Origin: a bacterium
Lineage (GTDB): Bacteria; Zixibacteria; MSB-5A5; WJJR01
Length of the DNA: 43,779 nucleotides
Direction: 5' to 3'
Assembly (NCBI GenBank): GCA_021813505.1
Contig: JAKAKI010000044.1
Location: forward strand, 1-43,779
The notes under the pieces were generated by a model, which made no database searches, was not told where the DNA came from, and worked only from the letters and a program-made list of their open reading frames with translations. Below, piece after piece: positions 1-43,779 of this stretch; the stretch's first letter is position 1, and each line of letters begins with the position of its first letter. Position numbers and translations under genes: made by a program.

Positions 1-1
1 G

Positions 2-268
2 GGTGGCTCCAAACGCAAACTGGTCGCATTCACACTCAACGAAAAAGCCATCCCCCGCCACGGCTGCGATATCCAGGTTAACGGAGCTTTGGCCGGTGTC
101 GTGACCTCCGGTACCCATTCGCCGAGCTTGGACAAAGGAATCGGGATGGGGTATGTCGCCACCGAACACAGCAAGATTGGCGCCACGATCGGCATCATGA
201 TTCGCGGCAACGCAGTCCCTGCCACGATCATCAAACCGCCATTCGTGCAGAACACCAGCCACAAGTAA
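2..268 (+). CDS. gcvT: Glycine cleavage system T protein (aminomethyltransferase), C-terminal part
   Basis: The window opens inside this gene, and 88 C-terminal residues are visible before TAA at 266-268. The stretch has the pattern of the GcvT C-terminal barrel: a conserved 'IPRHG' turn, then 'G-VTSGTHSPSLDKGIGMGYV', then a short strand ending the protein. By family knowledge GcvT transfers the methylene group of glycine, held on the lipoyl H protein, to tetrahydrofolate, releasing ammonia in the cytoplasm. The N-terminal folate-binding part lies outside the window, so the catalytic residues cannot be checked. Three bases separate its stop from the next start, so the two genes are probably co-transcribed. 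A related folate-binding YgfZ-type protein is less likely because the 'SGTHSPSL' segment is typical of true GcvT. Confidence 0.85.
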   Translation, partial: GGSKRKLVAFTLNEKAIPRHGCDIQVNGALAGVVTSGTHSPSLDKGIGMGYVATEHSKIGATIGIMIRGNAVPATIIKPPFVQNTSHK

Positions 269-271
269 GCC

Positions 272-1033
272 GTGCACATCGCCGTCAATCTCGTACCCGG
301 CACGCTGGCGCGTGAGCTGTCGCTCTTCGAGGGTGGGCCGGTGACTTACGTTATGGTCGACATCCTCAGGGCGTCGACGGTCATCTGTACCGCCCTGTCA
401 AATGGCGCCGAATCGGTGATTCCTGTTGGCGACATCGAGGCCGCGCGTGTGATGCGAAGTCGCACCGACATGCGGAATGTGATGCTCTGCGGCGAGCGCG
501 GCGGCCGCAAACTCGACGGATTCGATCTGGGCAATTCCCCTGCGGAGTACACAAAAGAGAAAATCGGCGGCCGGACGCTGATCTTTGCCTCGACCAACGG
601 CTCGGTGGCGCTGACGGCGGCTCCCAGGGACGCGACCGTGCTGGTTGGCGGACTGGTCAATGTCTCCGCGCTCGCACACTCGATCGTGCATCACGATCAG
701 CCGGTGCTCATTGCCTGTGCGGGCAAAGAGAATGGATTCTCGCTGGAGGATGCGGTCGGTGCGGGGGCGATTATCAGCAAGCTCTGGGAGACCGATCCGG
801 AGTTGGAACTGGTCAACGACGGCGCACGTGCCGCCCAAGTTCTCTGGGACCAATACAAGTCCGACCCGGTGATGCCGCTCTGGCAATCGCAACACGGAAT
901 CTATCTGATCGAAATCGGCTTCGGCGCCGACCTGTCGGTCTGCGGTGCCGTCGACTCAGTCCCCGTCGTCCCGATCCTCCGCGACGGCCGCCTAATCGCC
1001 GAACCACCCATCTCCCCGATACCTCAAAACTAA
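272..1033 (+). CDS. comB: ComB family protein (2-phosphosulfolactate phosphatase-like)
   Basis: This 253-residue protein starts at GTG 272, three bases after the gcvT stop. It shows the ComB signatures: 'VDILRASTVICTAL' near residue 30, 'LCGERGGRKLDGFDLGNSP' near 72-90, and 'STNGSVAL' near 107. Its length is normal for the family. Characterised ComB hydrolyses (R)-2-phospho-3-sulfolactate in coenzyme M synthesis, but many bacteria that make no coenzyme M carry homologues of unknown substrate. The fold call is therefore strong and the substrate is not. No other coenzyme M or sulfolactate gene is visible. The tight link to gcvT suggests co-expression, not necessarily a shared pathway. No clear Shine-Dalgarno precedes the GTG, which fits translational coupling. 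Confidence 0.85.
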   Translation: MHIAVNLVPGTLARELSLFEGGPVTYVMVDILRASTVICTALSNGAESVIPVGDIEAARVMRSRTDMRNVMLCGERGGRKLDGFDLGNSPAEYTKEKIGGRTLIFASTNGSVALTAAPRDATVLVGGLVNVSALAHSIVHHDQPVLIACAGKENGFSLEDAVGAGAIISKLWETDPELELVNDGARAAQVLWDQYKSDPVMPLWQSQHGIYLIEIGFGADLSVCGAVDSVPVVPILRDGRLIAEPPISPIPQN

Positions 1034-1034
1034 C

Positions 1035-1080
1035 TTGTCCGCGAACGCCCGCATTGCGGACAAGGGGCTTTCAGCCCCTT
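1035..1080 (+). terminator. Hairpin after comB
   Basis: Two stem-loops follow the comB stop directly. TTGTCCGC at 1035-1042 pairs with GCGGACAA at 1056-1063, and AAGGGGCT at 1062-1069 pairs perfectly with AGCCCCTT at 1073-1080 around a 3-nt loop. No uridine run follows, so this is a weak intrinsic terminator at best. The second stem is part of a sequence that partly recurs at about 1304-1320, so it may be repeat material used as a terminator. Confidence 0.4.
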
Positions 1081-1094
1081 GGACTGGTTAGTAG

Positions 1095-1157
1095 GGTGGA
1101 TGATTCACGCCACGATGCGCGCCGTGTGCGAAAACGCTACTGCGTGAATCATCCACC
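1095..1157. repeat. Inverted repeat with 16-bp perfect arms
   Basis: GGTGGATGATTCACGC at 1095-1110 is perfectly complementary to GCGTGAATCATCCACC at 1142-1157. The 31-nt spacer has no gene. The inner motif GCGTGAATCACGC recurs after the DUF4386 gene (about 2657-2669) and after its decayed copy (about 3898-3910), so it is a dispersed element and not a local operator. It looks like a small miniature repeat of unknown mobility. Confidence 0.6.
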
Positions 1158-1329
1158 ACCGCCCAGGGGAACCATCCTACACCCCCAGGCAGCCGCCGTT
1201 TCTTCAGCCCAACGGACACAAACGGCGGATGCCTCGCAGAAGCATTTCGAATAGGACAGAGTCTCGTCGCGAGGCATCCGCCCTACAGCGTAGTTCACCG
1301 CTTGCGGACAAGGGGCTTTGGGGCGTCCA

Positions 1330-1545
1330 GAAGAAGCCCTCCGAAAAGCGGCGGCAGTTGCGTAAGGGGGAGGTTGCTTCGTCGCTCCCTCCGCCTTCGG
1401 CGGAGACGCTCCTCGCAACGACAACTGTGCCTTTGCATTGCCAACTACATCTGAGATGTCGTTGCGAGGCGCGGCTCTTTGCGCCGAAGCAACCTCCCCC
1501 TTGCGCAACTACCGCGATGTTTGGGACGAGTTCTTCAACAGGCCC
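1330..1545. repeat. 216-bp dispersed inverted-repeat element, copy A
   Basis: The copy has a left flank (1330-1381), a core (1382-1484, 103 bp) and a right flank (1485-1545). The inner ends of the flanks are inverted repeats (AAGGGGGAGGTTGCTTCG and CGAAGCAACCTCCCCC). A second copy of identical length lies at 8656-8871. Left flanks match at about 49 of 52 positions and right flanks at about 51 of 61 in the same orientation. The core matches only when one copy is reverse-complemented (about 96 of 103). There is no coding capacity. The half-units belong to the widespread 'TTGCTTCG...CCTCGCAA' class also seen in the arrays at 21154 and 25396. The rest of 1158-1694 holds no gene I can support. Confidence 0.85.
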
Positions 1546-1694
1546 TTGGACCGGCTAGGGTGGGCTCCGCCCACCTGGCTCACCCGCCCAGTTTTGAGTT
1601 GAGTGTGAGCCTCTCGCGACTTACATTCCGCCACGATCTCCGGACGGTAGCGGTGTAACACACCGCAGCCGGAACGGAGATTGCCATAGTTCCA

Positions 1695-1781
1695 GGAGAG
1701 GTGGCCGAGCGGCCGAAGGCAGCTGCCTGCTAAGCAGTTGGCGGGGAAACTCGCCCCCGGGTTCGAATCCCGGCCTCTCCG
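1695..1781 (+). tRNA. tRNA-Ser (anticodon GCU)
   Basis: This is a complete class II tRNA of 87 nt. The acceptor arms GGAGAGG and CCTCTCC pair perfectly, followed by discriminator G at 1781. The anticodon stem is GCTGC/GCAGT around the loop CTGCTAA, which gives anticodon GCT at 1729-1731 and reads AGC and AGU. A long variable arm (GGCGGGG..., about 1740-1757) and the T-loop GTTCGAATCC are present. CCA is not encoded. The discriminator G and long variable arm both fit serine. Confidence 0.96.
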
Positions 1782-1960
1782 CATTATTCTGATTCCCACT
1801 ATCCTCGAACGCGTGACAGGGTTCGGACTCTCGTGTCCGATCTTCAGCAGCACGCTCCAATGTGGAGTCGCATGCACTCTGGTGAATTACGACATCACCT
1901 CATTTGAAACGAATTCCTGAACCCCCCGTAGAGCAATGAATGACCGCGGGGAGGAGCCTC

Positions 1961-2653
1961 ATGACTGATATCAAGAAGACGGCACGAGTTGCTGGTGTGC
2001 TCTACATACTGATGGTGATCACCGGCCTGTTCACCCTGATGTATGTCCCCAGTAAGCTGATTGTGAAGGGAAATCCCGCCGAGACCGCCAGCCGGATTCT
2101 CGCGCACGAGACACTGTATCGAATTGACCTCGTGGTCGGCCTGGCCGCCACGATCATCTTCATGTTCACCGCTCTGGTTCTCTACCATCTGTTCAAGGAG
2201 ACGAATCAGCGCCAGGCCGCCGTCATGCTGATCCTCGTCTTAGTCCAGCTTCCACAATCGTTCGTAACGCAATTACTCCAGATCGGTGCGCTGGAGCTTC
2301 TGCGCGGCGCCGATTTCCTGATGGTTCTGGACAAGGCACAGCGTGAAACGATGGCGATGTTGTGCTTCCATCTCAGTGACAAGAGCACGGCGCTCTCCGA
2401 GATGTTCTGGGGGCTGTGGCTCTTTCCTCTTGGCTGGCTGGTGTTCCGGTCCGGCTTCCTCCCCCGCTTCCTGGGCATCTGGCTGATCCTCAACGGCGTG
2501 GCTTACGTACTGATGAGTTTCACAGGCCTGCTTAGGCCGGAGTTCTACAAACTGGTCTACAATATTGCCTTGCCGGCCTTGCTCGGAGAACTGGCCTTGG
2601 CGCTGTGGCTGCTGTTTGTCGGTGCGCGGCCAAAACCAACGATTGCCCCGTAG
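1961..2653 (+). CDS. DUF4386 family integral membrane protein
   Basis: This 230-residue protein has about six predicted membrane segments (near residues 5-25, 48-70, 76-98, 132-152, 158-180 and 192-218). The N-terminal 'KTARVAGVLYI' opening and the later 'SGFLPRFLGIWLILNG' segment are typical of DUF4386. The family has no established function. I chose ATG 1961 over the in-frame ATG at 1940 because GGGGAGGAG lies 5-8 bases before it. A decayed second copy of its 3' end lies at 3752-3891, so the gene was once duplicated or was part of a tandem pair. The gene faces a convergent lipoprotein gene, with a hairpin between the two. Confidence 0.85.
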   Translation: MTDIKKTARVAGVLYILMVITGLFTLMYVPSKLIVKGNPAETASRILAHETLYRIDLVVGLAATIIFMFTALVLYHLFKETNQRQAAVMLILVLVQLPQSFVTQLLQIGALELLRGADFLMVLDKAQRETMAMLCFHLSDKSTALSEMFWGLWLFPLGWLVFRSGFLPRFLGIWLILNGVAYVLMSFTGLLRPEFYKLVYNIALPALLGELALALWLLFVGARPKPTIAP

Positions 2654-2695
2654 GGTGCGTGAATCACGCCGCCTACTCGATTTTCTGCACGAACA

Positions 2696-2718
2696 AGCCC
2701 CGGCTTGAGGCCGGGGCT
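2696..2718. terminator. Hairpin between convergent genes
   Basis: AGCCCCGGC at 2696-2704 pairs with GCCGGGGCT at 2710-2718 around a 5-nt loop. Further pairing is possible outside (CACGA with CGTG). It lies between the stops of the DUF4386 gene and the opposing lipoprotein gene, where a bidirectional terminator is expected. No strong T run follows on either strand. Confidence 0.5.
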
Positions 2719-2749
2719 CGTGACTTGTTCCAAGAGATGGTGAGCGCGA

Positions 2750-3382
2750 TCAACTAATTCCGTACTTCGAGAAGTGTGTGACGACGAACTTGACTTCACC
2801 ATGCGCCAGAGCCTTGACCTGTTGCTGCAATTCCCACAAGTTGGTGGCGGGGTTTAACCAGAACATCTGGACTGTCGTATTGGGCGTGAATCCATACACT
2901 TTGAGCTCACACGGCTTGGCGAACTGCAGACCGTCCGGTCCAAAATCGTACACGAAGACAGGACCAAAGGGTGTGTTGAAGAACAGAGCAGTCGCCGTGA
3001 TCTTGACTACACAGCCGCCTCCGCTCGAGCAAACCGCGTCTGCCGGGATCTTCAGCGTGCTGGTCACCGCGCCGAATTCGAGTGTGATGGTTCCGCCCGC
3101 CTTGCCGACGAAGGCGGTGTCGGAAGCCGAGGACAACGTCCAATTCCCGGACCCTTGGAGCGGCCCGCCGCTTCCGGCGGTTGAGTCGAGGGAGCCGCCA
3201 AAGGAATCACCGTAGTTGTCCAGTACCCATTGAAGCGCACCTGATCCGCCGCCATCCTGTCCCGGGCCCCCTGGACCAACAGGGCTGGCACTGTCGTGAC
3301 CACATCCAGCCACGAGGAAGAGACCCATTAACAAAGCTGCGGTGAATGTGGCTCCCACAAATAGTGGCTTCGTTCTTCCCAT
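2750..3382 (-). CDS. Exported lipoprotein with ZU5-like beta domain
   Basis: This 210-residue protein starts at the ATG at 3382, which has AAGGAG six bases upstream. That start leaves a normal signal peptide ending in a lipobox 'LVAGC', so the mature protein is probably lipid-anchored. A Gly/Pro/Ser-rich linker follows. The C-terminal part contains 'GGTITLEFGAV..LKIPADAV' and 'NLWELQQ...VTHFSKYGIS', the pattern of ZU5-like domains in secreted proteins of environmental bacteria. The pair 'CSSGGGC' may form a disulfide. The role is unknown; binding or structural work at the cell surface is the usual guess. The fold call is by pattern only. Confidence 0.75.
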   Translation of the reverse strand: MGRTKPLFVGATFTAALLMGLFLVAGCGHDSASPVGPGGPGQDGGGSGALQWVLDNYGDSFGGSLDSTAGSGGPLQGSGNWTLSSASDTAFVGKAGGTITLEFGAVTSTLKIPADAVCSSGGGCVVKITATALFFNTPFGPVFVYDFGPDGLQFAKPCELKVYGFTPNTTVQMFWLNPATNLWELQQQVKALAHGEVKFVVTHFSKYGIS

Positions 3383-3489
3383 CCTCTGCTCCTTTTTGTG
3401 TCTATCGTGCATTCTCATCGATTTCACTTAGCTCCCGAGCAAGTGTGTCTGCAACTGATTTGCCCAGCCTGTTCGATATTCCTACAGAA

Positions 3490-3738
3490 TCACAAGCTGC
3501 TGTGCAACACGCGGATCGCGAGGCCCGACACGCCGGCTGTGCAAATTCCGACCAGCACTGCGGTTCGCCAGACTTCGAAATGTATGGGACGAATGCCACA
3601 GATGCCGGCCACCACCCCGCAGACCGGCATAGGCTCTGTGGCGGAGATACTCTTGTCGGCGGAAGGGAATTCGATGCGACACAGCCCATAGCAAAACAAT
3701 TCGACCACGATTGAATCGCAGGAACACAACGGACTCAT
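3490..3738 (-). other. Doubtful small membrane-like reading frame in a 368-nt gap
   Basis: The gap 3383-3751 contains no gene I can support well. The one frame worth noting encodes 82 residues with a hydrophobic C-terminal half ('GVVAGICG' then 'VWRTAVLVGICTAGVSGLAI') that weakly recalls a PspC domain. It has no Shine-Dalgarno sequence, the residues expected before the PspC glycine motif are missing, and neighbouring frames are equally open. It is either a decayed PspC-like gene or chance. Confidence 0.2.
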
Positions 3739-3751
3739 TCAGAGGAGTCCG

Positions 3752-3891
3752 ATGAGTTCCATCGGCCTTCTTCGGCCAGAGTTCACAAACTGGGCTACAA
3801 CATTGCTTTGCCGGCCTTGCTCGGAGATCTGGCGTTGGCGCTGCGGCTGCTGTTCGTCGGTGCGAGACCAAAATCAACGATTGCCCCGTAG
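3752..3891 (+). pseudogene. Remnant of a second DUF4386 gene (3' end only)
   Basis: The sequence from ATGAGTTCC at 3752 through TAG at 3889-3891 aligns closely with the last part of the intact DUF4386 gene (about 2512-2653). The shared stretch covers 'TGCCGGCCTTGCTCGGAGA' and continues through the stop into the same 'GCGTGAATCACGC' tail. One base is missing near 3784 (TTCACAAAC against TTCTACAAAC), which breaks the frame. Nothing of the 5' two-thirds is recognisable upstream. It is a degraded duplicate. Bases 3892-4096, up to carA, hold no further feature I can name. Confidence 0.8.
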
Positions 3892-4096
3892 GGGGGTGCG
3901 TGAATCACGCACCCAATCGCGCCCCGCTTCAGTGTTGACATGCGGCCTCAGACAGGATTACATGGCGCTCGATGCGGCCTATAGATGCTGAAGTTTGTCC
4001 TGTTCGAAGCAAGACTTTCGCTAAAAGCCGCGTTCGAGCAACGGTCATCCCAGTACCGGACAATTCCACAATCCAGACGGTGAACTCCCCAATCAA

Positions 4097-5197
4097 ATGA
4101 GCAGCGGACCGGATACCATCCTCGTACTCGCCGACGGTCGGACGTTTCGAGGATTTGGTTTCGGCGCCCGCAAGACCGTTGTCGGCGAAGTCATCTTCAA
4201 TACGGCGATCACTGGATATCAGGAGATCCTGACCGATCCATCCTACTGCGGCCAGATGGTCTGCATGACCCAGCCACACATCGGCGTCTATGGCGTCAAT
4301 GACGAGGACATCGAAAGCCACGACCGTCAGATTCACGCCGCCGCACTAATCGTGCGGGACCTCTCCCCCATCCATTCGAACCGCCGGGCCACGCAGACTC
4401 TTGCGTCGTATCTGGAGGCTTCCGGGATCGTCGGACTCTCCGGGATCGACACCAGGGCATTGACCCGGCACATTCGCGATCGCGGCTCTGTCGCCGGTGC
4501 GATTGCGCCTGGGGACTCGAATGTAGGGGAACTGCTCGAGCAGATTCGTGCCTGGGGATCGATGGAGGGACGTGAACTCGTCTCCCAAGTCAGTTGCACT
4601 GACTCCTACGCGATCCAAGCTGACGGCGAAGAACGGTTCCGCGTGTGCGCGTATGACTTCGGCGCCAAACAGAACATCTTTCGCTCCCTGGCCGCGCGCG
4701 GCGTGTCGGTCCAGGTCGTCCCCGCCGGCACACTCGCGGAGGAACTTCTCAGGCTCGATCCTGATGGATTCTTCCTCTCCAATGGCCCCGGTGATCCTGC
4801 CGCATGCACTCAAGCGGTGGAACAGGTGCGGCAGTTGTTGGGACGCAAACCACTGATGGGGATCTGTCTGGGGCACCAGCTACTGGCGCTGGCCATCGGC
4901 GCCCGCACGTACAAGCTTCCCTTTGGGCACCACGGCGCCAATCATCCGGTGCAGGATCTCGTCACGCGGCGGATTGAGATCACACCGCAGAATCATGGAT
5001 TTGCCGTCGATCCCGCCTCGCTCGAGGAGCGTGGCGCGGTGATCACCCATCTCAATCTCAATGACCATTCTGTGGAGGGGTTATCACTGGAAGGACAAAA
5101 GGCGTTCTCCGTACAGTACCACCCCGAAGCGGCGCCGGGTCCCCATGATGCCGGCTACCTGTTCGACCGATTCGTGGAATTGCTGGAATCACACTGA
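4097..5197 (+). CDS. carA: Carbamoyl phosphate synthase small subunit (glutamine amidotransferase)
   Basis: This 366-residue protein has full family length. The N-terminal CarA domain includes 'FNTAITGYQEILTDPSY' near 34-50, and the C-terminal class I amidotransferase domain holds nucleophile Cys257 in 'GICLGHQ' with His342 and Glu344 in 'YHPEA'. It hydrolyses glutamine and passes ammonia to CarB for carbamoyl phosphate, used in pyrimidine and arginine synthesis in the cytoplasm. The large-subunit gene follows after 9 bases, so the pair is an operon. No strong Shine-Dalgarno sequence precedes ATG 4097, but upstream sequence does not extend the family match. No attenuator or operator could be recognised. 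Confidence 0.97.
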   Translation: MSSGPDTILVLADGRTFRGFGFGARKTVVGEVIFNTAITGYQEILTDPSYCGQMVCMTQPHIGVYGVNDEDIESHDRQIHAAALIVRDLSPIHSNRRATQTLASYLEASGIVGLSGIDTRALTRHIRDRGSVAGAIAPGDSNVGELLEQIRAWGSMEGRELVSQVSCTDSYAIQADGEERFRVCAYDFGAKQNIFRSLAARGVSVQVVPAGTLAEELLRLDPDGFFLSNGPGDPAACTQAVEQVRQLLGRKPLMGICLGHQLLALAIGARTYKLPFGHHGANHPVQDLVTRRIEITPQNHGFAVDPASLEERGAVITHLNLNDHSVEGLSLEGQKAFSVQYHPEAAPGPHDAGYLFDRFVELLESH

Positions 5198-5206
5198 GCC
5201 ATTCGA

Positions 5207-8200
5207 ATGCCACGCCGCACCGATATTGAAACCATCCTGATCATCGGATCCGGCCCCATCGTCATCGGGCAGGCGTGCGAGTTTGATTACTCCGGGACTC
5301 AGGCGGTCAAGGCGCTTCGTGCCGACGGATACCGCATCGTCCTGGTGAATTCGAACCCGGCCACGATCATGACCGATCCGGAATTGGCGGACCGCACGTA
5401 CATCGAGCCGCTCAATCTGCGAACTCTGACACGCGTCATCGAGAAAGAGCAACCGGATGTGTTGCTCCCGACGGTCGGCGGCCAGACGGCGCTCAATCTG
5501 GCGGTGCAGCTCTGCGACGCCGGCGTGCTCAAGGATTTCGGCGTAAAACTGATCGGCGCCCGTCTGGATACGATTCGTGTCGCCGAGGACCGGCGGCTGT
5601 TCGCGACGGCGATGCACGAGATCGGTCTGGAAACGCCGCGCGGCGTGCGCGTCACTTCTGTGCCCGATGCATTGGCCGCGTTTGAAATGATCGGCTCCCC
5701 CGCCATCATTCGTCCGTCATTCACTCTCGGCGGCGCCGGAAGCGGTATCGCGTACAACCGTGAAGAAGTCGAGCGCGTGGTTCGCGGCGGGCTGGAGGCA
5801 TCGCCCGTCCACGAAGTCATCATGGAAGAATCGGTCCTCGGCTGGAAGGAATACGAGCTGGAAGTCATGCGCGATGCTGCCGACAATTTTGTCGTTGTCT
5901 GCTCCATCGAAAATGTCGACGCCGTCGGCGTTCATACCGGGGACTCGATCACCGTCGCCCCCGCACTGACCCTGACCGACCGTGAGTACCAGATCTTGCG
6001 TGATCAGACGCGCAAGGTGCTGACCCGTGTAGGAGTCGAGACCGGTGGGGCCAATGTGCAGTTTGCGGTCAATCCCGAGGACGGCCGCGTGCTCATCATC
6101 GAGATGAACCCGCGTGTCTCGCGCTCATCCGCTCTGGCGTCCAAGGCCACCGGCTTCCCAATCGCGAAGATTGCCGCCAAGCTGGCCGTCGGCTATACAC
6201 TGGACGAAATCCCGAACGACATCACGCGCAAGACGCCGGCGTCATTCGAACCGACCATTGACTACCACGTGGTGAAGATCCCGCGATTTGCCTTCGAGAA
6301 GTTCTCCGGCATCGAAGATACGATCGGCACTCAGATGAAGAGTGTCGGCGAGACCATGGCGATCGGACGCACGTTCAAGGAGGCACTCCAGAAGGGGCTG
6401 CGCTCGTTGGAGACAGGTCAATTCGGGCTGGGGTCACCCAAATTGCGCGCCATGCCCGAGGCCGAGATTCGTCCGCGTCTCATGACACCCAACGCGCAGC
6501 GGTTGGATGCCGTTGTGCGGGCATTGCGAATGGGAATGAGCGTCACCGAAATCTGCCAACTGAGCCATATTGATCCGTGGTTCCTGCATCAAATCGCCGA
6601 AATCCTGGAGTTTGAAGACCAGCTCTGCGCCCACACGGCCCCGCTCACTCCCGAGACTCTCCGGGAGGCCAAGCGGCACGGATTCAGCGACAGGCGTATC
6701 GCAGAGCTCTGCGGCACAGTAGAAAGCGAAGTGCGTCGCGCCCGCAGTGCCGAGCGGATCACACCGGTCTACAAGACAGTCGATACCTGCGGTGGGGAAT
6801 TCCCGGCCAGCACACCCTACCATTACTCCACCTACGAAGAAGAAGACGAATCGGTGCGCACCGATCGGCCCAAGATCATGATACTGGGCGGCGGTCCCAA
6901 CCGTATCGGCCAGGGAATCGAATTCGACTACTGCTGCGTGCATGCCTCCATTGCCCTTCGCGAAGAGGGGTACGAGACGATCATGGTGAATAACAACCCG
7001 GAGACCGTCTCAACCGATTACGACATTTCCGACAAACTCTATTTCGAGCCGCTGACGCTGGAGGACGTCCTCAATGTTATCGATCAGGAACGTCCCGATG
7101 GTGTGATCGTGCAGTTCGGCGGCCAGACACCGCTGCGGCTCGCGCTGGCTCTTCACAGCCACGGTGTGCCGATCATGGGCACATCGCCGGAAGCGATCGA
7201 TCTGGCCGAGGATCGCCAACGATGCGGACGGCTGCTCGATGAACTTGGCATTCGCTGTCCCGAAAACGGATTCGCGACCACGCTTGAGGACGCAAGAACC
7301 GTCGCACAGTCCATCGGGTATCCGGTGCTGGTCCGCCCCTCGTATGTACTTGGCGGCCGGGCCATGGTCGTTGTTTACGATGACGAAGAAATGAGCCGTT
7401 ACTTCGGCAGGGCTCTCGAGGCATCGGATCAGGGACCGCTGTTGATCGACCGGTATCTGGAGGACGCGTTTGAAGTCGACGTGGACGCACTCTGCGACGG
7501 CACAGACGTCGTCATCGGCGGGATCATGCAGCACATCGAAGAGGCTGGGGTCCACTCGGGAGATTCGAGTTGCGTGCTGCCGAGCTACTTGATCTCCGCC
7601 GAAGCATTGGCGACGATGCGGGAGCAGACACAGCGTCTGGCGCTGGCGCTTCAGGTCAAGGGGCTGATGAATATCCAGTTCGCCATCAAAGATGGCGTTG
7701 TCTACATGCTGGAGGTCAATCCCCGCGCATCACGCACGGTCCCATTTGTATCGAAGGCAACCGGTATTCCGCTCGCCAAGGTGGCGGCGAAGATTCTGGT
7801 GGGACGGACGTTGAAAGAACTCGGGTTGACGGAGGAACCGGTGCCGCCGGGTTACTTCGTCAAGGCGAGCGTATTCCCGTTCAAGAAATTCCCCGGCGTC
7901 GACACACTCCTCGGTCCGGAGATGCGCTCCACCGGTGAAGTGATGGGCGCCGCACCGACATTCGGCGGCGCATTCGCGAAAAGCCAGCAGGGCGCCGGGT
8001 TCCCGGTGCCATTGCGTGGCACCGTGTACATCACTGTCAATGATCACGACAAGCCGACGGTTCTGCCGATTGCACGATCGCTGGCGGAACTTGGATTCCG
8101 GCTCTTGGCCACACGCGGGACCGCGGAGTTTCTGCAATGCAATGGACTTCGAGTCACGCGGGTGAACAAACTCAAGGAGGGCCGCCCGCACGCGTTGGAC

Positions 8201-8497
8201 ATCCTGAAGAATGGCGACATTGACGTCGTGATCAACACGCCGCTCGGCCGGGAGAGCTTCCGCGACGACATGCTGATGCGCCGCGAGTGCCACTCGCTCA
8301 ATGTCCTGCTTTTGACCACAATGTCGGCCGCGCGCGCGACGCTGGAGGCAATTCGTGCCCTTCGCGTGAACGCGCTCGAACCGGTTGCGCTCCAGGATTT
8401 GCACGGCCGCAACCCCCTGCCCCATACGAATGCGTCTTCGAAAGCCTCACACTCCAATGCCCAGCCGGAGCAACCGTTGGTTGTCGGAGATGCCTGA
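5207..8497 (+). CDS. carB: Carbamoyl phosphate synthase large subunit
   Basis: This 1096-residue protein carries the duplicated ATP-grasp architecture. The first half begins '[24 protein letters not shown]', and the second repeats it near residue 560 as '[18 protein letters not shown]'. Conserved '[17 protein letters not shown]' and '[17 protein letters not shown]' segments mark the two active sites, and an MGS-like allosteric domain follows from about residue 945. It makes carbamoyl phosphate from bicarbonate, ammonia and two ATP. It is about 20 residues longer than typical, owing to a polar tail rich in Asn, Ser and Gln after the last conserved helix. The start ATG 5207 lies 9 bases after carA. 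Confidence 0.97.
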
Positions 8498-8514
8498 GCG
8501 AAGCAGCCGCAAAC

Positions 8515-8607
8515 ATGAGAGTTTCTGAAACCACGCGCCGCCATCACGATCACGGACATCATGCGCATTATGATACCGATGATGGCGGTGCGGGTTCCTT
8601 TGGATAG
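8515..8607 (+). CDS. Possible 30-residue His/Asp-rich peptide
   Basis: A short frame starts 17 bases after the carB stop and encodes a peptide whose middle is 'RRHHDHGHHAHYDTDD', a composition typical of metal-binding tails. No Shine-Dalgarno sequence is visible. The segment is partly palindromic (CGCCATCA near 8541 against TGATGGCG near 8580), so the composition may be a by-product of a repeat. It could be translated by coupling from carB, or it may not be a gene. The rest of 8498-8944 is repeat sequence. Confidence 0.2.
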   Translation: MRVSETTRRHHDHGHHAHYDTDDGGAGSFG

Positions 8608-8655
8608 ACGATCGCTCAGCGTGATTCCTGGCGGCCCCGCCGCTAACGGCGCGGT

Positions 8656-8871
8656 GAAGAAGCCCTCCGAAAGGAGGCGGCAGTTGTGTAAGGGGGAGGT
8701 TGCTTCGGCGCAAAGAGCCGCGCCTCGCAACGACATTGCACTGGTCGTTGGCAATGCAAAAGCACAGTTGTCGTTGCGAGGAGCGTCTCCGCCGAAGGCG
8801 GAGGGAGCGACGAAGCAACCTCCCCATTCCACAACTGCCGCGATCGTGGGTACAAGTTTTTCAACAGGCCC
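8656..8871. repeat. 216-bp dispersed inverted-repeat element, copy B (core inverted)
   Basis: The left flank is 8656-8707, the core 8708-8810 and the right flank 8811-8871. It has the same total length as copy A at 1330-1545 and the same flank orientation, starting GAAGAAGCCCTCCGAAA and ending TTCAACAGGCCC. The 103-bp core is the reverse complement of the copy A core with about seven mismatches, most of them clustered at the centre. The cores are bounded by the inverted arms GAGGTTGCTTCG and CGAAGCAACCTC, so inversion by recombination or replication template switching between the arms is a simple explanation. Confidence 0.85.
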
Positions 8872-8944
8872 CTATCGACTGAGTCTCTTTTTGTACCGTC
8901 GAGTCGCTGGCGATACGATCGGTGGCGATTACGATGGTCAGCGC

Positions 8945-10243
8945 TCACTCACTCGCCGGCGCTGAGGCGAATCGCTTGAGTATATCCCCCATCGCCGACC
9001 GATGTACCGTGAAGCCAAGCATCTTCAGCCGCAGGTAGTCATCGCGCATGAAGTAGTACCCCTCGAACCGGCCGTGGCGTGCGCTGCGGCCCGAGTCCTT
9101 GATCAAAAACCAGTCGCGCCCGTCGAGCGACGTGTGACCCACCAGGTGAATCCCGTGATCATCGGTCGTCGTGTGGTTGTAGAAGCGAAACTCGCGTGAC
9201 TGCGCATTGATTGAGGCTTGGGGGATATCGAAGTCGGGAATCACGTCGAGATTCTTCTGGCCGTACCAACCCGGCTCGGAAACGTCTCCAGCCAGTTCTA
9301 CGGAATACCCGCTCTTGATCGCAGATACCAGCGCCGAGTACCATGCGTCCAGTGGCAGGTTGTAATAAGTGCTGTCGTGCCACCAGTTATCCGGTACTTC
9401 GTATGGCCCCTGTGTGTAGTAGGGAAATGAGAGCGTCGAAATCACATCTACATAATCGTCGAGGTTGATCTTGAGAACATTCTTCAGGAACTCGTTCGGA
9501 GTGTACGAGTGCCCCCCGAAGTCAAAGCGATCCGGAGGCTTTCCCAGGTGGGTGTCGAGAATCAGACGCACATGCTTCAGGACAGCGCCTTCATCCCAGT
9601 AGTCGTGTGACTTGACGAAGTTAAGGTACTCCTGGACTTCTCCGGAGAGTGCCGTGTGGTCATGGCGTGTCTGGCCGGGTAGCAACCCAGAATAGATTTC
9701 CTCAGGCACGGCGCCATGTTCTTTCATCATCCGCACCAGGGCATTCGCCTCAGAACCTTCGCCGTTCCAACTCTGCCCTCTGTCGTCGACGAATCCCTTC
9801 GCCTTTGCCAGGTACTCGTAATAGACCGTGTGCATCTCCGAGAGCTTGATCTTTTGTCCAGTCTGGCGGAACACTTCCGACTCGATGAAGGAGGTCGATG
9901 AGAATGACCAGCATGTCCCGGTGCGATACTGCGCCACCGGCGGGAAATGGAACACCTGGGTAAACACACCGGGGGAATCGGGCGCTTTGATGCCACTGAC
10001 GTCAAACCGGAGATCTTTCCGGGTCTTCTTCTCTGCCTTCTTCTGCTCTTTCTGCTCTTTTCGGATCGCACCGGTCACGCTGTCGCGAATCGCTTTGAGT
10101 GAATCGGCGTTCTCCTCCATCTCTTCCAAAACCGGATCATAATATCGGGGGACATACTGAACCGCATCGTGCTGGGCGCGGGCAATCGGCGATGAGAATA
10201 GCACCAGCACGACCACGACGGGGACCAAGCTGCACTTCTTCAT
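8945..10243 (-). CDS. Secreted C1 family (papain/bleomycin hydrolase-like) cysteine peptidase
   Basis: This 432-residue protein has a signal peptide (basic start, hydrophobic 8-20, cleavage likely after 'ARA' near 23). A charged Lys/Glu-rich stretch at about 60-78 is probably coiled coil. The catalytic domain starts near 85, with Cys111 in 'YRTGTCWSFSS' and His363 in 'DDHGIHLVG'. The third position, usually Asn in an 'NSWG' motif, is Asp383 ('IKDSG'). The overall plan follows the C1B aminopeptidase C group, but export makes it a periplasmic or surface enzyme. GGAGGTG lies 8 bases before ATG 10243. It probably degrades peptides; the substrate is unknown. The stretch 10244-10444 upstream holds no clear feature. 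Confidence 0.85.
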   Translation of the reverse strand: MKKCSLVPVVVVLVLFSSPIARAQHDAVQYVPRYYDPVLEEMEENADSLKAIRDSVTGAIRKEQKEQKKAEKKTRKDLRFDVSGIKAPDSPGVFTQVFHFPPVAQYRTGTCWSFSSTSFIESEVFRQTGQKIKLSEMHTVYYEYLAKAKGFVDDRGQSWNGEGSEANALVRMMKEHGAVPEEIYSGLLPGQTRHDHTALSGEVQEYLNFVKSHDYWDEGAVLKHVRLILDTHLGKPPDRFDFGGHSYTPNEFLKNVLKINLDDYVDVISTLSFPYYTQGPYEVPDNWWHDSTYYNLPLDAWYSALVSAIKSGYSVELAGDVSEPGWYGQKNLDVIPDFDIPQASINAQSREFRFYNHTTTDDHGIHLVGHTSLDGRDWFLIKDSGRSARHGRFEGYYFMRDDYLRLKMLGFTVHRSAMGDILKRFASAPASE

Positions 10244-10444
10244 GAGAATTCACCTCCGGTTAAGTCTCGCGACCAAAACCGCCACCACCGGAAGGAACAG
10301 CCCTCTCCTCCTGCGGCACAAGGGGATATCAGAAATTCTGACAATTATGGAATCAAATCAGGAGGGTCCACGATCGTGGCAGGCGCCTTCACACATGGAG
10401 GGGAGCGGGGTTGGAACTTTCAGTCTGGGAAATACGAGCCTGAT

Positions 10445-11374
10445 TCACTCCACCTTGCCCAGTTCTTTCAAGCGCTGGAGCCGGTCTGGCTCGTCACGCG
10501 TGAGCCAGGGATCCCTGGATAGAAATTCGTACGCCCGGGCAAAGTAGGACTGCGATTCGTCCCGACGATCAAGCGCAAGCAGGCATTCGCCGAGTTCCTC
10601 GAACACATACCCATCCTGCTCTTCACCGGAATCGCGCCATTCCTTTTCGAGCTGTTGCTGCACGACCAATGCAGAGTCGGCTTTGCCCAGCTTGCGCAGG
10701 GTCTTGGCGATGCACCATTTGGCGATTCGAATCTCCGCCAGTTTCTTCTGTTCGACCCGGGCACCCAGGGCCTTCTCGAACATTTCGCGAGCCGATTCGA
10801 ACTTCTTCTGGTCGAAGAAATCCCAGCCGATGTTGTTGTACAAGCTGCCCAGCCAGTTCCGCGCCTTCGCGTCTTTGGATTTCTCCGCGATGGAAATGGC
10901 TTTTTGATTCCATTCCATGTGCTCCGCGGCGGGCGTTGCGATCGCCAGCATGTGTGCGGCATCCACGGCGTGGAAATCGTACCCGGCCTCTTGAGCTCTG
11001 CTCCACGCTTCTGTAAACAGCGGTACCGCCTTCTCCTGCATTTTCGATGAGTTGAAAGTGCGGCCCCGTTCCAACAGGTAGCGCACACGCGCGCGTTTCC
11101 CAGCCGCATCCAGAAGCGGCAGCGTCGAATCGAGGAGCGCATGGGCCTCGGCAAACTTTTGCCGCAGTCCCAACGTCCGTGCAATCTGACTGGTCAACTC
11201 CACCAGAAGTCCCGTGTCGCCGGATCTTCGGGCGCCTGGCAGCAATTCCCGGAACTTCGCCTCGGTTTCCGCGGGGTTGTCGTAGTTCCACAACGAATCG
11301 AATTCCGGTTTCTGGCCGGCAATAGCGGTATTCATAAACGCACACACTCCCAAAATCAGCATCCAGAGTTTCAT
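10445..11374 (-). CDS. Exported TPR-repeat protein
   Basis: This 309-residue protein has a short signal peptide (hydrophobic residues 2-18, cleavage near 'AIA'). The rest is helical, with several TPR-like units. Clear ones read 'NWLGSLYNNIGWDFFDQKKFESARE' near 170 and 'EELGECLLALDRRDESQSYFARA' near 260. TPR arrays bind partner proteins; no catalytic motif is present. I chose ATG 11374 because it starts the signal peptide, although the Shine-Dalgarno sequence is weak and the frame stays open upstream. It runs in the same direction as the DinB-like gene before it and the peptidase after it, but the gaps of about 98 and 201 bases make a single operon uncertain. Confidence 0.75.
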   Translation of the reverse strand: MKLWMLILGVCAFMNTAIAGQKPEFDSLWNYDNPAETEAKFRELLPGARRSGDTGLLVELTSQIARTLGLRQKFAEAHALLDSTLPLLDAAGKRARVRYLLERGRTFNSSKMQEKAVPLFTEAWSRAQEAGYDFHAVDAAHMLAIATPAAEHMEWNQKAISIAEKSKDAKARNWLGSLYNNIGWDFFDQKKFESAREMFEKALGARVEQKKLAEIRIAKWCIAKTLRKLGKADSALVVQQQLEKEWRDSGEEQDGYVFEELGECLLALDRRDESQSYFARAYEFLSRDPWLTRDEPDRLQRLKELGKVE

Positions 11375-11472
11375 ATCAATGCCCGCGCCGCATAAGCCAT
11401 GCAGGCCCAAAATACTCCCCATTTGGACCCAAGTCAATCCGCGCCCAAAGCCGAGGCCGATTCAATCCGGGA

Positions 11473-11979
11473 TCAACCGGCTGGTCCCAAATGCGCCGGC
11501 CGATCCCAGAAGATCAGATCGGTGCTCATGGTCTTGCCGCCCAACGTGCCGACAAGAACGACAATCTGGCCGCGATGGTACCAGGCATGGCAGGATACCT
11601 GAGTCAGAATCTTCTCGACCGGCCATCGCCAGCGGCTGCCATCCGGCACCGGCCACTCGAGTTCCGTGGCCAGGTCCTCATCCGTCACAATCTGCAGATA
11701 CTTCACCCATGCCGCCTCCACGGCCGAGATCATGCCGGGCAAATCCGCGAAGGAGACATCCTGAGGCGACCATCCCCCCGGCGGCTGGGGTCCATGCCCC
11801 AATCGGTATAGCCACATGCGCCGCGCGGCGACCATATGGGCCATCAGCTCAACCGCCCGCTGAAAGTCGGGCGACAAACGCTGCTCGGCGGGCACCGATC
11901 CGAGCATCGTCAGCGTCTTGGCGTTGCAGTCGCGTTCATGTTCATACCAGTGCCGGAAACGGTCGGACATCGAATTCAT
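11473..11979 (-). CDS. DinB-like (four-helix, metal-binding) protein
   Basis: This 168-residue cytoplasmic protein shows the DinB/YfiT pattern of three metal-ligand histidines: His48 in 'ELMAHMVAARRMWL', and His131 and His135 in 'QVSCHAWYHRGQIV'. GGAGG stands 7 bases before ATG 11979, so the start is firm. Members of this superfamily include thiol-dependent transferases and damage-induced proteins, but most, like this one, have no known substrate. It lies about 100 bases upstream of the TPR gene on the same strand and diverges from the GIY-YIG gene at 12136. Confidence 0.85.
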   Translation of the reverse strand: MNSMSDRFRHWYEHERDCNAKTLTMLGSVPAEQRLSPDFQRAVELMAHMVAARRMWLYRLGHGPQPPGGWSPQDVSFADLPGMISAVEAAWVKYLQIVTDEDLATELEWPVPDGSRWRWPVEKILTQVSCHAWYHRGQIVVLVGTLGGKTMSTDLIFWDRPAHLGPAG

Positions 11980-12135
11980 ATAAACCTCCAGTCAGAGTCC
12001 ATTGGCACTAACGGAGCGTGGTTTGATCCTGTTACGCAATCATCTTTCGTATGCCCCAACCGGCCCGATTTGTGCGATCTTGGATACGAGTGCTCACGCC
12101 GCGAGGATGCAATTGAATGCTGGGAGCAGACCGAA

Positions 12136-12426
12136 TTGATCAGGATTTCTAACCGACAGACGTCGCCGGCCAAAGCCGCCAGATGGTACGTGTACATGGC
12201 TCGCTGTGCGGACGGATCGATTTATACAGGCATTTCGACCGACGTTAAGGCGCGAATTGCGAAACACAATCTGGGGAAAGGCGCCGTATATACAGCAGGA
12301 AGACGTCCGGTCCGCCTCATTTACCAGGAACGATGTCTGACCCGAAGCCACGCGCTTCGACGGGAATACCAGATCAAGCACTGGAAGAAGAAGCAGAAAG
12401 AAGAGCTGGTGCTGAGCAAGCCATAA
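12136..12426 (+). CDS. GIY-YIG domain protein (UPF0213/YhbQ-like)
   Basis: This small single-domain nuclease-fold protein of about 96 residues begins its core with 'WYVYMARCADGSIYTGIS'. It keeps the GIY-YIG features: the YVY and YTG strands, an Arg-containing helix 'VKARIAKHN', and a Glu in 'RREYQIKHWKKKQKEELV'. The proposed start is TTG 12136, preceded by GGGAG. GTG 12190 would cut into the first strand, and no ATG fits. Stand-alone UPF0213 proteins are presumed DNA-acting, but their biological role is unproven. The next gene starts 74 bases on. A relative sits at 25110-25397 in repeat-rich DNA, while this copy has no such repeats beside it. Confidence 0.75.
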   Translation: MIRISNRQTSPAKAARWYVYMARCADGSIYTGISTDVKARIAKHNLGKGAVYTAGRRPVRLIYQERCLTRSHALRREYQIKHWKKKQKEELVLSKP

Positions 12427-12500
12427 TCGCTATCAGGACTGAATTACTTCGCAATTGTACCCAACCTCACAATACGCCTTCCATTCGAGGATCCAGAGAC

Positions 12501-13316
12501 ATGGCCAAAGACAATGATTATGTATTGGGGACCCACGATGAGGAGATTCAGCGCCTGGGGTTGCAGCACCGCGTCTGGCGGCCCCGCGCACTCGACGCCT
12601 GGAGGCGGGCGGGATTCACCGTCGGCCAGACGCTCATGGATGTCGGCTGCGGTCCCGGCTATGCCTCACTCGATTTGGCCGGGATCGTCGGACCGGCCGG
12701 GCATATTATCGCCTGCGACCGTTCCCGGCGATTCCTTGATGCACTCGAAGCGGCCCGTGGCCATCTCGGACTCGACAACATCACCACCTATGAACTGGAT
12801 CTCAACGAGACCGCACTGCCCGCTTCCGGCCTCGACGGGGCCTGGTGCCGCTGGGTCTTCGCCTTCGTCAAGAATCCCCGCAGCCTTCTGTCCCGTGTGA
12901 CCGCCGCCATCCGGCCAGGGGGCGTGGCCGTGTTTCATGAGTACTTCAATTACGCCTCGTGGCGTTTCACGCCCCGCTCACCCGAGCTGGAGGAATTCGT
13001 CCAGGTGGCCATGAAGAGCTGGCGCGCCGACGGTGGCGAGCCGGACATCGGCCTGGACCTGCCGGTCTGGTTGCGTGAGCTGGGTTTCGAAATCGATACG
13101 CTGAAGCCTATCGTCGATGTAGTTCCGGCTACGAACTTTGTGTGGCAATGGCCGATCACGTTTGTCGAAGTCGCTTTGCACCGCCTGGTGGATCTGAAAC
13201 ATCTGACGCCCGAGCGGTCCCACGCGATTTCAAGAGCGCTGGCGGACGCGACAGCCGATCCCCGTACGTTGATGGTCACTCCTGCCGTTCTCGAGATCAT
13301 CGCTCACAAGCGGTAA
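12501..13316 (+). CDS. SAM-dependent class I methyltransferase
   Basis: This 271-residue protein carries SAM-binding motif I 'LMDVGCGPGYASLDLA' near residues 50-65, an acidic residue ending the next strand ('IIACDRS'), and a post-motif segment 'IRPGGVAVFHEYFNY'. These are the features of a Methyltransf_11/25-type Rossmann methyltransferase. The substrate cannot be inferred. The start ATG 12501 has GAGG about 10 bases before it; the frame stays open upstream, but that part overlaps the GIY-YIG gene and does not resemble the family. A strong hairpin follows at 13420. Confidence 0.85.
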   Translation: MAKDNDYVLGTHDEEIQRLGLQHRVWRPRALDAWRRAGFTVGQTLMDVGCGPGYASLDLAGIVGPAGHIIACDRSRRFLDALEAARGHLGLDNITTYELDLNETALPASGLDGAWCRWVFAFVKNPRSLLSRVTAAIRPGGVAVFHEYFNYASWRFTPRSPELEEFVQVAMKSWRADGGEPDIGLDLPVWLRELGFEIDTLKPIVDVVPATNFVWQWPITFVEVALHRLVDLKHLTPERSHAISRALADATADPRTLMVTPAVLEIIAHKR

Positions 13317-13419
13317 CGGCTCGAGCAATGTTCTTGCGTACCGCACGGCCCCCTGCGCTACCCGACTTCGTGGGGGGCAATATCCCAGTTGAATGAGATC
13401 GTCGAATCGGTTAGACTGA

Positions 13420-13448
13420 CCCCTTCGCCGACTTGAGTCGGCGAGGGG
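13420..13448 (+). terminator. Strong hairpin between methyltransferase and prolyl oligopeptidase genes
   Basis: CCCCTTCGCCGAC pairs with GTCGGCGAGGGG around the loop TTGA, giving a 12-bp stem with one bulged T. It lies about 100 bases after the methyltransferase stop and 34 bases before the next start. There is no T run. It may terminate the upstream transcript or sit in the leader of the downstream gene. Confidence 0.45.
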
Positions 13449-13481
13449 CGGCTTCCCCATCCGCCCGAAGGAGATGCGGAC

Positions 13482-15680
13482 GTGAAGCATGGATGTGGAA
13501 ACTGCGCGGGCTCGTTGCGACAATACGTGTGCTCAGTATTGGCAGCGACTGCAATTACGGTCGGCGGGGCGGTGTGCGGGCATACGGCTGATGTGCCGGC
13601 CCCTCCCCCGACGACGAAAACGCCGGTGACCGACCTCTACCACGGCACCACGGTCACGGATGATTACCAGTGGATCGAGAATACCGGTGACACCACGGTC
13701 AGGACGTGGATTGCGTCTGAGAATCAGTACGCCCGCACAGTTCTGGATGGGCTTCCCAGTCGCGACGCGATTGCCCGACGGCTGGAGGAGTTGCATCGCA
13801 ATATCTCGGCACAGTACTACAGCCTTGTGTACCGGCGGGGCGCTCTATTCGCCCTGAAATCCCAGCCACCAAAAGAGCAGCCCCTGCTGGTTCTGTTGAA
13901 ATCGGCAGACGATCTGGCTTCCGAGCGGGTGCTCCTTGACGTGAATACACTGAACACCGCCGGAACGACGTCCATCGACTTCTATGTTCCCTCGCGCGAT
14001 GGCAAGTTGGTCGCCGTGTCGCTCTCCGAAGGCGGCAGTGAAGACGGAACGGTTCATGTTTACGACGTGGCTACCGGCAGCCAGACAACTGATATCGTCC
14101 CGCGGGTCAACGGCGCGACGGCCGGGGGCAGTTTGGCGTGGAATGAGGATGGATCGGGGTTCTTCTATACCCGCTACCCGCGCGAAGGCGAACGTCCCAG
14201 CGGGGACATGCGTTTCTTCCAGCAGGTGTACTTCCACAAGCTCGGAACTCCGACCACGGAGGATCGCTACGCAATCGGGCGGGAATTCCCGCGTATTGCC
14301 GAAATCCATCTGGAAGCCTCGGAGGATGGGCGGTATTTCCTCGCCTCAGTCCGGAATGGTGACGGTGGCGAGGTGGCTCATTACCTCCTCACACCCGCCG
14401 GAACATGGCTACCGATCTCCAGTTTTGCCGACAAGATCACCCGTGCCACTCTCGCGCCCGACAACTCGCTGTTCATGCTTTCCATCAAGGACGCGCCGTT
14501 TGGGAAGATCCTTCGGCTTCCGGCTGGCATAACTGATCTCGCCAAGGCGGTCCAGATCGTGCCCGAGGACTCGATGGTGATTGTGGACGCCACTCCAACG
14601 GCGTCCAAGCTTTATGTTCGGGATCGCATAGGCGGTCCCTCGCAAATCCGAGTCTTCGATTATGCCGGAAGGCCCGCCGGGGCGATTCCGGTCAAACCGG
14701 TCTCCTCCGTTGGAGGAATCCTCCCGATCGGTGGCGACACGGTCATGTTCAATGTGTCGGGCTACCTCGATCCACCAGCCTGGTTCACCTACTACCCGGA
14801 AAACGGCGCTCTTGCCCGGACTGCTCTCGCCATCACGTCACCAGCCGACTTGAACAGCATTGAAGTTGTGCGAGAATTCGCCACGTCGAAGGATGGGACA
14901 CGGATACCAATGAACATCCTGCGGCGCAAAGGGACACCTCTAGATGGCAACAACCCGACGCTCTTGACAGGATATGGCGGTTTCAATATCAGCATGTCGC
15001 CGGGATTCGATGCGATCCGCAGTGTCTGGATTGAACAGGGCGGTGTGCTGGTGATCGCGAATCTGCGTGGCGGCAGCGAGTTCGGCGAGAAGTGGCATTT
15101 GGGCGGCAATCTCACCAACAAGCAAAACGTGTTCGATGACTTCGTCGCCTGCGCCGAGCATCTCATTCAATCCGGGTATACCAGTGCCAAACGGCTGGCG
15201 ATCGAGGGCGGCAGCAACGGCGGATTGTTGATGGGCGCCGCAATCACCCAGCACCCTGAGTTGTTCCGCGCCGTGGTTGCCCGTGTCGGCTACTACGATA
15301 TGCTCCGCTTCGAACGTGACCCCAACGGCGTGTTCAACGCCGTGGAGTACGGATCCGTCAGCGATTCTGTGCAATTCGCCGCGCTATACGCATACTCGCC
15401 ATACCATCATGTGCAAGAGGGTAAAGTGTATCCCGATGTCTTGTTCATGACCGGCCAGAACGACGGCCGGGTGAATCCCGCCCATTCGCGCAAGATGGTC
15501 GCACGGCTCCAGAGTGTCGCGGGAACCGGAGCCCGCATCCTGCTGCGGATCAGCACGCGGTCGGGACACGGCGGAGGCACCGCCCTCAGTGAGCGCATCG
15601 CCCAGGAGACGGACTTATACTCGTTTCTCTTTGATGAGCTTGGTGTGCAATACAAACCTGTAGAATCCAAGGGTCACTGA
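13482..15680 (+). CDS. Prolyl oligopeptidase (S9A), exported
   Basis: This 732-residue protein has the S9A plan: an N-terminal beta-propeller (about residues 70-430, opening with 'VTDLYHGTTVTDDYQWIEN', the DPYRWLED-type motif) and a C-terminal alpha/beta hydrolase. The catalytic triad is Ser578 in 'EGGSNGGLLMG', Asp661 in 'GQNDGRVNP' and His696 in 'SGHGGG', with spacings close to those of known enzymes. It cuts short peptides after proline. An N-terminal hydrophobic stretch at about 13-32 suggests export, although Cys residues there leave a lipoprotein possible. AAGGAG precedes GTG 13482. A POT peptide transporter gene follows after 25 bases, so the pair probably digests and imports peptides. 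Confidence 0.93.
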   Translation: MKHGCGNCAGSLRQYVCSVLAATAITVGGAVCGHTADVPAPPPTTKTPVTDLYHGTTVTDDYQWIENTGDTTVRTWIASENQYARTVLDGLPSRDAIARRLEELHRNISAQYYSLVYRRGALFALKSQPPKEQPLLVLLKSADDLASERVLLDVNTLNTAGTTSIDFYVPSRDGKLVAVSLSEGGSEDGTVHVYDVATGSQTTDIVPRVNGATAGGSLAWNEDGSGFFYTRYPREGERPSGDMRFFQQVYFHKLGTPTTEDRYAIGREFPRIAEIHLEASEDGRYFLASVRNGDGGEVAHYLLTPAGTWLPISSFADKITRATLAPDNSLFMLSIKDAPFGKILRLPAGITDLAKAVQIVPEDSMVIVDATPTASKLYVRDRIGGPSQIRVFDYAGRPAGAIPVKPVSSVGGILPIGGDTVMFNVSGYLDPPAWFTYYPENGALARTALAITSPADLNSIEVVREFATSKDGTRIPMNILRRKGTPLDGNNPTLLTGYGGFNISMSPGFDAIRSVWIEQGGVLVIANLRGGSEFGEKWHLGGNLTNKQNVFDDFVACAEHLIQSGYTSAKRLAIEGGSNGGLLMGAAITQHPELFRAVVARVGYYDMLRFERDPNGVFNAVEYGSVSDSVQFAALYAYSPYHHVQEGKVYPDVLFMTGQNDGRVNPAHSRKMVARLQSVAGTGARILLRISTRSGHGGGTALSERIAQETDLYSFLFDELGVQYKPVESKGH

Positions 15681-15705
15681 AATCATCCACCGAGGGGACT
15701 ATCGC

Positions 15706-16995
15706 ATGACATCCGAACAAAATCGTCACCCACGCGGCTTCTGGTTCATCTTCTGCGGCGAGCTCGCCGAGCGTGCCAGCTTCTACGGCATGAAGACCCT
15801 GCTGTTGCTGTACATGATCAACAAGATGGGCTACACGGACGCCAACAGTGCGACCGTAGTTTCGTTTTTCACCGCCGGCGCCTACATCCTGCCGATTCTC
15901 GGTGGATACATTGCCGACCGCTGGTTGGGGAAATTCCGCACGATTATCTATTTTGCGATCCCGTACATCCTGGGACACATCATCCTCGGTACATTCAACA
16001 CCGAAGTTGGGCTCTATGTCGCGCTGGCACTCCTGGCGGGAGGATCGGGAGCCGTCAAGCCGAACGTCAGTACCCTGATGGGGAAGATGTATCAGGAACA
16101 GGGCAAATCGCACCTGATGTCGCAGGCATTCTCCTGGTTCTATATGGCCATCAACATCGGTGCCGCGATTACCACATGGGCGCTGCCGTTTGTTCGCGAC
16201 CACTACGGGTACAGCGCTGCTTTTATGGCACCCACGATACTCATGGCAGTTTCCCTGTTCATCTTCTTCATCGGCAAGAAGCATTACCCGAAGGAGGATG
16301 TCCGCGCGGATGCCAGAGTGGTCAAAACCCCCGAGCAGCGGAAATTGGAATGGGCAACACTCGGCAGGCTTTCGGGGCTGTTCGCGTTGATCGTCTTTTT
16401 CTGGTCCGTGTTTGATCAATCCTACTCCACCTGGACATTGTTCGCGCGCGACTACCTGCTTCTGGACACCCCCTTCGGGCGCATCCCCCCGGATGCGATC
16501 CAGGGCTTCAATCCGGTTTTAATCGTTGTCTTCTCGCCCTTGTTCGTCTGGTTCAGAGCCAAGGCAGACCGGGACGTAAGACACAGGCTGACCTCGCCCA
16601 GGATCATGCTGATTGGATTCTTCCTCGTAATCTTGTGCATGAGCGTGATGTCGTTGGCCGGATACATTTCCGGCGCCGAGAAGATCTCAATTCTCTGGGA
16701 AGTGGGCGCCTACATCCTGATGACCCTGGCCGAATTGTGCATTTCCGTGGTCGGCCTTCAACTGGCGTTTGAGGAAGCTCCCGAGAGTATGAAATCGATG
16801 ATCACTGGAATCTGGCTGTGTACCGTCTTTCTGGGCGACACCTTAGCCGGACTATTCTCCCGGATTTACACGGTGACGACACCGGGCAACTTCTTCGGCA
16901 TGATGACACTCATGATCATTGCCGTGACGGTTGCGTTCTATTTCGTGGGCCGGAAGTTCGAGCACCGGCCGGCGGCGAACTCGGCCCGAACATGA
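15706..16995 (+). CDS. POT/PTR family proton-dependent oligopeptide transporter
   Basis: This 429-residue inner-membrane protein is of the major facilitator superfamily with about 12 segments. The POT signature ExxER is present near the start (Glu19, Glu22, Arg23 in 'GELAERASFYG'). The second signature region reads 'GSGAVKPNVSTLMGKMY', and later 'FFWSVFDQSYSTWTLFA' matches the seventh-helix pattern of the family. It imports di- and tripeptides with protons. GAGGGG stands 8 bases before ATG 15706. Its position right behind the prolyl oligopeptidase gene supports a role in peptide uptake. The bases from 16996 to 17198 hold only the two hairpins listed below. Confidence 0.92.
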   Translation: MTSEQNRHPRGFWFIFCGELAERASFYGMKTLLLLYMINKMGYTDANSATVVSFFTAGAYILPILGGYIADRWLGKFRTIIYFAIPYILGHIILGTFNTEVGLYVALALLAGGSGAVKPNVSTLMGKMYQEQGKSHLMSQAFSWFYMAINIGAAITTWALPFVRDHYGYSAAFMAPTILMAVSLFIFFIGKKHYPKEDVRADARVVKTPEQRKLEWATLGRLSGLFALIVFFWSVFDQSYSTWTLFARDYLLLDTPFGRIPPDAIQGFNPVLIVVFSPLFVWFRAKADRDVRHRLTSPRIMLIGFFLVILCMSVMSLAGYISGAEKISILWEVGAYILMTLAELCISVVGLQLAFEEAPESMKSMITGIWLCTVFLGDTLAGLFSRIYTVTTPGNFFGMMTLMIIAVTVAFYFVGRKFEHRPAANSART

Positions 16996-17034
16996 AGATT
17001 TGACCGACGGGAGGCACCAAAGCCTGGCACGAAA

Positions 17035-17058
17035 CGGCGAAAGTTGTCAGTTTCGCCG
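17035..17058 (+). terminator. Hairpin after the POT transporter gene
   Basis: CGGCGAAA at 17035-17042 pairs perfectly with TTTCGCCG at 17051-17058 around an 8-nt loop, about 40 bases after the transporter stop. There is no T run. It is a candidate terminator or processing site only. Confidence 0.35.
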
Positions 17059-17086
17059 CACATAGTACCCCTGGGTGTCACGATTT

Positions 17087-17105
17087 CCATTGACGAGGTC
17101 AATGG
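17087..17105. promoter_or_regulatory. 8-bp perfect palindrome upstream of the cytochrome gene
   Basis: CCATTGAC (17087-17094), spacer GAG and GTCAATGG (17098-17105) form a perfect inverted repeat 94 bases before the cytochrome start. It could be an operator, or a hairpin in the leader. No known regulator site is matched, and no promoter elements could be assigned with confidence. Confidence 0.3.
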
Positions 17106-17198
17106 GTTCGGCGTTCATGATTGCAAAACAGCGTGACCGCCGTGTGGCGGCCAGGTGGCATTGCTTATCAAGGATGACCCAACCCTCACGGGGGGCTT

Positions 17199-18209
17199 AT
17201 GCGAATCGCAACGATTCTGGTCGCAGGAGCAGCACTCCTCGCGGCGCAACAGGCCGTCGCCGGGGATTATCACTACAACCGCACGCTGAATTGCAACGAA
17301 TGCCATGTCATGCATGGCTCGATGCAGCATGGCTACAATAACGACGGCGGCGGGTACCGAACGGCGATCGGCGGCGCCGCCCCCTATCCAACTCTCTTGC
17401 GCAATTCGATCAACGCGTTGTGTCTCTCCTGCCACGATAACCAGACTTTTGCCCCCGACGTGCTTGAAGTCAACGGCGGCCCCGCGCCGACATTGGGCCG
17501 CCAAGGTGGCGCTCTCAATCAGCATAACATCAATCCGTATCGGGATGCCGGCGGACACACACTCGGATCGACCGCCACCGCTCCCGGCGGAACCTGGACC
17601 AGCGGCGCCGGGCTGACCTGCATCGACTGCCACAGCGCGCATGGCGTCGGCGGTCCGCACGCGGCCAATCCATTCCGCAATCTCTCAGGCCCCAATTCGA
17701 TTGTCATCTCATACGCGGTTGGGACCAATGATCTCACCAGGGATGTCTTCGAACGGCTGAATGGGGGATACAACCATTACGACATCGGCAATATCGATTT
17801 CAACGAGCCCAAGTCCGATTCGTCCTACTACGGTGCATTCTGCCGCCAATGCCATACGACATTCCATGGCAGTTCTGCCGACGCTGCCATGAAATCGGAG
17901 AACGCCTGGCTCCGGCATCCGACGGCCGATGCTCAGATCGACGGTGACATGCTCACCTGGTTTAGGAACAGGAATTACCGGGTCAAGGTGATGAGCCCGA
18001 CCGGCGATTGGGGCACCCAGGGGTCACAATGGACCACTGCCCCTGCCACGATCACACCCTCTTGTTTCACGTGTCACCGTGCCCATGGGAATAAGCGGTC
18101 ATTCGCGCTGATCCTCCCGGATAGCCTGGGGAATTCTCCAGTTGGCGAAGAAGGAAGCGGCACGGCCTACCCCGGTCTGTGCCGCTCCTGCCATTCGGAG
18201 GGCGTCTAG
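17199..18209 (+). CDS. Six-heme c-type cytochrome, exported
   Basis: This 336-residue protein has a signal peptide (cleavage near 'AVAG', residue 22) and six CXXCH heme-binding motifs at residues 32-36, 75-79, 141-145, 215-219, 289-293 and 328-332. Several are followed by 'xxHG', a pattern seen in doubled-CXXCH cytochromes. Extra histidines near the motifs could be distal ligands. It should carry electrons in the periplasm or at the surface, perhaps to a metal or other external acceptor. No partner oxidoreductase, quinol dehydrogenase or porin gene is beside it, so its circuit is unknown. GGGGGG sits just before ATG 17199. Confidence 0.9.
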   Translation: MRIATILVAGAALLAAQQAVAGDYHYNRTLNCNECHVMHGSMQHGYNNDGGGYRTAIGGAAPYPTLLRNSINALCLSCHDNQTFAPDVLEVNGGPAPTLGRQGGALNQHNINPYRDAGGHTLGSTATAPGGTWTSGAGLTCIDCHSAHGVGGPHAANPFRNLSGPNSIVISYAVGTNDLTRDVFERLNGGYNHYDIGNIDFNEPKSDSSYYGAFCRQCHTTFHGSSADAAMKSENAWLRHPTADAQIDGDMLTWFRNRNYRVKVMSPTGDWGTQGSQWTTAPATITPSCFTCHRAHGNKRSFALILPDSLGNSPVGEEGSGTAYPGLCRSCHSEGV

Positions 18210-18305
18210 GCGCGCAGTAGCGAGCAATCGCCCTCAGCGCAGACTGTGCCCTTTGTCTTTGACGCTTCCAAGTCAATCTCGCGTGTACGTCATTCCCGCT
18301 CCCTT

Positions 18306-18371
18306 CGTCACTCCCGCGAAAGCGGGAATCCAGTCGCGCCCTCAAACAACTGGATTCCCGCTTTCGCGGGA
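18306..18371. repeat. Inverted repeat of the ATTCCCGCGAAAGCGGGAAT type, copy 1
   Basis: The left arm at 18306-18333 holds CTCCCGCGAAAGCGGGAATC, itself palindromic. The right arm at 18350-18371 holds CTGGATTCCCGCTTTCGCGG. A truncated further arm (CGTCATTCCCGC) lies at about 18288. A second full copy is at 26693-26759. The motif resembles the dRS3-like repeats common in bacteria. It lies between the convergent cytochrome and Cys-rich protein genes. Confidence 0.75.
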
Positions 18372-18418
18372 AAGACTTCGGTGGCACTCGCGACCGCGAT
18401 CGGGCGGCACGCAAACGA

Positions 18419-18442
18419 AAAGCCCCGCTTTTGCGGGGCTTT
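18419..18442 (-). terminator. Intrinsic terminator of the Cys-rich protein gene
   Basis: AAAGCCCCGC and GCGGGGCTTT form a perfect 10-bp stem around a TTTT loop. On the minus strand it follows the Cys-rich gene by 35 bases and ends in TTTTCGTTT. It may also stop the cytochrome transcript coming from the other side. Confidence 0.75.
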
Positions 18443-18477
18443 ATGCCGACGGATCGTGTTCCGATCGAGTCGAGAGT

Positions 18478-18855
18478 CTAGTTGGACGGCTTGGCGGCCG
18501 GCGGGTTCAACTGCGCCATCGCCTTGGCAAGATTCTCGTCGGACATCTTGGCGGCCGCGGCTGGGTCAGCCATTGCCATTTTGTGACAGCCCTCGGTGCA
18601 GCAGGCGTATCGTTTGCCATTGGACTCGAGGTACTTGGTGGTGGCGTCGGGAACGAAGATCTTTCCACAACCGCAAACTGCGATCTCGTTCGCAACTGGG
18701 CTGCTAGTCGCAGCCGTCTTGGCTGTTCCGGCGGCCTTGGGGGCAGCCGATGCCTTGTCAGCCGTCTTGGCAGTTCCTTGGGCAAACGCGGAGAGCGGGC
18801 CCATAGCGACCAGCAACGCGAGTGCTGTACCGATGACCAGAGTGCGTTTCAACAC
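18478..18855 (-). CDS. Small exported Cys-rich, probably metal-binding protein
   Basis: This 125-residue protein starts at GTG 18855, which has GGAGG 8 bases upstream. The longer frame to 18897 would place a polar stretch before the signal peptide. The signal peptide ends near 'SAFAQG'. An Ala/Lys/Thr-rich linker of about 40 residues follows, then a compact Cys cluster: 'VCGCGKIF', then 'YACCTEGCHKMAM'. The spacing (CxC, CC, CxxxxCH-like) suggests bound zinc, copper or iron, with some likeness to YHS or TRASH-type domains. The family is not identified with certainty. It diverges from an aldo/keto reductase gene, with a perfect palindrome between them. A terminator follows at 18419-18442. Confidence 0.75.
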   Translation of the reverse strand: MLKRTLVIGTALALLVAMGPLSAFAQGTAKTADKASAAPKAAGTAKTAATSSPVANEIAVCGCGKIFVPDATTKYLESNGKRYACCTEGCHKMAMADPAAAAKMSDENLAKAMAQLNPPAAKPSN

Positions 18856-18958
18856 GGTTCCTACCTCCGTTGGGTGATGAGAGTTCTCGGTCCCCAATCC
18901 TCGGGGATCGGTCTTAACAGGGCTATTTCACCCCGCATTAGAAGGCGAAGTTCCAAAA

Positions 18959-18975
18959 TTGACAATAATTGTCAA
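18959..18975. promoter_or_regulatory. Perfect 17-bp palindrome, Fur-family-like 7-1-7 operator candidate
   Basis: TTGACAATAATTGTCAA is a perfect 8-1-8 palindrome lying about 102 bases from each of two divergent starts (18855 and 19077). Its inner TGACAAT-A-ATTGTCA has the 7-1-7 layout of Fur-family boxes (Fur, Zur, PerR). It is AT-rich in a GC-rich background. The TTGACA half could also serve as a -35 element on either strand, but no well-spaced -10 was found. The regulator identity is inference. Confidence 0.55.
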
Positions 18976-19076
18976 GATAAAATGTACCCGGTGGCATTGA
19001 TAATCAGGTTGCCAGCTCGGCACGGGGTGAGTTGCTTGGGGATGCGACGCTAACCCGAGACGACGGTGGCAATCCT

Positions 19077-19889
19077 ATGAACACCGATTTCAGCACAGCC
19101 AATCTGGGGAATTCTGGTATCCCGGTCCACCGCATGGGCTTGGCGGCAACGTATCGCCCCGGCAAGGCGGCCATCCATGAGGCGATCGACCGGGGAGTGA
19201 ACTTCGTCTTTTGCTACGGGTTCGATACCCAAGCCATGAGTGTCGTGCGTGACGTCCTGAAGGCCGGCCGGAAAGATATCGTCGTAGCCACCGGTGCCTA
19301 CAACCTGATTTGGGGCCACACAAATCTGCGCCGGACGCTGGAGAAACGTTTGCGCAAACTCGGCACAGATCACATCGACGTCTTTCTGTTTCTCGGAGTA
19401 ACCAAGCGCAAGCATCTGACCGACGAGGTCAAATCAGAACTCGTGCGTTTCCGCGAGGAAGGCAAGGTACGCTGCATTGGAATCTCCGGCCACGACCGGA
19501 GATTCCACGCGGAGCTTGCCACGGAGGGAGTTCTCGATACGATGATGATGCGCTACAACGCCGCCCATCGCGGCGCCGAAGAGGAGATCTTCCCCCATCT
19601 GCAACCACACAATCCCGGCGTCATCAGCTACACCGCCACGCGGTGGTCCTATCTGCTCCGCCGGCCGAAGAACTGGCCCAAAGGCGAGCGAGTCCCAACC
19701 GCTGCGATGTGCTACCGATTTGTATTGTCCAACCCGAATGTCGACGTCTGCCTGACGGCACCGTCGAACGTTAAGCAGCTTCGCGAGAATCTCGCGGCAA
19801 TCGAAGCGGGTCCGCTCTCCGACGAAGACATGCAATTCATGCGGACATTCGGCGATGCCGTGCATGCGCAGAAGAAGTACTTCATGTAG
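19077..19889 (+). CDS. Aldo/keto reductase
   Basis: This 270-residue protein opens 'LGNSGIPVHRMGLAATYRPG', followed by 'AIDRGVNFVFCYGFDTQAM', the place where the family keeps its catalytic Asp/Tyr segment, and 'KLGTDHIDVFLFLG' at the usual strand 4 position. NADPH-dependent reduction of a carbonyl compound is expected. The usual 'FDTA..Y' order is changed to 'FCYGFDT', so activity on ordinary substrates is less certain. I chose ATG 19077 because the family match begins soon after it; the longer frame from 19032 has no homology. It shares its upstream region with the Cys-rich protein gene, and a large hairpin repeat follows 14 bases after its stop. Confidence 0.82.
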   Translation: MNTDFSTANLGNSGIPVHRMGLAATYRPGKAAIHEAIDRGVNFVFCYGFDTQAMSVVRDVLKAGRKDIVVATGAYNLIWGHTNLRRTLEKRLRKLGTDHIDVFLFLGVTKRKHLTDEVKSELVRFREEGKVRCIGISGHDRRFHAELATEGVLDTMMMRYNAAHRGAEEEIFPHLQPHNPGVISYTATRWSYLLRRPKNWPKGERVPTAAMCYRFVLSNPNVDVCLTAPSNVKQLRENLAAIEAGPLSDEDMQFMRTFGDAVHAQKKYFM

Positions 19890-19903
19890 GAAGAAACAGG
19901 CAA

Positions 19904-19999
19904 GGAGGGAGGGCGAGGCTCCTGCCGAGCCTTTTGTCCCGCGCAGACAACGGGTTCGCGCGCGGAAACAAGGCTCGGCAGGAGCCTCGCCCTCCCTCC
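19904..19999. repeat. Hairpin repeat GGGAGGGCGAGGCTCC family, copy 1
   Basis: GGAGGGAGGGCGAGGCTCCT followed by GCCGAGCCTT forms the left arm, and the right arm is its reverse complement, ending CTCGCCCTCCCTCC at 19999. The arms of about 30 bp are near perfect around a loop of about 35 nt. Within each arm, GGCTCCTGCCGAGCC is itself palindromic. A second copy is at 32444-32515. Both copies sit within 15 bases after a stop codon. Confidence 0.85.
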
Positions 20000-20036
20000 G
20001 CACCGTGGTTCCCATGCACAGCCGGGTTCGCGACCT

Positions 20037-21050
20037 TCACCCCGTCTTGCGCAACGCAATCACCGTCAGGTCGTCGTCGAATTCCGAACGCCCGGTGAAC
20101 AACTGCAATTCACCGAGCACGCCACCGACGAGCTCCGCCATCGGGCGCCCTCGGATGGTGCGAACCAAATCGGTGAGCCGTTCCGTCTCGAACATCTCCC
20201 CTTTCGGATTCTCCGCTTCGGTCACGCCATCGGTATAGAAAAATAGAATGTCCCCCGGGTGCATGGCCGTGGAACATTCCTCATAGGCAAAATCCTCGTG
20301 GACGCCAATCACGGTCCCGGTGGCGTCGAAGGACTCCATCGAGCCATCGCCGCGTACGAGGACGGGTGCGCAATGCCCGGCATTGGCATGCACGATTCGG
20401 GTTTCCTTTCCGCCGGTCGCTCCCAGGCCCACGCAAGCCAGTGAGATGAACTTCGGTACCGGCAGATTGCGGCACAGCCAGTGGTTCACGCGCGAGATCA
20501 GCCGCGCGGGCGAATCGGTCTCCTCGGCGATCACGCGCAACGCTCCCTGCAGGTTCGACATGACCATTCCCGCCGGGATTCCCTTCCCCATCGCGTCGGC
20601 AATGATCACGCGCGTGAGTCCGCCTCCCGAGGCCGGAAGGAAATCATAGTAATCGCCGCCGACCACACCGGCTGCCACCGAATGCACGGCCATCTCGAAT
20701 CCATCGATCTTCTCGACCCGTTGAGGCAGAAGCGCGCGATGGATCTTGCCGGCCAGTGTCAGTTCTTCCGCCAGCAAATTCCGCTCCACCTCAGTGATGC
20801 ATTCCAGACAGACCTGCGCGACCGGCTGTGTCTCCAACCGCTGCAGTTCGATCTCGCCCTTGCATACCGTGCACAGCCCAAAGTCTCCCGCCTCCACATG
20901 CTGAAGCGCGTCCTTAATCTCGTTGATCAGGGTCCGCACCTTCTCTGCCCCGGTGGCGTACTCTGATTCATTAAGCATCAGCCACTCGCGCAATCCCTCC
21001 CGCCGTTCGGTAAGGATATCGCGAAACCGTTCGAGTTCAGCTACTGTCAT
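20037..21050 (-). CDS. PP2C (SpoIIE/RsbU-type) phosphatase with N-terminal DksA/TraR-type zinc finger
   Basis: This protein of 337 residues has two parts. Residues 1-95 form a helical segment then a C4 zinc finger with Cys60, Cys63, Cys81 and Cys84 in the DksA/TraR pattern ('GDFGLCTVCKGEI' and 'QVCLECI'). Residues from about 100 form a SpoIIE-type PP2C domain with 'RALLPQ', 'GGDYYDF' at 131-137, 'DAMGKGIPAGM' at 152-162 and 'FDDDLTVI' near the end, which supply the metal ligands. RsbU-type enzymes dephosphorylate anti-anti-sigma factors and so control alternative sigma factors. Here the usual sensor domain is replaced by a DksA-like module that could dock on RNA polymerase. GGAG stands 6 bases before ATG 21050. 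No sigma or anti-sigma gene is adjacent. Confidence 0.88.
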   Translation of the reverse strand: MTVAELERFRDILTERREGLREWLMLNESEYATGAEKVRTLINEIKDALQHVEAGDFGLCTVCKGEIELQRLETQPVAQVCLECITEVERNLLAEELTLAGKIHRALLPQRVEKIDGFEMAVHSVAAGVVGGDYYDFLPASGGGLTRVIIADAMGKGIPAGMVMSNLQGALRVIAEETDSPARLISRVNHWLCRNLPVPKFISLACVGLGATGGKETRIVHANAGHCAPVLVRGDGSMESFDATGTVIGVHEDFAYEECSTAMHPGDILFFYTDGVTEAENPKGEMFETERLTDLVRTIRGRPMAELVGGVLGELQLFTGRSEFDDDLTVIALRKTG

Positions 21051-21153
21051 ATCGGACTCCGATCTTGAACAACGTTACACTCGATCATGCTACGGATGGC
21101 AGAAGCGGGAGTTTCCGCCAATTTGGCGGTCATGTAGACATCAAAGGTAAGAC

Positions 21154-21674
21154 GTCATTGCGAGCGAAGCGAAGCAATCTCCGCCGTTGTGGTGGTCAGA
21201 GGCCGAGATTGCTTCGGCGCAAACAGCCGCGCCTCGCAATGACAATTCTCCCTTCCCGCCAAGGTATAGGGAATGTCATTGCGAGCGGAGCGAAGCAATC
21301 TCCGCCGTTGTGGTGGTCAGAGGCCGTGATTGCTTCGGGGCAAACAGCCGCGCCTCGCAATGACAATTCCCCCCTCCCGCTAGGGCGCAGGAGAAGTCAT
21401 TGCGAGCGAAGCGAAGCAATCTCCCCCGTTATGGTGGTGAAAGGCCGTGATTGCTTCGGCGCAAAGTCCCGCGCCTCGCAATGACAATTCTCCCTTCCCG
21501 CCAAGGTATAGGGAATGTCATTGCGAGCGAAGCGAAGCAATCTCCCCCGTTATGGTGGTGAAAGGCCGTGATTGCTTCGGCGCAAAGAACCGCGCCTCGC
21601 AATGACGATTCCCCCCTCCCGCTAGGGCGCAGGAGAAGTCATTGCGAGCGGAGCGAAGCAATCTCCGCGATTCC
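21154..21674. repeat. Tandem array, four 121-bp units plus a partial fifth
   Basis: Units start at 21154, 21275, 21396, 21517 and 21638 with an exact 121-bp period. Each holds two inverted half-units: GTCATTGCGAGCGAAGCGAA running into GCAATCTC, and GATTGCTTCGGCGCAAA running into CCTCGCAATGAC. Spacers alternate: units 1 and 3 share one spacer (CCGCCAAGGTATAGGGAAT), and units 2 and 4 share another (CCGCTAGGGCGCAGGAGAA). The middle segment instead groups 1 with 2 and 3 with 4. There is no credible coding frame. The array fills most of the space between the phosphatase gene and the M4 protease gene (21051-21817). It is not a CRISPR array, because the spacers repeat. Confidence 0.9.
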
Positions 21675-21817
21675 GGGCGATACTCCATCCGAATGCGCGG
21701 CCGCGCAAAGGCGTCACAATTCCAAGAAAGTGATTGCCTTGCGTCGTCATCTTACTATCTTGCCTCTGCAGTACCGGCGGTGACTTTCAGGGGCAGTAGA
21801 CAATTAGGAGGTGGCGC

Positions 21818-24800
21818 ATGCGGCGCGTGTGGGCGGTTGTCCTTGTAGGAGTGTCTTCACTGTTTCTGAATCAGCCAATTCATGCAATGCATAAAGTCAG
21901 CACCCCACCGGGGGCGCTGGGCACGCAGTTGGGCAAGAGGCAACCCGGCCCTTCACTGACGGCGGCCCAGCAGGCGACCATCAAACGACGCATCATGACC
22001 GCAATGTCTGGTTTGGACAAAGTTCATGTAGTCGGCACCAAGGCCGCACCGATTCCGCCGGAAGCGCTTGACGCGCTGGCCGAGTGGCGTGGCGCGAACG
22101 CCAAAGATGTTGAGATGTGGTGGGACCCCGACACGCGAACACCCTTCTTCATCAAGGGCAACGATTTGGCGCTCCCGACAACAGCCTCGTTGGGCAAACT
22201 CGGTCACGATCCCCGCACTGCCACCGCGGCCGGGACATTCTCGCGACTTCCCGAATTCCTCGGACTGCGCAACGCCGCGACGGAACTGCGTCAGATTAGC
22301 CAGCAAACGGACCACTTGGGTTTGACCCATGTGCGCTTTCAGCAGACCTATCGCGGGCATGACGTCTGGGCGCGTGACCTGTACTGCCATTTCACTGCCG
22401 ACTCTCGAATGAACCTGATTAATGGCCGCTGGGCCCCGACGCCCGTACAGCTCGATGGAATAGACCCTGTTCTCAGCGCCTCTGCGGGCATCGAAGCGGT
22501 AAGGGCGCACTTCGCAGACCGCACCCAAGTCGAAACCACCGACACAACGCTTGTCGTCTATATCGACTCCGACCAGATACCCCACTGGGCGTGGATGGTC
22601 CGGACTCCGCTCGGTCCGACGGAAGGATACGATGTCTTCATCGACGCCGTCACCGGGGAGTACCTGCATCAGGTGTCGTTCGTGTATTCCGATGGGCCGG
22701 TGGTCGGGTCGGGGGTGGATCTGTTCGGAGTGTCGAGGACAGTTAACGCGTACTTGAAGAATTCGATCAACTACATGATCAATACGACGAAACCCATGTT
22801 CAACGTAGGCGTGTCGATCATTCCGTATACTGTGGTTGGCGGGATCGTAATAGGTAACAAGCACGGGGGCACCGGAACTCCGTCCTTCGAGATGTCCGCC
22901 AATCCGAATACCTGGGACGCCGCTGCGGTCTCCTGCCAACGAAACCTCGATTTCATTCATGAATACTACTGGAACACGCACGGTCGCAATAGCATGGATG
23001 GGAATGGTGGTACGGTTTATGCCGTCGTCAATGATGGATCGCAGCCGGGGAATTCATCCTTCTCGCCAGGATCCAAATGGATCTCCTTTGGAATCGAGGT
23101 TCCGGGGGAGTACAACGAAGCTCGTGCGCTGGATATTGTTGGGCATGAGTGGACTCATGGTGTCGTGGATGCGACCGCAGGTCTTGTGTACGAATTCCAA
23201 TCAGGGGCACTGAACGAATCTCTTGCAGACATCTTCGGAACGATGGTGGAGTTCTACGCCGAAGGCGGCCTGGCTGACTGGCTGGAGGGCGAGGATGCGA
23301 AGGCACCAGGAAGTGCCTTCAGGTCACTGGCAAATCCACCGCTATTCGACCAACCTGATCGCATGAGCAATTTCGTCTACAAGTCGGCAACGGATGACCA
23401 CGGCGGAGTACACACGAACAGCGGCATCCCAAACAAAGCCTTTTATCTTGCGGCGAGTGCTCTTGGACGTGGGAAGGCCGACTCGATATACTATCATGCT
23501 CTGAAGTATTACCTCGGACAGCGTTCAGGCTTCATCGATTGCCGCCGCACCGTTCTCCAGGCGGCGGCCAATCTGTATCCGGGAAACACCTCGATCCAGG
23601 ATTCCATAGCAGGTGCCTTCGACGCCGTCGAAATCTATGACGGGCCGCCCACGCTCCCTCCCGGTGCCGAACCTGCCCCTACCAGTGCGCAGTGGGTGGC
23701 GGCAATTGACAAAGTTACCGGCAGAGTTGCCCGCTTTGACACAGCGGGAAACTTCCAGTATCTGATCTCCAGCGCCATCGCGATGAAGAAGCCCTCGGTC
23801 CCAGACTCCGCCCAGGTCGTTCTCTTCATTGATGGAACCAGCGCAGTCCGTGCGGTCGGAGCGACCGGACTCGGAGAGACTCAGATATCGACGCCAGGGA
23901 TTGTTTTCAACAATATCTCAGTATCTCCCGACGGGCGTCGGTTTGCCTACGATTTGGACCTTGATCCGACGATTTACATCTTCGATTTGGTCGACACGAC
24001 CGGAGCCAGCGATCGAACGTGGCTGCTTTACACGCCTACGTACACGGATTCGAGCGTAGCACATGATGTGTTCCAAGTGGACGTGCTTGAATGGGACATT
24101 AACGGTCAAAAGATCTTCTATGACTGTTACAATCGGCTTCCGCGTCAGAATGACACGCTCTGGTACTGGGACATCCTCACATTGAACGCTCAAACGGGTG
24201 TCATCCAGAGAGCGATCCCTGCTATTCCCACAGGGGTGACCATTGGGAATCCCACTGTGGCAAAGACAAGACACGAAATCATCGCGTTCGATGCGGAATT
24301 GTCCCCTGGCGCATTTACCGTAGTGGGTGCCGATCTCGAGAAGAATCGACTCGGTGTAATCACACCGAATGGGGCGAGTTGGGGATTCCCATCGTTCTCC
24401 CCAGATGATCACAAGATCATGTATCAAAACACGATATGGGACTCAGGCCTCGGAATGTTCAGGACCCACCTATGGCGCGTTGGCTTGGATACCTCTCATA
24501 TCGTCGGTCTGGGAAACGACCAAGTGTTCGCCCTGGATGCCGCGCTTCCCAACTGGCGCTTCACTGGCCGCGACACGCCGGTCGACGTTACCGACGGAGA
24601 GGACGGCCCGGGTATACCATCGGCATTCTCGCTGTACCAGAACTACCCCAACCCCTTCAATGCCTCGACGGTCATCTCCTATGATGCCCGGTCGGCAGGG
24701 CCGGTAGCGCTGGAGATCTTCAATATTCTCGGCCAGCGTGTCTTCGTCCGAAATGAGGAGAGCGTACTGCCGGGTCGGCACACGTTCACCTGGAACGGCA

Positions 24801-24898
24801 TGGATCAATCCGGCGCACCGGTCCCCAGCGGGCTGTATCTGTATCGCGTGACCGTCGGCGGGGCGCAGCAGACACGGAAGATGGTGCTGCTGAAGTAG
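21818..24898 (+). CDS. Secreted M4 (thermolysin family) metalloprotease with beta-propeller and C-terminal sorting domain
   Basis: This protein has 1026 residues. In order: signal peptide (about 1-25), an FTP/PepSY-type propeptide (about 60-280), and an M4 catalytic domain (about 290-605) with zinc ligands His443 and His447 in 'GHEWTH', Glu467 in 'LNESLAD', and the proton-donor region 'DDHGGVHTNSGI'. A region of about 320 residues rich in Trp/Asp strands follows, resembling a TolB/WD-type propeller. The C-terminus has a domain from about 940 with 'NYPNPFNASTVISY', 'IFNILGQRV' and 'PSGLYLYRV', the type IX secretion (Por) or FlgD-Ig pattern. It should be exported, self-processed and either anchored or released. 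AGGAGG stands 6 bases before ATG 21818. Repeat arrays lie on both sides. Confidence 0.92.
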   Translation: MRRVWAVVLVGVSSLFLNQPIHAMHKVSTPPGALGTQLGKRQPGPSLTAAQQATIKRRIMTAMSGLDKVHVVGTKAAPIPPEALDALAEWRGANAKDVEMWWDPDTRTPFFIKGNDLALPTTASLGKLGHDPRTATAAGTFSRLPEFLGLRNAATELRQISQQTDHLGLTHVRFQQTYRGHDVWARDLYCHFTADSRMNLINGRWAPTPVQLDGIDPVLSASAGIEAVRAHFADRTQVETTDTTLVVYIDSDQIPHWAWMVRTPLGPTEGYDVFIDAVTGEYLHQVSFVYSDGPVVGSGVDLFGVSRTVNAYLKNSINYMINTTKPMFNVGVSIIPYTVVGGIVIGNKHGGTGTPSFEMSANPNTWDAAAVSCQRNLDFIHEYYWNTHGRNSMDGNGGTVYAVVNDGSQPGNSSFSPGSKWISFGIEVPGEYNEARALDIVGHEWTHGVVDATAGLVYEFQSGALNESLADIFGTMVEFYAEGGLADWLEGEDAKAPGSAFRSLANPPLFDQPDRMSNFVYKSATDDHGGVHTNSGIPNKAFYLAASALGRGKADSIYYHALKYYLGQRSGFIDCRRTVLQAAANLYPGNTSIQDSIAGAFDAVEIYDGPPTLPPGAEPAPTSAQWVAAIDKVTGRVARFDTAGNFQYLISSAIAMKKPSVPDSAQVVLFIDGTSAVRAVGATGLGETQISTPGIVFNNISVSPDGRRFAYDLDLDPTIYIFDLVDTTGASDRTWLLYTPTYTDSSVAHDVFQVDVLEWDINGQKIFYDCYNRLPRQNDTLWYWDILTLNAQTGVIQRAIPAIPTGVTIGNPTVAKTRHEIIAFDAELSPGAFTVVGADLEKNRLGVITPNGASWGFPSFSPDDHKIMYQNTIWDSGLGMFRTHLWRVGLDTSHIVGLGNDQVFALDAALPNWRFTGRDTPVDVTDGEDGPGIPSAFSLYQNYPNPFNASTVISYDARSAGPVALEIFNILGQRVFVRNEESVLPGRHTFTWNGMDQSGAPVPSGLYLYRVTVGGAQQTRKMVLLK

Positions 24899-24903
24899 GG
24901 AGA

Positions 24904-25104
24904 GGCCGAGATTGCTTCTCTGCGCTCGCAATGACTGCTTTGGCGGCGTTTTCACCAGCGGGGGACCGGGCACGATCCTGGCTTCGCGCCAAAGGAAGTC
25001 ATTGCGAGGCGCGGCTTTTTGCGCCGAAGCAATCTCAACCTGACGGACCCGCGGACACGGAGATTGCTTCGCTGCGCTCGCAATGACTGCCTTCTCCGGT
25101 TGGT
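24904..25104. repeat. Cluster of three TTGCTTC/GCAATGAC half-units before a GIY-YIG gene
   Basis: Two direct copies of the short type (GAGATTGCTTC then CTGCGCTCGCAATGACTGC) start at about 24907 and 25060. An inverted long-type unit between them (CATTGCGAGGCGCGGCTTTT then GCGCCGAAGCAATCTC) runs from about 25001. They are the same family as the arrays at 21154 and 25396. The last unit ends about 15 bases before the GIY-YIG start at 25110. Confidence 0.8.
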
Positions 25105-25109
25105 GAAGC

Positions 25110-25397
25110 ATGCAAAAGCAATTCTGCGTCTACATTATGTCCAACAAGAACAACACGACTTTGTACACCGGTATGACCAGCGATCTTAGAAAGAGGGCGT
25201 TCCAGCATCGGAACAAACAGCTGAAGGGCTTTTCTGCTCTGTACAACACGACGAAGCTCGTCTACTTCGAGGTCCTTGAGGATCCTTGGAATGCGATCCG
25301 CCGCGAGAAGCAAATCAAAGCGGGGTCGAGGCAGAAGAAGGTTGACCTGATCAACGCCTTCAATCCCGAATGGCGCGATTTGTACGACGAACTGTGA
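25110..25397 (+). CDS. GIY-YIG nuclease domain protein embedded in repeats
   Basis: This 95-residue single-domain protein reads 'FCVYIMSNKNNTTLYTGMTS' at the start, then 'LRKRAFQHRN' with the conserved Arg, and 'AIRREKQIKAGSRQKKVDLI' with the conserved Glu. These are the GIY-YIG fold features of the UPF0213-like group. The start ATG 25110 lacks a strong Shine-Dalgarno sequence. The gene lies between half-unit repeats (24904-25104) and a 140-bp tandem array whose first base overlaps its TGA stop. Small GIY-YIG proteins are presumed DNA-cutting. The tight fit with repeats hints at a role in spreading or rearranging them, as RAYT proteins have for REP sequences, but that is inference. Confidence 0.85.
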   Translation: MQKQFCVYIMSNKNNTTLYTGMTSDLRKRAFQHRNKQLKGFSALYNTTKLVYFEVLEDPWNAIRREKQIKAGSRQKKVDLINAFNPEWRDLYDEL

Positions 25398-25857
25398 GAT
25401 TGCTTCGGCGCATAAAGCCGCGCCTCGCAATGACTGCCTCTTCAATCCTCAGACACTGGAGAAAGAGCCGTCATTGCGAGCGCAGCGAAGCAATCTCCGC
25501 CGCCATGGGGTGGTATCGTCGGATTCAGGGAGAGTGAGATTGCTTCGGCGCATAAAGCCGCGCCTAGCAATGACTGCCTCTTCAATCCTCAGAAACTGGA
25601 GAAAGAGCCGTCATTGCGAGCGCAGCGAAGCAATCTCCGCCGCCATGGGGTGGTATCGTCGGATTCAGGGAGAGTGAGATTGCTTCGGCGCATGAAGCCG
25701 CGCCTCCCAATTGCTGCCTCTTCAATCCTCAGACACTGGAGAGAGAGCCGTCATTGCGGGCGGAGCGAAGCAATCCCCGCCGCCATGGGGTGGTATCGTC
25801 GGATTCAGGGAGAGTGAGATTGCTTCGGCGCATGAAGCCGCGCCTCGCAATGACTGC
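25396..25857. repeat. Tandem array, three 140-bp units plus a partial fourth
   Basis: Units start at 25396, 25536, 25676 and 25816 with an exact 140-bp period. Each holds GAGATTGCTTCGGCGCAT and CCGCGCCTCGCAATGACTGC, then a unique-looking spacer with CTTCAATCCTCAGACACTGG, then the opposite half-unit GTCATTGCGAGCGCAGCGAA. The third unit is the most diverged (CCTCCCAATTGC, GCGGGCGGAGCG). The first unit overlaps the stop of the GIY-YIG gene. Open frames through the array are repeats of one another and are not genes. From 25858 to 26133 I see only the hairpin below and the regulator's leader. Confidence 0.9.
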
Positions 25858-25924
25858 ACGTTGTTCTCATCATGCGTGATGTTTGTAGGATTTCCATTAC
25901 CCCTCTCGCTTCGGCGAAGGGTAC

Positions 25925-25948
25925 GAGGCCGTCCTTCGGGGCGGCCTC
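25925..25948. terminator. Hairpin in the gap before the Rrf2 gene
   Basis: GAGGCCG at 25925-25931 pairs with CGGCCTC at 25942-25948 around a 10-nt loop that includes TTCGGGG. It could stop transcription coming out of the repeat array before the suf locus. No T run follows. Confidence 0.3.
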
Positions 25949-26133
25949 TGTGCTTAATGTCCCACGATGGTGTCGTTTGACTCTTCGGCAGGGCCACAGA
26001 ATGGCGGCGTAACGCGCTACCATTAAACAGCTTACCGGCAATTGACAATCAAAGGGCATTTTCCACACGCAAATACTTTACTTTTTCGTATACATTCTGC
26101 CGCGAGGATAGATCGTGGCAAGGTGAACAGACG

Positions 26134-26652
26134 ATGAAAGTCAGCGCGCTTGAAGAATACGGACTACGTTGCATGCTCCGCCTGGGGCGGGTCAGCGAGG
26201 GGGAATCGCTGACCATCCATGAGATCGCCGAGCAGGAAGGGCTGTCCGTGGCCAATGTCCGCAAGCTGATGATGATCCTGCGTGAGGGCGGGCTGGTGCA
26301 AAGCGTGCGCGGACGGCTGGGCGGCTACGCGCTCAGCGAACCGGCGTCAACGATCACCCTCGGACGGATTATGGAATCGCTCGCGGGCCGAATGTACGAT
26401 CCGGAGTTCTGCGGCAAACATTCGGGCGACGTGACCATCTGTGTGAATTCGGGCGCCTGCTCGGTGCGGTCTCTTTGGGGAGTTCTCGACGGGCTGGTCG
26501 GCGGTGTTTTGCACCGGATCCGCCTGTCGGATTTGATCGGTGATGAGGGCAAGGTGTCGTTTTCGTTGCGCAAACATCTGGAGGCGACAATCGACCAGTT
26601 GCTGGGACAACCGGCACCGAGGCCGCACAGCTTGCCGGTGATTAATGGATGA
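26134..26652 (+). CDS. Rrf2 family transcriptional regulator (IscR/SufR-like)
   Basis: This 172-residue protein starts 'MKVSALEEYGLRCMLRL' and has a winged helix ('LTIHEIAEQEGLSVANVRKLMMILREGGLV', then 'GRLGGYALS'). Three cysteines at 93, 103 and 109 occupy the place where IscR-type proteins bind an iron-sulfur cluster. It is thus likely to sense cluster supply and control the suf genes that follow. The C-terminal tail is slightly longer than usual. An AAGGTG-like site precedes ATG 26134. TTGACA at 26042-26047 and TATACA at 26089-26094 are too far apart to be one promoter. A 156-bp gap with a hairpin repeat separates it from sufC. Confidence 0.92.
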   Translation: MKVSALEEYGLRCMLRLGRVSEGESLTIHEIAEQEGLSVANVRKLMMILREGGLVQSVRGRLGGYALSEPASTITLGRIMESLAGRMYDPEFCGKHSGDVTICVNSGACSVRSLWGVLDGLVGGVLHRIRLSDLIGDEGKVSFSLRKHLEATIDQLLGQPAPRPHSLPVING

Positions 26653-26692
26653 AAAGCTTGGGAATACTAATGAATCGGAGGCACGACTGACC

Positions 26693-26759
26693 CGTCATTC
26701 CCGCGAAAGCGGGAATCCAGACTCTACGAGCACTGGACCCCCGCTTTCGCGGGGGTGAC
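26693..26759. repeat. Inverted repeat of the ATTCCCGCGAAAGCGGGAAT type, copy 2
   Basis: CGTCATTCCCGCGAAAGCGG running into GAATCCAG (26693-26720) is matched by CTGGACCCCCGCTTTCGCGG running into GGGTGAC (26732-26759). It lies between the Rrf2 gene and sufC and would form a long hairpin in their mRNA. It is the same family as the repeat at 18306-18371. Confidence 0.8.
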
Positions 26760-26808
26760 ATCGGCGCACAAGGGCTCCCTTGTGTTCGAATGAACGAAAG
26801 GCAGAACG

Positions 26809-27582
26809 ATGACTGAAGCACAGATACCATTTCGTTGTGAAGATATCCACGTGGCCATCGAAAGCAAGCCGGTGGTCAAGGGTGTAACGCTCAATATCAA
26901 AGGCGGCGAGATCCACGCGCTCATGGGCCCCAACGGCTCCGGCAAGAGCACGCTGGTTAACGCGCTGATGGGTCACCCCAGCTATTCGCTCACCAGCGGA
27001 CGGATCTTCGTCAACGGCGAGAACGTCACAGAAATGCCGCCGCATGAACGATCGCGGCACGGCATGTTTCTGGCATTTCAGTACCCGCTCGCAATTCCCG
27101 GCGTGACCGTCGCGAATTTCCTGCGTGCTGCGGTCAAGGCACGGGTCAAAGACGATTCGGAGATGAAGGCATTCCGCAAGACCCTGCTCGCCGAATTCGA
27201 GCGTTTGGAGATCGATCCCGCCTTCGCCACCCGCTACGTCAATGACGGATTCTCCGGCGGCGAGAAGAAGCGCCTCGAGATCCTGCAGATGGCGATGCTG
27301 AAGCCCTCCATCGCGCTCCTCGATGAAACCGACTCGGGCCTCGACATCGATGCGCTGCAAATCGTCTCGAAGGGCATCAACACGGTGGTCAACAAGGACG
27401 TTGGCGTTCTTTTGGTCACCCACTACCAGCGCATTCTGAATTTTGTGAAGCCGGATTTCGTCCATGTCTTCATGGGCGGCCGGATTGTACGCTCCGGCGG
27501 ACCGGAAATGGCGGCCCAGCTCGAGAAAGAGGGATATGAAAAGATTGAAAAGGAAGTCAGCCGGATCGCCGAGGTCGCTTGA
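26809..27582 (+). CDS. sufC: SufC, ATPase of the SUF iron-sulfur assembly complex
   Basis: This 257-residue ABC-type ATPase has Walker A 'GPNGSGKS' at 40-47, the signature segment '[17 protein letters not shown]' near 144-160, and Walker B ending in '[16 protein letters not shown]', which is diagnostic for SufC. It binds SufB and SufD and powers cluster assembly on the SufBC2D scaffold in the cytoplasm. Length and motifs are complete. The start ATG 26809 follows a purine-rich GAAAGG. SufB begins within or 2 bases after its stop, so the genes are translationally linked. Confidence 0.97.
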
Positions 27583-27584
27583 CA

Positions 27585-29017
<1,433 letters not shown>

Positions 29018-29021
<4 letters not shown>

Positions 29022-30370
29022 ACAGCGCCGCAGCACAAACACCTCAATCCGGCACCGTCCATTTCGGTACCGACCCGCTTTGGGAACAGATCAAATCATC
29101 GCACAGTGGCCCTGACTGGCTGCTCGCAATGCGACAACAGGCATTCGAGGATTTCAAGGCGGAGGAGCTACCGTCACGTGTGAGCCACCTCTGGCGCTAC
29201 ACCGATCCGGCACTCTTCTTGACTTCGAATGGCCTGGGCGGAGGTCAACGGACAAAGGACGAAGGGCTTCTGCCGACGATTCTGCAGGCCGAGTTTTCAT
29301 CCGGCTTATTGTGCGCTGCCGCCAGCTTGCGTGATGGTCGAGACATGGCAGCCTCGATCGACCCAAAGCTGGCATCCGCGGGCGTTCGTTTGATCGATCT
29401 GCAGGAGGCGGCCCGGACTTATCCCGATTTGCTCCGCGAACATCTCGGATCACTCATTGGCGCCGATTTTGGAAAGTTCGAAGCATACAACGCCGCCGCC
29501 TGGTCATCGGGAATCTTGATCTATGTCCCGCGCGGGGTCGAGATCGAGAAACCGATTCATATCCTGAGCTCTGCATCAGGGTCGAAGCACCCCCTTGTGC
29601 AAAGGCTTCTGGTCATCCTCGAAGGATCTGCCAGCTTGAGTGTGATTGATGAATATGGATCGGGGCGGTCGAACGGAGACGGTCCATCCCATTCCAGTGC
29701 GATCGTGGAGATGGTATTGGGAGCGGGAGCGCGCCTCAAATACGCCCCGGTGCAAAACTGGGGCAATAACACGATTTCGTATCTGACGCAGCGTGCCCGA
29801 TTGGATGCCGACGCCCAAATGGAAACGGTGATGACAACACTGGGTGGACAGGTGGGCAAGGTCGACTGCGGTGCGATCCTCGCCGGCAAAGGCGCGGAGA
29901 GCAACATGTTCGGGCTGGCCATCGGCGGCGCCCGTCAGCAATTCGATCATCACACCGTTCATGATCATCGGTCGGGAAATACGCGCAGCGATTTGCATTT
30001 CAAAGTCGCCCTGCGGGGACGCGCCCATTCCGCCTACACGGGGCTTATCCGCATCGAGGACCACGCCCAATTCTGCGAGGCATACCAGGAAAATCGCAAT
30101 CTTCTGCTCTCCAGCGGGGCAAAGGCAGAATCGATCCCGGAGTTGGAGATTCTCAATAATGAGGTGCGCTGCACTCATGGCGCCACCGTCGGCAAAGTCA
30201 GTCCGGAGGAAGTCTTCTATCTCGGCGCACGCGGCATCGATCCCGCCGAGGCCGTCCGATTGATCGTCACCGGCTTTGTCGAACCGATTCTCAAGCACAT
30301 ACCCGATGGCGTGCGCGAGCGAATCCACGGGGAAGTGCTGGCACATCTCGGAGAAACACCCAATGACTGA
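29018..30370 (+). CDS. sufD: SufD, partner of SufB in the SUF scaffold
   Basis: This 450-residue protein is related to SufB over its beta-helix core: '[15 protein letters not shown]' near 170, '[21 protein letters not shown]' near 309-329, '[20 protein letters not shown]' near 352, and '[23 protein letters not shown]' near the end. The His-containing 'DHHTVHDH' segment is a SufD hallmark. It forms the SufB-SufD heterodimer needed for iron entry. It starts at GTG 29018, overlapping the sufB stop by four bases (GTGA), a sign of coupled translation. Confidence 0.95.
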
Positions 30371-30689
30371 AAACTACATCAGTGTGGCCAAAGACTCTGA
30401 AATCCCCGAGGGCGAAGCCCGCGTGTATCAAGCCAACGGCACACGCATCGCGCTCTGCAAGGTCGGCGGGCAGATTTTCGCCATCGATGATACATGCACC
30501 CACGACGATGGTCCCCTTGGCTCCGGTCTTTTGGAGGGCCATGCGATCGAGTGCCCGCGTCACGGCGCCCGTTTCGATGTGCGCACCGGTGCCGTGCTCA
30601 AGATGCCGGCAGCATTCCCGGTCCGCAGCTACAAGACTTTGATTCAAAACGGTGAAGTATTGGTCGATCTGGGAGATCAGGACTCATGA
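30363..30689 (+). CDS. Rieske-type [2Fe-2S] ferredoxin in the suf operon
   Basis: This 108-residue protein has the Rieske ligand set Cys45-x-His47 ('CTH') and Cys64-x2-His67 ('CPRH'). The short length and absence of a catalytic domain match the ferredoxin component (NirD/BphF-type) and not an oxygenase. In several bacteria such a gene sits in suf operons between sufD and sufS, where it may supply electrons or act as a target or carrier; the role is not settled. ATG 30363 overlaps the last bases of sufD, and its stop overlaps sufS. Confidence 0.92.
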   Translation: MTENYISVAKDSEIPEGEARVYQANGTRIALCKVGGQIFAIDDTCTHDDGPLGSGLLEGHAIECPRHGARFDVRTGAVLKMPAAFPVRSYKTLIQNGEVLVDLGDQDS

Positions 30690-31966
30690 GCACAACGACG
30701 ACCGTGCCGGTCCGGACCGCCACGCCGATTCCGCCAAAACGCGAAATCGCGAGCACGCGCGAAGATTTCCCGATTCTCAAGCGCATGATTCACGGGAGTC
30801 CTATAGTCTACCTCGACAGCGCGGCGACCACGCAGAAGCCGGAAGCGGTCATCAATGCGCTCGTCGATTACTACCACCAGACCAATGCCAATGTGCATCG
30901 CGGACTCTACGCGCTGGCGGCCCAAGCCACGGACAAGTACGAGGGCGCCCGCGCCAAGGTGGCGAAGTTCATTGGCGCCGCTGAAACCGAAGAAATCGTG
31001 TTCACGCGTAATACGACCGAGTCGATCAATCTGGTCGCGCAGTCCTGGGGATCGAGAAACCTGAAATCCGGCGACGAGATCTTGGTCTCCGAGATGGAGC
31101 ATCACAGCAATCTCGTCCCCTGGTTCTTGCTGGCCAAGCGGACGGGCGCAGTGGTGCGTCACATCCCCATTCTTGATGACGGAACTCTCGATTTATCCAA
31201 GTGGAATGAGCGATTCACCAACCGGGCCCGTTTGGTTGCGTTGACTCATGTGTCCAACGTTCTGGGAACCATCAACCCGATCGCAGAGATCGCCGAACGA
31301 GTCCACAAGCATGGTGCACTTCTTCTGGTAGACGGTGCTCAGGGTGTTCCTCATATGCCGGTCAATGTCGCAACGCTCGGTGCGGATTTCGTCGCCTTCT
31401 CGGCACATAAGATGCTGGGCCCAACCGGAGTTGGCGTGCTTTGGGGCCGCCGTGAGCTGCTCGAATCGATGGACCCGTTCCTTGGCGGCGGGGACATGAT
31501 TCGTACCGTCTCAATGACCGATGCCACGTGGAACGATTCGCCATGGAAATTCGAGGCCGGAACTCCGAATATTGCCGATGTGATCGGCTTTGGTGCGGCC
31601 ATCGATTATCTGGAATCAATCGGCATGAACGAGGTCCGGCGCCATGAGATTGAACTGACCGAATACGCGCTGGAGAAAATGCACGCGGTGGACGAATTGG
31701 AGATTCACGGCCCGGCTGACTCGCTGGTGCGCGCCGGCGTGATTTCGTTCAATCACAGCGACATTCACCCCCACGATTTGAGCACTTACCTCGATCGCAA
31801 GGGTGTGGCAATTCGTGCCGGGCATCATTGCGCGCAACCGTTGATGGAGCGCCTGGGGCAGAATGCCACCGCGCGCGCCAGTTTCTACATTTACAATAAC
31901 CGCGAAGACATTGATACTTTGATCGACGCGCTGCAGAGCGCGGGGAGATTCTTTGGACGACGGTAG
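30686..31966 (+). CDS. sufS: SufS, class II cysteine desulfurase
   Basis: This 426-residue PLP enzyme shows Lys242 in 'SAHKMLGPTGVGVLWG' as the Schiff-base residue and Cys382 in 'RAGHHCAQP' as the persulfide-carrying residue. Other family marks are 'YLDSAATTQKPEAVI' near 44 and 'EMEHHSNLVPW' near 138. It takes sulfur from L-cysteine to form a persulfide that passes to SufU and then SufB. The N-terminus has about 25 extra residues before the family start, rich in Thr, Pro and Arg. ATG 30686 overlaps the ferredoxin stop by four bases. Confidence 0.97.
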   Translation: MSTTTTVPVRTATPIPPKREIASTREDFPILKRMIHGSPIVYLDSAATTQKPEAVINALVDYYHQTNANVHRGLYALAAQATDKYEGARAKVAKFIGAAETEEIVFTRNTTESINLVAQSWGSRNLKSGDEILVSEMEHHSNLVPWFLLAKRTGAVVRHIPILDDGTLDLSKWNERFTNRARLVALTHVSNVLGTINPIAEIAERVHKHGALLLVDGAQGVPHMPVNVATLGADFVAFSAHKMLGPTGVGVLWGRRELLESMDPFLGGGDMIRTVSMTDATWNDSPWKFEAGTPNIADVIGFGAAIDYLESIGMNEVRRHEIELTEYALEKMHAVDELEIHGPADSLVRAGVISFNHSDIHPHDLSTYLDRKGVAIRAGHHCAQPLMERLGQNATARASFYIYNNREDIDTLIDALQSAGRFFGRR

Positions 31967-32438
31967 AAACGATATCGAACTGGACGCCCTGTACCGGGAC
32001 ACGGTTCTCGATCATTTCCGTTCACCGCGCGGACATAAGACGCTTGACCGGATTGATCTCACCCGTGATGGCTACAACCCGGTCTGCGGTGATCGCATTA
32101 CCATGTCGGTCAAGCTGTCCGACAACGCGGTCGAAGATGTCGCGGTCAACTGCAAGGGCTGCGTGATCTCGGTCGCATCGGCCTCGATGCTTGCTGAGTT
32201 GCTCCCCGGCAAGAGTCGCGAAGAGGCGCTACGTCTCGCGGATGCATTCAAGCGGATGATGCACGGCCATCCGCCCCCTCCTGGGTTGGATATTGGCGAT
32301 CTCGATGCCCTCGATGGCGTGAAGAACTTTCCGGTCCGCGTCAAGTGCGCGCTTCTGGCGTGGATGACATTGATCGATGCACTCGAGGAAGCGGAGAAGA
32401 AGGGTGACGCGCCGGATCGGAGTACGACGACCGAGTAG
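31953..32438 (+). CDS. sufU: SufU, sulfur-transfer partner of SufS
   Basis: This 161-residue IscU-like protein has the SufU ligands Cys45 and Asp47 ('NPVCGD'), Cys70 ('GCVIS') and Cys132 ('RVKCALLAW'), plus the SufU-type insertion between the second and third cysteines that separates it from IscU scaffolds. It accepts persulfide sulfur from SufS through zinc-linked ligand exchange. The start is TTG 31953 with GGGGAG close upstream, overlapping the sufS stop by 14 bases. A hairpin repeat begins 6 bases after its stop. Confidence 0.94.
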   Translation: MDDGRNDIELDALYRDTVLDHFRSPRGHKTLDRIDLTRDGYNPVCGDRITMSVKLSDNAVEDVAVNCKGCVISVASASMLAELLPGKSREEALRLADAFKRMMHGHPPPPGLDIGDLDALDGVKNFPVRVKCALLAWMTLIDALEEAEKKGDAPDRSTTTE

Positions 32439-32443
32439 AGACC

Positions 32444-32515
32444 GGGAGGGCGAGGCTCCTGCCGAGCCTGCTTCCCTGCGTATGTAAAGAGGCTCGGCAG
32501 GAGCCTCGCCCTCCC
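32444..32515. repeat. Hairpin repeat GGGAGGGCGAGGCTCC family, copy 2
   Basis: GGGAGGGCGAGGCTCCTGCC running into GAGCC (32444-32468) pairs perfectly with its reverse complement at 32491-32515 around a 22-nt loop. It is the same family as 19904-19999. It lies between sufU and sufT, so it would form a 25-bp stem in a read-through suf transcript. Confidence 0.85.
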
Positions 32516-32552
32516 CCAACGATCTCAACCTAGTAGACCAAGGACTAACTCA

Positions 32553-32873
32553 ATGACCGCATCAATCGTGACCAAAGAAATTATCATGGAAACCCTGGGG
32601 ACTGTCCTCGACCCGGAAATCGAACTCAGTGTCACTGATCTCGGGCTGGTCTACGGCATTGACATCACCAACGAAGGACAGATGGTGACCATTCGAATGA
32701 CGCTGACGACCCCGTACTGTCCGTATGGCCCGACATTGATCGCCGACGTCAAAAGAGCCGTTGGCCATCTGCCAGGCGTCAATCAGGTGGAGGTTGTTGT
32801 GGTTTGGGACCCACCCTGGGATCCCAAGACAATGGTCTCCGAAGAAATCAAGGACAAGCTCGGGATCTGGTAA
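32553..32873 (+). CDS. sufT: SufT / MIP18 family (DUF59) iron-sulfur maturation protein
   Basis: This 106-residue protein reads 'VLDPEIELSVTDLGLVYGID' near 18-37, 'TTPYCPYGPTLIADVKRAV' near 52-70, and 'VVWDPPWDPKTMVSEEIKDKLGIW' at the end, a full match to the MIP18/PaaD family. SufT-type members help insert clusters into target proteins. The conserved Cys in 'TPYCP' is present. An AAGGA site precedes ATG 32553. It is in the suf direction but separated from sufU by 114 bases and a hairpin repeat, so its expression may differ. Confidence 0.93.
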   Translation: MTASIVTKEIIMETLGTVLDPEIELSVTDLGLVYGIDITNEGQMVTIRMTLTTPYCPYGPTLIADVKRAVGHLPGVNQVEVVVVWDPPWDPKTMVSEEIKDKLGIW

Positions 32874-32916
32874 GGCAAAAGCCCGCACCAATCATCACTT
32901 CCTCTCGGAGTCAGCC

Positions 32917-33381
32917 ATGTGGCGTGGTCGCGTTCATCAAATATGTGTCTCCCCTGTCGCAGGAGCCGAGATGCAGGCAATCTCTGAAGTGCGCGCCATT
33001 CCGGGTAAAGGTCTCGCGGGTGACCGCTACGGCGAGACGACCGGCACCTACTCGACTAAGCCGGGACCAGATCGTGAAATCACATTGATTGAAAGTGAAG
33101 CCATCGAAGCGTTAAGCCGGGAATCTGGTATCACGCTGGATCCTAAAGACGCACGCCGAAACATTGTAACCTCAGGCGTTCCGCTCAACCACCTCGTCAA
33201 CCACGAATTCGCCGTTGGTGAAGTTCGATTGCGTGGCATTCGTCTCTGCGAGCCCTGCAATCATTTAGAGGGTCTCACGCAACAGGGCGTTCTCCACGGC
33301 CTGATTCACCGCGGCGGCCTGCGCGCGCAGATCCTGACCGACGGCATCATCCACGTCGGCGATACAATCCAGGACGTCTAG
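32917..33381 (+). CDS. MOSC domain protein
   Basis: This 154-residue single-domain protein has the MOSC marks 'PGKGLAGDRYG' near 29-39, 'REITLIESEAIEAL' near 53-66, 'DARRNIVTSGV.LNHL' near 78-93, and a conserved Cys in 'GIRLCEPCNHLE' near 110-120. MOSC domains bind sulfur carriers, and in molybdenum-cofactor sulfurases they work beside a NifS-like desulfurase. Its place after sufS-sufU-sufT suits a sulfur-transfer role, but the acceptor is unknown. ATG 32917 has GGAG six bases upstream. The frame is open further up, but that part overlaps sufT. Confidence 0.88.
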   Translation: MWRGRVHQICVSPVAGAEMQAISEVRAIPGKGLAGDRYGETTGTYSTKPGPDREITLIESEAIEALSRESGITLDPKDARRNIVTSGVPLNHLVNHEFAVGEVRLRGIRLCEPCNHLEGLTQQGVLHGLIHRGGLRAQILTDGIIHVGDTIQDV

Positions 33382-33392
33382 TTCGAGCACTA

Positions 33393-33475
33393 AGCTTTGG
33401 AGTGCGGCGACAAGTCGCCGCAACGAGAGCCGAAGGCTCTCGTTCACTCTGAACTGCGGCGACGCACTCCAAGCT
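33393..33475. repeat. Inverted repeat of the TTGGAGTGCGGCGAC family, copy 1
   Basis: AGCTTTGGAGTGCGGCGAC at 33393-33411 is matched by GCGGCGACGCACTCCAAGCT ending at 33475. Inner stems are present too (GCGGCGAC/GTCGCCGC, and CGAGAGCC/GGCTCTCG). It fills the gap between the convergent MOSC and lipoprotein genes and overlaps the latter's stop, so it may serve as a terminator. Confidence 0.75.
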
Positions 33476-33929
33476 ATTGCGGCAGGCACGGCGTGATTTC
33501 CACAACCGTGCTGTCCAGCAGGCTGTCGGATTTGCTGTCGCGGACTTTGATTGTGTACGACCCGCCGCTCAGTCCCGAGATTTGCGCTGTCAGATCGAAT
33601 AGACAGTCAACGCACCGGCAGGGCACGGTCGAGGTATCGGTCTCAATCAGGGTGAGAGAATTCGCCTGCTGATCGATCTCATAGGCAAACTTCGCACAGC
33701 AATTCGCGGATCGTTCGTCGTGATGCACGCGCAACGTGTCGCACCGGCTCTCGTACCAGAACGCATCTTTCGAGGGTTGCCCGCCCCGTACACCAACGTC
33801 AATCCTCTGATGACACTCGCTCTGCGAACTCATCAACCAGACTGTCCCCGGTTGGGTGCCGGAATCATTGCAGGCCAGCACCAGCAGGGCAACCGAAGCC
33901 CCCAGCATCAGACAACGAATCAGCCGCAT
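33474..33929 (-). CDS. Small lipoprotein, Cys-rich, function unknown
   Basis: This 151-residue protein has a signal peptide ending in the lipobox 'LVLAC'. The mature part carries about eight cysteines, with pairs 'ANCCAKF' and 'CRCVDC' in the C-terminal half and a final 'EITPCLPQ', so disulfides or metal binding are likely. The strand pattern suggests a small beta domain ('GLSGGSYTIKVRDSKSDSLL'). I recognise no family. GGGGAGG lies just before two adjacent ATGs; the one at 33929 has the better spacing. The upstream gap 33930-34069 contains a hairpin repeat only. Confidence 0.7.
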   Translation of the reverse strand: MRLIRCLMLGASVALLVLACNDSGTQPGTVWLMSSQSECHQRIDVGVRGGQPSKDAFWYESRCDTLRVHHDERSANCCAKFAYEIDQQANSLTLIETDTSTVPCRCVDCLFDLTAQISGLSGGSYTIKVRDSKSDSLLDSTVVEITPCLPQ

Positions 33930-34035
33930 CATACACCTCCCCACGAAGGCGCCCGGGCCGCGTCAAACCGCCTTCCCCGGGCTGCAACTACAATACGCCT
34001 CGGGAAGGCAAGTATTCCAAGCAACTTTTCATTTT

Positions 34036-34063
34036 GGAGTGCGGCGACACATCGCCGCACTCC
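34036..34063. repeat. Perfect hairpin of the TTGGAGTGCGGCGAC family, copy 2
   Basis: GGAGTGCGGCGA and TCGCCGCACTCC form a perfect 12-bp stem with loop CACA, 6 bases after the end of the serine palmitoyltransferase gene on the minus strand. It shares TTGGAGTGCGGCGACA with the repeat at 33393. It may stabilise or end that transcript; no T run follows. Confidence 0.75.
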
Positions 34064-34069
34064 GAACCG

Positions 34070-35290
34070 CTACTCGATCACGCCGAGCATCTTTCCGACC
34101 GATGCAAATGTCTCCAGCACGAAATCGAGCTGAGCGTCGGTGTGCGTGGCGGTGTAGGAAGTGCGGATCAAAGCCTGTCCCTTGGGAACTGCTGGGGAGA
34201 CAATCGGATTGGCGAAAATACCGCGATCGGTGAGTTCCTTCCAGAAACGGAAGGCCACCAGATCGTCGCCGATCATGATCGGGATGATCGGCGTCTGCGT
34301 GCAGCCGATCTCAAAACCCAACTGGCGGAAATCATGGTGCATCCGGTGAGTGATCGCCCAAAGGCGCTCACGGCGTTCCGGCTCGCTTTCGATGATATCG
34401 AGTGCGGCGAGGCACGAGGCCACCGATGCCGGCGGCATCGATGCGGAGAATATGAGTTCGCGGGAGAAATGCTTAACGTAATGGACAACGTCCTCGTCGC
34501 CGACGATGAACCCACCTAGCGAAGCGAACGATTTGGAGAATGTCCCCATCGTTATGTCGACCTGGTCGATCAAATCAAAGTGCTCGGCCGTTCCACGGCC
34601 TCCGGCGCCGAGAACGCCAACCGAGTGGGCATCGTCCACCATGACTCTGGCGCCATATGCCTGGGCCAGACGCACCAGGTTGGGCAGATCGACGATGTCC
34701 CCCTCCATCGAGAAGACGCCGTCGACGACAATTAACTGCCCACCGCCGTTTACATTGGATTCGAGCACCCGCGCCAGATCGTCCATGTCGTTGTGCTGGA
34801 ATTTCACGGTCCGGCCATAAGATAGCCGGCAGCCATCGACAATCGAGGCATGGTTGGAACGGTCGCCGTAGATCGTGTCGGTCCGCCCGACCAGGCAGGA
34901 GATCGTTCCCAGGTTGGTCTGAAACCCGGTCGAGAATACGAGCGCCGCTGGGCGCTTCATGAATTTCGCCAGGCGGGCCTCAAGTTCGACATGCAAATCC
35001 AGCGTGCCGTTCAAGAACCGCGAGCCGGTGCATCCGGACCCGTAGCGCCGGGAGGCCTCAGCGGCCGCTTCGACGACTTTGGGGTGGTTGGTCAGCCCGA
35101 GGTAGTTGTTCGAGCCGATCATGATCAGCTCTTTGCCATCCACGGTCACCACGGTGCCCGGGGCCGACGTAATCATCCGGAAATAGGGGTAGACCCCCAT
35201 CGCCATGACTTCGCGGGCGGCGGTGAACGAACTGCACTTCGCAAACAGATCGACAGAGTTTCTCTGGGTTTGGGTCTTCGGAGTTGCCAA
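34070..35290 (-). CDS. spt: Serine palmitoyltransferase (alpha-oxoamine synthase family)
   Basis: This 406-residue PLP enzyme has the family Lys253 in 'GTFSKSFASLGGF', His147 in 'SNHASIVDG' and Asp219/His222 in 'VDDAHSVG'. The N-terminal 'MGVYPYFRMI' and 'GSNNYLGLTNHPKV', then 'GSGCTGSRFLNGTLDLHVEL', match bacterial serine palmitoyltransferases more than biotin or threonine-pathway relatives. The reaction joins L-serine and an acyl thioester to give 3-ketosphinganine, the first step in sphingolipids. It starts at TTG 35290; residues 10-30 fit the family, so the ATG at 35203 is too late. It diverges from an extended SDR gene. Glycine C-acetyltransferase or BioF activity is the main alternative. 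Confidence 0.82.
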   Translation of the reverse strand: MATPKTQTQRNSVDLFAKCSSFTAAREVMAMGVYPYFRMITSAPGTVVTVDGKELIMIGSNNYLGLTNHPKVVEAAAEASRRYGSGCTGSRFLNGTLDLHVELEARLAKFMKRPAALVFSTGFQTNLGTISCLVGRTDTIYGDRSNHASIVDGCRLSYGRTVKFQHNDMDDLARVLESNVNGGGQLIVVDGVFSMEGDIVDLPNLVRLAQAYGARVMVDDAHSVGVLGAGGRGTAEHFDLIDQVDITMGTFSKSFASLGGFIVGDEDVVHYVKHFSRELIFSASMPPASVASCLAALDIIESEPERRERLWAITHRMHHDFRQLGFEIGCTQTPIIPIMIGDDLVAFRFWKELTDRGIFANPIVSPAVPKGQALIRTSYTATHTDAQLDFVLETFASVGKMLGVIE

Positions 35291-35475
35291 AAGAAGTATC
35301 CGTAGTTTGATTGTTACCTCGCGCGTCTTTCAGTGCTGCCCCAGTGGCCGCCGAACCGCGCGACGACAAAGACGGACCGATCCAGATTGGGGGTCACGTC
35401 CGTCCCAAGCAACCCGGCGGCAGGGCGACTGTCAAGAGGGTTTTGCCCAAGGCCGGGGGTCTCAAAGTGGCCGAC

Positions 35476-36468
35476 ATGCCCACCCGCCCCGCCGTCTTCA
35501 TCACTGGAGCCAATGGATTTGTCGGATCGCATCTGGCCCGCGCGCTCGATCGGGCGGGATATCCCATTCGCGCCTTGGTGCGTCGGGGCGCAGATCGCTC
35601 TCGTGTTGCGGATGTCAACATTGAATGGATCGAAGGTGACCTGAATGATCGCGCGGCTCTGGCTCAAGGATGCAAGGATGCCGGCCTGATCTTCCATGTC
35701 GCTGGACGAGTCAAAGCGCCGGATTTGGCCGCCTACCGGTTGGCCAATGTGCAAGGCACAATCAACCTGCTTGACGCCGCCGAGGAATCGAGATCCACTC
35801 TCCAGCGATTTGTGTACGTCTCTTCCCTCGCGGCCGCCGGGCCAACACGTGACGGTCACCCCAAGTCGGAGATCGACCCGGAATCGCCCACGACCCCCTA
35901 TGGCATCAGCAAGCTGGAGGGAGAACTGGCCGTCCGGGCGCGAGCGGACCGCATGCCGGTGACAGTCGTGCGGCCACCAGCCGTCTATGGCCCGGGCGAT
36001 ACAGAGGTCCTGGGATTCTTCCAAGCCGTAAGCTGGCACATTAAGCCCTTGTTCAGGGACCCGCCCGTCCGCATGACAATGGTTCATGTAACGGATCTGG
36101 CGGATGGGATCATGCTGGCGGCCGAAAGACCCGAGGCCATCGGCGAAGTCTTCTTTATCGCCGAGAATCAGCATTACGATCTGGCGACAGCGGAAGATCT
36201 GATTCAAGCGGCCCTGGGAACCTGGGCCGTACGAGTTCGAATTCCGGGACCACTCCTGCTCACCATTGCCGGCATTGCCGAACTGGTGGGCAAAGTCGGA
36301 GGGTTCACACCCAAACTGAACCGCCATAAAGCACGCGACTTCATGCAGAATGACTGGACCTGCTCGATCGACAAGGCCATGTCCCGCCTCGGCTATCAAT
36401 CCCGGATTCCATTCGCCGAGGGTACGAAGCAGACCGTCGAATGGTACCGGGCGAACGGCTGGTTGTAG
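35476..36468 (+). CDS. Extended SDR (NAD-dependent epimerase/dehydratase type), possible sphingolipid-pathway reductase
   Basis: This protein of 330 residues from ATG 35476 opens 'PAVFITGANGFVGSHLARAL', the nucleotide-binding motif. It has 'YVSSLAAAGPT' for the catalytic Ser strand and 'TTPYGISKLEGEL' with the catalytic Tyr-x3-Lys. A late hydrophobic stretch ('LLLTIAGIAELVGK') suggests a lipid or membrane-near substrate. Caulobacter's proposed ceramide reductase CerR is also an extended SDR near spt, so a role on the spt product is plausible but not shown. The frame is open back to TTG 35311, and that 55-residue Pro/Gly/Arg-rich stretch could be a longer start. It heads a five-gene run. Confidence 0.75.
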   Translation: MPTRPAVFITGANGFVGSHLARALDRAGYPIRALVRRGADRSRVADVNIEWIEGDLNDRAALAQGCKDAGLIFHVAGRVKAPDLAAYRLANVQGTINLLDAAEESRSTLQRFVYVSSLAAAGPTRDGHPKSEIDPESPTTPYGISKLEGELAVRARADRMPVTVVRPPAVYGPGDTEVLGFFQAVSWHIKPLFRDPPVRMTMVHVTDLADGIMLAAERPEAIGEVFFIAENQHYDLATAEDLIQAALGTWAVRVRIPGPLLLTIAGIAELVGKVGGFTPKLNRHKARDFMQNDWTCSIDKAMSRLGYQSRIPFAEGTKQTVEWYRANGWL

Positions 36469-36479
36469 GGTAAACGTGT

Positions 36480-36887
36480 ATGATGGGCACAACCGGAAAT
36501 CTCATTCGCATCATTCCCCCGTGGCTGCTGGGGGTGGCCGTAACGCTGGTGGGACACTGGGGGGACCGGCGCTGGTTTTCGCAGCGCAGCGATCTCGCGT
36601 CAGGCGGGAGTGTGTGGGACAGCATCTCGGTCGTACTGTTCGCTAATCTTCTCTTTTTGGGGCTGCTCCCCACCATGATTCTCGATTTCATCCAACCGAT
36701 GATCCCGTTTACCGGCGCCCGCGCAGGTCTTGCCGTGGCTCTGCTTGGCTTTCTGTTCGGCCTTGTGCCCGCACGTCTGCTTGATGCCCCCCGCACCGGC
36801 TGGGATCGGGCGTTTTGGCTGCTTTTGATTGACTTTCTCCGTCTCGGCGGGGCTTTGACCCTGATCGGCTGGCTCCTTGTGATCTGA
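36480..36887 (+). CDS. Small integral membrane protein, function unknown
   Basis: This 135-residue protein has about four hydrophobic segments (near 10-24, 46-68, 78-98 and 112-134). A polar loop around 25-45 holds 'HWGDRRWFSQRSD'. I do not recognise the family. It follows the SDR stop by 11 bases and precedes the aminotransferase gene by 20, so it is co-transcribed with both. Two ATGs lie back to back at 36480 and 36483 and either may be used. It could be a membrane partner for the lipid-related enzymes next to it; that is inference from position only. Confidence 0.65.
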   Translation: MMGTTGNLIRIIPPWLLGVAVTLVGHWGDRRWFSQRSDLASGGSVWDSISVVLFANLLFLGLLPTMILDFIQPMIPFTGARAGLAVALLGFLFGLVPARLLDAPRTGWDRAFWLLLIDFLRLGGALTLIGWLLVI

Positions 36888-36907
36888 AACTGCAAAGGGA
36901 ATGCAAC

Positions 36908-38098
36908 ATGGATGGGAGTTCAATGGTGACCGCGAAGATCCAGCCTGCGACGCATCGCGACTGGAAATGTGAATTCGAGATCGATCCCGATAATGTATTT
37001 CTCAACCACGCTTCGTTCGGACCGGTCACACGACGGGGCCGAATGGCCGCCGAATCGCTGATTAAACGCTGGGGACATTTGACCCCCGGCCTTGACGTCG
37101 ATGACGAGACCTTCGCGATGCTCGCCAGCGCAAAAGCGCGGTTCGCACGGCTTATTGGGGCGAAGGACGACCGGATCGGGTTTGCGCCGAATACATCTTA
37201 TGGATTGAATGCCGTCCTCTGGGGATTGGGCCTCACAAAAGGGGAACGAATCCTGCTGCCCCAGATCGAATTCCCCGCTCTGGTTTACGCCGTCAAGAAT
37301 ATCGCGAAGAAGCTGGATTTGAAGATCGAGCCTCTTCCCTGCCCCAAGGGATTTCTCGAAATCGAGACCTTGGAAAAGGCGCTCTCGCAAACCTCTGCCG
37401 TGCTCGCGATATCGTATGTTCAGTACTTCAACGGATACCGCTACGATCTGAAGACGATCACCGATCTCTGTCATGCCAAAGGTTGTTTTGTACTGGTGGA
37501 CGCAATCCAGGGCGTCGGCTCCGTCCCGCTCGAGGCCGAACAAATCGGCATCGATGCGCTGGCATGTGGCGCCCAGAAATGGCTCTTCGGGCAGACTGGC
37601 GCCGGATTCTTCTACATCTCCTCGCGCCCCATCAGAGCCGTGGAACCGCTTGAATCGGGCTGGCTCAGCGTGGACTGGGGGTACAGATTCGAAGACCTCA
37701 AGGAATGGAACAAACCCGGCTTCGAGGATGGCCGCCGCTGGGAAACTGGAACCTATCCATTCTTCTCGATCCGATTCGCCGAAACCGGTCTGGCCGTTCT
37801 GGAAGAGTGCGGCAAGCAACAGGTTTGGGCCATCATTCAGTCCTTGCTCGATCAACTCATCAGTGATTTGGAGGGAACCCAGTACCGGGTGGCCTTCGAA
37901 AGAGGTCCAGACCATCGCTCCGGAATACTGGCCCTGACCGGTCCGCGTATCCGGGAGTTGTATGAGCATCTGAAGGCTCACAAAATCCACACGTCATTCC
38001 GCGAAGGAACAATCCGGGTCTCCCCCCACTTCCATAACACGGTTGAGGAGATCGCCCGGCTGGTCGAACGAATCCGGCAGTTCGAGGGTAACGAATGA
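36908..38098 (+). CDS. Class V aminotransferase-fold PLP enzyme
   Basis: This 396-residue protein resembles isopenicillin N epimerase and cysteine desulfurase-like enzymes: 'NVFLNHASFGPVTRRGR' near 28-44, 'IGFAPNTSYGLNAVLWGLGL' near 93-112, 'VDAIQGVGSVPLE' near 198-210, and PLP Lys224 in 'CGAQKWLFGQTGAGF'. The catalytic Cys loop of SufS/IscS desulfurases is absent, so desulfurase activity is unlikely. The substrate is unknown. AAGGGA precedes ATG 36908. Its stop overlaps the next gene's start by four bases (ATGA at 38095), showing tight coupling to the propeller protein. Confidence 0.85.
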   Translation: MDGSSMVTAKIQPATHRDWKCEFEIDPDNVFLNHASFGPVTRRGRMAAESLIKRWGHLTPGLDVDDETFAMLASAKARFARLIGAKDDRIGFAPNTSYGLNAVLWGLGLTKGERILLPQIEFPALVYAVKNIAKKLDLKIEPLPCPKGFLEIETLEKALSQTSAVLAISYVQYFNGYRYDLKTITDLCHAKGCFVLVDAIQGVGSVPLEAEQIGIDALACGAQKWLFGQTGAGFFYISSRPIRAVEPLESGWLSVDWGYRFEDLKEWNKPGFEDGRRWETGTYPFFSIRFAETGLAVLEECGKQQVWAIIQSLLDQLISDLEGTQYRVAFERGPDHRSGILALTGPRIRELYEHLKAHKIHTSFREGTIRVSPHFHNTVEEIARLVERIRQFEGNE

Positions 38099-39582
38099 GA
38101 CGGATCTTGCCGCTCGCAGTGCTTCTCGCATTGATCCCCGCGGCAAGTGCGCCGGGTGGGCAAAACCCCCGTTACTTTTTCGGCGATTGGGTTGCCTACA
38201 CATCCGTCCGCTATGTGCATGCGGCAATCGTCGCGCAAGACTACATGTACTTTGGCACGCGCGGAGGAGTCGCGCGCTATGACCGGCACCGCGACCAGTG
38301 GCTCCCGGCGCTCACCACGGCAGAGGGGCTGCGCGCCAATAATGTTCAGCGCCTCGCCTATGACAGTCAGACCGACGAAGTGTGGGCCGATACGCCGTCC
38401 GGAGTCTCAGTGTACCGTCCGGGTTTCCGCGAATGGGAAGACGCCAATCACTTCCCCGACTCGCTCGAACAGCCATGGCTGCGTTTGGATCTGCGTGGTT
38501 TGAGTTTCCCCTTCGGCTACGATGGCCTCACCGCGGGATACATCACCGACCCCCAGATGCGTTCTTACGAAATTCGGGGATATCTCGACGACAACTGGGG
38601 CACGCGGTGGATCGGAACTTGGGGGCAATTCGTCCTGACCATCCCACCCGGGACGTTTCAAATCGCTCCTCAGAGGTGGGGACTCTTCCAAAACGATGTT
38701 CAGGCGATCTACATGGACTCGTCCGGAATGGTCTTTGGCGGTCCCAATTTCTATGACGGCGCCAATGCACTGACAATCTGGGACACCGTTTCGGGCGATT
38801 GGCGCTACATCGAGGCAAGGTTCACCGAGGGTTTCGCGTCGGACAATGTCGAGCGTATCGTCGGTGATCCCGGTGGCCGGTACCTCTGGCTGGCCACCGA
38901 CCGCGGACTTGTGCGGATGGATCGAAAGACGGATGGCTTCCTGACTTATGGCCAGCGCGAGGGATTGATTGATGAGCGGGTGCACGCACTTGCACTCGAC
39001 GGTGACATCCTCTGGATCGGCAGCGAGCTGGGGATCGATGGTCTCTACCTGCCGCGAGATTCGATCTTCCACGCGAATACGGAAGCCGTGCGCAATGCGC
39101 GTGTCTACGACATCGAGGTGACCGGCGATGTGGTTTGGCTGGCAACCGATCGGGGTTTGCTGCGTCTGGCCAAGCCCACGCCGGAATGGCGGCGCTTTGC
39201 CACCGGTGAAGGTCCTTTGGCGGGCAGGGTGCGTGCCCTCGCTGCCACGCGCCGCAAGCTCTACGTCGGCTCGGATCATGGGATTGCGATCATCGATCTG
39301 ACCGGACGCGAACCGGTGGAAGCCCTCGAAAGCCCCAGCATTCTCCCCGACGACAATATTTACGAAATCGCCGTGACCGCTGACAGCATCGTCTGGGCGG
39401 CCACCCCCAGCGGACTGTTACGCGTGGTTCCCGCGACTCACGAGCGACGCATGTTTACTGTGGACGATGGACTGTTGGATGGCTTTGTGCAGCGTATTGT
39501 GGTGGATGGTGACTACTTGTGGCTGGGCACCGTCAAGGGCGCCAATAGGTTTCGGTGGAAAAACCCGCTTCGAATAGATTAA
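38095..39582 (+). CDS. Exported beta-propeller protein (two-component-regulator-propeller repeats)
   Basis: This 495-residue protein has an N-terminal signal peptide (hydrophobic 4-20). The body is made of repeated blades of about 40-45 residues with the pattern 'xxxWxGTxxGlxRxd'. Examples are 'YMYFGTRGGVARYDRHRDQW', 'YLWLATDRGLVRMDRKTDGF', 'VVWLATDRGLLRLAKPTPEW' and the final 'YLWLGTVKGANRF'. Such Reg_prop blades occur in periplasmic sensor domains, but no kinase or transmembrane part follows, so this is a free periplasmic or surface protein. Ligand and role are unknown. It is translated together with the aminotransferase before it. Confidence 0.85.
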   Translation: MRRILPLAVLLALIPAASAPGGQNPRYFFGDWVAYTSVRYVHAAIVAQDYMYFGTRGGVARYDRHRDQWLPALTTAEGLRANNVQRLAYDSQTDEVWADTPSGVSVYRPGFREWEDANHFPDSLEQPWLRLDLRGLSFPFGYDGLTAGYITDPQMRSYEIRGYLDDNWGTRWIGTWGQFVLTIPPGTFQIAPQRWGLFQNDVQAIYMDSSGMVFGGPNFYDGANALTIWDTVSGDWRYIEARFTEGFASDNVERIVGDPGGRYLWLATDRGLVRMDRKTDGFLTYGQREGLIDERVHALALDGDILWIGSELGIDGLYLPRDSIFHANTEAVRNARVYDIEVTGDVVWLATDRGLLRLAKPTPEWRRFATGEGPLAGRVRALAATRRKLYVGSDHGIAIIDLTGREPVEALESPSILPDDNIYEIAVTADSIVWAATPSGLLRVVPATHERRMFTVDDGLLDGFVQRIVVDGDYLWLGTVKGANRFRWKNPLRID

Positions 39583-39623
39583 TTAGCGCAGATTGAATCG
39601 GCCAATTCAACGAGGAGGAAGGG

Positions 39624-41156
39624 ATGACAAGACGATTGATTTTCCTGCTGACGCTCGGCGTCGTGTTGTGGAGCCTGGGTTGTTCCCAGCAGCAGGCAAG
39701 CATCGAGGATGCGAAAATCGCCAAGGTCCAGGCACCGCAGGCATTTGATGCCGCTCTGATTGCACAATACAACGCCTTGAACGACTCGGGATACCAGTTG
39801 ATGGACCAGGGGAAGACCGAGGAGGCGGTTGCCGCATTTGGCCGCCAGTCGGCGTTGATCCCTGCCGGCAAGTGGGCGGCATACAATTCCGCCTGCGCGT
39901 ATGGACGCGCCAAGCAGGTTGACAAGGGCATCGAGTGGCTGGACAGGGCGATCACACATGGTTGGGACGATACCGAGCAGCTCAATGGGGACGAAGACCT
40001 CGCGGCATTGCGTGCCGATCCGCGTTTTGGCCCTCTCGTTGCCCGCGCCTCCGCAACGCAGAATGCCAAAGAAGGTGCCTTTGCCAATGGGTTGCCAACC
40101 TATCCCACGGCAATTGCGTTTCCCAGCACCGACAGCCTGGAACGATGGGCTGCGGGACAGCAACAGATCATTCGCCGTAATCGGTCGGTCTGGTATGGCT
40201 GGCAGTACACGTCGGCACTTGTCGATCTCGAAGCCAAACGGATGGCGGCGTTGAAGGAGTTGAAGAAGGCCGATCCGACATTTGACTATGGTCTCGAGCG
40301 GGTTCGTTCCATCTCCCGGATAAAATCGATTTACAATTCATGGGGGCCGATTGCCGACGGCACGGTGAAGGAAGTGGATGACTATGTCGCCACCAAACCA
40401 TCGGTCGAAGGCCAGAGTGAAGCGCAGTACCGGGGCGGACTGGCGATCTATTGCCGCAAGCATCCCAGCATGCCCACCGACCCCGATTGGGCATCCGCAA
40501 CTCTGGCTGCCAGAGCCCGCCTGGCACAAGTGCAACCCGGGACCAAGTTCGACGGAGCGGCCAATGCGTGGCAGTTGATGTTCGATCTAACCGAAGCGGC
40601 CCAGAACAAGGAAGCTGTACTCCCCAAAGTTCGTGCGTTCACCGAGAAATTCAAGAATGATGAGCCGGCCATGCAGGTCGCCGGCGCCTTCTTCCAGGGG
40701 GACGTCGTCGCCTCGCTCTGGCCGATTCCCATTCAGGCGGTCGACATCGACAACAAACCGGTCAGTTTGGATCAGTACAAAGGCCGGGTTGTGCTGGTCG
40801 ACTTCTGGGCCACGTGGTGCGGTCCCTGCCGTGGCGAATTGCCGGGACTGCTCGCGGCTTACCAGAAGTACCACGATCAGGGATTCGACGTTCTGTCGAT
40901 TTCGCTCGACTACGCCGACAAGACAACCCAGGATGACTATCGCAAATGGATCACCGACAAGGGAATGAGCTGGCGCCATGTCTATGACCAGCATGATTGG
41001 AACGGCCCATTGGTCAAATCGTATCTCGTTCGCGGAATCCCCAGCCCGGTGCTGGTGGGACGCGATGGATCGCTTTCAGCCATGGGTGACGACTGCCGTG
41101 GTGACAAGCTAAACGGTACTATCGAAAAGGCGCTGACCGCGAAAGCCGGCGTCTAA
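39624..41156 (+). CDS. Lipoprotein with TPR-like region and TlpA/ResA-type thioredoxin domain
   Basis: This 510-residue protein has a signal peptide ending in lipobox 'WSLGC' (Cys20). Residues about 45-130 are TPR-like ('YNALNDSGYQLMDQGKTEEAVAAF', 'YNSACAYGRAKQVDKGIEWL'). A helical middle follows, then a thioredoxin-fold domain from about 365 with Cys399 and Cys402 in 'FWATWCGPCRGELPGL' and 'GIPSPVLVGRDG', which holds a cis-Pro candidate. It should reduce or exchange disulfides outside the cytoplasm, perhaps for c-type cytochrome maturation or lipoprotein folding. GAGGAGGAAGGG leads into ATG 39624. A strong terminator ends the operon. Confidence 0.88.
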   Translation: MTRRLIFLLTLGVVLWSLGCSQQQASIEDAKIAKVQAPQAFDAALIAQYNALNDSGYQLMDQGKTEEAVAAFGRQSALIPAGKWAAYNSACAYGRAKQVDKGIEWLDRAITHGWDDTEQLNGDEDLAALRADPRFGPLVARASATQNAKEGAFANGLPTYPTAIAFPSTDSLERWAAGQQQIIRRNRSVWYGWQYTSALVDLEAKRMAALKELKKADPTFDYGLERVRSISRIKSIYNSWGPIADGTVKEVDDYVATKPSVEGQSEAQYRGGLAIYCRKHPSMPTDPDWASATLAARARLAQVQPGTKFDGAANAWQLMFDLTEAAQNKEAVLPKVRAFTEKFKNDEPAMQVAGAFFQGDVVASLWPIPIQAVDIDNKPVSLDQYKGRVVLVDFWATWCGPCRGELPGLLAAYQKYHDQGFDVLSISLDYADKTTQDDYRKWITDKGMSWRHVYDQHDWNGPLVKSYLVRGIPSPVLVGRDGSLSAMGDDCRGDKLNGTIEKALTAKAGV

Positions 41157-41183
41157 TTTGAGTTGAACGTGCCGTACGGAGAA

Positions 41184-41212
41184 GGGTCCCGCTGCCAAGC
41201 GGGACCCTTTTT
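41184..41212. terminator. Intrinsic terminator, probably bidirectional
   Basis: GGGTCCCGCT and AGCGGGACCC form a perfect 10-bp stem around GCCA, followed by TTTTT at 41208-41212. It lies 27 bases after the TlpA-like gene and 2 bases from the stop of the opposing glycosyltransferase gene. It is the best intrinsic terminator in the window. Confidence 0.9.
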
Positions 41213-41214
41213 CA

Positions 41215-42003
41215 TTACTTGCGGAAACCGAACCAGAGCAGAAACAGCGGCTTGAGATTCTTAAGCCAGTCGACCGGGCGCACCTTGGTGTAGGACTCCG
41301 TCTTCTCGAAATCGTAGACCTTGGACACCGGCACTTCGGCCACGCGGAACTTCAGTGCGTTGACCTTGAACAACAGGTAAAACTCGATTTCGTACGAAAA
41401 ACCGAGCCAGGGCTGATTCCAGTCGATGCGTGGATCTTTCAGCAGCGAAATTCGGTACGCCCGAAAGCCGTTGGTGGCATCGGTCAGACGCTTGCGCAGC
41501 GCCATGGAAAACGTCCAGGTGTACAGCTTCATCGCGATCCAGCGATGGGGCGGCAGTCCACGGCTCAGCCCACCCTTGGCAAATCGCGAGCCTTGTACAT
41601 AATCGGCACGATCTTCGAGAATCGGAGCGACCAGTGATGGGATCAGGTGCGGGTCATCCTTGCCGTTTCCCGCCATCAGAGTGAAGACATCGAATCCGTT
41701 CTTGATAGCGTAGTTGTATCCCGCCCGGATCGCGGTTCCCGGACCAAGGTTCTTTCCATGCGAAATAACAACCACGCGCGGATTTCCCACAGCGTTGATC
41801 GCCTCCACCGATCCATCAGTGGAACCGTCGTCGATGATGAGCACCGTGTCGACCACGGCCTCAACCGCCGGATCCATGAATCGTTGAATCAGAGGTCCGA
41901 TCTTACGCGCTTCATTGTAGCAAAGGATGCAACTGACCACGCGCAGCTTGGGACGCTGGCCGCCGGATTCTCCGGGCGATCTCTGAAGGTCAGACTGTGG
42001 CAT
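41215..42003 (-). CDS. Family 2 glycosyltransferase (polyprenol-phosphate sugar transferase-like)
   Basis: This protein of 262 residues opens its GT-A fold with 'RVVSCILCYNEARKIGPLI', carries the nucleotide-binding 'LIIDDGSTDGS' (58-65), 'GKNLGPGTAIRAGYNYA' near 83-99, and 'LMAGNGKDDP' as the metal-binding region. It resembles enzymes that put a sugar on undecaprenyl or dolichyl phosphate, but lacks added membrane segments. ATG 42003 has GAGAGG about 9 bases upstream. The frame runs on to 42117 but overlaps the epimerase gene. The two genes are 20 bases apart and likely form one operon for surface polysaccharide or glycolipid sugars. Confidence 0.88.
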   Translation of the reverse strand: MPQSDLQRSPGESGGQRPKLRVVSCILCYNEARKIGPLIQRFMDPAVEAVVDTVLIIDDGSTDGSVEAINAVGNPRVVVISHGKNLGPGTAIRAGYNYAIKNGFDVFTLMAGNGKDDPHLIPSLVAPILEDRADYVQGSRFAKGGLSRGLPPHRWIAMKLYTWTFSMALRKRLTDATNGFRAYRISLLKDPRIDWNQPWLGFSYEIEFYLLFKVNALKFRVAEVPVSKVYDFEKTESYTKVRPVDWLKNLKPLFLLWFGFRK

Positions 42004-42023
42004 CGTGAATCGCCTCTCGCGTC

Positions 42024-43151
42024 TTACCGGGTTGCGGCCAGATCGGCTTGCCGTACAATCCGCAACTGCTTGAGGTATTCTTCGGCGCGAGTGAAGTACT
42101 CTTTCGGCTGTCCACACGATCTAATCCAGGCGACATACTGGGCGATCCCCTGGTCCACCGTGTGGGCCGCATTGAAGCCTAGTGCTCCCAACTGCTCGGT
42201 ATTGGCAAACAAGTGCCGCAGATCGATCGGGCGGAAGAATCCGGGCGTTGACGGCTCGATGTTCACGCCATAGGCCTTCGCCAGCTTGCGGGTAAAATCC
42301 ACGACGGTGGTGGCGCGGCCGGTGCCGACATTGAACACACGGCCATTGGCGCGCGGCTCCTCAGAGACAAGGACGTTGGCAGCGGCCACGTCTTTCACAA
42401 AGATGAAATCGCGCGACTGTTTTCCGTCCTCGTAAATCACCGGCGCCAGACCATTGAGCAATCGTGTGGAAAAAATCGAACATATCCCGGAATACGGATT
42501 GAATAGCGACTGGCGCGGGCCATACGTCAGCGAGTAGCGCAACGCGGTGACACCGAATCCAAGTTCACGCCCCATCGCCAGGGTAAGACGCTCTTCGAAG
42601 TACTTTGAGATGGAATAGACGCCCGTGACATCGGCGTCGGTCGACTCGCGTGTCGGGCATCCGGCCGCGTCCACGCCGCACTTGGGACAGGGAACTTCCC
42701 ACTGGCCGCGGCGGAAGCGCTCCTCCGACCGGATCGGCGGGTGGAACTCGCCATGCGTCTGGCACGTGTAAAGTCCTTCGCCGTAAATCGCCTGCGACGA
42801 CGCCGTCACCACCCAGCGAATCGGCAACGCTTTCTTCTTGATCACTTCAAACATCAGCGTCGTGCCGAGCGCATTGACGGCCGTCATCTTCGAGATCTCG
42901 GGAGCGAATCCGCCATACGCAGCCTGGTGAAAAACGGTATCTACGCCGGCCAAGGCCCGTTCCCATGCGGACTCATCACGGACGTCGGCTTCGATGAACT
43001 CGGCATCCTTGGGAATCCAGGCGGGGCGCCCCTCCAAGTGAACTGTTGGTTCCAGGTTATCAAGGATGCGGACCGTGTGGCCACGCTCTAAGAGCAGATC
43101 GACAATGTGCGACCCAATTAGTCCGGCTCCGCCGGTGACAAGCGCCTTCAT
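42024..43151 (-). CDS. Nucleotide-sugar epimerase (extended SDR) with Cys insertion, dTDP-L-rhamnose 4-epimerase-like
   Basis: This 375-residue protein has 'ALVTGGAGLIGSHIVDLLL' at the start and catalytic Tyr179 and Lys183 in 'VYSISKYFEE'. Between the two halves (about 128-170) is an insertion with 'GLYTCQTHGEFHPP' and 'WEVPCPKCGVDAAGC', four cysteines likely to bind zinc. Together with 'PRQSLFNPYSGICSIFSTRL' and 'DGKQSRDFIFVKDVA' this pattern is what I associate with dTDP-L-rhamnose 4-epimerases, which make dTDP-6-deoxy-L-talose. The exact sugar is inference. AGAGGAAG stands 6 bases before ATG 43151. No rhamnose synthesis gene lies in the window. Confidence 0.82.
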   Translation of the reverse strand: MKALVTGGAGLIGSHIVDLLLERGHTVRILDNLEPTVHLEGRPAWIPKDAEFIEADVRDESAWERALAGVDTVFHQAAYGGFAPEISKMTAVNALGTTLMFEVIKKKALPIRWVVTASSQAIYGEGLYTCQTHGEFHPPIRSEERFRRGQWEVPCPKCGVDAAGCPTRESTDADVTGVYSISKYFEERLTLAMGRELGFGVTALRYSLTYGPRQSLFNPYSGICSIFSTRLLNGLAPVIYEDGKQSRDFIFVKDVAAANVLVSEEPRANGRVFNVGTGRATTVVDFTRKLAKAYGVNIEPSTPGFFRPIDLRHLFANTEQLGALGFNAAHTVDQGIAQYVAWIRSCGQPKEYFTRAEEYLKQLRIVRQADLAATR

Positions 43152-43406
43152 TTCAGACTTCCTCTCATCCCGCCTCTAAATTGATGCCGGGAATCTCCTA
43201 AACTACACGGCGCGAGTCCGCGTTGCAACAGAAAGGTCCGCAAATTGATGCTGCGTCGGTGGTTCCTCGCCGCGACCTTTGCTCCCAACACACTCCTGGA
43301 AAGCGAATCTGGTGTGTTATCCTCCGGAAAAATCACTAACAGGACCCAAAACACCCTTGACAGATGACCATGAAACGCGATCTTTCCCTTTGTCTGGGCG
43401 GATGGT

Positions 43407-43527
43407 ATGTCGCCGGGGTCGGGTCTGGCCTCAGTAGTTGGCACACCGCATTGACGCTGCGTTCGCTCTCTTCCAGCCCAGAGCCAAGTAGTATTGTTAG
43501 TTCATCACATCCCGACCCCGGAGACAT
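43407..43527. repeat. Inverted repeat with 17-bp arms in a gene-free stretch
   Basis: ATGTCGCCGGGGTCGGG at 43407-43423 is complementary, with one mismatch, to CCCGACCCCGGAGACAT at 43511-43527. The 87-nt interior has no convincing gene. The stretch 43152-43590 holds no other feature I can support beyond the epimerase leader. This may be a miniature element. Confidence 0.5.
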
Positions 43528-43590
43528 CAAAACGCTTCGAGCGGCGGAGCATGACTTGTTTCGTCCAAAACAAGTGATCCCCAAAAAACT

Positions 43591-43613
43591 CGGGCGGGTT
43601 TCGCACCCGCCCG
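43591..43613 (-). terminator. Intrinsic terminator of the incoming minus-strand gene
   Basis: CGGGCGGGT and ACCCGCCCG form a perfect 9-bp stem around TTCGC. On the minus strand it is followed by AGTTTTTTGG, giving a run of six T. It lies 33 bases after the stop of the gene that enters from the window's right edge. Confidence 0.85.
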
Positions 43614-43645
43614 ATCATCAGGATATTTCGTAACGATCTTGGTGA

Positions 43646-43777
43646 TCAACCTTTAGAGGCGATCCCGGCAGCCAGCGAACGGGCCTGGTTGTCGTCCGGG
43701 AAGTACTCAAGCCACTTCCGGGCAGCTGCTGCCGCCTGCGCCGTCTTGCCTTGGCTCATGCAGTTCGCTACGTACGA
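43646..43777 (-). CDS. C-terminal end of a probable TPR-type protein
   Basis: The last 43 residues of a gene running in from the right edge are visible, ending at the stop 43646-43648. They are helical and read 'AAAARKWLEYFPDDNQARSLAAGIASKG', with the Tyr-Phe-Pro-Asp pattern typical between TPR helices. Too little is present to name the protein. The start lies outside the window, and a terminator follows. Confidence 0.6.
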   Translation of the reverse strand, partial: SYVANCMSQGKTAQAAAAARKWLEYFPDDNQARSLAAGIASKG

Positions 43778-43779
43778 CT

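Follow-up and report, generated by a model that had tools for sequence, protein, structure and literature searches.

The window, that is the whole analysed stretch of 43,779 nt from a member of the phylum Zixibacteria, carries the palindrome TTGACAATAATTGTCAA at positions 18959-18975, between a gene for a Cys-rich exported protein and a divergently oriented aldo/keto reductase (AKR) gene. The locus raises the question of whether this palindrome is an operator and, if so, of which regulator and for which genes. A preliminary description had proposed a Fur-family box whose metal- or peroxide-sensing regulator would control both genes. As argued below, the palindrome is probably the operator of the organism's single Fur-family repressor, of the 17-bp WTGAAAATNATTTTCAW kind, and the repressor would block the Cys-rich gene at its -35 element.

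Form and statistics of the palindrome

The palindrome is present exactly where it had been described. It is an 8-1-8 inverted repeat, the inner 15 bases of which (TGACAAT-A-ATTGTCA, 18960-18974) match the reported 7-1-7 form (7-1-7 rule according to PMC6212828). The near-midway placing between both genes also held, as the distance from the palindrome centre to the AKR start codon (ATG at 19077) is 110 bp and that to the probable beginning of the Cys-rich gene is 112 bp.

Perfect 8-1-8 palindromy by itself is unremarkable. It is not rare as such, because three perfect 8-1-8 palindromes occur in the window and 1.13 were expected by simulation; shuffling of the 219-bp intergenic gap gave one in 71 of 20,000 shuffles. 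Unlike bare palindromy, the exact sequence TTGACAATNATTGTCAA, with the central base left free, is significant in this genome: two copies were found in about 3.9 Mb (3.89 Mb), while 0.0007 were expected. The window site and the second copy have in common a 22-bp stretch, AAAATTGACAATMATTGTCAAG (18955-18976, plus strand), which is identical at both sites except for the central base. A literature search for the exact palindrome core gave no match.

Flanking genes and putative promoter

The Cys-rich exported protein is encoded on the minus strand (18478-18858). The alignment revealed an invariant CxC...C...C pattern, and no family match was obtained in a Pfam search of the protein. The protein family is present in 12 of the 133 genomes of the class, in some cases with two domain copies in one frame, and its invariant CxC, C and C positions resemble metal-binding domains of the TRASH/YHS type. 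The AKR gene is encoded on the plus strand (19077-19889; Pfam PF00248, E=1.9e-21). An exported multihaem cytochrome-like protein with doubled CXXCH motifs (17199-18209) adjoins the Cys-rich gene and is kept in the sister species. Repeats of REP-like type with arms TTCCCGCTTTCGCGGGAA lie at 18310-18375 and 26697-26760 of the window and recur in the sister species.

On the minus strand, TTGTCA (18960-18965), which lies within the palindrome, is followed after a spacer of 17 bp by TCTAAT (18937-18942; TCGAAT in the related species). Together these putative -35 and -10 elements give the Cys-rich gene a good promoter of the sigma-70 type. Ahead of the AKR gene, no promoter of comparable quality was found. 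Hence, of the proposed control of both genes by one regulator, the part concerning the Cys-rich gene gains a well-placed putative promoter and the part concerning the AKR gene does not; Fur might also control this divergent gene.

A second exact copy ahead of a T6SS operon

The second exact copy of the palindrome was located on contig C18 (44201-44217). A tRNA-Ser(CGA) gene ends 46 bp before it, and a type VI secretion system (T6SS) operon, whose first gene encodes a T6SS_FHA_C domain, starts 60 bp behind it. This gene is followed by tssJ, tssK, tssL, tssM, tagF, tssA, tssC and tssH (clpV), and by sequence inspection only, tssB-, hcp-, tssE-, tssF-, tssG- and vgrG-like genes were also assigned to the operon, which thus looks complete. 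The expectation that a genome scan would lead to metal transport or peroxide defence genes was therefore not borne out, since the second exact copy precedes a T6SS operon instead. A TATAAC hexamer starts 13 bp behind this palindrome, so that the palindrome covers the -35 region here as well. A pair of divergent -35 elements was rejected as an explanation, because the tRNA gene adjoining the T6SS site is not divergent.

Conservation in the genus and the class

In the sister species (G001), the only other species of the genus, ATGACAATAATTGTCAA is found between the orthologous Cys-rich and AKR genes, and the exact palindrome is kept ahead of the orthologous T6SS operon. When the Cys-rich/AKR gaps of the two species were compared, 16 of the 17 palindrome positions were identical versus 83% elsewhere in the gap (p=0.21), and 36 of 37 positions were identical in the 37-bp block around the palindrome (p=0.009). 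At the T6SS site conservation is uninformative, because the entire region is almost identical throughout between both species.

The exact palindrome is absent from the other 131 of the 133 class genomes, all outside the genus, and the orthologues of the AKR, Cys-rich and T6SS genes in other genera lack it as well. Conservation upstream of the orthologous gene pair, on which the preliminary description had made its proposal depend, thus extends to the single other species of the genus and is lost in more distant orthologues of either gene.

Near-matches in the class numbered 298, compared with 68 for a reversed-pattern control, a ratio that is biased because the control pattern holds TAA/TTA, which is avoided by coding DNA. 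A class-wide regulon was rejected, as the sites examined lie in unrelated genes, many of them in coding sequence, and have no common function. Weaker matches with two or three mismatches, present in both species of the genus, were discarded too: those at C87/C31, C27/C57, C88/C15 and C94/C137 lie within coding sequence, some of them in signal-peptide codons, and the core of the match ahead of a pyruvate-dehydrogenase-type E1 gene (C50/C20) is not palindromic.

The Fur gene and Fur-type boxes

Each species of the genus has one gene of the Fur family (PF01475). It is located in a fur-feoB-dtxR cluster (G000:C87:134398 in the genome of the window), and the nearest solved relatives of the encoded protein are Fur proteins. 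PerR was rejected as the regulator, since the second Fur-family gene that stands beside katG in relatives has no counterpart in this genome.

In delta-proteobacteria, the Fur box was described by Rodionov et al. 2004 as the 17-bp palindrome WTGAAAATNATTTTCAW, located ahead of feoAB and fur (PMC545781). The window palindrome equals it in length, symmetry and A/T ends and agrees with it at 14 of the 16 specified positions. The C at half-site position 5 also occurs in published delta-proteobacterial boxes, which include TTGACAAT halves, for example in tTGAcAATCATTTTCAT ahead of D. vulgaris feoAAB (PMC545781). The window palindrome differs from WTGAAAATNATTTTCAW in that the C/G variant is present in both halves together, and in its putative targets, where a T6SS operon and a Cys-rich protein take the place of feoAB. 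Compared with the 7-1-7 Fur box of Bacillus subtilis, TGATAATNATTATCA, the core agrees at 13 of 15 positions, a count equal to that of the catDE Fur box (PMC6212828), and each of its halves has C/G instead of T/A at position 4.

A matrix was built from 36 of the delta-proteobacterial Fur boxes in Table 3 of Rodionov et al. 2004 (PMC545781) and applied to selected stretches of these Zixibacteria genomes. The window site scored 18.7, its form in the sister species 18.5 and the T6SS site 21.5, whereas the 36 sites themselves scored 18.9-27.1; by this delta-proteobacterial matrix, the window site is therefore slightly under the lowest published training site and the T6SS site is inside the range. 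The window site scores at the low end because both of its halves carry the C/G variant. Taken alone, the matrix score is weak evidence, since a genome should hold about 2-5 sites scoring at least 18.5 by chance. Stretches that encode signal peptides can give rise to Fur-like strings as well.

Three further results are independent of the palindrome and thus lend independent support to Fur. Firstly, the fur promoter of both species contains, in identical form, the overlapping matches TTGAAGTTGATTATCAA (18.8) and TTGATTATCAATTTCGA (17.6), which are offset by 6 bp, an offset also seen for tandem boxes in the table of Rodionov et al. 2004 (PMC545781). TTGAAGTTGATTATCAA ends 42 bp ahead of the fur ATG; among 20,000 shuffles 28 reached 18.8 and none contained the tandem pair. 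Secondly, in G002, which belongs to another genus of the same family, TTGATTATCGTTTTCAC (19.0) is located 103 bp ahead of the start of the T6SS operon, which likewise adjoins a tRNA gene (tRNA-like sequence). This score was reached in 3 of 20,000 shuffles, giving a corrected probability of about 0.004 for some 25 orthologous upstream regions. Because it is spelled differently, the G002 box points to Fur and not to a reader of TTGACA arms. Thirdly, a perfect consensus box, TTGAAAATCATTTTCAT (29.5), was found in both species (L053:4011-4027, L054; G000:C89, G001:C100) upstream of a gene whose large, exported product contains VWA, PKD and Ig-like domains.

In the regions examined, Fur-box matches were absent from the T6SS orthologues of G004, G006 and G007, from fur of G002 and G004 and from the Cys-rich orthologues of other genera. 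No additional match was found between fur and feoB in L060/L061. Fur-type sites were few, and among those examined none lies ahead of an iron-uptake gene except at fur itself (fur-feoB locus). The Fur-family reading of the preliminary description is thus strengthened in part, by the single Fur gene, the tandem matches before fur, the G002 T6SS match and matrix scores within or at the lower edge of the published range. On its sequence, its second genomic copy and its matrix score, the element at 18959-18975 was annotated as a putative Fur operator.

Alternative explanations

The palindrome might be read by another transcription factor that controls two operons in the genus, which we consider unlikely. 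There are just two exact sites, confined to one genus among 133 genomes, and no coherent gene set lies downstream of the near-matches elsewhere in the class. No candidate regulator gene, however, adjoins either of the two sites or belongs to the T6SS cluster, and under this explanation the Fur-box matches before fur and before the T6SS operon of G002 would have to be coincidental.

The main rival to Fur, though rather improbable, is a repressor of the Xre type (HTH_3), such as those that act as restriction controllers or are linked to ImmA, which would read the TTGACA/TGTCAA arms. It is suggested by the identical palindrome, TTGACAATTATTGTCAA, which was found 9-18 bp ahead of small Xre genes, behind which lie methyltransferase genes or others of restriction type, at at least four loci of Bacteroidota/Ignavibacteria (L107, L149, L157 and L168), where it is a probable autoregulatory operator. 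In the genome of the window itself, ACTTGACA-GATCAT-TGTCAAGT lies upstream of an Xre gene that is followed by a gene for an ImmA-like peptidase (L315:1501-1518; G000:C93:30335), but the spacing at this site is 6 instead of 5. The Bacteroidota operators at restriction-modification loci, although identical in their 17 bp, hold that autoregulatory position before the Xre gene, and neither the window site nor the T6SS site has an Xre gene next to it. Moreover, an Xre protein similar to that of Bacteroidota was not found in the sister species, though both palindromes are kept there, and the Fur-type boxes before fur and the G002 T6SS operon would be left unexplained. Given these Xre occurrences of the identical palindrome, resemblance of the motif alone cannot name the regulator, and the same palindrome ahead of unrelated regulator genes in other phyla calls for caution in naming regulators by motif only.

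The exact palindrome was found in at least 117 stretches of public genomes, 69 of 117 among the matches listed being intergenic by a crude gene call; many such matches are expected by chance. Among the matches listed, the palindrome stands about 30 bp before genes for GspE/PilB-like ATPases in two Aminicenantes; in one Acidobacteriota genome it lies near an N-terminal domain of similar, GspE/PilB-like type (L108, L124 and L146, the Acidobacteriota case included). It also stands, among the matches listed, 14 bp before a gene for a ZnuA-like metal-binding lipoprotein in a high-G+C genome (L208).

That the palindrome has no regulatory role, being a coincidence of -35 elements or a weak terminator-like hairpin left over from a small duplication, is very improbable: TTGACA and TTGTCA would serve well as -35 hexamers, the 22-bp block common to both sites fits a small duplication, and in the simple test above the palindrome was no better conserved than its flanks, though the surrounding 37-bp block was, but a 6-bp element cannot explain a recurrence of 16/16 positions ahead of two operons, and the hairpin was rejected for its short, A+T-rich stem, which in the window follows no gene in the direction of its T-run.

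Proposed regulation and comparison with known systems

If the palindrome is a Fur operator, metal-loaded Fur would bind it and cover the -35 element (TTGTCA) of the Cys-rich gene, which would be kept off as long as iron, or whichever metal is sensed, is sufficient. The T6SS operon would be held down by Fur in the same way, and under scarcity of the metal both the Cys-rich gene and the T6SS operon would be released.

Fur controls T6SS clusters of several Proteobacteria (PMC3145626, PMC10441874). In the sci1 cluster of enteroaggregative E. coli, Fur boxes overlap T6SS promoter elements and Fur hinders RNA polymerase (PMC3145626), and in T6SS4 of Yersinia pseudotuberculosis the repression by Fur responds to manganese (PMC10441874). 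As in sci1 and T6SS4, the putative Fur-type site described here overlaps T6SS promoter elements. It differs from sci1, which has two boxes, in the presence of one strong box, and from both systems in the phylum and in being known from sequence. The palindrome is most likely a Fur-binding site that the Cys-rich gene has in common with the T6SS operon.

If confirmed, the Fur-T6SS link shown in several Proteobacteria would reach the Zixibacteria, for which no literature on Fur control of T6SS was found in a search of incomplete coverage. An initial outline of how an uncultured phylum regulates its response to metals would then comprise one Fur, its own promoter, the T6SS operon and the Cys-rich exported protein, and the Fur reading would be a clue to the function of a Cys-rich family that has no Pfam entry. 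A broader and rather doubtful proposal is that Fur of Zixibacteria jointly controls the T6SS and the exported Cys-rich CxC...C...C family, with contact-dependent antagonism or metal scavenging by the T6SS as a metal-starvation response outside the Proteobacteria and the Cys-rich protein as a metal-handling partner.

Region upstream of the Rrf2 gene

The half-site reported upstream of the Rrf2 gene, TTGACAAT at 26042-26049 (plus strand), is present but not conserved: the sister species has TTGACACT, and neither a palindrome nor an inverted partner accompanies it. It is probably unrelated to the palindrome. Unlike this half-site, the block CGCAAATACTWTACTTTTTCGTATACATTCTG (26073-26105) ahead of the Rrf2-suf cluster hardly differs between both species and is a candidate Rrf2 operator or promoter.
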